A stretch of 64,000 bases of DNA, taken from Acidobacteriota bacterium. GTDB lineage: Bacteria; Acidobacteriota; Vicinamibacteria; Vicinamibacterales; Fen-181. A program made the translations under genes and the position numbers. The stretch is from NCBI GenBank assembly GCA_017883185.1, contig JADGOB010000001.1, positions 37,797 through 101,796 on the forward strand, in the 5' to 3' direction. The notes under the pieces were generated by a model. That model worked only from the letters and a program-made list of their open reading frames with translations. It was not told where the DNA came from and did no database searches. This document shows, piece by piece, positions 1 to 64,000 of the stretch (position 1 is its first letter; each line of letters starts with the position of its first letter).

Positions 1-555
1 CCGGATCAGGAAGAAGGCGCCCATGACGGCATCGATCTCCTGAACGCCGTCCGGTTCCTCGAGGCGCACGAGCAGCGGCGGAAACCGCGTGGGCCAGAGC
101 TGCGACAAACCGATCGCGTCAGCGCCGAAGGTGCTCAGTGACGGAAAGCGCCCCCCCACGAAGCCCGGCCGGCCCTCGACGTCAATCAGCCCCGCGCCGC
201 AGATTCCGATGTCCTGACCGCGGGCGGATTCCATGAACGCGACCGGCCTGTCCACTGAAGACTCGAACAGCTCGGTGTCTGGGTTCAGGAACAGCAGGTA
301 GTCGCTTCGGGTGCCGCCGCCCCCCTGGTTACACGCCGCGCCAAATCCGCGGTTCTCTCCATTTCGAAGGACCTCCACCGGGAGATCGCCGGCCCGAAGG
401 CCGTCGGCGGATCCATCTGTCGACGCGTTATCGACCACGACGACGCGTCCGATCGTGTAATTCAGATGAGGGAGACTCCCGAGCGAATCGAGGCACGCCC
501 GCAGATGGGTCCCGGCATTCCAGTTGACGATGATGACGTCGAGCGTCGGTGGCAT
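1..555 (-). CDS. Glycosyltransferase family 2 (rhamnosyltransferase-like), C-terminus cut by window edge
   Basis: Reverse-strand translation MPPTLDVIIVNWNAGTHLRACLDSL...VVVVDNASTDGSADG...GENRGFGAACNQG...LLFLNPDTEL is typical GT2/GT-A; open to window start. Confidence 0.85.
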   Translation of the reverse strand, partial: MPPTLDVIIVNWNAGTHLRACLDSLGSLPHLNYTIGRVVVVDNASTDGSADGLRAGDLPVEVLRNGENRGFGAACNQGGGGTRSDYLLFLNPDTELFESSVDRPVAFMESARGQDIGICGAGLIDVEGRPGFVGGRFPSLSTFGADAIGLSQLWPTRFPPLLVRLEEPDGVQEIDAVMGAFFLIR

Positions 556-562
556 CAGTCGA

Positions 563-2095
563 TCAGGCGCCCGGCCCGTGCCGGAACTTGTTCCATGCCG
601 CAGTCATGACATCCCGCTCAACGAGGTCCACCATGCGTAGCGCGATGATACCCGAGAGCGTCAGCAGCGCGAGCAGCACGAGCAGCCGCACGGCCAGGGA
701 CCCGGTCGAGCCAACAGCGAGAAAAGCGAGCGCGACGAACAGGCACACCACAAGACCCCGCCAAGGCCGGAGCAAAGGCCGGAACGTCTTCCAGCGAACC
801 AGCCCGAGCAGGCACCAGAGGTCGGCCGTCGCGCGGAGGCACCAGACGGCAGCCGCGCCCTCGAGCCCGTGGCGAGCGGTCGCCGCCGCGAGGGCCGCCA
901 CGAACAGGGGCACCTCGACGACCTGCAACACGGCCACCGCCGCCGCGGCCCCCCGGGCTTGGAGATACGCCGACGGGGTCAGCGCGAGCCCGTTGACGAA
1001 CACACCGAGACTGAACCACTGCATGGCCGTCGTCCCGCGCGCGGCGAAGCCAGGCCCGAGCCAGACGGTCAGGATCTCCCGAGCCAATCCGGCGACGACC
1101 AACGTGACGGGAAACAGGAGCAAGAATGTGTATCGGACCGACCGGCGGAAGTAGTCGTCGAGCCGCGGGCTGTCATTCTCCAGCTCTGCGCTGAACACGG
1201 GAAACATCACCGCGCTGAGCGCGGCGGGAATGACCAGGGCCTTGGTGACCACTTCCTGCGGGGTGGCGTAGTAGGCGACGGCGGCGACCGGCACAATCGC
1301 GCCAATCACTACCCGGTCCAGCACGCCGAGCGCCGTCGACGCGAGGTTGGCCATCGTCAACCACGCGCCGGTGCCCATCAGCTCCCTCCACGCACCAGGG
1401 ATCTGCCCGATCGACTGGATCGTCCCCGGCTCGACGCGCATGGCGAACCACCCGTAGGCGAGGCAGGCGGCGACGCGGACGCCGACGAGGACCGCGACCG
1501 CCGGAACGAGCGAGTGCGAGAAGGGCAGCACGACGGCCGGCCCGAGGTACATGAGCGCGCTGGCCGGCAGGCGCACGAGGTTCACGAGGTCGAACCGCTG
1601 GTGCGCCTCGAGCAATCCGCGCAGCCCGGAAGCCACGGTGACGAAGGGAAGACCAATCGCGAGCACGCGAGTGGCCAGGCGCGCCTCCACGATCAGGTGG
1701 GCCGGAACGCGCAGCGCCGACGATACGATCCAGTCGGCGCCCGCCAGCAGCAAGGTAGCGCCGGCCAGACCCACGAGGCCGAGCAGCACGGAGGTCGTCC
1801 AGACAAGGAGAGGCACTCCCTCCGGGTCGCCGGCGCCCAGTCGCGACGCCACTCGCTGGGTCAGCGCCCGGCCCAGGCCCAGGTCGAGCAGGGTGAAATA
1901 GCCGAGCAAGGCCCACGCCATCGTGAGGAGGCCGAGCACGTCCAGTTGGTAGGAACGGGCGAGGAGCGGCAGGGCGACGATCGCCGCCCCGGCCGGCGCC
2001 AACTGGCCGGCCAGGTTCAGCACCGCGTTGCGCGCGAGAAAGCCCGCCCGGTATCTCGGAAGGCGATCGCCGATGCTGGCGCCGGGCGTCGTCAT
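563..2095 (-). CDS. Polysaccharide flippase / oligosaccharide translocase (Wzx/MATE-like)
   Basis: Multi-TM protein MTTPGASIGDRLPRYRAGFLARNAVLNLAGQLAPAGAAIVALPLLARSYQLDVLGLLTMAWALLGYFTLLDLGLGRALTQRVASRLG; start moved to the internal ATG relative to ORF 563..2437. Confidence 0.85.
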   Translation of the reverse strand: MTTPGASIGDRLPRYRAGFLARNAVLNLAGQLAPAGAAIVALPLLARSYQLDVLGLLTMAWALLGYFTLLDLGLGRALTQRVASRLGAGDPEGVPLLVWTTSVLLGLVGLAGATLLLAGADWIVSSALRVPAHLIVEARLATRVLAIGLPFVTVASGLRGLLEAHQRFDLVNLVRLPASALMYLGPAVVLPFSHSLVPAVAVLVGVRVAACLAYGWFAMRVEPGTIQSIGQIPGAWRELMGTGAWLTMANLASTALGVLDRVVIGAIVPVAAVAYYATPQEVVTKALVIPAALSAVMFPVFSAELENDSPRLDDYFRRSVRYTFLLLFPVTLVVAGLAREILTVWLGPGFAARGTTAMQWFSLGVFVNGLALTPSAYLQARGAAAAVAVLQVVEVPLFVAALAAATARHGLEGAAAVWCLRATADLWCLLGLVRWKTFRPLLRPWRGLVVCLFVALAFLAVGSTGSLAVRLLVLLALLTLSGIIALRMVDLVERDVMTAAWNKFRHGPGA

Positions 2096-2127
2096 CGAAG
2101 ATTCATGTCCCGCGTCCGACGCCGGAG

Positions 2128-3147
<1,020 letters not shown>

Positions 3148-3185
3148 CTAACGACTTGAAATTGTAAGGTGTTAGCGCCACGCGG

Positions 3186-4058
3186 TCAAGGACGTGAGGA
3201 GGCCGGCCGCCTCGCCTGGAGGTAGCGGGCAATGGCGTCCTGCCAGGTGGACATCGGCACGCCGGCCGCCGACAATTTCTCGTTCGACAGCGCGCAATAC
3301 TGCGGGCGCTGGGCCCTGAGCTTCGCATCCGTCATTCTGACGAGTTTCAGCCGAGGCTCGACTCCCAGTTGCCGGCCAACCTCGCGGGCCAGCGCCTCCC
3401 AGGTGCACGACCCGGAATTGACGCAGTGGTACAGCCCGTAAGGAGCCTGCCGGTCGAGCAACGCCTGCGTGGCCCTGGCCACGTCGTGCCCGTAACTGGG
3501 AGACACGGTCCGATCCACGAACACCGCGGCCTCGACGCCGTGCAAGACCGAATCGACGATTCGGTCCACGCTGGTCCGCCGGGGGCTGTCGTGGGGCGCC
3601 GACGATCCGAACACGCTCTCGACGCGCAGCACGTAATGGCGATCCGCCTCGCGCGCGAACCACTCGCCGACGAGCTTCGAGCAGGCATACGTGCTCCGGG
3701 GATTCGGCTGGTCCTCCTCGGTATGCGGTCGGTCGAGGGTGCCGTCGAACACGAAGTCGGTGCTGTAGTGCACGAAGGCGGCGCCGGCCGCCCTGGCGGC
3801 GTCCGCCAGCACCCGCACCGCGAAGGCGTTGACGTTCAGCGCCTCCACCGGCTCGTCTTCCGCCCCGTCCACGTCGGTGTATGCCGAGCAGTTGATCACC
3901 ACCCCCGGACGCACCTGGTCCACGACCGCCTGCACGGCGCGGTGGTCGCGCACGTCGAGGTCGGCCCGCGTCGTAGTCGTCACGTCGCACGTCGCGGCGA
4001 ACTGCGCGGCGACAGCGGCGCCAAGGTGCCCGGCGGATCCGACGACCAGGATCTTCAT
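3186..4058 (-). CDS. dTDP-4-dehydrorhamnose reductase-like (RfbD/RmlD family) sugar-nucleotide reductase
   Basis: MKILVVGSAGHLGAAVAAQF...VVINCSAYTDVDGAEDEP...VHYSTDFVFDG; RmlD motifs. Confidence 0.85.
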   Translation of the reverse strand: MKILVVGSAGHLGAAVAAQFAATCDVTTTTRADLDVRDHRAVQAVVDQVRPGVVINCSAYTDVDGAEDEPVEALNVNAFAVRVLADAARAAGAAFVHYSTDFVFDGTLDRPHTEEDQPNPRSTYACSKLVGEWFAREADRHYVLRVESVFGSSAPHDSPRRTSVDRIVDSVLHGVEAAVFVDRTVSPSYGHDVARATQALLDRQAPYGLYHCVNSGSCTWEALAREVGRQLGVEPRLKLVRMTDAKLRAQRPQYCALSNEKLSAAGVPMSTWQDAIARYLQARRPASSRP

Positions 4059-4059
4059 C

Positions 4060-5370
4060 TCAGGCCGCTCGCTTCCCGGCAAACTCGCGCATCTGCCGGT
4101 CGTCGAAGACGCCCTCCCACCGCGCGACGACCGCCGTGGCGATGCAGTTCCCCATCACGTTCACCGCGGTCCGCCCCATGTCCATGATCTGGTCGATGGC
4201 GAGCAGGATGGCCGCTCCCTCCATCGGCAGCTTGAACTGGCCGAGCGTCGCGGTCAACACGACGAGCGCCGCCCTGGGCACGCCGGCCACCCCCTTGCTC
4301 GTCAGCATGAGGGTCAGCATCATGAAGACCTGCTGCCCCACCGTCATCTCGACACCGAACAACTGCGCGACGAAGACGCTGGCCAGCGACAGGTAGAGCG
4401 TGGTGCCGTCGAGGTTGAAGCTGTACCCGGTGGGCAGCACGAGCCCGACGATGTTCTTCGGGCACCCGAACTTCTCCATCACCTCGAGCGCCTTCGGCAG
4501 GGCCGCCTCGCTGCTCGCCGTCGTGAACGCGATCAGGAACGGCTCGCGAACCGCCTTGATGAACGCGAAGAACGGCACCTTGATGATCAGCGACACGGCG
4601 CCGAGGACGACGACGGCGAACACCAGCAGGCCGCCGTACATCAGCAGCACGAGCTTGCCGAGCGTCACCAGGATCGCCAGCCCCATCTTGCCGACCGTCG
4701 CCGCGATCGCGGCCATCACGCCGAGCGGGGCGAACAGCATGACGTAGCCGGTGAACTTGAACATCGTCTGCGCGGTGCTCTCCAGCACGTCGACGATCGG
4801 CTGCCCCTTCTTGCCGATCGCCGCCACCGCGATCCCGAAGAAGATCGAGAAGACGACGAGCTGCAGGATCTCGCCTTCGGCCATCGCCTGCACCACCGAC
4901 GTCGGGAAGAGGTGGGTCAGCAGCTCCCACCCGCTCAGCGGCTTCTTGCTCGCGAGATCGCTGATGCCCTGGGTCACCGTCACCTGCACGCCCACGCCAG
5001 GCTTGAACACGTTGACGAGGCCCAGGCCGAGGAACAGCGCGATGGTGGTGGCGGCCTCGAAGTAGATGATTGCCTTCAGCCCGATTCGCCCCATCGCCTT
5101 CAGGTCGCCCGTCCTCGCGATCCCGACCACCAGCGTCGAAAACAGCAGCGGGGCGATGATCATCTTGATCATCCGCAGGAACGTGTCGGCAATCGGCTTG
5201 ATGCTCTCCGCCACGCCGACCACGTGCACGCCGTTCACGTCCGACGAAGGCCACAGGTAGCCAATGAAGACGCCGACAATCAGGCCGATAAAGATCTGCG
5301 TGGTCGTGCTCGGCATCCAAGAACGGCGGGCGGGCGCGCCCGAGGGGAGATCGGTGATGTGTACAGCCAT
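4060..5370 (-). CDS. Dicarboxylate/amino acid:cation symporter (DAACS family, GltP/DctA-like)
   Basis: SIKPIADTFLRMIKMIIAPLLFSTLVVGIA...TASSEAALPKALEVMEKFGCPKNIVGLVLPTGYSFNLDGTTLYLSLA. Confidence 0.92.
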   Translation of the reverse strand: MAVHITDLPSGAPARRSWMPSTTTQIFIGLIVGVFIGYLWPSSDVNGVHVVGVAESIKPIADTFLRMIKMIIAPLLFSTLVVGIARTGDLKAMGRIGLKAIIYFEAATTIALFLGLGLVNVFKPGVGVQVTVTQGISDLASKKPLSGWELLTHLFPTSVVQAMAEGEILQLVVFSIFFGIAVAAIGKKGQPIVDVLESTAQTMFKFTGYVMLFAPLGVMAAIAATVGKMGLAILVTLGKLVLLMYGGLLVFAVVVLGAVSLIIKVPFFAFIKAVREPFLIAFTTASSEAALPKALEVMEKFGCPKNIVGLVLPTGYSFNLDGTTLYLSLASVFVAQLFGVEMTVGQQVFMMLTLMLTSKGVAGVPRAALVVLTATLGQFKLPMEGAAILLAIDQIMDMGRTAVNVMGNCIATAVVARWEGVFDDRQMREFAGKRAA

Positions 5371-5384
5371 GGTGGTTTTCGTTT

Positions 5385-6509
5385 CTAGACGACCTGCGCG
5401 ATCGACTCGACGACGTACCGCTGCTGCGCCTCGGTCAGCTCGCCGTAGATCGGAAGCGCCAGCGTGTGGTCCGCGGCGTCTTCCGCCGCGGGGAAATCGC
5501 CCTTCGAGTGACCGAGATGGGCGAAGCACTCCTGGAGGTGGAACGGCACCGGGTAGTAGATCTCGGTGCCAACGCGGCGCGCGTCGAGCGCGGCCTTTAC
5601 GCGGTCGCGTTCCGCGAGGCGAATCACGAACTGGTTGTAGATGTGATAGAAGCCGTCCGGCTCTACGGGCAGCTCGACCTGCCCCTTGACGACGAGCGGC
5701 GCGAACAGCTCGCGGTAGCGGGCCGCGTTGCGGCGCCTGGCCTCGGTCCACGCGGCGAGGTGCGGCAGCTTCACGCGCAGCACCGCGGCCTGGATCGCGT
5801 CGAGGCGGAAATTGGCGCCGACCAGCTTGTGGAAGTACTTCGGTTCGGCGCCGTGGTTGCGAACCAGGCGCAGACGGTGGGCGAGTGCCGCGTCGTTGGT
5901 CGTGACGAAGCCGCCGTCGCCGAAGGCGCCGAGGTTCTTGCTCGGGAAGAACGAGAAGCAGCCGATCGTGCCGAGGCCGCCCACGGGCCGGCCATGGTAG
6001 CGGCTGCCAATCGCCTGGGCCGCATCCTCGATCACGGCGACGCCGGCCTTGGCGGCAAGTTCGAGGATAGGCGTCATCTCGGCGCTGCAGCCGTACAGAT
6101 GCACCGGGATGATCGCCCTGGTCCGCGGGGTGATGGCCGCGGCGATCGCCGCCGGGTCGACGTTATAGGTCACCCGGTCGATGTCCACGAGCACCGGCCG
6201 CGCCCCCAGCCGCACCACGCAGCCGGCCGTGGCGAAGAACGAATAGGTACTGGTGATGACCTCGTCGCCCGCCCCGATGTTCAGCGCCATCATCGCGGCC
6301 AGCAGGGCGTCGGTGCCCGACGACACGCCGACGGCCTCTTTGACCTCCAGCATCCCGGCCAACTCGCGCTCGAGCCCTTCCACTTCCGGGCCCATGATGA
6401 AGCGCTGACTGTCGCAGACGCGGGTGATCGCGGCCAGCACCTCGTCACGGATGGGCTGATACTGCGCCTGGAGATCGAGAAGGGGAACCGAGGTGACCTC
6501 GAACGACAT
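5385..6509 (-). CDS. DegT/DnrJ/EryC1/StrS family PLP-dependent aminotransferase
   Basis: [21 protein letters not shown]...[16 protein letters not shown]...[39 protein letters not shown]. Confidence 0.92.
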
Positions 6510-6627
6510 GTGGGCTGATCCTTCTACGTTGCGATGCTGCACGTCCCCATCATTCCTAAGTACTTCGACTCGCAATTACGGCCACGATCGGCTCTCGGCG
6601 CACGTGGCCGGTTGTGCTCGCTCAGCA

Positions 6628-6680
6628 CTTAGTCCTGAGGGCACAAATACGTCGCCGTATTTGTGCATCGAAGGACTAAG
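6628..6680. repeat. Nested strong hairpin
   Basis: Outer CTTAGTCCT/AGGACTAAG (9 bp perfect) enclosing GCACAAATAC-GTCGCC-GTATTTGTGC (10 bp perfect). Confidence 0.75.
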
Positions 6681-6745
6681 ACAGATTCCAGGGACCCCGC
6701 AGAAACCTGCTCCATTCATCACGATCTCAGCCCTGGAAGATGTCT
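6679..6745 (-). repeat. 67-bp dispersed palindromic element, copy A
   Basis: Reverse complement AGACATCTTCCAGGGCTGAGATCGTGATGAATGGAGCAGGTTTCTGCGGGGTCCCTGGAATCTGTCT; same length as and closely similar to 39264..39330; ~15-bp terminal inverted repeats. Confidence 0.8.
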
Positions 6746-7310
6746 AGCGCCCGACGACCAGCGACGGCGCGCCCCACAGGGCGAGGTCGTTCCGCAAGTC
6801 GTTGCCCTTGCCGGGCATGCTGGCGTTGGTGCTCAGGATCAGCTTGACCTCACGCCCGGCGTAGGCGGAGAGGTCGAGCGCCACGGGAATCCAGCGCTGG
6901 TCCGACTTGTTGGCGGCCGGGTTCACGTGCTGGTTCAGCAGTTCCTCGTAGACGCCCTTCCCGTCGTCGACGCCGAGCCGGAACAGGACGCCATCGCCCT
7001 CCTTGTCCCAGACCGACGGGTCCAAGGCGATCGACGCGCTGAACCACGAGTCGGGCGGCGGCGTCAGCCGAAACGTGATGCGCCCGTTCGCCTGCTCGCG
7101 GATGCACGCCTTCGCTTCGCCGTTGATCGTCACGGTCATCACCTTGATGGCCTCGTCGGGCGGCACGGGCCCCGACCGCTTCTCGGCCTGCGGCAGCAGC
7201 GGGACGAGGTCAACACTGCCCGCCGTCCCGGAATTGCGGCGCCACCCCCACACGAGCAACCCGAGCACCACGATCACACCGATGAGAATCAACCAGCGGT
7301 TTCGAAACAT
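6744..7310 (-). CDS. Hypothetical membrane-anchored protein, C-terminal beta-rich domain
   Basis: N-terminal TM helix MFRNRWLILIGVIVVLGLLVWGW then ...WFSASIALDPSVWDKEGDGVLFRLGVDDG...VPVALDLSAYAGREVKLILSTN. Confidence 0.65.
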   Translation of the reverse strand: MFRNRWLILIGVIVVLGLLVWGWRRNSGTAGSVDLVPLLPQAEKRSGPVPPDEAIKVMTVTINGEAKACIREQANGRITFRLTPPPDSWFSASIALDPSVWDKEGDGVLFRLGVDDGKGVYEELLNQHVNPAANKSDQRWIPVALDLSAYAGREVKLILSTNASMPGKGNDLRNDLALWGAPSLVVGR

Positions 7311-7745
7311 GTCTCTTCTTCCTATCTGATGGCTGGCAGCAGCACGGCCGACCGGAACCGCGCGGGACGCCCGGCAGATCCAAGGCCGCTACATGGTACA
7401 CTCCGCGGCCCGTTTGAGCCAATGGTCAGCCGCTTTCCCCGGCTGCGTGACCCTGCCGGGGCCTGGCAGCTTCCCACAGGACCCAGGCGCTGGCGGTAAG
7501 GGTCGGTCCGGCGTGTCGGACCGCATTCCCCGGAATTTCAAAGCGGTCAGAGTGTACCCCACGATTGTGATATTCCGATTACCAAAGCGTAAGCCAGCGA
7601 CTCGCCCTCCGCGCCGCCCCCCCCGAGGGAACCCGCGTAATTTCCTCAGCAAATCTGCCGATTTCAAGCTCGTTTCGCCCTCGGTTCCGGTGGTACCCCC
7701 CTTGCTATTTCGACCGGCATGTCGGTCCCCCGAGCCAAAGGCATC

Positions 7746-9473
7746 ATGTCAAAGACTTCACGCTCCATCATCCTCCTGGCGCTGCTCGTGCTGTTCGCCG
7801 CCCCGCTCCATGCCGGGTCGGTGACTGTGACATGGGATTCGAACACCGAGGCGGACATCGTCGGCTACACGGTGTTCTACGGCACGCAGTCGGGCATCTA
7901 CACAACCAGCCGGTCGGTGGGCAACTTCACCATCTGGACAGCGGAGGACCTGACCGAGGGCCAGACCTACTACTTCGCGGTGCAGGCCCTTAGCGGGGAC
8001 GGCCTGACGAGCCCGTTGTCGCAGGAAGTCAGCACGACAATCCCGGGCATCGCCACGACGGGTGAAACAGAGACCCAATGGATGACGCGTTTCGGCATCA
8101 CGGACATGTCCGGGGACTCGGACGGCGACGGCGTGAGCAACCGTGACGAATACCTGGCCGGCACGGACCCGAACGTGCCCAACACCTGGATGCTCGCCGA
8201 AGGCGCCACCGGTTTCTTCAAGATGCGTCTGGCCATCACCAACCCGGGCACCGACCCGGCGGAAATCACCGTCAAGTTCCTCCGCGAGGGAACGACCCCG
8301 ATCACCCGGCAGTACTCGATTCCCGGCATGAGCCGGCAGACCGTTCAAATGAACGAGATTCCGGGCCTCGAGAACATCTCCGTCTCCACCGAGGTCACCA
8401 CGCAACGCGGCGGCGTCCTGGTCGAGCGGACGATGACATGGGGCGGCGCCGAGAAGATGGATTCGGCCCACACCGGAAAGGCCGTGTCGCGGCCGCGGAC
8501 CGAGTGGTACTTCGCTGAGGGCGATGCGCGCAACTTCGAGACCTACCTCCTGCTGGCCAACAGCAACGCGGACGACGTGAACGTCGAGGTGAGCTACCTC
8601 CTCGACAATGGCCAGATGGTGCACGATTCCTACGGGGTCGGCGCCAACCAGCGACGGACGGTCTACACGAACAACGTGCCGGGCCTCCTGGGGGCCTCGT
8701 TCTCGATGTCGGTCGTCGCGTCGGCCCCGATCACCGCCGAGCGCGCGATGTACTTCAGCACGGCCGACACCTGGTACAAGGGCGGAACTGACTCGGCCGG
8801 TGTCGAGGCGCCTGCGACGCAGTGGTTCATCGCCGAAGGCCACACCGGGGAGATGTTCTCGGAGTACATCCTCCTGTTCAACCCGAGTCAGGCGACCGCC
8901 ACCGCGACAATTCGCTACCTCCGGCCGGTCGGCCCGGTCGTCACCCGGACCTACACGCTCAACCCGGCCAGCCGCACCACGATCTTCGTGAACGACATCC
9001 CGGGGCTCGAATCCACCGACGTCTCCGCGTCCATCACCTCGACGCTGCCGATCATCGCGGAGCGGTCGATGTACTGGCCCGGCCGGTGGGGTCAGTGGTA
9101 CGAGGGCCACAACGCGGCAGCGCTCTCGGCGATCGGAACACAGTGGGCCCTCGCCGAAGGCGAGACGGGCGGTGACAGGAACGCCATCAGCTATATCCTG
9201 ATGGCGAATCCGACCGAGCAGGACGCCACCGTCAACGTGACCATCATCCGGGACAACGGCCTCGCGCCCGTCGTCGTGGGCAGAACGGTGAAGGCCAACT
9301 CCCGGCTGACGATGAACTCGACCGAGCTGCCGCTGGCCTCCGGCGAGCAGTTCGGGGTGCTCGTAGAGTCGACCAACGGCGTGCCGATCGCGGTGGAGCG
9401 CGCGATGTACTGGGATGGCGCCGGCAAGCACTGGAGTGCCGGCACCAGCGAGACTGGCTTCCTCCTCAAGTAG
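7746..9473 (+). CDS. Secreted fibronectin type III protein with four tandem 'WxxAEG...ER.MYW' repeats
   Basis: Signal peptide MSKTSRSIILLALLVLFAAPLHAG; FnIII-like VTWDSNTEADIVGYTVFYG; Asp-rich DSDGDGVSNRDEYLAGTDP; repeats starting WMLAEGA, WYFAEGD, WFIAEGH, WALAEGE. Confidence 0.85.
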   Translation: MSKTSRSIILLALLVLFAAPLHAGSVTVTWDSNTEADIVGYTVFYGTQSGIYTTSRSVGNFTIWTAEDLTEGQTYYFAVQALSGDGLTSPLSQEVSTTIPGIATTGETETQWMTRFGITDMSGDSDGDGVSNRDEYLAGTDPNVPNTWMLAEGATGFFKMRLAITNPGTDPAEITVKFLREGTTPITRQYSIPGMSRQTVQMNEIPGLENISVSTEVTTQRGGVLVERTMTWGGAEKMDSAHTGKAVSRPRTEWYFAEGDARNFETYLLLANSNADDVNVEVSYLLDNGQMVHDSYGVGANQRRTVYTNNVPGLLGASFSMSVVASAPITAERAMYFSTADTWYKGGTDSAGVEAPATQWFIAEGHTGEMFSEYILLFNPSQATATATIRYLRPVGPVVTRTYTLNPASRTTIFVNDIPGLESTDVSASITSTLPIIAERSMYWPGRWGQWYEGHNAAALSAIGTQWALAEGETGGDRNAISYILMANPTEQDATVNVTIIRDNGLAPVVVGRTVKANSRLTMNSTELPLASGEQFGVLVESTNGVPIAVERAMYWDGAGKHWSAGTSETGFLLK

Positions 9474-9645
9474 TTCGCCGGATTCCGAGCGGGGCCCAGG
9501 TGAGCCCCGCTGGGACGTCGTGTTGCCGACAGCGGGGCTGGACGGGGTCGCACGCGAATCCCGCCAGCCCCATCGTGTTTCCGGTCCTCGGTTTCCCCGC
9601 AACGCCAACTGCCAGGCCGCTGAAGAAGGCCGGCCTCGAGCTTCG

Positions 9646-9674
9646 TTGACACGCAAAAGAAGCTCGGCTATTCT
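9646..9674 (+). promoter_or_regulatory. Sigma70-like promoter
   Basis: TTGACA - 17 bp - TATTCT, 63 bp upstream of the CDS at 9737. Confidence 0.55.
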
Positions 9675-9736
9675 TGCAAATGTTTGTCGATAAAGGTGTT
9701 CCTCATTCCGCATTCTCCGATCCGCGAGTTCCGTCG

Positions 9737-12700
9737 ATGCCCGCTATCCGGTTTTTCCGACTCGTCGTCCTCGTGATTGCGCTGTGCGCCGTGGGCCTGT
9801 CCGCCGCCGCGCAATCCTCATCCTTGAAAACGTGGTACCTCGCCGAGGGCACGACCTACGGGCCGTTCGACGAGTTCGTCCTGATTGCCAACCCGAACGA
9901 GACGCCAGTGGCCGCCAGGGTCACGCTGCTCCGCCCGCCGATCACCGTGGGTGGCGTTCTCACGCCGCAGCAAGCCATCGTCCATACCTACCAGTTGCTG
10001 GCCACCAGCCGGAAGACACTCTGGATTACGCAGGACATTCCCGAACTGGTCGGCGTCGGCACCAACGTCTCGGTGGTCGTCGAGTGCCTGGAACAGGACG
10101 GCACGACGGCGTGCACGGGCGACAAGGGCCTCGTGGTCGAGCGATCGATGTACTGGCCGCGCTCGGGGAACGGGTCGGTGGCGACGTGGCAGGCCGGACA
10201 CAATTCGATGGGACTCACGGCGCCGGCCACGAAGTGGTACCTGGCCGAAGGCGCCACGTCGATCTTCGACGAGTACATCCTCCTGGCGAACCCGTCGAAG
10301 ACCGACACGGCCCAGGTGAGCCTGACGTTCCAGGGCCAGGGCGCGAACCGGGTGACGAAGACCCTGATCCGCACGCTTCTGCCAGAAACCCGGGAGAACG
10401 TGGTGCCGCGAGGGCTGCTGGAGCTCCCCGAAGCGCTGCGCTATGCCTCGTTTTCCGTCGAGATCGACTCCGACCGCCCGATCCTCGCCGAGCGTTCTAT
10501 GTACTGGCCGACGGTCGCAGCCGGGCTGGGAATCTGGCGGGGCGGCCACGAGAGCGCCGCCATTCCGGCCGCAGAGCTCGACTGGAACTTCGCGGAAGGA
10601 TTCACGGGCAAGCACGCAAGCCAGCAGTTCGAAACATACCTGCTCATCGACAACCCCGACCCTGCGCAGCCCGCCCACGTCGAGATTACCTACTACCTGG
10701 ACCCGACACTGGCCCCGATCGTTGAACCGGATGTGACCATTGACCCGCAGGCGCGGTTCACGCGCTGGGTGAACTCCGTACCCGGGCTGGCGGGCAAGTC
10801 GTTTGGAATCCGCGTTCACAGCCTCAACAATGTCCGGGTCGTGGCCGAGCGCGCGGTGTATTGGGGTATGCAGCCGGCGGACCCGCTGCAGTGGTCCGCC
10901 TCGAACTGGGTCGAAGGCCACGACAGCCCGGGCGTGCCGGTCGAATCCACGAAGTGGGGGTTCGCCGAGGGCACCGCCGAGAATGGGTTCTACACGTACT
11001 TCCTTCTCCGGAACTCAACGGACGTCGATACGAACGTGAAGTTCACGTTCATGTTGGAAGACGGAAAGGGCGCCACCGGCACCTATCTCCTGAAAGCGAA
11101 TTCACGCTACACCGTCGCGCTCGACCAGTTTCCCTCAGCGATCTGGGGCAAGCGGTTTGCTGCCTTTCTCGAGTCGGTTTCCGTCAGCGGGAACCCGGTG
11201 TCGTTCGTCGCTGAGCGGGCCGTCTACTGGGGAACGGACGCCAACTGGCTGGGCGGCCACGCGAGTGCGGGTATTCCCTGGCCGGACACCGCGGTGATCG
11301 GCACGCCTGGCCCGCCAGCCAGCGCTCCCGCGCCGACCGTCTCGTCCATCACTCCGGTCCGGGGACCGATCACGGGCGGCACGAGCGTCACCATTCGCGG
11401 CACCGGCTTTGTCTGGCCGACGGTGACCATCGGGGGCGTAGCGGCGACGAGCGTCGTCACGCCGATCGGTGACACGACCACGATCACCGCCGTCACCGAG
11501 GCGCACCCGGTCGGGCCCGTCGACGTGGTGGTGAGGAACAGCGACGGCCAGACGGCCACCGCGTCCCAAGCGTTCACCTACGGGACGCCGCCCACGATCA
11601 CGAGCGTCAGTCCGACTTCGGGCCAGCCCGGATCCCTGGTGACCGTGTACGGCACCAACCTCGTGCCCGGACCCGGCGGGACGACGGTGCGGGTCGGAGG
11701 GGCGCAGGCAACCTCGATCAACTATGGGTCGGACACCCTGATTCTGATCCAGACGGGCAGCAATGCCACGGGCACCTACGACGTCGTGGTGACGAACCCC
11801 GATGGCCTGCAGGCGACCCTCGTCAACGGCTTCACCTATCTTGAGCCGGCGCCGTCCATCACAAGCGTGACGCCGAACCAGGGGCCGACGGAGGGCAGGA
11901 CTTCGATCACCATCACCGGGACGAACTTCAGAACCGGTGCGATCGTGAGGGTGGGAGGAGTCTCAGCGGCGGTATCCTGGTTCGGTGCCACGCAGATCGT
12001 GGCGACCACCGGCGCCCACGCGGCCGGCACCGTGGACGTGGTCGTCACCAACACCGACGACCTGCAGAGCGCGACGCGGACGGGCGCGTTCATCTATGGC
12101 ACGCTCGCCAAGCTCGCGTTCGGCGACAGCCTCACCGTCGGCCCGGTGTTCGATGAGGTTGCCTGGATCCTCACCCAGTGGGGGTACCAGCCCCACTTCT
12201 CGCCCCCGACCTACCCCTCGCCGTATCCCGCGACGCTGGCGGCGCTGTTGCCGGCGATCGTGGACAACCTGGGAGTTGCGGGTGAGGCCACGCCATCCGG
12301 GCTGTCTCGACTGCCGACCGTCATCGACATCACGTACGATGTCGTGATCATCCTGGAAGGCACTAACGACGCCACTGGCATCTTCAGGACGGACACGGAA
12401 GCCGAACAGCGCGCCAAGGCGGCGGCGATCGCTAGCAATCTGAGTGCCATGGTGGGCCAGGCGAGAGGACAGGGGAAGAAAGTCGTCTTGGCGACGCTGC
12501 CGCCCACCGTGCCCATCCAGGTCGCGGACCCCGATGGTTACACCCGCTACAGGGGCGCCGAACTGTCGGCGATCCTGCTGGTCAACGCCGCGATCAGTCA
12601 GATCTTCGACGCCTATCGAGACGACCCGTACTTCGTCGGCGCAGACGTGTACCGGGCGATGATGGATGCGAGTGGCAACAACCCGGCGTCGCTACTCAGC

Positions 12701-12781
12701 GTGGATGGCCTGCACCCGAAGGCAGAGGGCTATGACGTGATCGCCAACGCGATTCACGCCGCCATCGTCTCAAAGTTCTGA
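9737..12781 (+). CDS. Secreted protein: four 'WxxAEG...ER.MYW' repeats + IPT/TIG domains + C-terminal SGNH/GDSL hydrolase
   Basis: Signal peptide MPAIRFFRLVVLVIALCAVGLSAAAQ; repeats WYLAEGT, WYLAEGA, WNFAEGF, WGFAEGT; three TIG units (SSITPVRGPITGGTSVTIRG...); SGNH motifs LAFGDSLTVG, EGTNDA, DGLHPKAEGY. Confidence 0.85.
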   Translation: MPAIRFFRLVVLVIALCAVGLSAAAQSSSLKTWYLAEGTTYGPFDEFVLIANPNETPVAARVTLLRPPITVGGVLTPQQAIVHTYQLLATSRKTLWITQDIPELVGVGTNVSVVVECLEQDGTTACTGDKGLVVERSMYWPRSGNGSVATWQAGHNSMGLTAPATKWYLAEGATSIFDEYILLANPSKTDTAQVSLTFQGQGANRVTKTLIRTLLPETRENVVPRGLLELPEALRYASFSVEIDSDRPILAERSMYWPTVAAGLGIWRGGHESAAIPAAELDWNFAEGFTGKHASQQFETYLLIDNPDPAQPAHVEITYYLDPTLAPIVEPDVTIDPQARFTRWVNSVPGLAGKSFGIRVHSLNNVRVVAERAVYWGMQPADPLQWSASNWVEGHDSPGVPVESTKWGFAEGTAENGFYTYFLLRNSTDVDTNVKFTFMLEDGKGATGTYLLKANSRYTVALDQFPSAIWGKRFAAFLESVSVSGNPVSFVAERAVYWGTDANWLGGHASAGIPWPDTAVIGTPGPPASAPAPTVSSITPVRGPITGGTSVTIRGTGFVWPTVTIGGVAATSVVTPIGDTTTITAVTEAHPVGPVDVVVRNSDGQTATASQAFTYGTPPTITSVSPTSGQPGSLVTVYGTNLVPGPGGTTVRVGGAQATSINYGSDTLILIQTGSNATGTYDVVVTNPDGLQATLVNGFTYLEPAPSITSVTPNQGPTEGRTSITITGTNFRTGAIVRVGGVSAAVSWFGATQIVATTGAHAAGTVDVVVTNTDDLQSATRTGAFIYGTLAKLAFGDSLTVGPVFDEVAWILTQWGYQPHFSPPTYPSPYPATLAALLPAIVDNLGVAGEATPSGLSRLPTVIDITYDVVIILEGTNDATGIFRTDTEAEQRAKAAAIASNLSAMVGQARGQGKKVVLATLPPTVPIQVADPDGYTRYRGAELSAILLVNAAISQIFDAYRDDPYFVGADVYRAMMDASGNNPASLLSVDGLHPKAEGYDVIANAIHAAIVSKF

Positions 12782-12885
12782 ACGCAGTGGGGCAGGCCTT
12801 CAGGCCCGCCAATCAATCGCGGGGCTGAAGCCCCGCGCCACAAGATCCGGCCCCGCGCCACAAGATCCGGGCGACGCCGACTGCG

Positions 12886-15000
12886 TTAGCGCTGCCCCAG
12901 CCCGGTGAGGATCGGGACGCCGATCTCGATGGCCGGGCCGGGCCGGTCTGCCGCGCCGGGTACGCTCGGCACCACCGACAAACGCACCGCCCGATAACTT
13001 CGGGGTGATCCCGGTCGCGGCAGTACGATGGCGGCACCGTTCCAGTTCGTCCCCTGAACCCGCACCCGGTTCGCCAATTCACCGTCCAGCCGGATTTCAA
13101 CGTTGACCGCTGTGTCCTGGGGTGAAGCCCGCTCCAACCGGATGGGGAGTCTCATCGACGTCGCTTCCGCGGGCACGTAGAACTGCGCGGTGCGATCGGT
13201 CATCCGCCGGAACCGTTCGCCGCGATCGTCCGTGTCCCACGCCGAGAGTCCGATGGCCGCGTTCTTCAGGTTCACCCGGTGAATCGCGTCGCGGCCACGG
13301 ACCGGCACCGATACGATCACGAGCAGGACGAGTATCGCCACCGCCCAGGTAGGGGCGACCGGCTGGTCGCCCGCACGCGCCGCCGCCCCCGCAGGGACGA
13401 CCGGCTGGTCGCCCGTATCCATGGCAGAACCGGCCACCGCAGCCAGCACCAGCCAGAACGCGGTGGCGACCTCAAAGATGAGCAACGGGTGCCCGGTCAG
13501 CCAGGTCAGGATGAACGCCACCAGTCCCGCCGCTCCTCCGGTCGCCGCCGCTGGCAGCCGGCCCGACCGCCATCCCCGCACGACGGCCACGCCGACGATA
13601 CCGATAGTCCACAGGAACGGCACGAATCCGACGACCCCAAGTTCGGCCAGCACTTGGAGGAAGTTGTTGTGCGCGTTCTCGCGCGGAAACGCGACCCGGA
13701 CCGCCGGCGCGAAGTATTCGCCGGACCGGGCGTAGAACGCGCCCACGCCCACGCCGAAGACCGGCTGTGCGGCAATCATCCTCGCCGCACCGCGCGCGAA
13801 CTCGCTGCGGTAGTTGAGCGCTTGCGAGAGCGATCGGCCCGTTTTGTCCGGCAGGTTGAAGCGCCCGGCGACAAACGGCAGCGACAGCATGACGACGAGG
13901 GCGGCGACGAGCGCGCCTCCCCACGCCACTTGTTTCGGGACTCTCGAGACCACCGGCAGCATCACGATCAGAGCCGGGGCGATGGCGGCTAGCGCCGCCC
14001 GCGACCCGGTCAGCCACAGACCGGCTGCCATCAGCGGGACGACGAGCAGCCACAGTAGACCGAGCCAGCGGCCGCCGCGTGATTCCTCTCCCTCCTGGCC
14101 TCCGCGCGACCTCGCCGGGAGGGCCAAGCCGACCGCCAGCAGCAGCGCCATGGCCAGGTAGGACCCTGCCGCGTTGAAATCAGCAAACGCCGCGCTGATA
14201 CGAATCGTCTGCGGGTAATTGAGCAGGGCGGACCAGCCGTCACCGGTCCTGAGCGAGACCGTCACCAGCCGCACGACGCTGTGCGCCGCCACGCCGGCCG
14301 CGCCGCAGGCGGCCATCGCGAGCAGCCGCCGGCCCAGCGCCCGGCTTCGGCCGATTAGCGTCACGGCGGCCGCAAAGAGGCCGAGCCCTTCCAGGAAGAA
14401 CGCCGCGTTGGTCAGGGCGCGGAAGGTGCCGCGATCGCTGAAGAAGTCGGTGCGCAGGAACCTGAACGCGGCGCAGGCGAACGGCCAGGGATAGTCCACC
14501 GCCGGCTGGACGACGAACATCTCGACGATCCCCGAGGCGGCCACCACGACGGCGAGCACCAGCGCCGGACGCCGGAGGGCGCGGACGGAGGTGGTTGGCG
14601 GCGGCCCGGGCCACGCGGCTGACCGCAGAAGCCAGCCCGCGAGACACGCGAGCACAACTGGTTCGCCAAGGCTGAACAGGGTCGTGGAGCCAACGATCGC
14701 GGACAGGGGGCCGGACAGCGGCAGGAGGCCGGCGCACGCGAGGAGCGCCGACGCGGGGAACAGCGCGGCCGCGGCGAACGCGGCGAGGACGATCGCGCGC
14801 GAGGCCGGCACCGTTTCCGCCGCGACGTACGACCAGACGGGAAGCGCCGCCAGGAGCGCCAGCGCCAGCAGGGCGACGGCGCGACCCAAGCGAACCACGA
14901 TGCGCAGAGCCGGCGTGGATGTCATGCGATCGAACGGCTGCGGCGCGGGCATCGACACCACGGCGCCGGGGCTATCGTTGTCGCTCCTTGACCGCTGCAC
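12886..15000 (-). CDS. O-antigen ligase/polymerase family membrane protein (Wzy_C-like)
   Basis: Multi-TM with GARMIAAQPVFGVGVGAFYARSGEYFAPAVRVAFPRENAHNNFLQVLAELGVVGFVPFLWTIGIVG; start uncertain. Confidence 0.8.
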   Translation of the reverse strand: MQRSRSDNDSPGAVVSMPAPQPFDRMTSTPALRIVVRLGRAVALLALALLAALPVWSYVAAETVPASRAIVLAAFAAAALFPASALLACAGLLPLSGPLSAIVGSTTLFSLGEPVVLACLAGWLLRSAAWPGPPPTTSVRALRRPALVLAVVVAASGIVEMFVVQPAVDYPWPFACAAFRFLRTDFFSDRGTFRALTNAAFFLEGLGLFAAAVTLIGRSRALGRRLLAMAACGAAGVAAHSVVRLVTVSLRTGDGWSALLNYPQTIRISAAFADFNAAGSYLAMALLLAVGLALPARSRGGQEGEESRGGRWLGLLWLLVVPLMAAGLWLTGSRAALAAIAPALIVMLPVVSRVPKQVAWGGALVAALVVMLSLPFVAGRFNLPDKTGRSLSQALNYRSEFARGAARMIAAQPVFGVGVGAFYARSGEYFAPAVRVAFPRENAHNNFLQVLAELGVVGFVPFLWTIGIVGVAVVRGWRSGRLPAAATGGAAGLVAFILTWLTGHPLLIFEVATAFWLVLAAVAGSAMDTGDQPVVPAGAAARAGDQPVAPTWAVAILVLLVIVSVPVRGRDAIHRVNLKNAAIGLSAWDTDDRGERFRRMTDRTAQFYVPAEATSMRLPIRLERASPQDTAVNVEIRLDGELANRVRVQGTNWNGAAIVLPRPGSPRSYRAVRLSVVPSVPGAADRPGPAIEIGVPILTGLGQR

Positions 15001-15466
15001 GGGTCTCCCGGTCTGTCTCGCGCCGCTTGATCGTCTCGCGCCGATCGTATTCCTTCTTCCCCTTCGCCAGTCCGATGGCCATCTTGACGAGGCCGTTCCT
15101 GAAGTACAGGCGCAGGGGCACGAGCGTCATGCCGCGCTCGGTGGTCTTGCCCACCAGTTTGCGGATCTCCTGCTTGTGCAGGAGCAGCTTGCGCCGCCGC
15201 AGCGGCTCGTGGTCGGAGTAACCCCGGTGGCTGTAGGGGCTGATGTGGATGTTCATGACGAACACCTCGCCGCCCTCGACCCGGCCGTAACTGTCTCGGA
15301 GGTTCACGCGCCCCTCGCGGATGGCCTTCACCTCGGTGCCGAGCAGCGCCACGCCGGCCTCGAAGGTCTCGAGGATGTGGAAGTCGTGGAACGCCTTCCG
15401 GTTCTCGGCGATGTTCTTCTCGGCCTTCTGGCGATCGGTCTTTTCAGGCATGGCGGTCGCGATCAT
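14972..15466 (-). CDS. smpB: SsrA-binding protein SmpB
   Basis: NRKAFHDFHILETFEAGVALLGTEVKAIREGRVNLRDSYGRVEGGEVFVMNIHISPYSHRGYSDHEPLRRRKLLLHKQEI. Confidence 0.95.
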   Translation of the reverse strand: MIATAMPEKTDRQKAEKNIAENRKAFHDFHILETFEAGVALLGTEVKAIREGRVNLRDSYGRVEGGEVFVMNIHISPYSHRGYSDHEPLRRRKLLLHKQEIRKLVGKTTERGMTLVPLRLYFRNGLVKMAIGLAKGKKEYDRRETIKRRETDRETRAAVKERQR

Positions 15467-16344
15467 CCACGCGGCGAGGCCGCAAGCCTCGCGGCCAGCA
15501 ACACCGCCTCGATCAGGCTGCCGGGGTCGGCCACTCCCTTGCCGGCGATATCGAACGCCGTCCCGTGATCGACCGACGTCCGGATGATGGGGAGGCCAAG
15601 CGTGACGTTGACCGCCTGACCGAAGGCCACCATCTTGATCGGGACCAGCCCCTGGTCATGGTAGCAGGCCACGACCGCATCGAACTCTCCCCGCATGGCG
15701 CGGACAAACAACGTGTCGGCCGGGAACGGCCCGTCCACGAGGATTCCCCCGGCCCGGCACGCCTCCACGGCCGGCCTCAGCACCTCGTCGTCTTCGGTCC
15801 CGATGACGCCGTGCTCGCCCGCGTGCGGGTTCAGGCCCGCGAGTCCCAGCCGCGGCCTCGGGAACCCGAAACGCGGCAGTTCCTGCGCGGTCAGCCGAAT
15901 CACGTCGATGAGGTGTTCGCGCGTCAACAGGCGGGGCACGTCGGCCAGCGCCACGTGCACGGTCGCCAGGACGACCCGCAGTTGCCGCGAGTAGAACATC
16001 ATCGCCACCCGCGGTGCGCCGGTCAGGTGCGCCAGGAGGTCCGTGTGCCCGCGCCATGGCAACCCGGCCAGCGCCCAGGCTTCCTTGTTGATGGGCGCCG
16101 TCGTCACCGCGTCCACGCGCCCCGCGAGCGCATCCTCCACCGCCCGGACCAGCGCGTCGTAGCCGGCCAGGCCGGCCTCTTTCGAGAGCACGCCGGGAAC
16201 GAAGAGCGTCCCGTGAGGCGGCCCATAGACCACCGGGTCACACGCCGCACGGACCTTCGGGTGGCGTATAGCCTGCTCCACCAGCTCGGGGCCGACACCG
16301 GCCGGGTCACCAACGGTGAGCGCGATGCGCGGAAGAAGCGGCAT
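15463..16344 (-). CDS. pdxA: 4-hydroxythreonine-4-phosphate dehydrogenase PdxA
   Basis: PRIALTVGDPAGVGPELV...GLNPHAGEHGVIGTEDDEVLRPAVEACR...GPFPADTLFVRA...ACYHDQGLVPIKMVAFGQAVNVTLGLPIIRTSVDHGTAFDIAGKG. Confidence 0.95.
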   Translation of the reverse strand: MPLLPRIALTVGDPAGVGPELVEQAIRHPKVRAACDPVVYGPPHGTLFVPGVLSKEAGLAGYDALVRAVEDALAGRVDAVTTAPINKEAWALAGLPWRGHTDLLAHLTGAPRVAMMFYSRQLRVVLATVHVALADVPRLLTREHLIDVIRLTAQELPRFGFPRPRLGLAGLNPHAGEHGVIGTEDDEVLRPAVEACRAGGILVDGPFPADTLFVRAMRGEFDAVVACYHDQGLVPIKMVAFGQAVNVTLGLPIIRTSVDHGTAFDIAGKGVADPGSLIEAVLLAARLAASPRG

Positions 16345-16356
16345 GGGAATGCGCGG

Positions 16357-17091
16357 CTAGTGCGAGTGGTCGCCGAGGTCGGCCAGCACCTCGTCACGGA
16401 TCTCGGACTTCCGCAGCAGCTTCCCCTCGGGCAGTTCGTAGCGGAGGCAGCACTTCAGGCGGCCGCACAAGCCGGACAGCTTCGACGGGTTCAGGCTCAG
16501 GTCCTGCTGCTTGGCCATCTTGATCGACACGGGCTCGAACGCCTGTAACCAGGCGGTGCAGCAGAGCGGCCGGCCGCAAGAGCCATAGCCGCCGAGCATC
16601 CGCGCCTCGTCGCGCACGCCAATCTGCCGCATCTCGATCCGGCTGCGGTACTCCGCGGCCAGCTCGCGCACCAGTTCACGGAAGTCCACGCGCCCTTCGG
16701 CCGTGAAGTAGAAGACCAGGCGCGAGCCGTCGTACATCTGCTCGACGCGCGTCAACTTCATCGCGAGGCCGCGTTCGCGGATCTTCAACAGCCCGACACG
16801 GAACGCATCGCGCTCGCGCGCCTGCTGCCGCCGGCGAATCGAGATGTCCTCGTCGGTGGCGACGCGGATCAGGCGTGCCGTCCCTTCTGAACGAATGCCG
16901 TCCTTCCCGTTCATCCTGAGCAGGAATCCGGCCACGTGGCCGAAGGAGAGGCCGGCTTCGGTTTCGACGACAAGCGGCGTGCCGGAACGAAGGGGCATCG
17001 GGGCGGCGCCCCGCGGGACGAAGCAGGGGCACGGCCGCCCACTGCAGCACAACTTCACGAGAACGATCGATTCGTCCCGCTGAAGGTCCAT
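16357..17091 (-). CDS. ricT: PSP1-domain protein (RicT/YaaT family)
   Basis: YGSCGRPLCCTAWLQAFEPVSIKMAKQQDLSLNPSKLSGLCGRLKCCLRYE; Cys clusters and holB neighbour typical of RicT. Confidence 0.88.
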   Translation of the reverse strand: MDLQRDESIVLVKLCCSGRPCPCFVPRGAAPMPLRSGTPLVVETEAGLSFGHVAGFLLRMNGKDGIRSEGTARLIRVATDEDISIRRRQQARERDAFRVGLLKIRERGLAMKLTRVEQMYDGSRLVFYFTAEGRVDFRELVRELAAEYRSRIEMRQIGVRDEARMLGGYGSCGRPLCCTAWLQAFEPVSIKMAKQQDLSLNPSKLSGLCGRLKCCLRYELPEGKLLRKSEIRDEVLADLGDHSH

Positions 17092-17100
17092 GTCGTTCGA

Positions 17101-18183
17101 CTACATGTGCACCGAGAGCCATGCGGCCACGACCTTCGGGCTCGCGTTCCGGCGCAGCGCGGAGATCGCCCGATCGGCGGCCGCAAACGCTTGAAGGGCG
17201 CGTTCGCTCCCGAACGCCGCGCCCAGTTCCTCGAGATCCGCGGCCAGGTCGCCGTTCGCCAGCTCCGCGGGATCCCCGCCCTGCGAGACCAGCGCCACGT
17301 CGCGAAGCAGCGAGGCGAGCATCGTGATCCGGGTCGCCAGTTCCTCGCGCTCGCCGGCCGAGGTGGGCTTGCCCGCGGTCAGGCCGGTGGCCGCCTGCAG
17401 CCGCGCCCGTGGCGACGAGGCCTTCGCGGCCGTTCGCAGGGCCGCCAGCGCCGCGGTCCGCGCCTCACGGTACGCCTTGGACCCAGCTTCGAGCGCACGG
17501 CCAGGGCTCCCGTCGGCCACCGCCGCGATCGCATGTGCCTCGTCAGGGTCCATTCCGTGCCGCTCCACCAGGACGCGCGTCACCTCGGCCGCCGACAGGC
17601 GCCCGAACCTCATCCGGGCACAGCGCGACCGGATCGTAGGCAGCAGCGTCTCGGGACGTGCGCTCACCAGAATGAAGACCGACGAAGCCCCCGGCTCTTC
17701 GAGGCTCTTGAGCAGCGCATCCTGCGCATCGGCGTTCAGGCGATCCGCATCGTCGATGATGATCACCCGACGCCGACCCTCAAAGGGTCGATACGCCGCG
17801 GCCGCAACGACCTCGCGCACCGGCTCGATCTTGATCACGCCGGTGTCGGACGCCCCGGGCCTGAGGACGTCCGGATACGTGCCCTTCGCAATCCGCTTGC
17901 ACGCCGCGCACGCGCCGCAGGCATCGAACGGCAGATCCGCCGGCACGGAGGCCGGCGCCACACCGATCGCCGGCGCCACAAGGGTCCCTGTGGCGCAAGC
18001 CTCCGTGCTTGCGCCGACCGGCGACAGGCAGTTCAGCGCCTCCGCGACCGCCTGCGCCACGAGCCTCTTGCCGACACCCTCAGGACCGGTAAACAGGAGG
18101 CTCGGGGGCAGGGATCCGCGAGCGATGGACCGCGAGAGCAGGCCCAGTGGACGCGCGTGGCCGAGCACCTCGGAGAACGGCAT
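17101..18183 (-). CDS. holB: DNA polymerase III subunit delta'
   Basis: LPPSLLFTGPEGVGKRLVAQAVAEALNC...CGACAACKRIAKGTYPDV...VIIIDDADRLNADAQDALLKSLEEPGASSVFIL. Confidence 0.92.
   Translation of the reverse strand: MPFSEVLGHARPLGLLSRSIARGSLPPSLLFTGPEGVGKRLVAQAVAEALNCLSPVGASTEACATGTLVAPAIGVAPASVPADLPFDACGACAACKRIAKGTYPDVLRPGASDTGVIKIEPVREVVAAAAYRPFEGRRRVIIIDDADRLNADAQDALLKSLEEPGASSVFILVSARPETLLPTIRSRCARMRFGRLSAAEVTRVLVERHGMDPDEAHAIAAVADGSPGRALEAGSKAYREARTAALAALRTAAKASSPRARLQAATGLTAGKPTSAGEREELATRITMLASLLRDVALVSQGGDPAELANGDLAADLEELGAAFGSERALQAFAAADRAISALRRNASPKVVAAWLSVHM
17938..18015. repeat. REP-like palindrome doublet inside holB
   Basis: GCAAGC-ACGGAG-GCTTGC hairpin, middle CGCCACA/TGTGGCG stem, and inverted GCCGGC-ACGGAG-GCCGGC hairpin with the same loop. 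Confidence 0.7.
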
Positions 18184-18243
18184 GACGGACGAACCTACTT
18201 CGGAATCCTGTTCTCGTTCAGACGTCGCCCGCACCGCCTGGCC

Positions 18244-18807
18244 CTACGCGGGCGCCTGCACCTTGGCTAACTGCTCGAGCCCGACCTCGTAGCCCTTCCT
18301 GAACGCCTTGAGGTTCAGGTCGAGCGTCCCGGGCGGCACCGATTCCTTCACGGCCTTCTCCAGCGCCTCGCGCGGGATGAGCTGGCTCACGGCGCCAAAG
18401 AAGCCGACAGTGATGATGTTCAGGACGATCTTCCGTCCGATCTCCTCCGCCAGCCGGGTCGCGGGCACCACGAAGTGCCTGGCCTCCGGCACGGGCGGCG
18501 TCAGCGAGACCAGGTCGGCCTCGGTCACCAGCAGCCCGCCCTTCTTCAGCGCGGGTGTGAACCTCGCGTAGGCGTCCTGCGAAAGGACGACGAGCATGTC
18601 GACGTCCTTGACGTAGGGATACAAGATCGGCTCGTCGGCGACGATCAACTCGGCGCTCGACGAGCTGCCGCGCGCCTCAGGGCCGAAGCTCTGGATGAGC
18701 GTGGCGTGGAGGCCGCCGTGGATCGCGGCGCCCCGGCCGATGATGATCCCGCTGAGGATGACGCCCTGGCCGCCGAACCCCCCGATGCGAATTTGCGTCT
18801 GCGCCAT
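18244..18807 (-). CDS. 2-oxoacid:ferredoxin oxidoreductase, gamma subunit
   Basis: QIRIGGFGGQGVILSGIIIGRGAAIHGGLHATLIQSFGPEARGSSSSAELIVADEPILYPYVKDVDMLVVLSQDAY. Confidence 0.9.
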   Translation of the reverse strand: MAQTQIRIGGFGGQGVILSGIIIGRGAAIHGGLHATLIQSFGPEARGSSSSAELIVADEPILYPYVKDVDMLVVLSQDAYARFTPALKKGGLLVTEADLVSLTPPVPEARHFVVPATRLAEEIGRKIVLNIITVGFFGAVSQLIPREALEKAVKESVPPGTLDLNLKAFRKGYEVGLEQLAKVQAPA

Positions 18808-19653
18808 TTACTGACTCGCCCGCACGTACCGGTTGCCCAGCTTGCGCGAATAAAAGGCCTCCATCGCGTCCTGGTAGGTCGTCCGCTCCCGGTCGACGAA
18901 CTTGCCGACGACGATGGGCCCGGTCATGCCGAGATCGACTTCCTTGGTGTCGGCGCCGTTCTTGATGACGCTGCGCGTCTTGTACGTCTTCATCTCGTCG
19001 AGCGAGTCGCCGATGCGGTTGCGCCGCCCGTAGAGCGTCGGGCACGGCGAGATGACCTCGACGAACGAGAAGCCCTTCTTGAGCAGCGCCTCTTTCATCG
19101 CCTTCTTCATCTGCGTGACGTGGTAGGTCGTCCAGCGCGCGACGTAGACCGCGCCGCACGACTCGGCCAGGTACGGCAGGTTGAACGGGTGCTCGAAGTT
19201 GCCGTAGGGCGACGTCGACGCGATCGCCTCCTCGGGCGTGGTCGGCGTCAGCTGGCCGCCGGTCATCCCGTAGGTCAGGTTGTTGACGCAGATGACCGTC
19301 ATGTCGAGGTTGCGCCGCGCGGCGTGGATGAAGTGGTTGCCGCCGATGGCGAACAGGTCGCCGTCGCCGCTGTAGACCACCACCTTCATGTCGGGCGCCG
19401 CCAGCTTCAGGCCCGTGGCGAACGGGATGGCGCGGCCGTGCGTCGTGTGGAACGAATCCACGTGCATGTAGCCCGCGACGCGCCCGGTGCAGCCGATGCC
19501 CGACACGACCGCGAGGCGATCCATCGGGATGCCGCTCTCGTCGATGGCGCGGGTGAAGCAGTTGACGGTCGTGCCGATGCCGCAGCCCGGGCACCAGATG
19601 TGGGGCATGCGATCGCTGCGGAGATATCGTTCGACGGGGTTTTCCACGCTCAT
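18808..19653 (-). CDS. korB: 2-oxoacid:ferredoxin oxidoreductase, beta subunit (TPP-binding)
   Basis: IWCPGCGIGTTVNCFTRAI...HTTHGRAIPFATGLKLAAPDMKVVVYSGDGDLFAIGGNHFIHAARRNLDMTVICVNN. Confidence 0.92.
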   Translation of the reverse strand: MSVENPVERYLRSDRMPHIWCPGCGIGTTVNCFTRAIDESGIPMDRLAVVSGIGCTGRVAGYMHVDSFHTTHGRAIPFATGLKLAAPDMKVVVYSGDGDLFAIGGNHFIHAARRNLDMTVICVNNLTYGMTGGQLTPTTPEEAIASTSPYGNFEHPFNLPYLAESCGAVYVARWTTYHVTQMKKAMKEALLKKGFSFVEVISPCPTLYGRRNRIGDSLDEMKTYKTRSVIKNGADTKEVDLGMTGPIVVGKFVDRERTTYQDAMEAFYSRKLGNRYVRASQ

Positions 19654-20804
19654 CGGAGAGCCTCCGTGATCGCCTGGACAATGATGGCCGGGTCGTGGAC
19701 CGTGCCGCCGGCGTGCGGCACGCTCACGACGCGGGCGCCCTGCGCGCAGCGCTCCACCTCGCGCACCATCTGGCCGAGATTCAACTCAGGCACGATGAAC
19801 GCCTTGACCTTGGTGGCAAGGTCGCGAATCAGGTGCTCGGGGAACGGCCACACCGTGCGCAGCCGCAGCGAGCCGACGCGCAGGCCCTTCGCCCGCACCG
19901 CCTGCACCGCCTTCTGCGCCACGCGCGACGTGATGCCGTAGGAGACGACGACCGCTTCCGCGCCGTCCACCTGGTCCTCGACCACGTCGGTGAGCGCGGC
20001 CGCGTTCTTCTTGATCTTGTCGATGAGCCGCCCGAGCAGGCGTGCCTGGCCGGACACCGTCATGTCCGGGTAGCCCTTCTCGTTGTGCGTGAGGCCGGTC
20101 ATGTGGAACCGGTAGCCCTGCCCGGCGCGCGCCATGTCCGGCACCAGGTCCTCGCCTGGCGCGAACGGGAGGTACTCGTCGAGCGGCGCTTTCGTCCAGC
20201 GCCGCGGGAAGATCTCGATCTCCTCGGGCTTCGGGATGACCACGCGCTCCATCATGTGGCCCACGCACTCGTCCATCATGACGAGCACCGGCACCCGGTA
20301 CTGCTCGGCGAGGTTGAACGCCTTGATTGTGAGGTCGAAGCACTCCTGCGGCGAGTTCGGGCAGACGGCGATGAGCTCGTAGTCGCCGTGCGAGCCCCAT
20401 CGCGCCTGCATCATGTCAGCCTGCGCGGGGAGCGTCGGGAGCCCGGTGGACGGTCCGCCGCGCTGCACGTTGACGAAGACGCACGGCGTCTCGGTCATGA
20501 TGGCGAAGCCGATGTGCTCCATCATCAGCGAGAAGCCCGGACCCGACGTGACCGTCATCGCGCGCTTGCCGCCCCAGACGGCGCCGGCGATGGCGATCGA
20601 CGAGGCGAGCTCGTCCTCCATCTGGATGAAGACACCGCCGACCTCGGGAAACCGCAGCGCGATGCGCTCGACGACTTCCGTGGACGGCGTGATCGGATAA
20701 CCGGCGACGAAGCGGCAGCCGCCCGCCAGCGCGCCTTCACAGCACGCGTGGTCGCCGTCGATGAAGTGGGCGCCCGTCAGGACGCCAGCCGGATCGGCAT
20801 GCAT
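19650..20804 (-). CDS. korA: 2-oxoacid:ferredoxin oxidoreductase, alpha subunit
   Basis: CRFVAGYPITPSTEVVERI...FIQMEDELASSIAIAGAVWGGKRAMTVTSGPGFSLMMEHIGFAIMTETPCVFVNVQRGGPSTGLPT. Confidence 0.92.
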   Translation of the reverse strand: MHADPAGVLTGAHFIDGDHACCEGALAGGCRFVAGYPITPSTEVVERIALRFPEVGGVFIQMEDELASSIAIAGAVWGGKRAMTVTSGPGFSLMMEHIGFAIMTETPCVFVNVQRGGPSTGLPTLPAQADMMQARWGSHGDYELIAVCPNSPQECFDLTIKAFNLAEQYRVPVLVMMDECVGHMMERVVIPKPEEIEIFPRRWTKAPLDEYLPFAPGEDLVPDMARAGQGYRFHMTGLTHNEKGYPDMTVSGQARLLGRLIDKIKKNAAALTDVVEDQVDGAEAVVVSYGITSRVAQKAVQAVRAKGLRVGSLRLRTVWPFPEHLIRDLATKVKAFIVPELNLGQMVREVERCAQGARVVSVPHAGGTVHDPAIIVQAITEALR

Positions 20805-20863
20805 GAGTATCCTCGGAAAGTGCCGACTAGGAGAAGAATTCGGGATTCGGCGCCGAATCCTGG

Positions 20864-21094
20864 TTACAGCCTGTACCCGTAGATCGCGAAGTCCGGGCAG
20901 TACATCCCGCACAGGTCGCAGCCGGAACAGGCCTCGGGCCGCACGATCTCGGGTGGATGGTACCCCTTTGCCGTGAAGGAACTGGAGAGCGCCAGCACAT
21001 CGGTCGGACAGAACTCGACACAAAGTGCGCACCCTTTGCAACGTTCGGCGTCGATGACCACAACTCCTCGCACACGACGATTGGCTTCTGGCAT
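20864..21094 (-). CDS. 4Fe-4S ferredoxin (delta subunit of the adjacent oxidoreductase)
   Basis: IDAERCKGCALCVEFCPTDVLAL...RPEACSGCDLCGMYCPDFAIYGYRL; two CxxCxxCxxxCP motifs. Confidence 0.9.
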   Translation of the reverse strand: MPEANRRVRGVVVIDAERCKGCALCVEFCPTDVLALSSSFTAKGYHPPEIVRPEACSGCDLCGMYCPDFAIYGYRL

Positions 21095-21405
21095 ACGGCT
21101 GACCCGAGCAAGCCCCGTTCCGTCGCGGAGCTCAACCCTGTAAGAGGTTGGGACCAAAAGCGTTACCACGCTCTCGGCTGGCCTGCCATGAACAAGTGCT
21201 CCAGGAGGGGGCGCCGGATTTCCGGCAACGAACGAGCGGCGTGCAGGCGTAAAAAGCTTACACCGGAAAGCGCCTCGAAGACCAGTCAGCAAGATATATC
21301 ACGCCCACGCCACCCCCTACGCCGGACGCCCCGACCCTCGTGTGCCCGGCAGACACGGCCGGAGTGTCGGTGGACGGGAGCGCCTTGCGGTGAACTACAC
21401 GGTGC

Positions 21406-24400
21406 CTACCGCTTCGGGCCAGACCCCACAATCACCGCCGGCATCGCCAGGCCTTGCACGGTCTTGTTGAAGTCGGCAATGTCCTTGTCCATCACACCCT
21501 TCACCCGCGCGAGGACCGCGTCGAGTTGCGCCTTCAATTCCGTGTAGCGGAGGTGTGACGCGGCTGTCGGTTTCATGTCTGCGGTGTCAGCCATCCCCGC
21601 GAGCGCCGCGAACTGGAAGTCGAGTTTCGGCAGGTGACCGAGCGAATCCTGCCCCGTCCGGAGCTCCGGGTTGTACAGCTCGGCCTCGATCGGCTCGAAC
21701 GCCTTCACGACCTGGTCGGCCTTCGCCTTCAGGCTGTCGCCCTTGCCGGCGACGGAGGCTCGTTGCCCGTAGCGACGGACCTGGTCCTTCACATCCTTGA
21801 TTTGGCGCAACGTGTCGTGGATCGTCTCGACGTCCCGGCGCACGGTGGTCAGGAACGCATACTGCGCCGCCAGGTCGCCTGCAGGCACGGCACCCGTCGG
21901 ACTGGGGACAATCTCGATCGGCGCCTCGAGCGTCTTGCCGTGTGCCGTGACGCGCACGGTGTAGCGCCCCGGCGTCACCCGCAGGCCCTGCGGCGGGTAG
22001 TCGCCGAAGACGTACGCTGGCTGGATGAGACTCGGTCCCTCTTCGCGCATATCCCACACGATCCGGTTGACGCCGGCCTTCAGCTCGATGGCCTTGTCGA
22101 TGTCGCCAGGCCCTTCATCGCCAGGCTCGAACGCCTCATCCGGGATCTTCTCGGCCAGCTTGGTGGCGAACTTGCGCAGCACGCGCGCCCCGTCCAGGAA
22201 CTCGACGGTGACGACGTCGTCCTTCTTGGGCGCGTTCTCGATCCAGAGGTTGACGATGACACCATTCGGCCGGTTCTTGCCGATGCCGGGCCTCAACGAC
22301 TCGCCGTTCTGGAAACGGATGGCCCGGCGTGGCGTGAACAGGTGCGCATCAGCCTTTGCCACGTCGCGGTTCCACTGTCGCAGCGGGGTCAGGTCGTCCA
22401 GGATCCAGAACGCGCGTCCCTGCGTGGCGACGACGAGATCCTCCTGTTTCACAACCATGTCGGTGATGGGCACGATCGGCAGGTTGCGCTGAAACGCCTG
22501 CCACGACACGCCATCGTCCCAGGAGACGTACAGGCCCGTTTCGGTGCCGGCGTAGAGCAGGCCCCGACGACCCGAATCCTCGCGGACGACCCGCGTGAAT
22601 GCGTTGTCCGGGATGCCCGCCACGATCTTCGTCCACGTCTTGCCGTAATCGTTGGTCTTGTACAGATAGGGCCTGAAGTCGTCGAACTGGTACATCGTGG
22701 CCGCGACGTACGCCGTCGCCTTGTCGTGAGGCGATACCTCAATCGCGTTGATGCGGATCCACTCGGGAATGCCCTTCGGGGTCACGTTCTGCCACGTCTT
22801 ACAGTTGTCCCGCGTCAGGTGCACCAGGCCGTCGTCGGTGCCAGCCCAGATGACGCCGGCTTCGTGTGGCGACTCCGTGAGCGCGAAGATGGTCCCGTAG
22901 ACTTCGACGCCGGTGACCTCGCGCGAGATCGGCCCGCCACTGAAGCCCTGCTTGGTCTTGTCGTTGCGGGAGAGATCCGGGCTGGCTTCCTCCCACGAGT
23001 GTCCTTCGTCACGCGACCGCAGCAGCATCTGCGCGGCGTGGTAGACCACGCCGGGTTCGTGTATCGAGGTGATGATGGGCGCGTTCCACTGGAACCGGTA
23101 CTTGAGATCCCCGGCCGCCTGGCCATCGATGACCTGCGGCCACGCGATGATCATGCGCTCGTCCTTCGTCGCGTGGTCATGACGCGTGATCCACCCGCCG
23201 TAGCTGCCCGCGTAGACGATGTCCCGATTGCGGGGGTCCAGCGCAATCCACGCCGATTCGCCGCCGCCCACCTCGTACCAGTCGGTGATGTCGATGCCCG
23301 CTCCGCGGACCGCGCTGGGGATGGCCACCGTCGTGTTGTCCTGCTGGGCGCCGTAGACCCAGTATGGGAACCGGTCGTCGGTCGTCACGCGGTAGATCTG
23401 CGCCGTCGGCTGGTTGTCCTCCGTCGTCCAGGTCTGTCCCCCGTTGTTCGAGATCTCCGCACCGCCATCGTCGCCCAGGATCATCCGATCGGGATTGTCC
23501 GGGTCGATCCACAAATCGTGAGTGTCGCCGTGGCGCACGGGAATCGTCGAAAAGGTCTTGCCCCCGTCGATGGACCTGTGAAAACGGATATTGGTCGTGT
23601 AGACGATGTTGGCGTTGGCGGGGTCGGCGAACACGCGGTAGTAGTACCATGCGCGCTGCCGGATCGCGTGGCCGCTGTTGACGTTCGTCCACTTCCCGCC
23701 GCCGTCATCGCTGCGGTACATGCCGCCCTTGTCGCCCTCGGCCTCAATCATCGCCCACACGCGCGCAGGGTTCTTCGGGGACACCGTCACCGTCGTCTTG
23801 CCGACGAGCCCCTCGGGCAAGCCGTCGGCGAGCTTCTTCCAGGTGTCGCCGCCGTCGGTCGTGCGGTAGAGCCCGCCGCCCGGGCCACCGCTCTCGATGG
23901 TCCAGGGCTTCCGGTAGACCTGCCAGAAGGCGGCGTAGAGGACACGCGGGTTCGACGCGTCCATCACCAGGTCGGATGCCCCCGTCTTGTCGTCGACGAA
24001 CAGCACCTTCGACCAGGTCTTGCCGCCGTCCAGCGTGCGGAAGATGCCTCGGTCCGGGTTCGGCCCCCAGACGTGGCCCTGAGCGGCGACGTAGGCGATG
24101 TCGGGATTTCGCGGGTGGATGCGGACGCGCGAGATCTGCTGCGCATTCTGCAGACCGACGTTCGCCCACGTCTTGCCGGCGTCCATCGACTTGTACACGC
24201 CATCACCGTGCGACACGTTGCCGCGGATGGGTGCCTCGCCCATGCCGACGTAGATGACGTTCTGATCCGAGTCCGCCACAGCGATGGCGCCGACCGAACC
24301 GGTCTTCATGAACCCGTCGGAGATGTTGCGCCACGTCAGGCCGCCATCGGTCGTCATCCACACGCCGCCACCGGTGGCGCCGAAGTAGTAGCGCAGGGCA

Positions 24401-24627
24401 TTCCCGCGCACACCGGTGACCGCCGTGACGCGTCCACCGCGGAATGGACCGATGTTGCGGAATTCGAGTCCGGGGAATTGATCCGAGAGCGAGACGGGGC
24501 TTGGCGCCGGCGCCGCTGACGAAGCCTTGCCGGTCGAAGCCCGGGTGACCGGAGCCTGCCGGGCCGCGACGTCCGCGCCAACCGCGAGCAGGAGGACAAG
24601 AAGCAGGAACGCTCGACGAAGACACAC
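21406..24627 (-). CDS. Secreted WD40/YVTN/BNR-like (sortilin/VPS10-type) repeat protein
   Basis: FRNIGPFRGGRVTAVTGVRGN...YYFGATGGGVWMTTDGGLTWRNISDG and many Asp-box repeats; GTG start chosen before the signal peptide (VCLRRAFLLLVLLLAVGADVAARQ). Confidence 0.85.
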   Translation of the reverse strand: MCLRRAFLLLVLLLAVGADVAARQAPVTRASTGKASSAAPAPSPVSLSDQFPGLEFRNIGPFRGGRVTAVTGVRGNALRYYFGATGGGVWMTTDGGLTWRNISDGFMKTGSVGAIAVADSDQNVIYVGMGEAPIRGNVSHGDGVYKSMDAGKTWANVGLQNAQQISRVRIHPRNPDIAYVAAQGHVWGPNPDRGIFRTLDGGKTWSKVLFVDDKTGASDLVMDASNPRVLYAAFWQVYRKPWTIESGGPGGGLYRTTDGGDTWKKLADGLPEGLVGKTTVTVSPKNPARVWAMIEAEGDKGGMYRSDDGGGKWTNVNSGHAIRQRAWYYYRVFADPANANIVYTTNIRFHRSIDGGKTFSTIPVRHGDTHDLWIDPDNPDRMILGDDGGAEISNNGGQTWTTEDNQPTAQIYRVTTDDRFPYWVYGAQQDNTTVAIPSAVRGAGIDITDWYEVGGGESAWIALDPRNRDIVYAGSYGGWITRHDHATKDERMIIAWPQVIDGQAAGDLKYRFQWNAPIITSIHEPGVVYHAAQMLLRSRDEGHSWEEASPDLSRNDKTKQGFSGGPISREVTGVEVYGTIFALTESPHEAGVIWAGTDDGLVHLTRDNCKTWQNVTPKGIPEWIRINAIEVSPHDKATAYVAATMYQFDDFRPYLYKTNDYGKTWTKIVAGIPDNAFTRVVREDSGRRGLLYAGTETGLYVSWDDGVSWQAFQRNLPIVPITDMVVKQEDLVVATQGRAFWILDDLTPLRQWNRDVAKADAHLFTPRRAIRFQNGESLRPGIGKNRPNGVIVNLWIENAPKKDDVVTVEFLDGARVLRKFATKLAEKIPDEAFEPGDEGPGDIDKAIELKAGVNRIVWDMREEGPSLIQPAYVFGDYPPQGLRVTPGRYTVRVTAHGKTLEAPIEIVPSPTGAVPAGDLAAQYAFLTTVRRDVETIHDTLRQIKDVKDQVRRYGQRASVAGKGDSLKAKADQVVKAFEPIEAELYNPELRTGQDSLGHLPKLDFQFAALAGMADTADMKPTAASHLRYTELKAQLDAVLARVKGVMDKDIADFNKTVQGLAMPAVIVGSGPKR

Positions 24628-24828
24628 GGGCCACCTCCACTGGATGCCGCGCGGATCCGTCTCCACGAGCGTTGGTCCGCGTGGCTGCGCCGGGAGCATA
24701 CCACGACTGTCGAAGCCGGGAAGGAAACCACACCGGCGGGAAGGAAACCACTCACAGAGTCGGTGGCGTCCCTACAGCGCGCCGCGATCCTCCGGATGTG
24801 TGCGAGAGACGGTCCACCCGATGACAGG

Positions 24829-25431
24829 TCAGGCTGGTTCTTCGCCAAACACGCGGCGGTAGTCCTCCGGCGTGTCGATGTCGTCGTACGCACCCGGATC
24901 GTCGATCTCCACGTTACACACCTCCGCCCGGTGCGCATGAACGACGGGGCGGGCGCCGGCCGAGAGGTCCGCAGCGAGCAGTTCCGGCAGGACGCGCGCG
25001 TCGAACAGCACGGGGTGGCCATGCCTGTGGCCGTGAGAGGGGCGCACGATCGGCGCGCCGGTTCGGACCCAGGCATCGATCACCGCTCGCACGGTGGGAA
25101 CGGCGATGAGCGGCAGGTCCACGGGAGCCATCATCAGCCCCCGCGGGTGATCCGGCGCGACCCAGGCGAGCGCCGCTTGGAGCGACGAGAGCTGTCCGCG
25201 GGATGGATCGGGGTTCCTCACCAGATGCACCCGCAGCCGCTCGTGGTTCGCCACTGATCGGATCGCCTCCTCAGCTTCGCCCACGACCGCCACCACCTCG
25301 CTGCACCCGGCCGACAGGAAGGTCCGGACCAGCCTCGACAGGAACCAGTCTCCGCCAGGAACAGGCAGCAGCGCCTTGGCCCGCCCCATCCGTGACGACA
25401 AGCCTGCGGCAAGAATGACGGCTGGAATCAC
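24829..25431 (-). CDS. Nucleotidyltransferase family protein (MocA/MobA-like)
   Basis: MIPAVILAAGLSSRMGRAKALLPV...MMAPVDLPLIAVPTVRAVIDAW...GHPVLFDARVLPELLA. Confidence 0.88.
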   Translation of the reverse strand: MIPAVILAAGLSSRMGRAKALLPVPGGDWFLSRLVRTFLSAGCSEVVAVVGEAEEAIRSVANHERLRVHLVRNPDPSRGQLSSLQAALAWVAPDHPRGLMMAPVDLPLIAVPTVRAVIDAWVRTGAPIVRPSHGHRHGHPVLFDARVLPELLAADLSAGARPVVHAHRAEVCNVEIDDPGAYDDIDTPEDYRRVFGEEPA

Positions 25432-25495
25432 TCCAGCATTCTACGCCGGTCGATTGACGCCGCAGAACATCCGCGGGCAGTGCTAGAATCTCGGG

Positions 25496-25729
25496 ATGGC
25501 CACTCTCGATGTGAGAATCTCCTGCCAGCGGTGCGGCGAGCAGATGGAAATGAAGGACCCGGCGCCCGGCGACGCGTGGCGTCCCGATCAGTTCTGGGTC
25601 TGCCCGAAGTGCGGCCGGCATTTCCAGTCCACGTATCCCGCGCCGGCGGCGGCGGCCCCGGCTCCGACGGTCGCAGCAGCCGGTCCCTCAGCTGCCCCGG
25701 CCCCGTCGTCCACGACACCCAAAGCCTGA
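25496..25729 (+). CDS. Small zinc-ribbon-like protein with Ala/Pro-rich tail
   Basis: CQRCGE...WVCPKCGRHF two CxxC knuckles then APAAAAPAP tail. Confidence 0.6.
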   Translation: MATLDVRISCQRCGEQMEMKDPAPGDAWRPDQFWVCPKCGRHFQSTYPAPAAAAPAPTVAAAGPSAAPAPSSTTPKA

Positions 25730-25759
25730 CCGCGGGCGCACACCGCCCCAAGGAGAACC

Positions 25760-26008
25760 ATGACCCCCAGGCTCCAGCCCTACGCTCCCGACATGGGTGA
25801 CCCCGAAGAGGACGAGGACGAGGACGAGTTCGACGAGGACGACGAGGAAGACGAGGACGACGAGGAAGACGAGGAGGAAGAAGAAGAGGAAGAGGAATGG
25901 CGCGTCCGCCCGGCCGCGCCCTGCGAAGACCAGGCCATAAGATCGGGCCGTCTCTTGACTTCCCGCCCGGATATTCCTACACTTGGCCGGATTTCAAGCT
26001 CAGCGTGA
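25760..26008 (+). CDS. Low-complexity polyacidic ORF
   Basis: MTPRLQPYAPDMGDPEEDEDEDEFDEDDEEDEDDEEDEEEEEEEEEW; purine-rich tract 25805-25896. Confidence 0.4.
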   Translation: MTPRLQPYAPDMGDPEEDEDEDEFDEDDEEDEDDEEDEEEEEEEEEWRVRPAAPCEDQAIRSGRLLTSRPDIPTLGRISSSA

Positions 26009-26284
26009 CGCCCCTCCCCTATTTGGGGCGTGGCGCATCGCGGGGCCAATGTGCCTGCGATCTCGGCGACTGCTCGGGTCCTCGAGTGGTCCGCCGCCCA
26101 GGCAGCTGTTGTTCGCCAGGCGCCGTTGCTGCGGGCGCTTGGCGTTTCCGGACCCTCGTATCAGCGGCGTTTGTACGTTCTTACTGTGCGCTCGCGGGGT
26201 CGCTCGTCGTGGCCCTTGCGTGCGCTCAGCTGTCTGCGGCCCTTGGGATGTTCCCAAGTGCTTCGTTGCTCGGAGGACACGGGT

Positions 26285-26491
26285 ATGCCGACCGGGACCA
26301 TCGCGCGCTTGCTTATCGACAAGGGATTTGGATTCATTCGAGACGAGGGAGGCATCGAGCACTTCTTCCATCGGAGCTCGGTCCGCGGCGCGGTGTTCGA
26401 GCTGCTGCGCGAAGGCCAGCGCGTCGAGTTCACGCCGGAAGAGTCCGCAAAGGGTCCGCGGGCTGGTGAGATTCGATTAATCGAAGACTAG
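26285..26491 (+). CDS. Cold-shock domain protein (CspA family)
   Basis: MPTGTIARLLIDKGFGFIRDEGGIEHFFHRSSVRG; RNP1/RNP2-like motifs. Confidence 0.88.
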   Translation: MPTGTIARLLIDKGFGFIRDEGGIEHFFHRSSVRGAVFELLREGQRVEFTPEESAKGPRAGEIRLIED

Positions 26492-26682
26492 GCGTTCGCC
26501 ATCCGCACCCGGCTCCCGACGAGGAATCAAGGGGGCCGGGTCCATTCTGCTTCTGCCTTTTCCATTCCCGCCCGTTCGGCGGCGGTGGCGTCGTTCTCTC
26601 GCATTCCATATTCGTGGACGTGCGGCTCGCCATCCAAGGCGGAGGTGCGCGGCACACGCTCGTCCGGTGATAAGATCGCTCC

Positions 26683-26778
26683 GGAAGCGAACGGGGCCCG
26701 GTGGCCCTCCCGGTCTTCAAAATCGGTCGCTCCCCGCTTTGCGGGGGGGCTGGGTTCGACTCCCAGGCGCTTCCGCCA
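26683..26778 (+). tRNA. selC: tRNA-Sec (anticodon TCA)
   Basis: GGAAGCG...CGCTTCC-G-CCA acceptor; anticodon stem-loop CCGGT-CTTCAAA-ATCGG; long D stem GGGCC/GGCCC; long variable arm CCCCGCTTTGCGGGG; T arm CTGGG-TTCGACT-CCCAG; encoded CCA. Confidence 0.93.
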
Positions 26779-26779
26779 A
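26755..26779 (+). repeat. 3' end of tRNA-Sec, 25-bp sequence repeated inverted at 28915..28939
   Basis: TTCGACTCCCAGGCGCTTCCGCCAA. Confidence 0.9.
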
Positions 26780-27221
26780 TTTCCAAGTATTTTCGCCGCA
26801 AATACTTAGCTTCACCCACCCGCCTCCGCAACCCCTTGTGGCGTTCCAGTTTTGTTCCAGGTGCTGTTGTAGAGAGGCGGAGTGGAATCCCAGCCATCTC
26901 TACAGGTGCAGCGCGAAGTCGTAGGTGTGTTCGAGCTCGCGCATCCTGGCGCGAATCAGTTGGATTCCCGCAGAGACTTCTGCAGCGCCTCGACCACTGC
27001 CTGTCGTCCACTCCTCACCCGTGGCATGCACTGTAGCATCGCGGTACTTGGACCACAGTTCTTGGGAGTCCTTCAACATCGCCTGACGCTTTCGGTCGCC
27101 GCTCGCCAGAGTGGGCTCGAGGCACAGCGTCAGGGTCTGGTAGTAGTCGTCGAAGTGACGCCGCGTTGCGTTCTGCACATCCATCCGGCAGGAGTTGATG
27201 TCAGCCTGGGTCTGGGCGCTA

Positions 27222-28350
27222 GTGCTTAATTGCATAAGTTGACGATTGTGTTTCTCAACTGCGATCCCTTGACCTCTCGTTTGCGCCAGATGAATGGTTT
27301 CGCCCTTGGGCCGTATGCCGCGACGAAGGCCTCAATGGCGAGCCGCACGTCGTTCACACTGCGGAAGCTGGCCCCACGCAGGGCTTTGCGCGACAGGATG
27401 CCAAACCAGATCTCCACCTGGTTCAACCAACTGGCGGAGGTCGGGGTGAAATGGAAGCGGACGGTCGGGTGCGCGGCCAACCACGCGTCGTTCTTCTTAT
27501 GGATGCAGTAGTTGTCCAGAATCACGTGGATCTCATGGTCGTCACCAACATCGGCCAGGACCTCATCCATGAACGCGAGGAACTCGATCCGCCGCTTCTT
27601 CTCGGTGGTGGCGGTGTGAATGGCGCCGGTCGCCACGTCCAGGGCGGCGAAGAGGTTCAAGGTGCCGTGTCGCTTGTAGGTACTCTTGAAGCCTCGGACG
27701 ATCGTGCCGTTGTCGGTCATGACGTAGCCGGTGAGGCGCTCCAGAGCCTGAATGCTGGGTTTCTCGTCCACAGAAATCACCAGCGCGGCTTGGGGCGGAT
27801 TCAGGTACAGCCCGATGATGTCAGCCGCCTTCGCGGCGAATTCGGGATCCGTGCTCACACACCAGCTACGGTGCCGACTCAGACAAATGCCTTCTTTGCG
27901 TAGGACGCGCCAGACGGCATGCACGGACGTCTGGAGATGCTCGGCGACACCCGGACCATCCCACTGGGCCTGCCCCGCCGGGGGCACCTGTTCAAGCACG
28001 TCGAGCACGCGCTGGCGAAAGGCCGGGCCATACTGCACGGGCTTCCCCGGGCGGGCCCGATCGACCAGGCCTGCCAGCCCTTCAGACGCAAAGCGATTCC
28101 GCCACTCCATGACGGTATTGGGGCGAACCCGCAGACGGTGGGCAATCTGCGTGACCGGTTCGCCCTCAAGGCACGCGAGAACGATCCGGGCGCGTTCGAC
28201 CAAGCGCGCCTCCGTCGTCTTGCTGCGGCTCCACTCGTGCAAGGTCTCTCGATCCGCGGTCGCACACGGCGGAACACTCGCCTTCCTGGGCATAGGCACC
28301 TCCCTTGCCCAGGAATTTACATCATATCAGTTACTAACGCAAGTAATCAC
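27222..28350 (-). mobile_element. IS630-family insertion sequence flanked by TA duplication (27220-27221, 28351-28352)
   Basis: Imperfect TIRs GTGCTTAATTGCATAAGT / GTGATTACTTGCGTTAGT, flanking TA on both sides, single intact transposase. Confidence 0.92.
27226..28299 (-). CDS. IS630-family DDE transposase, apparently intact
   Basis: N-terminal HTH ERARIVLACLEGEPVTQIAHRLRVRPNTVMEWRNRFASEGLAGLVDRARPGKP; D-D-E in LVISVDEKPSIQ, VILDNYCIHKK, SWLNQVEIWFG. Confidence 0.95.
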   Translation of the reverse strand: MPMPRKASVPPCATADRETLHEWSRSKTTEARLVERARIVLACLEGEPVTQIAHRLRVRPNTVMEWRNRFASEGLAGLVDRARPGKPVQYGPAFRQRVLDVLEQVPPAGQAQWDGPGVAEHLQTSVHAVWRVLRKEGICLSRHRSWCVSTDPEFAAKAADIIGLYLNPPQAALVISVDEKPSIQALERLTGYVMTDNGTIVRGFKSTYKRHGTLNLFAALDVATGAIHTATTEKKRRIEFLAFMDEVLADVGDDHEIHVILDNYCIHKKNDAWLAAHPTVRFHFTPTSASWLNQVEIWFGILSRKALRGASFRSVNDVRLAIEAFVAAYGPRAKPFIWRKREVKGSQLRNTIVNLCN

Positions 28351-28914
28351 TAGCACACTCTTTGCCTTCGTTGAGCATCGTGACATTGAAGGCCGCCTTC
28401 GCAGCCTCTTGGTGTTTCTGGTGCTTCTTGAACCACTCCCGCCTTGCGATGCCGTTCTCAGCTTGGCCTCGCGTGACGCCAAGGACGACGCGTGTTGCGA
28501 CGGCCTCCTCACCAACCTGGTTGTATGCCAATAGCGCATCCTGTCCTACGCTCGACTGCGACAAGTTCTTCGCGGCTTCGGAGGAAAGTGCGAACTTCAG
28601 CTGCCCCAGGTCGGTCTTCAACGTTATCTTCGAACCGTCAAGTCCAGTCACCCGACCCCAGTCGTAAAGGAGGTCAGGAACTTGATTGGACTGTCTTGAT
28701 ATTGCCGCTGCTAGACCATCGATTGAAACACTGCTCCCGATGAACGTAGAGACCGCAATCAATGTCGCAGCAACGATGGTCTTCATGCGGCGGATTCTAC
28801 ATCAGCTCTCAAGGTCGCCGATGGAGGCGGGTGGAACTGGAACAGCAGGAATAGCCGTGTTCCTGTCTTGTTCCTCTCCCCAGGCTTTTGTGCGGTGTCA
28901 TCTCAAGGATCTGT

Positions 28915-28939
28915 TGGCGGAAGCGCCTGGGAGTCGAAG
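28915..28939 (-). repeat. Inverted copy of the tRNA-Sec 3' end
   Basis: TTGGCGGAAGCGCCTGGGAGTCGAA is the exact reverse complement of 26755..26779. Confidence 0.9.
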
Positions 28940-28957
28940 CCGCTCCGCAGTTCGTGT

Positions 28958-28991
28958 AACTCATTTAAGTATAAGCATTTAAACGAGTTAG
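28958..28991. repeat. AT-rich inverted repeat beside the tRNA fragment
   Basis: TAACTCATTTAA-gtataagca-TTTAAACGAGTTA, near-perfect dyad. Confidence 0.7.
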
Positions 28992-29724
28992 CCTGCTTCC
29001 GCTAGAACCGCCACAACCCCAAGACTTATCGCCAGATCTTCCTCGGTGATTTCACGATGTCACTTCGCCAGATTACGCCACAATCCGTGAGGTAACAGGC
29101 CTTCCCGTGGCACTCTCGCGTGGCACCACACGCTCTCTCTGACCTCTGCCGCGCGGCACCCCTGTCATCTTCCGAACCTCAGTGAGCGCGGTCAGGTTGA
29201 TCGGCTGACTCATCGGCCAGGAGCTGGAAGTTGAGCGACTCGGTGGTGCCTTCCGGGATGTTGAATGTCATCGGACCCTCTCTGTCGTTCGGACGGGCAG
29301 TGGGCTGCGCGAAGCCCATGCCGGTATGAGGTAGGCGACCGCCGCCAGATCTTCGAGGCTCACGTCCATGCGTCGCGGTGTCAGCAGCTCGAGCACTCGG
29401 CCGGTCGACAAGCCACGCTCCGTGCGGCGGGGAGCCGCGCCAGGGTCCTCCGCCCGGCGACCAGTGCCCGATCACGTCGGATCGGCGTCACCACCCGGAC
29501 CTCTGACGCCCAAGGCATCGCTTGGGCGGCCGCCAGCTCGAGCCCGCTGAGTCCCGATCGTAGACCGCCAGATCCGAGAGCGGACCCGGCAGGTACGCGC
29601 ACCAGGTGCTCGCCTGGCTCTCCTGATCCACTGGCTCGGCACGCAGATCGAAGTCGAGCGCGCGGTGTCACCTCGCGGACCGGGATTTCAATGAGACTGG
29701 AGAATAGCCGTCGCGAGGGAGGGA

Positions 29725-29991
29725 CTACTTGATCACCTTCAGTCGACGAAGGTCATCTTCAGACCACCCGATGTCCTTGAGCAACGCGCCGAGCAGCGAC
29801 TTATTACCGTAGGACTTCTTGGCGCGACGGTGAATCGAAACGCGGCGCCGCTTCTCGCCATCGCCCTTGGTGTAAATGACGATCGAACCGGTCTTGCAGT
29901 CGGGTGCCCATCCGTCCCGCTGAAGGGCGCTGCACAGCTCTTCTGTGGTGATGTTCCTTATCTGGTCCCAGACAGCTGTGGCGAAGGCCAT
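29725..29991 (-). CDS. hicA: HicA-like toxin of a type II toxin-antitoxin module
   Basis: ITTEELCSALQRDGWAPDCKTGSIVIYTKGDGEKRRRVSIHRRAKKSYGNKSLLGALLKDIGWSEDDLRRL; adjacent HicB. Confidence 0.75.
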   Translation of the reverse strand: MAFATAVWDQIRNITTEELCSALQRDGWAPDCKTGSIVIYTKGDGEKRRRVSIHRRAKKSYGNKSLLGALLKDIGWSEDDLRRLKVIK

Positions 29992-30296
29992 CGGAACTGG
30001 ACCCGTCGAATCGCTGTCGGTGGAACGAGCGGGCGATCGTCTGCCTGCGCGACTTCGAGGCTGGCCCCGATGGGAATCGGGTCGCCGTGCCGAATGTAGG
30101 ACTCCAAGTAACAGTTGACCGCCTGCATCGCGGCATTCACGGCTTCGTCTTCGGTCTCCCCGCCGACGTGCAGGCCCTCCAAGCCGGGGCAATACGCGTG
30201 GTATTCGCCTTCGTCGCGTTCAACGGCAATCACCACCTTGAAGGTGATCGGCGTCGGCTTTGGGCGGATCCAGTCGATGAATGCTTTCGGGAACAT
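29958..30296 (-). CDS. hicB: HicB-like antitoxin
   Basis: ITFKVVIAVERDEGEYHAYCPGLEGLHVGGETEDEAVNAAMQAVNCYLESYIRHGDPIPIG; overlaps hicA by 34 bp. Confidence 0.82.
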   Translation of the reverse strand: MFPKAFIDWIRPKPTPITFKVVIAVERDEGEYHAYCPGLEGLHVGGETEDEAVNAAMQAVNCYLESYIRHGDPIPIGASLEVAQADDRPLVPPTAIRRVQFRWPSPQLSGTR

Positions 30297-30627
30297 AAGG
30301 AGTGGCCTCAACCAAGCGGGGGACGTGTTGAGGGTGAGAATGTTACACCATCTTGGACGCCCCAGGGACGGCGAAAGTTCCCGGCCAGAAGCCACCCTTC
30401 TCTTCCAGTTATCGGCAGGTTCACCACCGAGTGTATGCCCTTCGCCTGCGGCTGTCCACGTCCACTGCGGCGACTTCTACCGTAGCGAAAGACCCCGCAT
30501 GGCATCCCTTGGCATCCTCGGCGAGGCAATGGTAGTACGTCGTGCGGAAACTCCCCAGGATGGCTACCCCGCCATCGAGCCGACACCTGGCCAGCGCGTC
30601 GGCGAGGGTCCTCGCGTCGGGGCGGAG

Positions 30628-30831
30628 CTACAACTCGATGCGGATGTTGTTGGCTCGCGGCCCCTTGTTCGACGGTTCCTCGTCGAAATTCACCCGCTGC
30701 CCTTCGTTCAGCTGATCGAACACGCCCTGGGCCACGGCGCTCCGGTGGAAGAACCACTCCTGGCCAGCGTCGTCGCGAATGAATCCAAAACCACGGTCAC
30801 GCACGAGTCGCTTGATCGTTCCGTTCGGCAT
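30628..30831 (-). CDS. Cold-shock domain protein (CspA family)
   Basis: MPNGTIKRLVRDRGFGFIRDDAGQEWFFHRSAVAQGVFDQLNEGQRVNFDEEPSNKGPRANNIRIEL. Confidence 0.9.
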   Translation of the reverse strand: MPNGTIKRLVRDRGFGFIRDDAGQEWFFHRSAVAQGVFDQLNEGQRVNFDEEPSNKGPRANNIRIEL

Positions 30832-31038
30832 CCGAGTCTCCTTCGGTCGACGTCCCCCCTTTGGGACCCAGTAGCAGCGATCAAGTTCCGTTCCAGCTGA
30901 GCCTCGGGCCGGACTTGACGATATTGCCCGAATCCACGCGTGTTTGGTGGGCTTCGGATGACCGGACCCGAAACGGCGTGTATGAATTCCGACGGTCCGG
31001 TGACTTGAAGCTGTGCAGCTCCAGAAAAGGTGGCAGCG

Positions 31039-31338
31039 TCAGCACATGCCGCCGACCACCGCCTGCTCGTGAACGACCAGGATGTCCTCCGGCGAGTCGC
31101 CGACTTCGATCCGTGCGCCGTCCAGGTCGGACGCCGCCTTGAAGTCGGCGTAGATGGTCAGGCCGTCGAGAGCAAACACCTGCTCGCCTGACCGGGCGCC
31201 GGACGGCGCTGGCGTGAGTCGGTAGCCGAGGGCGCCGCAGCCGCCGGCAAACGACAGCCGAAGGGCGGGCCTGCTGGAATCGCGAGCCAGAGAGTCGGAA
31301 ATCGCCTGTCGCGCCTCCGGTGTGACGGTGATGGTCAT
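31039..31338 (-). CDS. HesB/IscA-like (A-type Fe-S carrier-like) protein
   Basis: MTITVTPEARQAISDSLARDSSRPALRLSFAGGCGALGYRL...; HesB fold, lacks the canonical C-terminal CGCG. Confidence 0.8.
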   Translation of the reverse strand: MTITVTPEARQAISDSLARDSSRPALRLSFAGGCGALGYRLTPAPSGARSGEQVFALDGLTIYADFKAASDLDGARIEVGDSPEDILVVHEQAVVGGMC

Positions 31339-32192
31339 AGGGACTTCGTCAACCGGCGCGCCTCGCGCGCCGCCTCAGAACGCTGCTTCAGTGCCTCGTA
31401 CGCCGCGGCCGGCAGCGAAACGGACCCGGGGCGCGCAGGGCCGTGAGCGGGATCGCCGTGGTAGTCGGACCCGCCGGACATGGCGAGGCCGAGTCGTTCC
31501 GCCAGGATGCGGTAGTGCGTGGTCATCTCGGGCGAATGCTCGGAGTAATACGCCTCGAGGGCGTCCAGCCCGGACGCCGCAATCGGCGGAATCCACTCGT
31601 CGTGACCCATGAGGCCTGGGTGCGCCAGCGAGGCGATCCCGCCCGCTTCGTGAATGAGCGTCACGACATCCTGCGGAGACGGCGCCCGGCGAGGCACCCA
31701 CGCGGCACCGTTCTCGGCGAGGTAGAGATCGAACGCCTCCCGCGTTGTCCGGACGTGCCGGGCGCGGAGCAGCGCACGCGCGAGTAGCGGTCGGCCAATC
31801 CACCTGGCGTCGAGGCCCCCGTGCCCGCCGAGCACTTCGTCGGCGTCCACGTGAAGCCCTAGGGCGTCGAGTTTGTCGATCATCTCCCGCACGCGCCGGC
31901 GGCGGTCGGTCACCTGTGCGTCGAGAAACTCCGTCAGGACGGCGGAATGATGATCGAGGAAATATCCGAGGACGTGCACGTCCACGTCCTCGTAGATCGC
32001 CGTGATCTCGATCCCCGGCACCCACTCGACCTCCGCGGTCGCGCACGCCGCCGCCACGCGGTCGAGGCCGGCCACCGTGTCGTGGTCCGTCACCGAGATC
32101 GTGTCCAGGCGGGCGCGCACCGCGGCCTGTACGAGATCCTCGGGCGACGAGCGCCCGTCCGAGGCTGTTGTGTGGAGGTGGAGATCAATCAC
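31335..32192 (-). CDS. PHP-domain phosphoesterase
   Basis: GTG start: VIDLHLHTTASDGRSSPEDLVQAAVRARLDTISVTDHDTVAGL...WVPGIEITA...AHPGL...GLAMSGGSDYHGD. Confidence 0.92.
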   Translation of the reverse strand: MIDLHLHTTASDGRSSPEDLVQAAVRARLDTISVTDHDTVAGLDRVAAACATAEVEWVPGIEITAIYEDVDVHVLGYFLDHHSAVLTEFLDAQVTDRRRRVREMIDKLDALGLHVDADEVLGGHGGLDARWIGRPLLARALLRARHVRTTREAFDLYLAENGAAWVPRRAPSPQDVVTLIHEAGGIASLAHPGLMGHDEWIPPIAASGLDALEAYYSEHSPEMTTHYRILAERLGLAMSGGSDYHGDPAHGPARPGSVSLPAAAYEALKQRSEAAREARRLTKSL

Positions 32193-33163
32193 GCGTGGAC
32201 CCGGGTCCGGCGCGGCGAGCCGGGACGCCGGCGCTGCCCCTGGCGTCGGGCCAGCGCCCGGTATTCCCTGATGAGCAATTCGATGTGGCCCCGCTCCTCG
32301 CTCGCGAACTCGAGGAAGATCTGCTTGCCTTCCGAGTCCTCGAAACGCTCGCCGTACCGCTTGAAGAACCTGTGCGAGGCGCGCTCGCACCGGATGCCAA
32401 TCATCAGGGCCTGCCGGTCGTCCACGCCGCGCGCCACCTGCTCGGCGCCCGACGCGAAGAGGCCGTTGGCGGCTCCCTTGAAGAAGAGGAACGTCGGGCG
32501 CGACTCGAGCCGGGAATCCTGCGACAGCAGACGCTGGTAGCGCTGCTCGAGCTTCGAGAGATGCTCGCGTTCCTCGGCGGCCAGTTTCTGGAAGACGGCC
32601 TTCCCGCGCGCATCCTGCGTCACCCGCGCCACGCGCACGTAGAACTCGAACCCTGACCGCTCGGTCGCGATCGCGATGCGCATCGCGTCGCGTGCGAACA
32701 GCAGTTCCGTGGTCACCGCGTCGGCCGGCTCGGCTCGGCCCGTCCGGCACTCCTCGCACGTGCCGTAAATCTGCAGCACGCTCTCGCGCGCAGAGAAGTT
32801 CCTCGCCGTCGCGATCTCCTCGATCAGCGCCTCGATGTCCGAGCTCAGGAACTCGGACGATCGGTTGCACGACTGGCAGATGAGATGGAAGTGCCGAGGG
32901 TGCCGGTAGGAGTGCTCGAAGCGGAAGCGGCCCTCGCCGAAATCTACTTTCCTGGCAATCCCGGCCTCGACCATCCACTGCAGCGACCGATAGACCGTCG
33001 CCCGGCTGACCTGCTGGTCTTCCCGGTGGATCAGGTCGTAGAGGTCATCCGCGCTGAGGTGTCCTTCGTGACGAAGGAACACGTTCAGGATGAACTCCCG
33101 CTTGCTGGAGCGCTTGCTCCCGGGAGGGCGCAGGCCGTCGAGGTCGGCAAGGACATGGGCCAT
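32189..33163 (-). CDS. Fur-family regulator fused to a C-terminal ferritin-like/rubrerythrin diiron domain
   Basis: N-terminal Fur (LSADDLYDLIHREDQQVSRATVYRSLQWMVEAGIARKVDFGEGRFRFEHSYRHPRHFHLICQSCNRSSEF...CEEC) then RDAMRIAIATERSGFEFYVRVA...AAEEREHLSKLEQRY...GIRCERASHRFFKRY...ASEERGHIELLIREY (two E + two ExxH). Confidence 0.88.
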   Translation of the reverse strand: MAHVLADLDGLRPPGSKRSSKREFILNVFLRHEGHLSADDLYDLIHREDQQVSRATVYRSLQWMVEAGIARKVDFGEGRFRFEHSYRHPRHFHLICQSCNRSSEFLSSDIEALIEEIATARNFSARESVLQIYGTCEECRTGRAEPADAVTTELLFARDAMRIAIATERSGFEFYVRVARVTQDARGKAVFQKLAAEEREHLSKLEQRYQRLLSQDSRLESRPTFLFFKGAANGLFASGAEQVARGVDDRQALMIGIRCERASHRFFKRYGERFEDSEGKQIFLEFASEERGHIELLIREYRALARRQGQRRRPGSPRRTRVHA

Positions 33164-33228
33164 GGCAGTTGCGGTTCGAGTCCGCGGAAGCACGTTTCGG
33201 CCGGAAGCCGCAACTGCCCCGGCCGGGA

Positions 33229-33597
33229 TCAGTGGCCGCCGTCGTCCTCGGTGGTGAACGACTGGCCGCATCCGCACGTGGACACGGCGTTGGGGTTGCG
33301 GATGGTGAAGCCGCCTCCGGCGATGTTGTCCACGAAATCCACTTCGGCGCCTTTCAGGTAGCGCACGCTGATCGGATCGACGTAGAGCTTAACGCCATTG
33401 GACTGGAACACCTGGTCGGTGGCACCAGGGCTGTCCTCGATCATCAAACCGTACTGGAAGCCCGAGCATCCCCCGCCCTGGACGAATACCCGCAGGCCGG
33501 ACGCCTGCTTGTTCTCCTCGGTCAGCAGTTCGGCGACCTTCGACGCCGCCATCGAGGACACGTTGATGAACGACTCGCTCACGTTAGTGGTGATCAT
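33229..33597 (-). CDS. erpA: Iron-sulfur cluster insertion protein (ErpA/IscA A-type carrier)
   Basis: GLRVFVQGGGCSGFQYGLMIED...YLKGAEVDFVDNIAGGGFTIRNPNAVSTCGCGQSF. Confidence 0.92.
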   Translation of the reverse strand: MITTNVSESFINVSSMAASKVAELLTEENKQASGLRVFVQGGGCSGFQYGLMIEDSPGATDQVFQSNGVKLYVDPISVRYLKGAEVDFVDNIAGGGFTIRNPNAVSTCGCGQSFTTEDDGGH

Positions 33598-33680
33598 TTG
33601 GTGTAAGGGGGTCTCCTTCACGCGATTATACCAAGGCGTGCACAGGGTGTGCGCAAAAAGAGGCCGGGGCGGCAATCAGC

Positions 33681-33700
33681 GACTTCGCGCATAAGGGACT
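33681..33700 (+). repeat. Dispersed repeat fragment GACTTCGCGCATAAGGGACT
   Basis: Core shared with 38292..38332 and 42274..42314. Confidence 0.7.
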
Positions 33701-33731
33701 GAGGCCCGACCAGCCACGCATGGGTGCGGGC

Positions 33732-33774
33732 GGGGTCAGGTCATGAAAAAGGCATCAATTCAAGACCTGACCCC
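33732..33774. repeat. Perfect 11-bp palindrome with 21-bp loop
   Basis: GGGGTCAGGTC-atgaaaaaggcatcaattcaa-GACCTGACCCC. Confidence 0.85.
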
Positions 33775-33780
33775 ACGGGG

Positions 33781-35295
33781 CTAGGCGAGGGTGGCGAGGT
33801 TCTTCGCGGACTCGGCCTCGATGTCCTTGTGCAGGCTGTTGCCGTGCGAATCCATGGTGACGATGCACGGGAAGTCCTTCACGTGCATGTGCCACATGGC
33901 CTCTGGTACGCCGAACTCGAGCAGCGACACGTCGCTCACCTTCTCGACGCACTTCGCGTAGAACTGCGCCGCACCGCCGATGGCGCTCACGTAGACCGCG
34001 CCGTGCTCCTCGAGCGCCGCCAGCGTCTTGGCGCCCATCCCGCCCTTGCCGATGACCACCCGCACACCGAACTTGCGGATGACTTCGCCCTGATACGGCT
34101 CCTCGCGGGCGCTGGTCGTCGGGCCCGCGGCCATCATCTTCCAGCCGTCGCCGTCCTTCAGCACCACCGGGCCGCAGTGGTAGAGGATTCCGCCATTCAG
34201 ATCCACCGGCGGGTCGTGCTTCATCAGGTACGAGTGGACCGAGTCGCGGCCGGTATACATGACGCCGTTCAGCAGGACGACGTCGCCAACCTTCAGCGAC
34301 CGAACCTGCTCCTCGGTGATCGGCGAGGTCAGAACCACTTCCTTGCCCGTGCGGCTGAAGCCTGCCTGGTCGAGCATCGGCACGACAGGGTGCGACGGGT
34401 CGCGGTAGATCCAGCGCCGGATCGACCCATCCTTGGCATCGAGAACGACGCCCAGGCGGCGAAACGCCCAGCAGTCGTACGCCACCGACACGAAGAAGCA
34501 GGCCGGCAGCCGGTTCAGCACGCCGATCTTGCAGCCGATGAGCGAGGTCTTTCCCCCGAAGCCCATCGTGCCCACGCCGAGCACGTTGACCGTCTTCATG
34601 ATGGTCGCTTCCAGCTCGGCCAGGGCAGGATCCGGGTTGATGTCGTCCAGCGTACGGAAGAGCTGCTGCTTGGCCTGGAGGTAGCCGCTCGCGCGGTCGC
34701 CGCCGATGCAGACGCCGAGGACTCCCGGGCTGCAGCCCTTGCCCTGCGCCTGCCAGACGGCGTGGAGGATGCACTTGCGAACACCTTCGAGGTTCCGGTC
34801 GGCCCTGCCGAGGTGCGCGAGTTCGCAGGGGACGGAGTATTGGATGTTGGTGTTCTCGCAGCCGCCGCCCTTCAGGAGCAGTCTGACCTCGATCTCATCC
34901 CGGTCCCGCTGCTCGAAGTGGATGACGGGCGAACCCGGGCCGAGGTTGTTCCCGGAGTTCTTGCCGGTGACCGAGTCCACCGAGTTCGGACGCAGCTTTC
35001 CACGCCGCGTCGCCTCGGCAATCGCGTCACGAATCTGCTGTGCCATCCAGGTCTGGTTCGCGCCGATTGGCACCTTGATCTCGAAGGTCGGGAGGCCGGT
35101 GTCCTGGCAGATGGCGCCCTCGCCTTCGGAGGCCTGATCGATGTTCTCGGCGATGATCGTCAGGGCCTGCGACGACTGGGTCCCTGCAGGCTCATCGGCT
35201 AGCGCCGCCTTCATGGCGGCACGCACGTCGGGGGGGAGGTCCGTGGACGTCTTGATGACGAGTTCGAGGATGCTGCCGAAGAATGCTGGTAACAT
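33781..35295 (-). CDS. Class I (Fe-S) fumarate hydratase, fused alpha+beta
   Basis: ICQDTGLPTFEIKVPIGANQ...GKNSGNNLGPGSPVIHFEQ...GGGCENTNIQYSVP...LKVGDVVLLNGVMYTGRDSVHSYLMK...GPTTSAREEPYQGEVIRKFGVRVVIGKGGMG. Confidence 0.92.
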   Translation of the reverse strand: MLPAFFGSILELVIKTSTDLPPDVRAAMKAALADEPAGTQSSQALTIIAENIDQASEGEGAICQDTGLPTFEIKVPIGANQTWMAQQIRDAIAEATRRGKLRPNSVDSVTGKNSGNNLGPGSPVIHFEQRDRDEIEVRLLLKGGGCENTNIQYSVPCELAHLGRADRNLEGVRKCILHAVWQAQGKGCSPGVLGVCIGGDRASGYLQAKQQLFRTLDDINPDPALAELEATIMKTVNVLGVGTMGFGGKTSLIGCKIGVLNRLPACFFVSVAYDCWAFRRLGVVLDAKDGSIRRWIYRDPSHPVVPMLDQAGFSRTGKEVVLTSPITEEQVRSLKVGDVVLLNGVMYTGRDSVHSYLMKHDPPVDLNGGILYHCGPVVLKDGDGWKMMAAGPTTSAREEPYQGEVIRKFGVRVVIGKGGMGAKTLAALEEHGAVYVSAIGGAAQFYAKCVEKVSDVSLLEFGVPEAMWHMHVKDFPCIVTMDSHGNSLHKDIEAESAKNLATLA

Positions 35296-35331
35296 GGCGG
35301 AGAGTATAATCCAAACTCCGGGGAGAGCGTC

Positions 35332-36006
35332 ATGATGGCTGCATGCCTTGTTCTCGCCCTAACGCTTCTGCTGGCGGTGCCCGGGGCGTCGCAGCCCCAG
35401 GGGCAAGGGCGGTCGAGCCGGCATGCGTTATTTCCCCCGGCCGATCTCGGCATGCTCGAGAGCCCCGACCGCGACATCTGGCAGAAACCCGATCAGATCA
35501 TGGACACGCTGGGGATCGCCGACGGGTCCAGGGTCGTGGACATCGGCGCCGGCGGCGGCTATTTCACGGTTCGCCTGTCGAGGCGCGTCGGCCCCAATGG
35601 GGTGGTGTGGGCCGAGGACGTGCAACCGGCGATGCTCGAGGCGATCAAGCGGCGCGTGGCGAAGGACGTGGCGAAGGACAATCTTCGCAACGTGCGTACC
35701 CACCAGGGATCGAGCTCCGACCCGATGCTGCCGGCCGGCTCGGTCGATGCGGTGCTGATCCTGGAGACCTACCAGGAGATCCAATATGGGAACCCGCTGC
35801 TGTTCCTGCAGAACGTCCGCGCCGCCCTCCGCGAGGGCGGTCGGGTCGGCATCATCGACTACAAGAAGGAAGGCGCCGGCCCGGGGCCGGATGGCGGGCG
35901 GCCCGACCCAGAGACGATCATCGCGGTTGCCGAACAGGCCCGCTTGAAACTGCTGAAGCGCGAGACGTTCCTCCCCTTCCAGTTCTTCCTGGTCTTCGTG
36001 AAGTAG
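35332..36006 (+). CDS. Class I SAM-dependent methyltransferase with N-terminal signal peptide
   Basis: MMAACLVLALTLLLAVPGASQ...SRVVDIGAGGGYFTVRLSRRVGPNGVVWAEDVQPAMLEAI. Confidence 0.8.
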   Translation: MMAACLVLALTLLLAVPGASQPQGQGRSSRHALFPPADLGMLESPDRDIWQKPDQIMDTLGIADGSRVVDIGAGGGYFTVRLSRRVGPNGVVWAEDVQPAMLEAIKRRVAKDVAKDNLRNVRTHQGSSSDPMLPAGSVDAVLILETYQEIQYGNPLLFLQNVRAALREGGRVGIIDYKKEGAGPGPDGGRPDPETIIAVAEQARLKLLKRETFLPFQFFLVFVK

Positions 36007-36085
36007 CCCTCCTCTCTGGCGCCTCCCCGTCCCCGGCCGCAGGCGGAACAGGCGGCCCACGGCGCCGGCACGTTATACTTGGCAT

Positions 36086-36583
36086 GTGAGCGACCGCTGG
36101 TTGGCCATCGGGCCGGAGACATTGGATGTGGCCGAGTTGATCAGGCTCGTGTCTGGAGACGAGCCAGGCGAGCCGCCTGCCGGGCACGGCGCCATCGTCA
36201 CGTTCATCGGAACGGTCAGGGGCGAAAACCAGGGCCGGAAGGTCGTCCGGCTCGAATACGAAGCCTACGAACCGCTCGCGCTCCGAGCCTTCGGGGTCAT
36301 CGCCGACGAAGTGAGGAACCGCTGGCCGTCCGCCCGCGTGGCGTTCCATCACCGGACCGGCTCGCTGGCACTGGGCGAGGCGAGCGTGATGGTCGTGGCG
36401 GCGTCGCCGCATCGCGCGGAGGCGTTTTCCGCCTGCCGCTACGTCATCGAGCGCGTCAAGCAAATCGCGCCCGTGTGGAAGCGCGAGTTCTTTGAAGGCG
36501 GCGACGTGTGGATTGAAGGGGCGGCGGCCGACGCGTCGGACGAGGCCTCAAGCGAGGAAGCGTACCGCCGCGCATGCGAATAA
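36086..36583 (+). CDS. moaE: Molybdopterin synthase catalytic subunit MoaE
   Basis: GAIVTFIGTVRGENQGRKVVRLEYEAYEPLALRAF...FHHRTGSLALGEASVMVVAASPHRAEAFSACRYVIERVKQIAPVWKREFFEGGDVWIEG. Confidence 0.95.
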   Translation: MSDRWLAIGPETLDVAELIRLVSGDEPGEPPAGHGAIVTFIGTVRGENQGRKVVRLEYEAYEPLALRAFGVIADEVRNRWPSARVAFHHRTGSLALGEASVMVVAASPHRAEAFSACRYVIERVKQIAPVWKREFFEGGDVWIEGAAADASDEASSEEAYRRACE

Positions 36584-36819
36584 CGATCCGGCTGTTCGGA
36601 AGACTGCACGACCTGGCTGGGGCCACCGAGCTGGTGCGCGAACTGGCGGGCGCAGCCACGGTGGCAACCGCGTGGACGGTGCTGGCGGAGGAGTTCCCCG
36701 CCATCGCCCCGTACGCGCGCTCGGTGTCGGCCGCGGTCAACGCCGATTTTGCGAAGATGACGACGCCGCTCGCCGACGGCGACGAGGTGGCATTTCTGCC
36801 GCCGGTCTCGGGAGGATAG
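36574..36819 (+). CDS. moaD: Molybdopterin synthase sulfur carrier subunit MoaD
   Basis: Ubiquitin-like fold, C-terminal ...[16 protein letters not shown]. Confidence 0.9.
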
Positions 36820-36850
36820 AGGCCACCCATGCATCGCCCAGAGCACGCTC

Positions 36851-37921
<1,071 letters not shown>

Positions 37922-38012
37922 CACCCCGTCGCTGCCTTCGTCGCTGCGGGACGTTGTCAGGGCAGCGCGCGCGCGGCTGGTCGCGTCGGGCATCGACGCG
38001 AACGAAGCCGCG

Positions 38013-38879
38013 ATGGACGCCGCGCTCCTCGCCCGCCGCGTGCTCGGGTGGGAGCTCGCCCGGTTCATTGCGCACGAAACCGAGGCGGCGCCCGCCGGTT
38101 TCCTGCCGTCGTACGAATCGCTCCTTGCCCGGCGCGAGCGCCGCGAACCAGTGTCCAGCATCACCGGTCGGCGGGAGTTCTGGGGCCTCGAGTTCGAGGT
38201 CACGCGGGATGTCCTCGCGCCACGCCCGGAAACCGAGCTGATTCTCGAAGAAGCGATCGCCTGCATAACCCGATCGAGCCGACAATCATCATTTCTTTTC
38301 CCCGAGGTCGAAGACTTCGCGCATGAGGGACTGTTCCCGCCGGCACCGGGCGGCGCGGGCGCGGCGGTCGAACCCGTCCCGATTATCGTCGACGCCGGCA
38401 CGGGCAGCGGCTGCCTCGCCGTATGCCTCGCACGCGAGTTTCCCTGGAGCAGGGTGATTGCCACGGACCTGTCGGCCCCGGCACTGGAAGTGGCGGCCCG
38501 CAACGCGCATCGCCACGGCGTCGCCGGGCGGATCGAGTTCGTCCGCACGTCGCTCCTCGACGGCGTGGCTTACCCTGCGACGCTCATCGTCTCGAATCCG
38601 CCGTATGTTCCGGCCGGGGACCTCCCCGCGCTCCCACCAGAAGTGCGCGAGTGGGAGCCCACGGAGGCACTCGACGGCGGGGCGGACGGCCTCGACCTGG
38701 TCCGTGCGCTGCTCGAGTCGGCACCGCTGGTGCTCGCACCCGGCGGCTGGCTTATCATGGAGTTTGGCTACGGCCAGGAAGACGACGTGCGAGCATTGCT
38801 GCGAAGGTCCCCTCTGCACCTGGTTGGCATCAGGAAAGACCTGCAACAGATCCCGCGCACGCTGGTCGCGAGGTCCTGA
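38013..38879 (+). CDS. prmC: Release factor glutamine methyltransferase PrmC; true start probably upstream (coding sense extends to ~37914, no ATG/GTG/TTG there)
   Basis: RREFWGLEFEVTRDVLAPRPETELILEEA...IIVDAGTGSGCLAVCLA...LIVSNPPYVP (NPPY); follows prfA. Confidence 0.9.
   Translation: MDAALLARRVLGWELARFIAHETEAAPAGFLPSYESLLARRERREPVSSITGRREFWGLEFEVTRDVLAPRPETELILEEAIACITRSSRQSSFLFPEVEDFAHEGLFPPAPGGAGAAVEPVPIIVDAGTGSGCLAVCLAREFPWSRVIATDLSAPALEVAARNAHRHGVAGRIEFVRTSLLDGVAYPATLIVSNPPYVPAGDLPALPPEVREWEPTEALDGGADGLDLVRALLESAPLVLAPGGWLIMEFGYGQEDDVRALLRRSPLHLVGIRKDLQQIPRTLVARS
38292..38332 (+). repeat. 41-bp dispersed repeat inside prmC
   Basis: TTTCTTTTCCCCGAGGTCGAAGACTTCGCGCATGAGGGACT; 37/41 match to 42274..42314 by eye. 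Confidence 0.8.
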
Positions 38880-38886
38880 CATCACC

Positions 38887-38911
38887 AGACATCTTCCAGG
38901 GCTGAGATCGT
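38887..38911 (+). repeat. Half-copy of the 67-bp dispersed element
   Basis: AGACATCTTCCAGGGCTGAGATCGT, identical to the first 25 bp of copy A (reverse complement). Confidence 0.75.
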
Positions 38912-38917
38912 CACAGT

Positions 38918-39265
38918 ATGTCCACCACCTGTCTCTTCTGTCGCATCATCGCGGGTGAAATACCCGGGCGATTCCTGTACCAGGACGAGCGGTTCGTCGT
39001 GCTGCAGGACGTCAATCCCCAGGCGCCGCTGCACGCGCTCGTGATCCCGCGCAAGCACGTGGCGACGCTCAACGACCTGTTGCCGGAAGACGACGGGCTG
39101 GTGGGAGAGATGTTCAGGCGTGCGGCGCTCGTGGCGCGCGAGCACGGTGTGGCCGACAGCGGATACCGCACGGTGTTCAACTGCAACCGAGAGGCAGGCC
39201 AGACGGTGTTCCACATCCACCTGCACCTGCTGGGAGGCCGCCCGCTGGCCTGGCCGCCAGGCTAG
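38918..39265 (+). CDS. HIT family protein
   Basis: CLFCRIIAGEIPGRFLYQDERFVVLQDVNPQAPLHALVIPRKHV...QTVFHIHLHLLGGRPLAWPPG. Confidence 0.94.
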   Translation: MSTTCLFCRIIAGEIPGRFLYQDERFVVLQDVNPQAPLHALVIPRKHVATLNDLLPEDDGLVGEMFRRAALVAREHGVADSGYRTVFNCNREAGQTVFHIHLHLLGGRPLAWPPG

Positions 39266-39330
39266 ACATCTTCCAGGGCTGGGATCGTAACGGTTGAAGC
39301 ACGTTTCTCTGGGGCCCCTGGAATCTGTCT
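39264..39330 (+). repeat. 67-bp dispersed palindromic element, copy B
   Basis: AGACATCTTCCAGGGCTGGGATCGTAACGGTTGAAGCACGTTTCTCTGGGGCCCCTGGAATCTGTCT. Confidence 0.8.
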
Positions 39331-39360
39331 CGAGCGCGGCCGATGGCCCACCGGCCGGCC

Positions 39361-40182
39361 CTACGGGCGTGTCAGCAGGTACCTTCCGCAGCGGTTCACC
39401 CGGTCGAGGACGAAGTCCACGACCCGGTAGCCCCGCGGGAGATACGTGGTGAAGATTTCGCGGGTCGCCGCTCGCCAGGCCCTGGCGAGCGGGAGACTGC
39501 GCTGCTGCATCTCCGTGAAGCCGACGGGGATGGTCACCGCCAGCCGCGCCGCGTCGAGCGACAGTTCGTGGCCGCCCGGCGCCAGCCACTCACCGTCCTC
39601 GCGAACGCGGTTCACCGGCCTCACATCGTTCTCGTCCCGCCGACCGGCGTCCCCGCGAGCCACCCCGTCCAACCGCTCCACGACACGGTCCGAGCGCAGC
39701 CACCACTCCGCAATGAGCCGATCCGTCGGCGTGCCCCGGTGCAGGTCGCTGGTCGATTCCGGGTACGCGTCGAGGTGGTACTCGCGGGCGGTGGTCCCGA
39801 GTTTCGCGAAGTTGAAATGGGCGTTGAGCGCCTGGAGCGGATCGTAGGTCCACGCGATCAGGTCGAGGCCCGAGGCCATCACCAGCCGACGCTGTTCGAG
39901 CTTGATCTGCCATCCCAGGCCGGTGTTGCGGTAGTCGCGGACGACACCGAGCATGTGCGACCACTGGAACGGCTTCCCGTCCCTGAGCCCCGGCAGCGCG
40001 TAGGCGAAGCCCACCATCCGCCCGCCGTCGAAGGCCCCCGTCACGAGCCCCCCGATCCTGGCGGACACGAGCAACATCGTCACGGGCACGGAATCCTCGA
40101 TGCTCTCGTAGCCCCAGATCTCCTGCTCGAGCGCAAACACCCGCCGAAACTCGTCGGCCGTCGTCAATGCCCGGAGTTCCAT
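39361..40182 (-). CDS. GNAT-superfamily acetyltransferase-like protein
   Basis: MELRALTTADEFRRVFALEQEIWG...GGLVTGAFDGGRMVGFAYALPG...SHMLGVVRDYRNTGLGWQIKLEQRRLVMASGLDLIAWTYDPL. Confidence 0.8.
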   Translation of the reverse strand: MELRALTTADEFRRVFALEQEIWGYESIEDSVPVTMLLVSARIGGLVTGAFDGGRMVGFAYALPGLRDGKPFQWSHMLGVVRDYRNTGLGWQIKLEQRRLVMASGLDLIAWTYDPLQALNAHFNFAKLGTTAREYHLDAYPESTSDLHRGTPTDRLIAEWWLRSDRVVERLDGVARGDAGRRDENDVRPVNRVREDGEWLAPGGHELSLDAARLAVTIPVGFTEMQQRSLPLARAWRAATREIFTTYLPRGYRVVDFVLDRVNRCGRYLLTRP

Positions 40183-40206
40183 GCGCGCCTCCGCGTGTAC
40201 CCGTGC

Positions 40207-40914
40207 CTACAGCAGGGCCGGCAATTCGGAGAGGGTCGAGATGACTGGCACGCCGTGAGATCCCACCTCGCCGAGTTCGTCAACGCCAAGAGGGCCCCGC
40301 GCCGAGCGCCGAAGCAGCACGCCTCGCATACCGATCGTTCTGGCGCCCTCGATATCGTGCCTGTAGCTGTCGCCCACCATCACCGCTTCCTCAGGCGCCA
40401 CTGCGAGCAAGCGGAGCGCGGTGCGGAAGATGGAGGGGTGCGGCTTGTTGTAACCGTGCTCGCTCGATGAGACGGCCGCCGAGACCAGATCATCGAGCTC
40501 GAAGTGGCTCTGGAAAGACTCGAGCGAGCGGTGGGTGTTCGAGATCAGCCCGAGCAGGAACCCGCGGGCCCGAAGCGTCCGCAGTGCCGGGAGCACATCT
40601 TCGTAGAGCGAAAAATGGTGGCACGCCGCCCACTCCCGGTAGATCTCCGCCGCGCACGTATCAATCGCGGTCCCCGCCCCACCCATCCGCTCGATGATGT
40701 GCCGGATGTAGCGGATGAAGAACTGCGCGTCGTAGGCGTGGTCCTCGGATTCGTCCAGCAGGGCCGAAGCGCTGGCCACGGCTGCCTGGAACGTCCGAGG
40801 ATCGCAGTTCTCGATGCCATGCTTCGCGCAGAAATAGCGATACCCTTCGCCCTGGAACACCGGCCCAGGGTAGATCAGGGTGAAGTCCACGTCGAAGAAC
40901 ACCGCACGAATCAC
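40207..40914 (-). CDS. HAD-superfamily hydrolase
   Basis: MIRAVFFDVDFTLIYPG...FLLGLISNTHRSLE...VMVGDSYRHDIEGARTIGMRGVLLRR. Confidence 0.88.
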   Translation of the reverse strand: MIRAVFFDVDFTLIYPGPVFQGEGYRYFCAKHGIENCDPRTFQAAVASASALLDESEDHAYDAQFFIRYIRHIIERMGGAGTAIDTCAAEIYREWAACHHFSLYEDVLPALRTLRARGFLLGLISNTHRSLESFQSHFELDDLVSAAVSSSEHGYNKPHPSIFRTALRLLAVAPEEAVMVGDSYRHDIEGARTIGMRGVLLRRSARGPLGVDELGEVGSHGVPVISTLSELPALL

Positions 40915-40932
40915 GGGACCCTTCTCTGTATC

Positions 40933-42207
40933 CTACGACGCTCCATAGGGCCCTGCGATGGTAATCGTCGCCCGCTCTGGCACGAGGAAGCGTCGCGCGA
41001 GTTCGTTCGCCTGCTCCAGGGTGACCTCGTTCAGCAATCCCGGCAGCCGGACATCGTGGTCCATCCCCAGGCCGAACTGCTCGCACGACTGGAGGAATGT
41101 CGCGATGCCGGCGTTCGTCTCGAGGGTTCGCGGCATCGAGCCGATGAGGTATCGCCTGGACGCCGCCAATTCCTCTGCGGTCACACCATCGGCCGCCATC
41201 CGGCGGACTTCTTCGTCGATCGACGCGATGGCCCGATCGACATTGGCCGGGCTGACGCCCGCGCGGATGACGAGCGGCGCCTGCCCCACGTTCGGCTCGA
41301 AGGCGCTGAAGACATAGTACGCCATCCCCTGTCGCTCGCGGATGCTGTCCCCCAGGCGGCCTCCCAGCGCGTACTGCCCGAGCACGTTGTTCAGCAGGGA
41401 GAAGGCGTAGTACGACGGGTCCTGGCGCGAGATGGTGTTGAACCCGTAGGCGATATCGGCCTGCGCCTTGTTCATCATCGGGAACACGGCCGTCCGGCGT
41501 TCCTCCACCCGCGCCGGCGACGGTACCAGCAACGGGCTGGCCGGGTACCCGCGCCAGTCGCCGAACACCTTGCCCGACTCATCGACCGCCCGTGCCGCAT
41601 CGACGTCGCCCACACAGACGACGAGCAGCTCGGACGGGGTGAAGCGGTCGTGGTGCGCGCGTGACAGGACCGGGCGGTCGATCTGGTCCACCGTCTCGAT
41701 CGTCCCCTTCATGCGCCGGCCGTATGGATGTCCGTTCGGGTAGAGCAGCGCCAACTCTTCCTCGACCGCAACCATTGCCGGGTTGTCCTGGTCCTGCCGG
41801 ATGCTAGTGATGATCTCCCCGCGCCGCGTGGCGATCTCGCTCTCGGGCAGGCTCGGGTTCCTAACGACGTCGGCGATCAACGCGAGCATCGTCCCGAAAT
41901 CCTCGGCGAGGCAGGTGCAGGAAACGACAAGCGTGTGGCGCATCGCCGCGACGTTGAGCGAGACGCCCCGGCTGTCGAGCAATTCCGCAATCTCGTCGCC
42001 GCTCCGCGACTCGGTGCCGCGGTCGATGACGCGCGACAGGAAGTGAGCCACGCCCGGGATGTCCCGGGGATCGGTCGCCGTGCCCGCCGGTACCGACACG
42101 GCGATGGTAACGGCCGGCGTCGCGCCAGATTCCTTTGCGATCACCAGCGCGCCGTTCTCGAGACGCTTGCGGATGGGCGAGAGCCCCTGCTGCACTTCGA
42201 TCGTCAT
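40933..42207 (-). CDS. M16 peptidase family protein lacking the HxxEH motif
   Basis: KRLENGALVIAKESGATPAVTIAVSVPAGTATDPRDIPGVAHFLSRVIDRGT; HFLSR in place of HxxEH. Confidence 0.88.
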   Translation of the reverse strand: MTIEVQQGLSPIRKRLENGALVIAKESGATPAVTIAVSVPAGTATDPRDIPGVAHFLSRVIDRGTESRSGDEIAELLDSRGVSLNVAAMRHTLVVSCTCLAEDFGTMLALIADVVRNPSLPESEIATRRGEIITSIRQDQDNPAMVAVEEELALLYPNGHPYGRRMKGTIETVDQIDRPVLSRAHHDRFTPSELLVVCVGDVDAARAVDESGKVFGDWRGYPASPLLVPSPARVEERRTAVFPMMNKAQADIAYGFNTISRQDPSYYAFSLLNNVLGQYALGGRLGDSIRERQGMAYYVFSAFEPNVGQAPLVIRAGVSPANVDRAIASIDEEVRRMAADGVTAEELAASRRYLIGSMPRTLETNAGIATFLQSCEQFGLGMDHDVRLPGLLNEVTLEQANELARRFLVPERATITIAGPYGAS

Positions 42208-42273
42208 GTCTCCCCTCGTCCGAGCCGCACCGGGGCGGCCGCCACGCCCGTCAACCGACCGCTCGCACCACAA

Positions 42274-42314
42274 TTTCTTTCCCCCGACATCGAAGACTTC
42301 GCGCATAAGGGACT
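42274..42314 (+). repeat. 41-bp dispersed repeat, intergenic copy
   Basis: TTTCTTTCCCCCGACATCGAAGACTTCGCGCATAAGGGACT. Confidence 0.8.
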
Positions 42315-42316
42315 CA

Positions 42317-43669
42317 CTACCGGCCACTGACCGGGCCGCCGGAACTGGCCGCATCCGCTGGCAGGTGTTCGCCCTCTCCGATCGGCACCGGCTTGAACCA
42401 GCCGACCGTGCGGTTGGCCGGGCGGAGGATCCTGGCGGCGGCCTCCGCCACCTGGTTTTGCGTCACCTGCTGAATGCGATCGCCGACCGACAGGAAGAGA
42501 TCCACCGACGCGATCGTCTCGAAGAACCCGAGCTGGTGCGCGATGTTCGTCACGCTGTCGTTCTCGAACACCAGCCGCGCGCGCAGCTGGTTCCGCGCCT
42601 TGTCGAGTTCCTGGGATGTCACGCCCTCGCGCGCCACCCTGTCAATCTCGCTGAGCGCGGCGCGCTCCACGGCTTCAAGTGATGTGCCTTCCCGGGCCGT
42701 CACCGAAATCGTGTAGAGGTACGGGTCGGCCGTGGGGAGCAATCCCCCAGACACGGACGACGCAAGCCGCCCCTCGACGAGCGCGCGGTACAGGCGGGCG
42801 CTGCGCTGCGGCGGCGGCGTGCGGAAGCTCGCCCACAGGTTCAGTCCCTTTGCCCCTGTCAGGACGGAATCGATCAGCAGCAATGGGAAGAACCCCTCGC
42901 CGGTGGCCGCGGGCGCATGATACGCCACCTTCAGGTAAGCCGTGGTCCCTTCCTTCTCCACCACCACGCGGCGCTCGCCCAGCTGTGCCGGCTCGACGCT
43001 CAGCGTCCGCGTCGGGACGGCGCCGGGCGGGATGGCCCCGAAGTGGTGATTCGCCCGTCGGATAACGTCATCGGCATCGACGTCGCCGACGACGACCAGC
43101 GTGGCGTTGTTCGGGATGTAGTGGCGCCGGTAGTAGCTGTACAGATCGTCGCGCGTCATCCGCTGCAGGTCGCTCAGCCAACCGATCGTCGGGTGCCCGT
43201 AGGGATGCGCCTTGAATGCCGCCGCGTTCACTTCCATCTCGAGCAACTGGTCCGGGTCGTTCTCTCCGCCTTCGAGTTCGGAGATGATGACCGTCCGCTC
43301 GGATTCGCACTCGCCCGGTTCATACAGTCCGTTGGCCATCCGCTCCGCTTCGATGAAGAGCATCCGGTCGAGCGCGTCGCGGGTCGCGGTTTCGAGGTAG
43401 GTCGTCTGGTCGATCCAGGTGTACCCGTTCCAGCTGCCCCCGAACTCCTCGATGATCCCTTTCACCTTCTCCCGGGGGATGTTGGTGGTGCCCTTGAAGT
43501 TCATGTGTTCGACCCAATGCGAGACGCCCGTGCAGCCGGGCATCTCGTCCCTGGAGCCGACTTTGTACCAGCACCAGACCGAGGCGAGCGGGGCGATGTG
43601 GATTTCCTGGATGAGGATCTTCAGACCATTGTCGAGAAAGGCCGTGCGCGGGGCTGGAGCATGGCTCAT
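42317..43669 (-). CDS. M16 family zinc metallopeptidase (HxxEH present)
   Basis: TAFLDNGLKILIQEIHIAPLASVWCWYKVGSRDEMPGCTGVSHWVEHMNFKGT. Confidence 0.92.
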   Translation of the reverse strand: MSHAPAPRTAFLDNGLKILIQEIHIAPLASVWCWYKVGSRDEMPGCTGVSHWVEHMNFKGTTNIPREKVKGIIEEFGGSWNGYTWIDQTTYLETATRDALDRMLFIEAERMANGLYEPGECESERTVIISELEGGENDPDQLLEMEVNAAAFKAHPYGHPTIGWLSDLQRMTRDDLYSYYRRHYIPNNATLVVVGDVDADDVIRRANHHFGAIPPGAVPTRTLSVEPAQLGERRVVVEKEGTTAYLKVAYHAPAATGEGFFPLLLIDSVLTGAKGLNLWASFRTPPPQRSARLYRALVEGRLASSVSGGLLPTADPYLYTISVTAREGTSLEAVERAALSEIDRVAREGVTSQELDKARNQLRARLVFENDSVTNIAHQLGFFETIASVDLFLSVGDRIQQVTQNQVAEAAARILRPANRTVGWFKPVPIGEGEHLPADAASSGGPVSGR

Positions 43670-43786
43670 CGGCCCATTATAGATGGAGGCGCGACTGGCA
43701 ATCGCGCCTGCGTGTAAAATGAAAAGATCGACGCTCAACGCAGGAGACCGGCGAGCGACACGTGACACGAGGCACGAACAGAAACT

Positions 43787-46603
43787 ATGGCCGACTGGAA
43801 GGAAACGCTCAACCTCCCACAGACGGGGTTCCCCATGAAGGCGAACCTGCAGTCCGCGGAACCCAAGGCGATCGAACGCTGGGATGCCAGCGATTTGTAC
43901 GGCCGCATCCGGGAGCGGCGCCGAGGGGCTCCGAAGTTCACCTTCCACGACGGCCCTCCGTACGCCAACGGGCGTATCCACCTGGGGACCGCGTTCAACA
44001 AGATCCTCAAGGACTTCATCATTCGGTCGCGGACGATGGCGGGCTTCGACGCGCCATACGTGCCGGGCTGGGACTGCCACGGCCTGCCGATCGAGCTGAA
44101 GGTGGACCGCGAACTTGGCGCCCGCAAGCGGCAGATGACCGTCGGCGATTTCCGCCGCACCTGCCGGGCGTACGCCGCCAAGTTCGTGGACATCATGCGG
44201 ACCGACTTCAAGCGCCTCGGCGTCATGGGCGCCTGGGGCGACCCCTACCTGACGATGGACTACGGCTACCAGGCGACCATCGTCCGGGCGCTGGCGCGTT
44301 TCGTCGAACAGGGGATGGTCTACAAGGGCAAGAAGCCCGTCCACTGGTGCATCCACTGCCGCACGGCGCTGGCCGAAGCCGAAGTCGAGTACGAGAACCA
44401 CACGTCGCCGTCGATCTTCGTGGAGTTCCCGTTCACGGCCGGGGCGGCCGCGGAGCTGGGCAGCCGCGTGCCGGCGCTGGCGGGGCGCGACAACCTGTCG
44501 GTGCTGATCTGGACGACCACACCGTGGACCATTCCGTCCAACCTGGCCATCGCGTTCCACCCGGAGTTCACCTACGGCGCGTACCCGGTTGATGGCACGA
44601 CGGTCATCGTGGCGGAGGGTCTGTCCGCACGCGTCTCCAAGCAGGTGAAGCGCACGTTTGGTGAACCGGTGGCGCGCTTCTCCGGGCGCAAGCTCGAAGG
44701 ATTGCGCTTCCGTCACCCGCTCTACGACCGGGACTCAGTGGGCGTGCTGGCGACCTACGTCACGCTCGATCAGGGAACGGGTGCCGTTCACACGGCGCCG
44801 GGCCACGGCTCAGACGACTTCACGACCGGGGTGCAGTACGGTCTCGAGGTGTACGCCCCCGTGGGACCCGGCGGCCACTTCCTGGACGAAGTGGAGTTGT
44901 TCGCCGGGCAGCGCGTGTTCGACGCGAACCCGAAGATCGAGGAGGCGCTCGCCTCGCGCGGCCGACTATGGCACCGGGAGTCGTTCGAGCACTCGTACCC
45001 GCACTGCTGGCGCTGTCACCACCCGGTGATCTTTCTCGCCACCTCCCAGTGGTTCGTCGCGATGGACAGGACCGGCCTCCGCGAAAAGGCGATCGAGGCG
45101 GTTCGGCATGTCAAGTGGATCCCCGCGTGGGGCGAGGAACGGCTGACGCTGATGCTCGCCAACCGCCCCGACTGGTGCATCTCGCGCCAGCGGTCCTGGG
45201 GCGTCCCGATCCCCGCGGTTGACTGCGTGAAGTGCGGCGAAGCGATCCTCAGCACAGAGCTGGCCGAGCGCACCGCGGCGGTCTTTGCCGAACACGGTGC
45301 GGATGCGTGGTACGAGCGGCCGATCGAGGAGTTCCTGCCCGCTGGCCTCGCCTGCCCCAAGTGCGGCGGGCGCGAGTTCGAGCGCGAGCACGATATCCTC
45401 GACGTCTGGTTCGACTCGGGATCGAGCCATGAGGCGGTGCTGGGCCACAGCGAGGATCTGCCTTGGCCGGCGGACCTGTACATGGAGGGTTCGGACCAGT
45501 ATCGCGGCTGGTTCCAGAGCTCGCTGCTGGTGGGAATCGGCACGCGCGGGCAGGCGCCCTACCGCGCCGTGGTGACACACGGCTTCGTCGTGGACGAGCA
45601 GGGCCGGAAGATGTCGAAGTCGATCGGCAACACGATCGAGCCGCAGGAGGTCATCTCGAAAAGCGGCGCGGAGATCCTCCGCCTCTGGGCGTCGATGGTG
45701 GACTACCGGGAGGAGCTGCGGATCGGCCCGGAGATCCTGGCGCGCGTGGTGGAGGCCTACCTCAAGCTCCGCAACACGCTGCGCATCCTGGTCGCGAACC
45801 TCTACGACTTCACGCCGGAGAAAGACGCGCTGCCGGTCGATCAGCTCCACGAGCTGGATCGATTCGCGCTGGCACGCTACGCCGAAGTGGCGTCGCGGGT
45901 CATACGCGCCTACGACGAGTACGACTTCCCGGCGGTGCCGCAGGCCGTCAACAGCCTGATCACGGCCGACGTGAGCGCCTTCTACGTGGACGTGTCGAAG
46001 GACCGGCTCTACACGATGGCGCCGAAATCGACGGCCAGGCGTTCCGCGCAGACGGCGCTCTACACGATGGCGGACGGCCTGGCGCGGTTGATCGCGCCGA
46101 TCGTGCCGGTTACCGCGGACGAGCTGTGGCGGTTCCTGCCGGGGAAGCGCGAGGACTCGGTACACCTGGCGGACTTCCCATCCGGGCTCGATGCGCTGGT
46201 CGATCCGGCTCTCTCGGAACGCTGGCAGCGGCTGATGAAGCTGCGTGACGCCGTGAACATCGAGATCGAGAGGCTGCGCCAGGCAAAGGTGGTGGGCAAG
46301 TCGCTCGAGGCAAAAGTGGAGGTGCGTGCGACGGGCCGCCTCGCGACACTGCTGGAACGCTACCGCGACGACCTGCCGACGTTGTTCATCACGTCCGACG
46401 TCATCGTGGGCGGCGCGCCATCGGCGGGCGATGGCACCGTCTACAAGGAGTCGGACGACAGTTGGGCCACGATCGTCGTCTCGCGTGCCGACGGCGTGCG
46501 ATGCGACCGTTGCTGGCGCTATGTGCCGGCGGTCAGCGCCGACCCGGCAAGCCCGGGCCTGTGCCAACGGTGCGAGGGCGCCCTGGCCGAGGCACGGAGA
46601 TGA
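43787..46603 (+). CDS. ileS: Isoleucyl-tRNA synthetase
   Basis: FHDGPPYANGRIHLGTAFNKILKDFIIRSRTMAGFDAPYVPGWDCHGLPIE...DVWFDSGSSHEAV...GRKMSKSIGN; C-terminal zinc motif. Confidence 0.97.
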   Translation: MADWKETLNLPQTGFPMKANLQSAEPKAIERWDASDLYGRIRERRRGAPKFTFHDGPPYANGRIHLGTAFNKILKDFIIRSRTMAGFDAPYVPGWDCHGLPIELKVDRELGARKRQMTVGDFRRTCRAYAAKFVDIMRTDFKRLGVMGAWGDPYLTMDYGYQATIVRALARFVEQGMVYKGKKPVHWCIHCRTALAEAEVEYENHTSPSIFVEFPFTAGAAAELGSRVPALAGRDNLSVLIWTTTPWTIPSNLAIAFHPEFTYGAYPVDGTTVIVAEGLSARVSKQVKRTFGEPVARFSGRKLEGLRFRHPLYDRDSVGVLATYVTLDQGTGAVHTAPGHGSDDFTTGVQYGLEVYAPVGPGGHFLDEVELFAGQRVFDANPKIEEALASRGRLWHRESFEHSYPHCWRCHHPVIFLATSQWFVAMDRTGLREKAIEAVRHVKWIPAWGEERLTLMLANRPDWCISRQRSWGVPIPAVDCVKCGEAILSTELAERTAAVFAEHGADAWYERPIEEFLPAGLACPKCGGREFEREHDILDVWFDSGSSHEAVLGHSEDLPWPADLYMEGSDQYRGWFQSSLLVGIGTRGQAPYRAVVTHGFVVDEQGRKMSKSIGNTIEPQEVISKSGAEILRLWASMVDYREELRIGPEILARVVEAYLKLRNTLRILVANLYDFTPEKDALPVDQLHELDRFALARYAEVASRVIRAYDEYDFPAVPQAVNSLITADVSAFYVDVSKDRLYTMAPKSTARRSAQTALYTMADGLARLIAPIVPVTADELWRFLPGKREDSVHLADFPSGLDALVDPALSERWQRLMKLRDAVNIEIERLRQAKVVGKSLEAKVEVRATGRLATLLERYRDDLPTLFITSDVIVGGAPSAGDGTVYKESDDSWATIVVSRADGVRCDRCWRYVPAVSADPASPGLCQRCEGALAEARR

Positions 46604-47127
46604 CGGACCAGTCCCCGGTCCCCGTCACCTCTCCGAGACTGCCGGCCACCACGCTCTCCCTGGCCGGCGCTATCGTGTTGTTCGATCAGGTCACGAAGGC
46701 GCTGGTCCGGGCAGACGTGCCGCTGCACAGCAGCCGGACGCTGATCCCGGGCCTGCTGGACCTGACGCACGTGCAGAACAGCGGGGCGGCGTTTGGCATC
46801 CTGAACGCCGCCGACTTCCCGTACAAGGCAGCCGTGATTGCGCTCATCGCGACGGCGGCGCTGGTCAGTATCGCCTGGTTCGCGGCCGGGCTCTCGCCCA
46901 ACCAGCGGCTCGCGCGGCTGGGGCTCGCCCTGGTCCTCGGGGGCGCTGCCGGCAACCTGGTAGACCGGGTCACCGCGGGATACGTCGTGGACTTCGTGGA
47001 CGTCTACTGGCGCCAGTATCACTTCTGGGCGTTCAACGTGGCCGATTCCGCCATCACGATAGGCGTCGTCGGCATGATGCTCGACATGCTGGGCGTCGGG
47101 AATCGCCGTTCCACCACGACCGGGTAG
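46600..47127 (+). CDS. lspA: Lipoprotein signal peptidase
   Basis: LFDQVTKALVRADVPL...LTHVQNSGAAFGIL...LVLGGAAGNLVDRVTAGYVVDFVDVY...FNVADSAITIGV. Confidence 0.95.
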   Translation: MTDQSPVPVTSPRLPATTLSLAGAIVLFDQVTKALVRADVPLHSSRTLIPGLLDLTHVQNSGAAFGILNAADFPYKAAVIALIATAALVSIAWFAAGLSPNQRLARLGLALVLGGAAGNLVDRVTAGYVVDFVDVYWRQYHFWAFNVADSAITIGVVGMMLDMLGVGNRRSTTTG

Positions 47128-47218
47128 CAGCGCGCTGACGAGCGTATGCTGGACGGGACGATACAGCCTGGACCACGTAGAAACGGCGCCAGAGAGGCAC
47201 GGGTTGCCGGCCGCACAC

Positions 47219-48178
47219 ATGGAGCGACACACATTCACCGTTGATCCCGACAGCGCCGGCCTGCGGCTTGACGTGTACCTTGCCGGCCTGCTCCAGCAGC
47301 ACTCCCGATCCCAGTTGCAGCGCCTGGTGAAGGACGGGCGCGTCACGCTCGGCGGCCGCCCCACCAAGTCGAACGCGATCGTCAAGCCCAGCGACGTCGT
47401 CGAGATCGAGATTCCCGAGGCTGCGCCCGCGACCCCGGTTGCGCAGGAGATCCACCTTCCGGTCATCTACCAGGATCCGGATGTCATCGTCGTGGACAAG
47501 CCGGCGGGCATGGTCGTCCACCCGGCCGCGGGGCACGACCAGGACACGCTGGTGAACGCGCTGCTCTTTCATGCCGACAACCTCAGCGGAGTCGGCGGCG
47601 AACAGCGGCCGGGCATCGTGCATCGGCTCGACCGCGGAACCTCCGGCCTGATGGTGGCCGCCAAGAACGACGCCGCCCACCGGGAACTCTCGCGGCAGTT
47701 CCACGACCGCGAGGTGGAGAAGGAGTACATCGCACTGGCGTGGGGCGAGGTACTCGCGGGCCGGCGCATCGACCTCCCCCTCGGCCGCGACCCGGTCCAT
47801 CGCGAGAAGATGTCCACCCGGGCGCGCCGCTCGCGCTCGGCCGCCACGCGGATCACGGCCGCCCTCGACCTGCGAGGCGTGACGCTCCTGCACATCGCGA
47901 TTGCCACCGGCCGCACGCACCAGATCCGCGTCCACCTGAGCGCGATCGGCCACCCGATCGTCGGCGACGGCACCTACGGCGGCGTCCGCCACCGGATGCC
48001 GGCCGCGCTGCGCGCCGTGGAACGCCTGGAGCGTCCCTTTCTTCATGCTGCGCGGCTGGCCTTCACCCACCCGCGCGAAGGCACACGGATGGAGTTCACC
48101 TGCGCGCTCCCGCCCGACCTGCAGGAAGTCCTCGACGAGATCCAAGCCAGGCTGGAGGAGGCGGAGGCGAAGTTGTGA
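47219..48178 (+). CDS. RluA/RluD-family pseudouridine synthase
   Basis: S4-like N-terminus; IVHRLDRGTSGLMVAAKNDAAHRELSRQFHDREVEKEYIALAWG...GRTHQIRVHLSAIGHPIVGD. Confidence 0.94.
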   Translation: MERHTFTVDPDSAGLRLDVYLAGLLQQHSRSQLQRLVKDGRVTLGGRPTKSNAIVKPSDVVEIEIPEAAPATPVAQEIHLPVIYQDPDVIVVDKPAGMVVHPAAGHDQDTLVNALLFHADNLSGVGGEQRPGIVHRLDRGTSGLMVAAKNDAAHRELSRQFHDREVEKEYIALAWGEVLAGRRIDLPLGRDPVHREKMSTRARRSRSAATRITAALDLRGVTLLHIAIATGRTHQIRVHLSAIGHPIVGDGTYGGVRHRMPAALRAVERLERPFLHAARLAFTHPREGTRMEFTCALPPDLQEVLDEIQARLEEAEAKL

Positions 48179-48196
48179 ATCTGGGAATCTGAAGGT

Positions 48197-48736
48197 CTAG
48201 ACCAGCGTCAGGCCTGCGACGGTCTTGAGATCGTCGATCTCGCCCCGGCGGATCATGTTGCGCACCTCGTCCAGCGAGAAGCTCCGCGTCCGGATGTCCT
48301 CGTCCTCGTCGGGGCTTACCGCGGGGCGGCTGGCGTCGGGCGCGGCCAGCGCCGTCAGCTTGAAGAAGTTCATCTTCTCGTCACAGTAGCCGGGCGTCGG
48401 GTAGAAGGCGCCGACGAAGTCCACGCGGCCTGGCGCAAAACCGGTCTCCTCTTCGCACTCGCGCGCCGCCCCACACGCCGGGTCTTCACCGGGCTTCAGG
48501 CTGCCAGCCGCAAGCTCCCAGACCCATCGGTCGACCGCGTAGCGATACTGCTTGACCAGGATGACGTGCTGGGGGTCTGGCATCGGCAGGAGGACAACCG
48601 AGCCCGGGTGCCGCACGACCTCCATCGTGGCCTCGACGCCCTTCGGTAGCCGAACACGGTCACGAACCACGGTGAAGATGCGCCCCTTGTAGATCTCCTC
48701 GTGCGCCAGCAACGTCCCGCCAGGTTCTTCCATCAC
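48197..48736 (-). CDS. NUDIX hydrolase (ADP-ribose pyrophosphatase-like)
   Basis: WELAAGSLKPGEDPACGAARECEEETGFAPGRVDFVGAFYPTPGYCDE. Confidence 0.92.
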   Translation of the reverse strand: MMEEPGGTLLAHEEIYKGRIFTVVRDRVRLPKGVEATMEVVRHPGSVVLLPMPDPQHVILVKQYRYAVDRWVWELAAGSLKPGEDPACGAARECEEETGFAPGRVDFVGAFYPTPGYCDEKMNFFKLTALAAPDASRPAVSPDEDEDIRTRSFSLDEVRNMIRRGEIDDLKTVAGLTLV

Positions 48737-48751
48737 AAATGAACGCCGTTC

Positions 48752-51199
48752 TTATGACGCAGCGGTCGGCTGAAGCTCGCCCGCCTCGGTCGTGGTCACG
48801 CCGACCGGCTTCTCCGGCTTCGGCTGCAGCGCCAGTTCCAGGACCTCGTCAATCGTCGTCACGAAGTGCACCGTCATGTCGCGGCGCAGATCCTCGCTCA
48901 GATCCTCGACGATGTTCTTCTCGTTGCGGGCGGGAATGATGACCTCGCGGATGCCGACGCGGCGCGCCGCGAGGACCTTCTCCTTGACGCCGCCCACTGG
49001 CAGCACCCGGCCGGACAACGTGATCTCCCCGGTCATCGCGACGTCGCCGCGAACCGGTCGCTGGCTCAGCTCCGAGCAGAGCGCCACGGCCATCGTCACG
49101 CCGGCCGACGGGCCGTCCTTCGGGATGGCGCCCGACGGCACGTGCAGGTGGAGCTCCGACGCCTTGTAGAAATCGGGCTCGATGCCGTACCGGGACGCGT
49201 TCGCGCGCAGCCACGACAGGGCCGCCCGCGCCGATTCCTTCATCACGTCGCCCAGGTGGCCGGTCAGCGTGAGGCTGCCGCTGCCGTGCATCCGCCTCGC
49301 TTCGACGAAGAGCACTTCGCCGCCGGAAGGCGTCCACGCCAGGCCGATGGCCACACCCGGGTTCTTGGTGCGCTCCTCCATCTCCTCATCGAGGAACCGG
49401 GGGGCGCCGAGCATCTCGACCACGACTTCGGGGGTCACGGCGATCGGCTCTTCCTGGCCCTCGGCACACCGGCGGGCCGACTTGCGGCAGAGCGCGGCAA
49501 TCTCGCGCTCGAGGTTCCGGACGCCCGCCTCGCGGGTATAGCCGCGAATCACCGCGCGGAGCGCGGCCTCGTGGAACGTGATGAACTCTGGCGTCAGGCC
49601 GTGGTTCTGCACCTGCTTGGCCACGAGGTGCTCCTGCGCGATCTTGAGCTTCTCCTCCTCGGTGTAACCGGGGAGCTCGAGCACTTCCATCCGGTCGCGG
49701 AGAGCCGGAGGCACCGGGTCGAGCACGTTCGCCGTCGTGATGAACAGGACCTCGGACAGGTCGAACGGCACGTCGAGGTAGTGGTCGCGGAACGTGTTGT
49801 TCTGTTCGGGATCGAGGACCTCGAGCAGCGCTGACGCCGGGTCGCCGCGGAAATCGGACCCGAGCTTGTCGATCTCGTCGAGGATGAACACCGGGTTCTT
49901 CGACTCAGCGCGGCGAAGCCCCTGGACGATCTGGCCGGGCAGCGCGCCGATGTAGGTGCGCCGGTGGCCCCGGATTTCCGCCTCGTCGCGCATGCCGCCC
50001 AGCGAGATGCGCACGAATTTCCGGTCGAGCGCCGAGGCGATCGACTTCGCGAGCGACGTCTTGCCGACGCCCGGAGGACCGACGAAGCAGAGGATCGGTC
50101 CCTTCATCGCGGGGTTCAGCTTCCGGACGGCGAGGTATTCGAGGATGCGGTCCTTTGCCTTGACCAGATCCGAGTGGTCGGCGTCGAGGACATCTTTCGT
50201 ACGCTTGAGGTCGATCACCTCTTCCGTCTTCTTGTTCCACGGCAGCGCCACGAGCCAGTCGAGGTAGGTCCGGGACACGGTGTACTCGGCGGCGGCGACC
50301 GGCATCCTGGAGAGTCGATCCAGTTCGCGCAGCACGTCCTTCTTCACGGCCTCGGGCATGCCGGCCGCTTCGATCTTCTCCCGAATCTCCTCGATTTCCT
50401 TCGTCTGGTCGTCGCCCTCGCCCAGTTCCTTCTGGATGGCCTTGAGCTGCTCGCGGAGGAAGTAGTCGCGTTGGTTCTTCCCGACTTCCGACTGGACCTG
50501 CGACTGGATCTTGGAGCCCAGCTCGAGGACCTCGAGTTCCTTGATCAGGATCCGGTTGAGCAAGTCCATGCGCGCGCGGACGTCGAGCGTCTCGAGCACA
50601 TCCTCCTTCACCGCCGTGGCGATGGTGGTCAGGCTCGAGGCGATGAAGTCGGCGAGCTTGCCGGGGTCGGAGATGTTGAGCGCCAGCGTCTGCAGGTCGT
50701 CGGACAGAAGCGGCGACAACGACACCACCTGCTGGAAGTTGGTCTTGATGTTCCGCTGCAGCGCGTCGATCTCGAGCTTGTCGGCGTCGGAGACCTCGTC
50801 GGACGCCGCAACGACGGTGGCGCGCAAGTACGGCTTGACCGCCACGACTTGGTCCATCTTGAGCCGGGAGAGTCCCTGGACGATCAGGCGCAGGCTGCCG
50901 TCCGGCAGCTTGAACATCTTGTGGATGTGCGTGGCCGTCCCGATGGGATAGAGGTCGGCCTGTCCCGGTTTCTCGACGGCCGCGTCCCGCTGGGTGAACA
51001 CGGCGATCAGCTTCCCGCCGCCGATCGCGTCGTCGATCAGGCGGACAGAGCTTTCGCGCGCCACCGCGAGGGGCATGAACGAATTGGGAAACAGCACCGT
51101 GTCGCGGAGCGGAAGGACCGGGAGCTCAGGGGGAATGGAGAGCGCCCGCTCCCCATCGGAGGTTTCATCGAACGTAGGGGCTTCGGGTTCATCGCTCAT
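48752..51199 (-). CDS. lon: ATP-dependent Lon protease
   Basis: LCFVGPPGVGKTSLAKSIASALDRKFVRISLGGMRDEAEIRGHRRTYIGALPG...PKDGPSAGVTMAVAL. Confidence 0.97.
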   Translation of the reverse strand: MSDEPEAPTFDETSDGERALSIPPELPVLPLRDTVLFPNSFMPLAVARESSVRLIDDAIGGGKLIAVFTQRDAAVEKPGQADLYPIGTATHIHKMFKLPDGSLRLIVQGLSRLKMDQVVAVKPYLRATVVAASDEVSDADKLEIDALQRNIKTNFQQVVSLSPLLSDDLQTLALNISDPGKLADFIASSLTTIATAVKEDVLETLDVRARMDLLNRILIKELEVLELGSKIQSQVQSEVGKNQRDYFLREQLKAIQKELGEGDDQTKEIEEIREKIEAAGMPEAVKKDVLRELDRLSRMPVAAAEYTVSRTYLDWLVALPWNKKTEEVIDLKRTKDVLDADHSDLVKAKDRILEYLAVRKLNPAMKGPILCFVGPPGVGKTSLAKSIASALDRKFVRISLGGMRDEAEIRGHRRTYIGALPGQIVQGLRRAESKNPVFILDEIDKLGSDFRGDPASALLEVLDPEQNNTFRDHYLDVPFDLSEVLFITTANVLDPVPPALRDRMEVLELPGYTEEEKLKIAQEHLVAKQVQNHGLTPEFITFHEAALRAVIRGYTREAGVRNLEREIAALCRKSARRCAEGQEEPIAVTPEVVVEMLGAPRFLDEEMEERTKNPGVAIGLAWTPSGGEVLFVEARRMHGSGSLTLTGHLGDVMKESARAALSWLRANASRYGIEPDFYKASELHLHVPSGAIPKDGPSAGVTMAVALCSELSQRPVRGDVAMTGEITLSGRVLPVGGVKEKVLAARRVGIREVIIPARNEKNIVEDLSEDLRRDMTVHFVTTIDEVLELALQPKPEKPVGVTTTEAGELQPTAAS

Positions 51200-51296
51200 C
51201 GCGAGAGGCTCCGTCGATGGTCGGGGTGTCACCCGGCCTCGCCGGGACCGGCCGGCGGGACCGGCGCGAAGCCGGTCCCGCGACCTGATGTGGTGG

Positions 51297-51749
51297 TCAG
51301 CTCGAGAGGTCGAAGAATAGCACGGAGGAGGAGTGGCGCTGCGCCATCGTCCGCTCCCGGCGCTGTGCGTTCTCGCGCGCTTCCTCGCAGTCGCGGCAGC
51401 GGACCGCGAACGGGAGCGCTCGCAGGCGCTGGCGGGCGATTTCCTCGCCGCACTCGAAGCAGTCGCCGTAGGCGCCGTCCTCGAGACGACCGAGCGCCTC
51501 GTTGATCTTGTTGAGCGTCTCGGCCTTCATCTGAATGAGCGCGAACTCGATGTCTTCCTGGATCCCAGCCTCGGAACTCTCACCGGGATCCAGCACGGTG
51601 TTCACCTTGCCCGACGCGTTCTCAGTGCGCACGTCCCGCATCTTCTCGTGAAGCTGGCTCAGAATCTCTCTCTTCCGATCCTCGAGCATCCGATTGAGTT
51701 CGATATACCGTTCCTGGTTCATGGAGTGCTTCTTGTTCGTCGCTGCCAT
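51297..51749 (-). CDS. DksA/TraR-family zinc-finger protein
   Basis: LEDGAYGDCFECGEEIARQRLRALPFAVRCRDCEEARE. Confidence 0.9.
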   Translation of the reverse strand: MAATNKKHSMNQERYIELNRMLEDRKREILSQLHEKMRDVRTENASGKVNTVLDPGESSEAGIQEDIEFALIQMKAETLNKINEALGRLEDGAYGDCFECGEEIARQRLRALPFAVRCRDCEEARENAQRRERTMAQRHSSSVLFFDLSS

Positions 51750-52318
51750 GGCGTTGACGCTCCTTCCTTCCGCGTCCGCCTACTTTCAAGGGCGGTATCT
51801 TAGCACGTCGCTTCATGCAAATGAACTGCCATTCGGCGCGCGCTGCAATTTTCTAAGTCTTCCGGACCCGATCGTTGAGATTTCGCGGTCGTTTTCCCTT
51901 CCGACTCGGCCGATCCGTGTAGGATCTTCACACGCTGATTCGCGGCCACCCAATGGCCGGCCGATCATAACCCCTTATTGCCCAACTAATTATCATCCTA
52001 CCTGGTTTTGCGCCGACCTAATCGGACAACCATCGCCTTTTTAGACGCTCATTCGGCGAGTCCGGTTCGTCGGCAGGAGATTCTTTAGTTCGTCTCCCGT
52101 AGAGGACATGCCGGTCCCGTCAGTGTGTCTTTTCTGGCCTGCCCCGTGTGGCCGAATGGTCGCATCCCTGGCCTCTCCGGTCGCCGCGCTGACGCAGAAC
52201 GAATACGACGATCGGCCATGGTTTCGCGACGGCCGCATGCGCCGCGAGGAACGAAAAGGAGACGAAAAGGTGTGCCCGACCCCTTCTCACGAGAGACGGG
52301 CTGTGCGAAGCTGAGACG

Positions 52319-52987
52319 ATGCCCTGCCCACTTTGCCGACAACGTCAGCCCCGCCGGCGGTGTCCTGCGCTTGGCCGGGAGATTTGCGCGGTCTGCTGCG
52401 GCACGAAGCGCCTGGTGGAGATTAGCTGCCCCGCGGATTGCGGCTACCTGGGGTCCGCCCAGACCCATCCTCCGGCCCTGGTGCGCCGCCAGCAGGAGCG
52501 GGACCTGGCGTTCGTCATGGCGATGCGGGAAGGCCTGTCGGAGCGCGAGTCAGACCTCTATTGGGCCGTTCTGATGTTCATCGCCGGCGTCCGTTCAGAT
52601 CCGCTGATCGAGCTCATCGACGCGGACCTGGTCGAGGGCGCGGCGTCGCTCGCCGCCACCTACGAGACGGCCAACCGCGGACTCATCTACGAGCATCGTC
52701 CACAATCCCTGGCGGCCCAGCGTTTGGTGAGGGACCTGAAGGCGTTTCTAGCGCAACTGGTTGCCGATGCGGACGCGTCGGCGGCGAGGAACCTGGAGCG
52801 GGATGCGCCGGTGGTGCTTCGCCACGTGGAACAGGGCGCCCGCGAGGCACGAAAGGCCGTGGACGAGGGGCTGGCCACGGCGATCGAGATGATCGGGCGG
52901 GTCGTGACGGCGGCGGGCCGTGGCCAGGAGGCGCGCGCCGGGGAGCCGCCGGTCGGTCCGCCACGGTCGATGCTTGTGCTGCCGTAA
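52319..52987 (+). CDS. Conserved-looking hypothetical protein with N-terminal Cys-rich module
   Basis: [45 protein letters not shown] then helical region. Confidence 0.65.
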
Positions 52988-53094
52988 CCGCCACGCGACT
53001 CCTCCGAAAGTCTGCTATAATTAGGGGCTTGTGTATTGACGGCTCTCCAGGGGTAGTGGCCCGAGGGCCTTCTTTTTCCTGCAGGAAAACAGCC

Positions 53095-53286
53095 ATGGCG
53101 AAGCGGTGTGAAATCTGCGGCAAGGGGCCCGTCGCGGGGCACAATATCAGCCACGCGCACAACGTCACCGCCCGGCGGTTCGAGCCGAACCTCCAGACGG
53201 TCCGTGCGGCGGTCAACGGCGGAACCAAGCGGCTGCGCGTGTGCACTCGGTGCCTGCGTTCCGGCAAGGTCGTAAAGGCTGCCTGA
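53095..53286 (+). CDS. rpmB: 50S ribosomal protein L28
   Basis: [69 protein letters not shown] at 53016. Confidence 0.95.
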
Positions 53287-53290
53287 GCGT

Positions 53291-53671
53291 ATGCCACATG
53301 CCGTCTCGACCCAGGCAGCTCCGGCTGCCATCGGCCCGTATTCCCAGGCCATCCGTGCCGGCGACTTCCTGTTCGTCTCGGGGCAGATACCGGTTGACCC
53401 GGCGACAGGCGGATTGGTGGACGGCGATGTCCGCGCGCAGTCTCGTCGGGTGCTCGAGAACGTGGGGGCGATCATCGCCGCGGCGGGCGCTTCGTTCGAT
53501 CGCGTCGTGAAGACGACGGTCTACCTGGTGGACATGAACGACTTTGCGGCCATGAACGAGGAGTACGCGAAGTTCTTCGGCACGCCGGCGCCGGCCAGGG
53601 CGACCGTGCAGGTGGGACGGCTGCCGAAAGACGTTCGTGTCGAGATCGACGCGATCGTCCATCTCGCCTGA
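53291..53671 (+). CDS. RidA family protein
   Basis: [88 protein letters not shown]. Confidence 0.95.
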
Positions 53672-53680
53672 GACATGAAG

Positions 53681-53762
53681 AGTGGTCAGTTATCAGTGAT
53701 CAGTCGTCAGTCAGTCACGCGTGACACACTGGCCACTGGCCACTGACAACTGGCTACTGTCA
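53681..53762. repeat. Degenerate CAGTGA/TCAGTGG-type palindromic repeat
   Basis: GTGGTCAGTTATCAGTGATCAGTCGTCAGTCAGTCACGCGTGAC...GGCCACTGGCCACTGACAACTGG. Confidence 0.5.
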
Positions 53763-53776
53763 CGATTGCAGTTCCC

Positions 53777-55930
53777 CTACTTCGGCGCACGCTCCACACC
53801 CAGCACCCCTGACACCTTCCGCAACGACTTCAGCACCTTCTCGAGGTGTTTCAGGTCCCGGATCTCCAGCGTCATGTCCATCCGGTCGAGATGTCCGTCG
53901 TGGGTCTTGGCCTCGATGTTGGTGATGTTGGTGTTGACGTCGGCGATCTTCGCGCTGATCTCCGCGAGCAGCCCCTTGCGGTCCTCCACAACCAGCGCCA
54001 GCGCCACGGTGTACCCGCCCTGGTCGGCGCCGCGATCCCACTCCACCTCGATGCGTCGGTCGGCGGTGTAGAGCAGGTTGGTCACGTTCGGGCAGCTCAC
54101 CGAGTGGACCGAGACGCCCTTGCCGCGGGTGATGTAGCCCACGATCTTCTCGCCGCGGATCGGGTTGCAGCAGCGGGCGCGCACGACGAGGAGGTCGTCG
54201 GCGCCACGGACCTTGATCTTCTCGTTGTCGCCCGCGAGCGCACGCCGCACCGCCGAGACCACTCCCTTCGTCGGACGTTCCTTGAGCTCCTCGTTCGGCA
54301 CGAGCTTGTCGAGAACGTGTCGCGCCTGCAGCTTCCCGAACCCGATCGCGGCCAGCATCTCCTCGATCTTCTGCATCCCCGACTCGGCCGCGACCCGCTG
54401 CAGTTCCGGGTCGGACATCAGCGTCCTGGTGTTCAGGCCGAAGCGTCGGAGTTCCTTCTCGAGGAGCCGGCGGCCCAGTTCCACCGCCCGGTCCTTTTCT
54501 TCTCCTTCGAGGTACTGCTTGACCTTGTTCCGCGCCCGCGACGTGACGACGATGCTCATCCAGTCGCGACTCGGCTTGTGCTTCGCCTGCGTCACGATCT
54601 CGACGATGTCGCCGTTCTTGAGGTGGGTGCGGAGCGGTACCATCCGGCCGTTCACGCGCGCGCCGACGCACTGGTTGCCGACGTCGGTGTGAATCGAGTA
54701 GGCGAAATCGACCGGCGTGGCGCCGCGGGGCAGCGGCTTGACTTGTCCCTTCGGCGTGAAGGTATAGACCTCCTCGGGATACAGGTCGATCTTCAGGTTC
54801 TGGATGAACTCCTGCGGGTCGCGCACCTCCTGCTGCCATTCCAGCAACTGGCGAAGCCAGACGAAGTAAGGCTCGTCGCGCTCGGCGCCCACGCGCCCCT
54901 CCTTGTACTTCCAGTGTGCGGCGATGCCTTCTTCCGCGCGCAGGTGCATCTCCTCGGTGCGGATCTGCACCTCGAACGGGAACCCGCTCTCGCTGATCAC
55001 CGAGGTGTGGAGCGACTGGTAGCCGTTCGGCCGGGGCATCGCGATGAAGTCCTTGATTCGCCCGGGAACCGGCGACCAGGTCTGGTGAATGATGCCGAGC
55101 GCGGCGTAGCAGTCCTTGATGGTCCGCGTGACGATGCGGAGCGCCACGAAATCGTAGACGCGGTCGAGATCGATCTTCTGGCGGCGCAGCTTCTCGTGGA
55201 TGCTGAACAGGCGCTTGGTGCGGCCATCGACCTCGACCACGGGGACCTGGGCATCGCGCAGTTTGGCGACGATCGTCCGCCGGAGGTCCTCGACGACGCC
55301 CTCGCTGGCCTTGCGGCGGCGCTCCACCTTGGCCTTGAGCACGTCGTAGGCCTCTGGCTCCAGGTAGCGGAAGGCCAACTCCTCGAGCTCGTTCTTCAGC
55401 TTGGCCATCCCGAGCCGGTTGGCAATGGGCGCGTAGATGTCGAGCGTCTCCTGCGCGATCCGGAGGCGGCGATCCTCGGGCAGGAAGTTGAGCGTCCGCA
55501 TGTTGTGCAGGCGGTCCGCAAGCTTGACCAGGATCACGCGAATGTCGTCCACCATCGCCAGCAGCATCTTGCGGAAGTTCTCCGCCTGGCGCTCTTCGCT
55601 GGACGAGAAGGTGATGGCGCTGATCTTGGTGACCCCTTCCACAACGTGCGCAACTTCGCGACCGAACGTCTGCACGACGCGTTCGGTCGTGGTCAGGGTG
55701 TCCTCGACGACGTCGTGCAGGAGGCCCGCGGCGATGGTCACCGCGTCCATTTTCATGTCGGTCAGGATCGTGGCGACCTCGAGCGGGTGGACCAGATAGG
55801 GCTCGCCCGAATGGCGAACCTGCCCCTTGTGTTCGAGGGCCGAAAAGACGTAGGCCCGGCGAAGCAGTTCGAGATCGGCGTCCGGGTTGTAGTCCCGGAC
55901 CTTTTCCAGCAAGTCTTCGAAGCGGATCAC
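53777..55930 (-). CDS. RelA/SpoT bifunctional (p)ppGpp synthetase/hydrolase
   Basis: HD domain HSGEPYLVHPLEVATILTDMKMDAVTIAAGLLHDVVEDT; synthetase; TGS; ACT. Confidence 0.96.
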   Translation of the reverse strand: MIRFEDLLEKVRDYNPDADLELLRRAYVFSALEHKGQVRHSGEPYLVHPLEVATILTDMKMDAVTIAAGLLHDVVEDTLTTTERVVQTFGREVAHVVEGVTKISAITFSSSEERQAENFRKMLLAMVDDIRVILVKLADRLHNMRTLNFLPEDRRLRIAQETLDIYAPIANRLGMAKLKNELEELAFRYLEPEAYDVLKAKVERRRKASEGVVEDLRRTIVAKLRDAQVPVVEVDGRTKRLFSIHEKLRRQKIDLDRVYDFVALRIVTRTIKDCYAALGIIHQTWSPVPGRIKDFIAMPRPNGYQSLHTSVISESGFPFEVQIRTEEMHLRAEEGIAAHWKYKEGRVGAERDEPYFVWLRQLLEWQQEVRDPQEFIQNLKIDLYPEEVYTFTPKGQVKPLPRGATPVDFAYSIHTDVGNQCVGARVNGRMVPLRTHLKNGDIVEIVTQAKHKPSRDWMSIVVTSRARNKVKQYLEGEEKDRAVELGRRLLEKELRRFGLNTRTLMSDPELQRVAAESGMQKIEEMLAAIGFGKLQARHVLDKLVPNEELKERPTKGVVSAVRRALAGDNEKIKVRGADDLLVVRARCCNPIRGEKIVGYITRGKGVSVHSVSCPNVTNLLYTADRRIEVEWDRGADQGGYTVALALVVEDRKGLLAEISAKIADVNTNITNIEAKTHDGHLDRMDMTLEIRDLKHLEKVLKSLRKVSGVLGVERAPK

Positions 55931-56030
55931 GAGTTCGTGGTGTCTAATCCAAAAGGGTGCCCGCGACCCCCATCATAGAAGCGCCATCAGGGGGGGGTCA
56001 AGTTTTGGGAGGCTCGCGTGTCCGGTTTGC

Positions 56031-56060
56031 TTGACTTGTCAATTTTGCGTTCACTATACT
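56031..56060 (+). promoter_or_regulatory. Sigma70-like promoter
   Basis: TTGACT - 18 bp - TATACT upstream of the TPR lipoprotein gene. Confidence 0.5.
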
Positions 56061-56189
56061 GGCAGACCACCCGGGTCCTCGTTCTGGAGCCAGGGGATCG
56101 TTTTCGTCACACGAATTAACCTCTCTTCGCGATCATTATCCGAGACCGTAGAAGACCGCTCTCCCGCGGGACGGGGGAAGGGGGATGCA

Positions 56190-57134
56190 ATGCAGAGCCG
56201 GTTCAAGGCGGCGTCGCTGGTTGTCGTGCTGGCAGCCTTCAGCCTGACGCTTGTCGGGTGTGCACAGTTGAACAAGCTGAAGGCCAAGAAGGCCTTCAAG
56301 GAAGCCAACACTCTCTACCAGCAGCAGGATTTCAAGCGGGCTGCCGACCGGTACGAAGAGGTCGTGGCGAACGATCCCGAGCTGACAGCAGCGTATTTTT
56401 TCCTGGCCAACAGTTACGACAACCTGTACAAGCCGAGCCGGAAGGGCGAGGCGGCAATCGACGCCTTCCTGAAGAAAGCGGTTGAGAACTACAAGAAGTC
56501 GGCTGGGGTCGAGAAGGACAAGGTGTTGAAGACGCGGTCCCTCCAGTACCTCGTCGCTGCCTATGGGCCGGACAAGCTCGACGACCCCAGCCAGGCCGAA
56601 CCACTGCTCCAGGAGATGATCCAGATCGATCCTGCTGATCCCAGTAACTACGCGATCCTCTCGAAGATGTACGAGGACGCGGGCCAGTACGAGCTGGCCG
56701 AGCAGACCCTCTTGAAGGCCAAGCAGGCGATCCCGAAGGACCCCACCTCCTACACGCAGCTCGCGGCATTCTACAACCGGCAGGGCGAGTTCGAGAAGAC
56801 GATGGAGGCGCTCAGCGAGCGAACTGCGAAAGAGCCGTCCAACCCCGAAGGCTTCTACACGATCGCCGCCTATTACTGGGAGAAGGCCTACCGCGACTTC
56901 CGGCTGAAGGACGCCGAGAAGTTGAACTACATCGCCCTCGGTATGGAGGCGGCCGACCAGGCGCTGTCCCTGAGCCCTGAATATCTGGACGCCATCAACC
57001 GCAAGGAACTCCTGATCCGTGCCAAGGCGCTCGTCGTCAAGGACCCTGCCCAGCAAAAGGCGCTGCTCGACGACGCCAAGAAGCTCAGAGAGCAGTACAA
57101 CGAGATCAAGCAGAGGAAGGCCGGCGGCAAGTAA
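56190..57134 (+). CDS. TPR lipoprotein
   Basis: Lipobox LTLVGC in MQSRFKAASLVVVLAAFSLTLVGCAQLNK; multiple TPRs (EANTLYQQQDFKRAADRYEEVVANDPEL). Confidence 0.87.
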   Translation: MQSRFKAASLVVVLAAFSLTLVGCAQLNKLKAKKAFKEANTLYQQQDFKRAADRYEEVVANDPELTAAYFFLANSYDNLYKPSRKGEAAIDAFLKKAVENYKKSAGVEKDKVLKTRSLQYLVAAYGPDKLDDPSQAEPLLQEMIQIDPADPSNYAILSKMYEDAGQYELAEQTLLKAKQAIPKDPTSYTQLAAFYNRQGEFEKTMEALSERTAKEPSNPEGFYTIAAYYWEKAYRDFRLKDAEKLNYIALGMEAADQALSLSPEYLDAINRKELLIRAKALVVKDPAQQKALLDDAKKLREQYNEIKQRKAGGK

Positions 57135-57165
57135 GCCGTCGCCTCGCCTCTCGCTTCATCCTCCG

Positions 57166-57203
57166 AGGCCGCCCGATCGAAAGGTCGGGCGGCCTTCTTT
57201 TCT
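57166..57203 (+). terminator. Rho-independent terminator
   Basis: AGGCCGCCCGA-TCGAAAGG-TCGGGCGGCCT then TCTTTTCT. Confidence 0.85.
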
Positions 57204-57603
57204 GTACCGCCATCCCCTGACGGGCCTCGCTGGCCGACAGTCGCCGTTCGACTCGCGTGTCCCTCCGCTCGCGCTCACGGCAGGCCGAACGCCCTGAGCC
57301 TGTCGCCACTCGGCACTGCACGGGGGGGGGGCCGCCTAAGCTCGCCGAAGGGTCGAAGGGCGAGCGCAGCCCGGCACAGCAGACCGTGCCGTAGCCGCCG
57401 CCTCAGAGGCCGGCGGGTACGCGCCGGCCAGGCGAGAGAGGCAAACCGGCAGGCGGGATGGCTCGCGGAGCTGCCGATCAGCGGCCCGGCAGCGTACATG
57501 AGAAACGGACGGCTGACACGCGGAGACGTGCCGGCCGTCCGTGAGGTGGTCTCTCTGCTTGTCTGGCCCTGGTCGGCGCGAGGCCGTCCACGGTTCCGTC
57601 GTC

Positions 57604-58080
57604 TTACTGAGCGCCGCCGATCTGCACGCCAGCCGCCTGGCGCATGCCTTCCGTGACGATCCCGACCTTCTCGACACCAGCGCCCTTCGCGGCATCGATG
57701 ATCTCGACGATATCACCGTAGCGCAGCGTCGGCGCGCCGATGATGAACATCGTCTTGTCCTTGCGCCCCTCGAAGATCCCCCGGAGGCGGGTTTCGAGCT
57801 CAGCTATCGTCACGTCCTGCTTGTTGACGGTGATCTTGCGGTCGGCCGAGTAGTCGATGACGATCTGGTCGGTCGGCGATTCGGTCTTGACCGCGGTCTT
57901 CGTCTCGAGCGGGAGGTTGATGTCGAGACCCTTCTGGCTCAAGGGCAGGGCGGCAAGGAAGATGACCAGAAGGACCAGAAGCACGTCGATCAGCGGGGTG
58001 ACGTTCATGTCCGAGCTGGCCCGCGGAATTTCACCCTTGACGATCTTTTCGGCTCCGTGGTGCTTGTGTGCGTGAACCAT
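57604..58080 (-). CDS. ExbD/TolR biopolymer transport protein (copy 2)
   Basis: SDMNVTPLIDVLLVLLVIFLAALPLSQKGLDINLPLE. Confidence 0.92.
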   Translation of the reverse strand: MVHAHKHHGAEKIVKGEIPRASSDMNVTPLIDVLLVLLVIFLAALPLSQKGLDINLPLETKTAVKTESPTDQIVIDYSADRKITVNKQDVTIAELETRLRGIFEGRKDKTMFIIGAPTLRYGDIVEIIDAAKGAGVEKVGIVTEGMRQAAGVQIGGAQ

Positions 58081-58081
58081 G

Positions 58082-58513
58082 TTACCTGCCTCCTCCCTGG
58101 CCGATCTTGCGCTCGGTGATCAGACCGACGTTCTCGACCTGGGCGGCGCGCAACTTGTCCATGGCGGCCATGACTGAAGCGTATGGCGCATCCACGTCGG
58201 CCTTGATGAGAACAACCTTCTCCTTCTTGGTCTCGAGGTACTCGATGACCTTCTGGGTGAGATCGTCCTCGCGCACGCGCACGGAGTTCAGGTAGAACTG
58301 CCTGTCGGCCCCGACGGCGACGACTGTCTGCTCCTGGTTCTCCGGCTTGTCAGACGAATTGGACGCCTCGGGCAGCCTGACGTCAACGCCCTTCTGTAGC
58401 ATCGGCGCGATGAGCATCATGATAATCAGCAACACCAGCATAACGTCCACGAGGGGCGTCACGTTGATGTCCGATTTCACTCCACGTTTTGCGCTGCCAA
58501 CATCCATTGACAT
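58082..58513 (-). CDS. ExbD/TolR biopolymer transport protein (copy 1)
   Basis: SDINVTPLVDVMLVLLIIMMLIAPMLQKGVDVRLPEA. Confidence 0.92.
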   Translation of the reverse strand: MSMDVGSAKRGVKSDINVTPLVDVMLVLLIIMMLIAPMLQKGVDVRLPEASNSSDKPENQEQTVVAVGADRQFYLNSVRVREDDLTQKVIEYLETKKEKVVLIKADVDAPYASVMAAMDKLRAAQVENVGLITERKIGQGGGR

Positions 58514-58637
58514 TGTGGCGATCTCCTAACTGTCAAACGGACACCTGCGGCCCCGGCCCTGATGCGCGGGTGCGGGCAGGGACAAAACCCAGCCCTCCCC
58601 GACGAAACCTGGAACCGCGGGACGCGAGCGCGCCGAC

Positions 58638-59306
58638 TTACGACTTCTTGATGAAGAAGTCCACCATCTCCGACGAGGAGTTGTCCATCTCCACGTTGAA
58701 GTAATCGATCCGACCGGTGAGGTAGTTGTAGAACCACACGGCCGGGATGGCGACGAGCAGCCCGAGCGCGGTCTCGACGAGCGCTTCGGCAATACCGGCC
58801 GACACGGCGCCGATGCCGCCCGACCCGGTGGATGCGATACCCTGGAACGCGTTGATGACGCCGACGACCGTGCCGAGCAGCCCGACGAACGGGGCCGTGG
58901 CGCCGATGGTCGCGAGCGCCGACACCATCTTCTTGAGGTCGGAGCCGGTGAGCGCCGAGGCGCGCTGGATGGCGCGGCGGACGGTGTCAACCGTGTCTTC
59001 CTTGCTCATCTTCTCGCCACCCTCCTGCGAGTACTGGTATTCCTGCAGGGCTGCGAGCACGACCTTCGCCAGATGGCTGTAGCGGTATTCCTTCTTGCCG
59101 GCCAGCGCAATGGCGTCCTTCAGGCGGCCTTCCTTGAGAGCCTTGGCCACCTGCGGCGCGAACAACTTCGACTGCTTGCGCGCTTGGACATACGTGTAAA
59201 TGCGCTCGATGGCCACACCAAACGACAGCATCGACATGAAGAAGAGCACGTAGGCGATACCCTTCGCAAACCATCCCATCGCATTCCACATTTCGAGCAG
59301 ATTCAT
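58638..59306 (-). CDS. MotA/TolQ/ExbB proton channel protein
   Basis: LATIGATAPFVGLLGTVVGVINAFQGIASTGSGGIGAVSAGIAEALVETALGLLVAIPAVWFYNYL. Confidence 0.94.
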   Translation of the reverse strand: MNLLEMWNAMGWFAKGIAYVLFFMSMLSFGVAIERIYTYVQARKQSKLFAPQVAKALKEGRLKDAIALAGKKEYRYSHLAKVVLAALQEYQYSQEGGEKMSKEDTVDTVRRAIQRASALTGSDLKKMVSALATIGATAPFVGLLGTVVGVINAFQGIASTGSGGIGAVSAGIAEALVETALGLLVAIPAVWFYNYLTGRIDYFNVEMDNSSSEMVDFFIKKS

Positions 59307-59406
59307 CTGACCATCCTCCGAGTGTTCTGTACGAGTTACAGGCCGCCGGGTCTCATCCTGGCGTTATGCTTGCGCTTCCGAAGCGATCTCCTGCCTCCCC
59401 GCCACT

Positions 59407-60126
59407 CTACTGCAGCGTGAAGTTGACCGTGACCGTCATGATGACCGGCACGGGCACGCCGTTCAGGAGCGTCGGCGTGAATACCCACTGTTTCACCGCG
59501 TCGAGCGCGGCCTGGTCGAGCAGCGGGATCGAGCGCAGGACCCTGGCATCATTGACCTTGCCATCGGGTCCGATGGTGGCCTCGATGATGACCACGCCCT
59601 GCACACGGGCCGACTGGGCGATTGCCGGGTAGACCGGCTTGACGTCACGGGTCTTCGTGGGTGGCTTGATGTTGCCACCGACGCGGACCGGCGCCTGCAC
59701 CGGCGGCGGCGGCGCAGCTTCAGGCAATCCGCCCACGATGCCTCCGATAACGCCCCCGGACACCCCGCCCTCGACGCCACCCTGGACTCCGCCCTCGAGG
59801 CCGGTGTTCAGGCCGGTCTCAGGCTTGATCTGGGATGGCGCCTGCACGGGCGCGGCGTTCGGGTTGACGTCCGGGGGCGGCACCGCCGCGGCGGCCTGGG
59901 CCGGCGGCGGGGGCGGCGGTGGAGGTGGCGGTGGCGGCGGCGGAGCCGCAGCAAACGCCATCATGATCGGCGGCGTCGGAAGCACATCGGCCGCCATCAG
60001 CGGCACGATTACGATCGCCCCGATCACGACCGCATGCACGAGAAACGAGAGTGGCACCGTGTACCACTTCTTGCTCCCGATCGTGATGGAAGGACTGACT
60101 ACGTCACCAAACAGGTCGCGTGGCAC
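59407..60126 (-). CDS. TonB family energy transducer
   Basis: TM helix, PPPPPPPPPPPPP linker, C-terminal VKPVYPAIAQSARVQGVVIIEATIGPDGKVNDARVLRSIPLLDQAALDAVKQWVFTPTLLNGVPVPVIMTVTVNF. Confidence 0.93.
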   Translation of the reverse strand: MPRDLFGDVVSPSITIGSKKWYTVPLSFLVHAVVIGAIVIVPLMAADVLPTPPIMMAFAAAPPPPPPPPPPPPPPAQAAAAVPPPDVNPNAAPVQAPSQIKPETGLNTGLEGGVQGGVEGGVSGGVIGGIVGGLPEAAPPPPVQAPVRVGGNIKPPTKTRDVKPVYPAIAQSARVQGVVIIEATIGPDGKVNDARVLRSIPLLDQAALDAVKQWVFTPTLLNGVPVPVIMTVTVNFTLQ

Positions 60127-60169
60127 CGGTCTACTCCTCCTGCTCGTTCGTTCTCAGGCAAGGCGGCCG

Positions 60170-60199
60170 ATTATAACTAGTCCGAAAAGTGGGTGTCAA
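60170..60199 (-). promoter_or_regulatory. Sigma70-like promoter for tonB-exbB-exbD-exbD
   Basis: Reverse strand TTGACA - 18 bp - TATAAT, 44 bp upstream of tonB. Confidence 0.6.
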
Positions 60200-60387
60200 C
60201 GAACGGCCAACCCGGACACGCCTGAATACTTAGACACCGGTTTTACAAAAGTGGATGTTCGGGTACCGTCGGGCTAGGCTTGACGTGGGGCGCCCGCGGG
60301 ACCGAAATCGAAGTATTGTAGCGATCACTGGGACTGCAAGTCAAACCGAACCTCGGATGGGGCCCTCCGGCAGGACCCCACCCCCCG

Positions 60388-62889
60388 CTACTTCTCCGCC
60401 TGGATTCGCATCCCGTAGAACGAACGCCACACGAAGATCATCGAAATCAGGAAGAAAATCCCGCTCAGCATCCAGGTCACCGTCGACCCCACCTGGGCCG
60501 TCAACTGGACCGCCAGCTCGACCGCCAGCAACCCGAACAGCGTCGTGAACTTGATGACCGGGTTCATCGCCACCGACGAGGTGTCCTTGAACGGGTCGCC
60601 CACCGTGTCCCCGACGACCGTCGCGGCGTGCAGTGGCGTCCCCTTCTCCTTCAGCTCCACCTCGACGATCTTCTTGGCGTTGTCCCACGCGCCGCCCGCG
60701 TTCGCCATGAAGATGGCCTGGTAGAGGCCGAACAGCGCGATCGACACCAAGTAGCCGATGAAGAAATACGGCTCGAGGAACGCGAACGCCAGCGTCGAGA
60801 AGAAGACCGTGAGGAAGATGTTGAACATCCCCTTCTGCGCGTATTGCGTGCAGATGGCCACCACCTTCTTGCTGTCGGCCACCGACGCCCTCTCGGAGCT
60901 TTCGAGTTTGATGTTCCGCTTGATGAACTCCACGGCCCGATACGCGCCGGTTGACACGGCCTGGATGGACGCGCCCGCGAACCAAAAGATCACCGCCCCG
61001 CCGGTGATCAACCCCAGCAGGAACGGCGCGTGGAGCAGCGACAGGTTCGCCACCAGCTCGGGCTGCAGCCGGTGGGTCAGCATCACGATGATCGAGAAGA
61101 TCATCGTCGTCGCGCCGACCACGGCGGTGCCGATCAGCACCGGCTTGGCGGTCGCCTTGAACGTGTTGCCGCCGCCGTCGCCCGCCTCCAGCAGATCCTT
61201 GGCCACGCCGAAGTTCGCGTCGAAGCCGAACTCCTTCTTCAGCTCCTGCTTGATGTTCGGCAGCGTCTCGATCATCGACAACTCGAAGACCGACTGCGCG
61301 TTGTCGGTCACCGGGCCGTACGAGTCAACCGCGATCGTCACCGGGCCCATGCCGAGGAAACCGAACGCCACCAGGCCGAATGCGAACACCGCCGGGGCGA
61401 TCATCAGGTCGCCGAATCCCTGCGTGCTCACGAGGAAGCCGATGCCCATCAGCGCCACGATCGTGAGGCCCAGCCAGTAGGCGCTGAAATTCCCGGCCAC
61501 CAGGCCCGACAGGATGTCGAGCGATGCCCCGCCCTCGCGGGCCGACGTCACGACTTCCTTCACGTGCGCCGACTCGGTCGAGGTGAACACCTTCACCAGC
61601 TCGGGGATAATGGCGCCGGCCAGCGTCCCGCACGTGATGACGGTGGACAACTTCCACCAGAGCGTCCCGTCGCCCAGCTGCGGAATCAGCAGGTACGACA
61701 CCAGGTAGGTGATGACCACCGAGACGATGGACGTGAGCCACACCAGCGTCGTCAGCGGGTGCTCGAAGTTCATCTTGTCGGCGGTGCCGTACTTCGCCTT
61801 CGCCCAGATGCCGTTGAGCAGGTACGACAGGCCGCTGGCCACGATCATCATGATGCGCATCACGAAGATCCAGACGAGCAGCTGCACCTGCACCGCCTGT
61901 TCGTTCACGGCCAGCAGGATGAACGAGATCAGCGCCACGCCGGTGACGCCGTACGTCTCGAATCCGTCGGCCGTCGGGCCCACTGAGTCGCCCGCGTTGT
62001 CGCCCGTGCAGTCCGCGATGACGCCCGGGTTGCGCGCGTCGTCTTCCTTGATGTTGAAGACGATCTTCATCAGGTCGGACCCGATGTCGGCGATCTTCGT
62101 GAAGATGCCGCCGGCGATGCGGAGCGCCGCGGCGCCGAGCGACTCGCCGATCGCGAAGCCGATGAAGCACTGGCCGGCGTAGTCACCTGGGACGAACAGC
62201 AGGATGGCGAGCATCATGAACAGCTCGACGCTGATCAGCAGCATCCCGATGCTGATGCCCGCCTTGAGCGGGATGGCGAACACCGGGAACGGTTTCCCCT
62301 TCAGGCTGGCAAATGCCGTCCGCGAGTTGGCGAACGTGTTGATCCGGATGCCGAACCACGCCACGCCGTAACTCCCCGCAATTCCGAGCACGCTGAAGGC
62401 AAGGATGATGATGACCCGGGACGCCTCGAAGTGCTGCAGCACGCCAAAATAGATGACGATGATGACCCCGATGAAGGCCTCGAGGATCATCAGGAACTTC
62501 CCCTGCTGGAGCAGGTACGTCTTGCACGTCTCGTAGATCAGCTCGGAGATCTCCCGCATCGACGCGTGCACCGGCAGCGCCTCGATCTGGCGGTAGACGA
62601 CCAGGCCGAACAGCAGCCCCAGCACACAGACACCAAGGCCTGACATCAGGAGAGTCCGTCCGTTGATTCCCATGAACTCGGACTGGCCGAGGTCGGGGAG
62701 GCGCAGGTTGGCCTCGCCGCCCGCGGGCTGGGTCGCCTCGGCCGCGTCCGGGGGCTGCGCGGCCGCCATCGCGACGGGCGCGGATAGCAGGAAGATCGCC
62801 GCCATGAAGACCAGTAGGATCGCAAACGAGCGCCGCTGTCTGCGCACACGTGGGCCGGCGCGTCTCGGTAGCAAAGAAAGCACGTTCAT
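60388..62889 (-). CDS. hppA: Membrane-bound ion-translocating pyrophosphatase
   Basis: PPase signatures: GESLGAAALRIAGGIFTKIADIGSDLMKIV, DNAGDSVGPTADGFETYGV, GDTVGDPFKDTSSVAMNPVIKF; GNTFKA motif. Confidence 0.94.
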   Translation of the reverse strand: MNVLSLLPRRAGPRVRRQRRSFAILLVFMAAIFLLSAPVAMAAAQPPDAAEATQPAGGEANLRLPDLGQSEFMGINGRTLLMSGLGVCVLGLLFGLVVYRQIEALPVHASMREISELIYETCKTYLLQQGKFLMILEAFIGVIIVIYFGVLQHFEASRVIIILAFSVLGIAGSYGVAWFGIRINTFANSRTAFASLKGKPFPVFAIPLKAGISIGMLLISVELFMMLAILLFVPGDYAGQCFIGFAIGESLGAAALRIAGGIFTKIADIGSDLMKIVFNIKEDDARNPGVIADCTGDNAGDSVGPTADGFETYGVTGVALISFILLAVNEQAVQVQLLVWIFVMRIMMIVASGLSYLLNGIWAKAKYGTADKMNFEHPLTTLVWLTSIVSVVITYLVSYLLIPQLGDGTLWWKLSTVITCGTLAGAIIPELVKVFTSTESAHVKEVVTSAREGGASLDILSGLVAGNFSAYWLGLTIVALMGIGFLVSTQGFGDLMIAPAVFAFGLVAFGFLGMGPVTIAVDSYGPVTDNAQSVFELSMIETLPNIKQELKKEFGFDANFGVAKDLLEAGDGGGNTFKATAKPVLIGTAVVGATTMIFSIIVMLTHRLQPELVANLSLLHAPFLLGLITGGAVIFWFAGASIQAVSTGAYRAVEFIKRNIKLESSERASVADSKKVVAICTQYAQKGMFNIFLTVFFSTLAFAFLEPYFFIGYLVSIALFGLYQAIFMANAGGAWDNAKKIVEVELKEKGTPLHAATVVGDTVGDPFKDTSSVAMNPVIKFTTLFGLLAVELAVQLTAQVGSTVTWMLSGIFFLISMIFVWRSFYGMRIQAEK

Positions 62890-63001
62890 GTCACCTCTTT
62901 GTTCGGTTGAATACGGGGGCAGAACCGTCAATCCCGGGCGCTGTAGCACCCGGGGGAGCCAGGGAGGAACTCCGGACAAGCAAGGCTCGCCCGCTCGAGC
63001 T

Positions 63002-63706
63002 TCACCGATTATAGGGAAGCGGGGGGCTGCCTGACAAATGGTCCGGGCAGGGTGACCGGGCGGCCGCCCCTACGAAGGGGTGCCCGCTTCCGCGGTCCCA
63101 CGTCGGGATCCGCGCCGCCATCGCCATCCCGCCCGTCAGGAAAATCCGCACGCCCTCTTCGACCGTGATCTCCGGAAACAGGAGGGCCCCGCGCGGGTAG
63201 ACGTACACGTCGCCGAGGTACAGATTGTTGGTCGGGACGTACACCGTGGCGAACAGCTGTGGGCCACCTCCGTCCCCCGCGTCCATCTCGAACTCCTTCG
63301 TCAGGAACCCGAGCCGCAGGCCGCCGCCCGCGTCCCGCGCCATCACCACGCGCTTGAGTCCGGATTCGTTGTCGGGCGAAAACGCCGCAAGCAACTGCTT
63401 GACCGGGGAGTAGATCGTGCGGAAGACCGGAATCCGGGCCAGGTAGCCCTCTCCGCGCGCGAGCAGCCGCTTGCCCAGCACGTTGCTCGCGATCACGCCC
63501 ACCAGCAGCAGGACCGCGGCGGTCGTGGCCAGACCGAGGCCCGCGACGTGGCGGCCCAGCCAGCGGTCGTAGACCGGGCCGCTGAAGTCGTCGATCAGGT
63601 GGAAGATCCAGACGAGGGCGGCCACGCTGATGATCAACGGGACCGTGACGAAAAAGCCGGTGATGAACCGACGGCGCAGCCAGTGAATCGCTCGCGGTGT
63701 TGCCAT
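63002..63706 (-). CDS. DUF502-family membrane protein
   Basis: RRFITGFFVTVPLIISVAALVWIFHLID...IPVFRTIYSPVKQLLAAFS...FATVYVPTNNLYLGDVYVYPRG. Confidence 0.88.
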   Translation of the reverse strand: MATPRAIHWLRRRFITGFFVTVPLIISVAALVWIFHLIDDFSGPVYDRWLGRHVAGLGLATTAAVLLLVGVIASNVLGKRLLARGEGYLARIPVFRTIYSPVKQLLAAFSPDNESGLKRVVMARDAGGGLRLGFLTKEFEMDAGDGGGPQLFATVYVPTNNLYLGDVYVYPRGALLFPEITVEEGVRIFLTGGMAMAARIPTWDRGSGHPFVGAAARSPCPDHLSGSPPLPYNR

Positions 63707-63710
63707 GGAC

Positions 63711-64000
63711 CTATCGGCCGAACCACCAGACCACGACGGCCGCGGCCAGCGCCAGGCGATACCAGGCGAACGCCGCGAGGGAATGACCGGCGACGTAGCG
63801 GATGAAGAACCTCACGGCAACGTAGCCGACAATCGCCGACGAGACGATGCCGGCCGCGAACAGCCCCGCCTCACCGGGCGGCAGCCCGTGGACCAGGAAG
63901 GGAAACCCCTCCTTGACGGCCGCCGCGAGGATCGCCGGGATGCCGAGCACGAACACGAACCGCGCCGACTCGTCGCGGCGCATGCCGAGCGCCATGGCCG
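63711..64000 (-). CDS. uppP: Undecaprenyl-diphosphatase (C-terminal part; gene runs off the window)
   Basis: MALGMRRDESARFVFVLGIPAILAAAVKEG...GIVSSAIVGYVAVRFFIRYVAGHSLAAFAWYRLALA. Confidence 0.85.
   Translation of the reverse strand, partial: AMALGMRRDESARFVFVLGIPAILAAAVKEGFPFLVHGLPPGEAGLFAAGIVSSAIVGYVAVRFFIRYVAGHSLAAFAWYRLALAAAVVVWWFGR

Follow-up and report, generated by a model that had tools for sequence, protein, structure and literature searches.

Within the window, the whole stretch of 64,000 nucleotides of DNA that was analyzed, one gene encodes a Fur-family regulator fused to a ferritin-like domain of the rubrerythrin type (Table 1). The fusion is a genuine, widespread, and apparently undescribed form of the Fur family. 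Its host order is probably Vicinamibacterales (Acidobacteriota), soil and freshwater bacteria. We favor the reading, at roughly even weight, that the protein represses genes by binding DNA in an Fe(II)-dependent, Fur-type manner, carries a rubrerythrin-type diiron domain at its C-terminus, serves the order as housekeeping iron regulator, and reads both iron and oxidant. The original prediction had described a reading frame of 325 codons. This frame was recovered on the minus strand, where it specifies 324 amino acids because the stop codon had been counted, and all of the motifs quoted for it were found in the translation. The proposed order of domains, a Fur domain with its metal site followed by a diiron domain, was supported by Pfam matches, by the metal ligands, and by the fold.

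Table 1. Features of the fusion locus, with positions counted from the first nucleotide of the window
Feature	Position	Strand	Evidence or remark
Fur-ferritin-like fusion gene	32189..33163	-	ATG at 33163, TGA 32189-32191, 324 aa
Fur domain (winged helix + dimerisation domain, residues 15-133)	32765..33121	-	Pfam PF01475; PDB sequence and fold matches; ligand conservation
Ferritin-like (rubrerythrin-type) domain, residues about 152-305	32249..32710	-	Pfam PF02915; AlphaFold2; Foldseek; invariant ligands
erpA (Fe-S cluster insertion protein), directly upstream of fusion	33229..33597	-	NCBIfam NF010147 above cut-off; adjacency conserved in order
Class I (Fe-S) fumarase-like gene (fumA), upstream of erpA	33781..35295	-	Name read from sequence; tblastn synteny
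PHP-domain phosphoesterase gene	31335..32192	-	Pfam PF02811; adjacency conserved; GTG start overlaps fusion stop (GTGA)
TATAAT, probable -10 element, upstream of erpA	33625..33630	-	TATAAT enriched in upstream regions

The Pfam search suggested along with the prediction returned both families above their cut-offs in one reading frame. The FUR match on the N-terminal half scored 95.3 bits (cut-off 23.1, E 3.6e-27) and covered positions 3-121 of the 121 profile positions. The Rubrerythrin match on the C-terminal half (43 bits, cut-off 22.8, E 7.5e-11) lay within residues ~158-305 and was made up of two half matches that correspond to two helix pairs, the better one at residues 253-305. When the PDB was searched by sequence, the first half retrieved FurB, PerR, and Fur (E 1e-16 to 1e-9), and the second half gave weak ferritin-like matches to TM1526, EncB, and 2FZF. 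A profile built from the second half alone had 1VJX, 2FZF, and 2OH3 as its top matches (E 1e-8 to 8e-5). Scans with Pfam and NCBIfam gave no match in the fusion to the rubredoxin-like FeS4 domain that marks a classical rubrerythrin; neither this domain nor another obvious electron donor is fused to the protein.

Structure prediction with AlphaFold2 used an input of 39 sequences. The full chain was modeled with a pLDDT of 77 and a pTM of 0.57, a value at which the relative arrangement of the domains is not fixed. Among the Foldseek matches listed for this full model against the PDB, Fur structures alone were present, and the C-terminal domain was therefore folded separately. It then reached a pLDDT of 87 and a pTM of 0.80 and formed four long helices, in which pLDDT was mostly above 90 with blocks at 92-98. 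A confident helical C-terminal domain was thus obtained, and the E and ExxH residues originally named as ligands proved to be six invariant positions. In the PDB, Foldseek matched this domain mostly to ferritin-like folds, among them Dps-like and COG1633 proteins; the probability was 1.00 for most matches, the E-values were 0.011-0.1, and the TM values were about 0.5-0.6. Because none of these E-values was better than 0.011, the assignment of the fold also leans on the sequence profile and on the ligands.

Both metal sites of Fur were recognized in the N-terminal half. Site 2, defined by H37, D/E85, H91, H93, and D/E104 in the numbering of Bacillus subtilis PerR, is represented in the fusion by H35, E83, H91, H93, and E104. 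The structural zinc site 1, formed by two CxxC pairs, is conserved as C96, C99, C136, and C139, of which the latter two fall just 3' of the Pfam FUR match. An alignment of 39 sequences from the order showed the ligands of both sites to be invariant, one gapped row excepted, and they were complete in all 16 rows of a wider alignment (2 from the order and 14 from other families). Fur and PerR are told apart by Arg and Glu104 in the former versus Asn61 and Asp104 in the latter, and Glu at position 104 of Fur accompanies insensitivity of site 2 to H2O2 (PMC8638851, PMC4866751). The fusion carries R59 and E104, the discriminating residues of Fur, instead of the Asn and Asp of the PerR subgroup. The earlier label "Fur/PerR-type" is hence retained in its Fur part and dropped in its PerR part. 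The Fur half alone is predicted to sense iron and to be insensitive to H2O2, so that an input of peroxide or O2 would be better assigned to the diiron domain.

The diiron ligands of the fusion follow the pattern E, ExxH, E, ExxH and were identified as E168, E198, H201, E260, E290, and H293. All six were kept in each of the 39 aligned members of the order and were complete in 14 of the 16 rows of the wider alignment. A cysteine, C259 (codon 32387-32389, minus strand), adjoins the ligand E260; it was present in 39/39 sequences of the order, and its place is taken by Met, Ser, Leu, or Trp in the fusions of other families.

A profile search with PF01475 retrieved the fusion as the sole match in the source genome, which is estimated to be 100% complete. 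The DtxR-type domain PF02742 had zero matches there, and the same profile found matches in 11 of 14 control genomes. The search for iron regulators consisted of these two profiles. By hand count, 40 of the order's 72 genomes that are at least 95% complete, the source genome among them, have no FUR match besides the fusion. Second FUR copies sampled in other genomes were, as read from their sequences, mostly FurA- or PerR-like, several of them with Asp at the 104 position.

In the source genome, the start codon of the fusion lies 65 nt past erpA. The gap between the erpA stop and the fusion had a median of 51 nt and did not exceed 150 nt in 111 of 113 loci. The gene order erpA-fusion-PHP is conserved in the order, usually with fumA upstream of erpA; fusions of other families have different neighbor genes. 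Of 89 distinct regions preceding erpA, 64 contained the hexamer TATAAT, whereas a first-order Markov model predicts 1.7; the hexamer is probably the -10 element of a sigma-70 promoter. This promoter likely drives erpA as well as the fusion, and the recurrence of the hexamer implies that the two genes probably form one transcript. The erpA neighbor suits an iron regulator; co-location is no proof of function.

Further reading frames were noted on the minus strand beyond the PHP gene. Directly after it, with overlapping codons, lies a gene for an IscA/HesB-like protein of 99 amino acids (window 31039-31338); its family match is weak, and the protein terminates in GGMC and does not have the CxC of ErpA. 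Among the loci checked, it was clearly present only in the source genome and near-identical relatives. Reading frames resembling HicA/HicB toxin-antitoxin proteins (29725-30395) and an IS630-type transposase (27226-28299) were judged from their translations only.

Operators were sought in several ways. A scan of the window for the canonical 7-1-7 Fur box yielded two weak matches, one of them within a transporter-like reading frame. The corresponding scan of the genome yielded 17 sites with 3 mismatches versus 5 in the control. One of these 17 sites, which precedes a ferritin gene by 78 nt (G000 contig C293, L158 4039-4053), was kept only in the closest species; it was missing in other relatives and was for this reason not accepted as an operator. 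When the regions upstream of erpA were searched for palindromes, no shared operator emerged. Around the -10 box of these regions, an element resembling an inverted repeat, AGTATACCAACC...TTGGTATAAT, was seen in loci L052, L060, L065, L066, L073, L074, and L086. This dyad is confined to few loci and could be an operator. A convincing conserved Fur box was found neither in the window and genome scans nor in the upstream regions and the relatives.

If the protein is a regulator as proposed above, its N-terminal half would bind operators as a dimer once Fe(II) fills site 2, and its C-terminal diiron site would take up Fe(II) and react with O2 or H2O2. Oxidation or filling of the cluster may alter the dimer or its site-2 iron and thereby shift repression, so that a single protein would sense oxidant along with the iron level and adjust Fe-S and iron genes accordingly. 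Coupling of diiron O2/H2O2 chemistry to DNA binding, the idea put forward in the original prediction, is plausible. The diiron centers of the plant proteins BTS/BTSL react reversibly with O2 and H2O2, and their iron is labile when reduced (PMC12022348). Two Pfam domains in one reading frame, the spread of the fusion through the order, invariant ligands, the Fur-type residues R59 and E104, low dN/dS, the confident helical domain with its mostly ferritin-like Foldseek matches, the status as sole FUR protein in a genome with no DtxR-type match, and the position in the erpA operon with its shared promoter speak for a regulator. The points against it are the want of a convincing Fur box, the pTM of 0.57, the loss of ligands in two fusions (L123 and L132), and the missing fused electron donor. 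It is possible, and we propose it tentatively, that the fusion is a dual-input master iron regulator, with the Fur site receiving Fe(II) and the diiron site responding to iron load or O2/H2O2; as such, it would replace separate inputs of the Fur and PerR/OxyR type where no second Fur-family protein exists.

Alternatively, the ferritin-like domain might chiefly have an enzymatic or protective role: as a tethered ferroxidase or peroxidase, it would clear excess Fe(II) or H2O2 from the vicinity of regulator and DNA and hardly affect repression. Dps and other ferritin-like proteins that bind DNA protect it, Dps-like proteins were among the Foldseek matches, and the ligand set of the rubrerythrin/bacterioferritin type is complete. 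A domain covalently fused to a low-copy regulator would, however, be a poor scavenger, and the fusion contains no reductant domain. Strict conservation in what is often the sole Fur-family protein suggests a regulatory role instead, and we regard a protective function as rather unlikely.

Less probable still, the C-terminal domain would be an assembly platform that determines how Fur oligomerises on DNA, its metal site being structural. Ferritin-like domains commonly oligomerise. This reading also draws on L123 and L132, both from family f44, which have lost diiron ligands and yet retain the C-terminal region, implying that the diiron site is dispensable in some fusions; L121, the third member of f44, is intact. 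Against a structural site stands the constancy of the six ligands: all 39 aligned sequences of the order have the full set, and so do 12 of the 14 other-family fusions, which are 30-41% identical. The ligand states of L123 and L132 are A/E/Q/G/E/H and Q/E/H/E/A/H, respectively, and these natural variants lend themselves to probing the role of the diiron site.

The idea that assembly or a frameshift had joined two genes, a caveat already attached to the original prediction and fed by the metagenome-type source assembly of 395 contigs, is vanishingly improbable and was ruled out, since the same intact, stop-free fusion occurs in dozens of independent genomes including the single-contig assemblies G009 and G021. 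Close relatives of the source genome also carry the fused reading frame, which was found in 79 loci of public genomes, a few of them truncated at a contig end or interrupted by an internal stop. Among 72 genomes of the order that are at least 95% complete, about 69 contained it at full length (hand count from the table) and 71 had a FUR match; in G029 and G050, the only match was a non-fused one. The architecture survey foreseen with the prediction thus found the fusion widespread in the order, and it extended to nine other Acidobacteriota families (f24, f27, f37, f44, f56, f61, f64, f69, and f71) with fused relatives of 30-43% identity. In the other-family fusions tested, both Pfam domains scored above cut-off except in L123, where FUR alone passes. 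Samples from further order-level groups of the same class (f16-f19) contained Fur proteins of about 40-45% identity that are unfused, and a plasmid search likewise found unfused Fur only and no fusion.

A tree was built from 64 Fur domains, of which 22 were fused and 42 unfused; on it, the fusion label required two changes as compared with 18 for shuffled labels, and one to two changes were counted over bootstraps. These values are compatible with a single origin of the fusion; the placement of L125 and L124/L127, which sit on long branches, is uncertain. Five pairs analyzed by the Nei-Gojobori method, some with saturated dS, gave dN/dS values of 0.05-0.15 (Fur half) and 0.12-0.27 (ferritin-like half). 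The low values indicate that both halves are under purifying selection, linker and tail being freer.

No description of a Fur-rubrerythrin fusion was found in the open-access full-text literature searched; a prior notice may exist elsewhere. The passages retrieved from a 2016 rubrerythrin survey make no mention of a Fur fusion (PMC5114695). Few bacterial regulators have been studied as well as Fur, and the chain of the solved structures matched here stops after the Fur domain. Here, throughout the order and here and there in other Acidobacteriota families, Fur comes joined to a ferritin-like domain, and this form is often the sole Fur-family protein. In the source genome, no other Fur- or DtxR-type regulator was found, which suggests how a single protein could read both iron and oxygen or peroxide. 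If the diiron domain controls DNA binding, the fusion would be a direct test case for the merging of iron and oxidant signals in one protein.

With Fur of Magnetospirillum and Escherichia coli, its best fold matches, the fusion shares the winged helix, the dimerisation domain, the CxxC...CxxC site 1, the His/Glu site 2, and the Fur-type Arg and Glu. The matched solved Fur proteins end at about residue 130-170, whereas the fusion adds ~180 residues that make up the ferritin-like domain. PerR has the same fold and the same five site-2 positions, but its Asp104 and Asn61 correspond to Glu104 and Arg59 in the fusion, the site 2 of which is predicted to be H2O2-insensitive. Rubrerythrin and the COG1633 archaeoferritin-like proteins (2FZF, 2OH3, and TM1526 1VJX) resemble the C-terminal half in their repeated helix pairs with Ex6Y and ExxH and in the same kind of six ligands, a pattern described in PMC3401498. 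The fusion differs from them in that it has no rubredoxin domain and is attached to a transcription factor. In MbfA, a ferritin-like domain is also the iron-handling module of a fusion protein; MbfA, however, is a VIT-type membrane iron exporter and no transcription factor (PMC7762939). The [FeFe] hydrogenase-rubrerythrin chimera of Clostridium perfringens is another natural fusion with a rubrerythrin module but an enzyme rather than a regulator (PMC11926857).

With DNA binding under the control of the diiron domain, the fusion would be the bacterial equivalent of the iron sensors that plants and animals build around a diiron site. Animal FBXL5 is a hemerythrin-type iron sensor that combines a diiron helical bundle with an output domain. 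Plant BTS/BTSL read iron and oxygen through a diiron helical-bundle domain that is joined to an output domain (PMC12022348). BTS/BTSL and FBXL5 differ from the fusion in their hemerythrin fold, their E3 ligase output, and their occurrence in eukaryotes; the parallel is functional, and no homology is claimed. The plant diiron sensors of the hemerythrin type are the closest parallel to the fusion in function.
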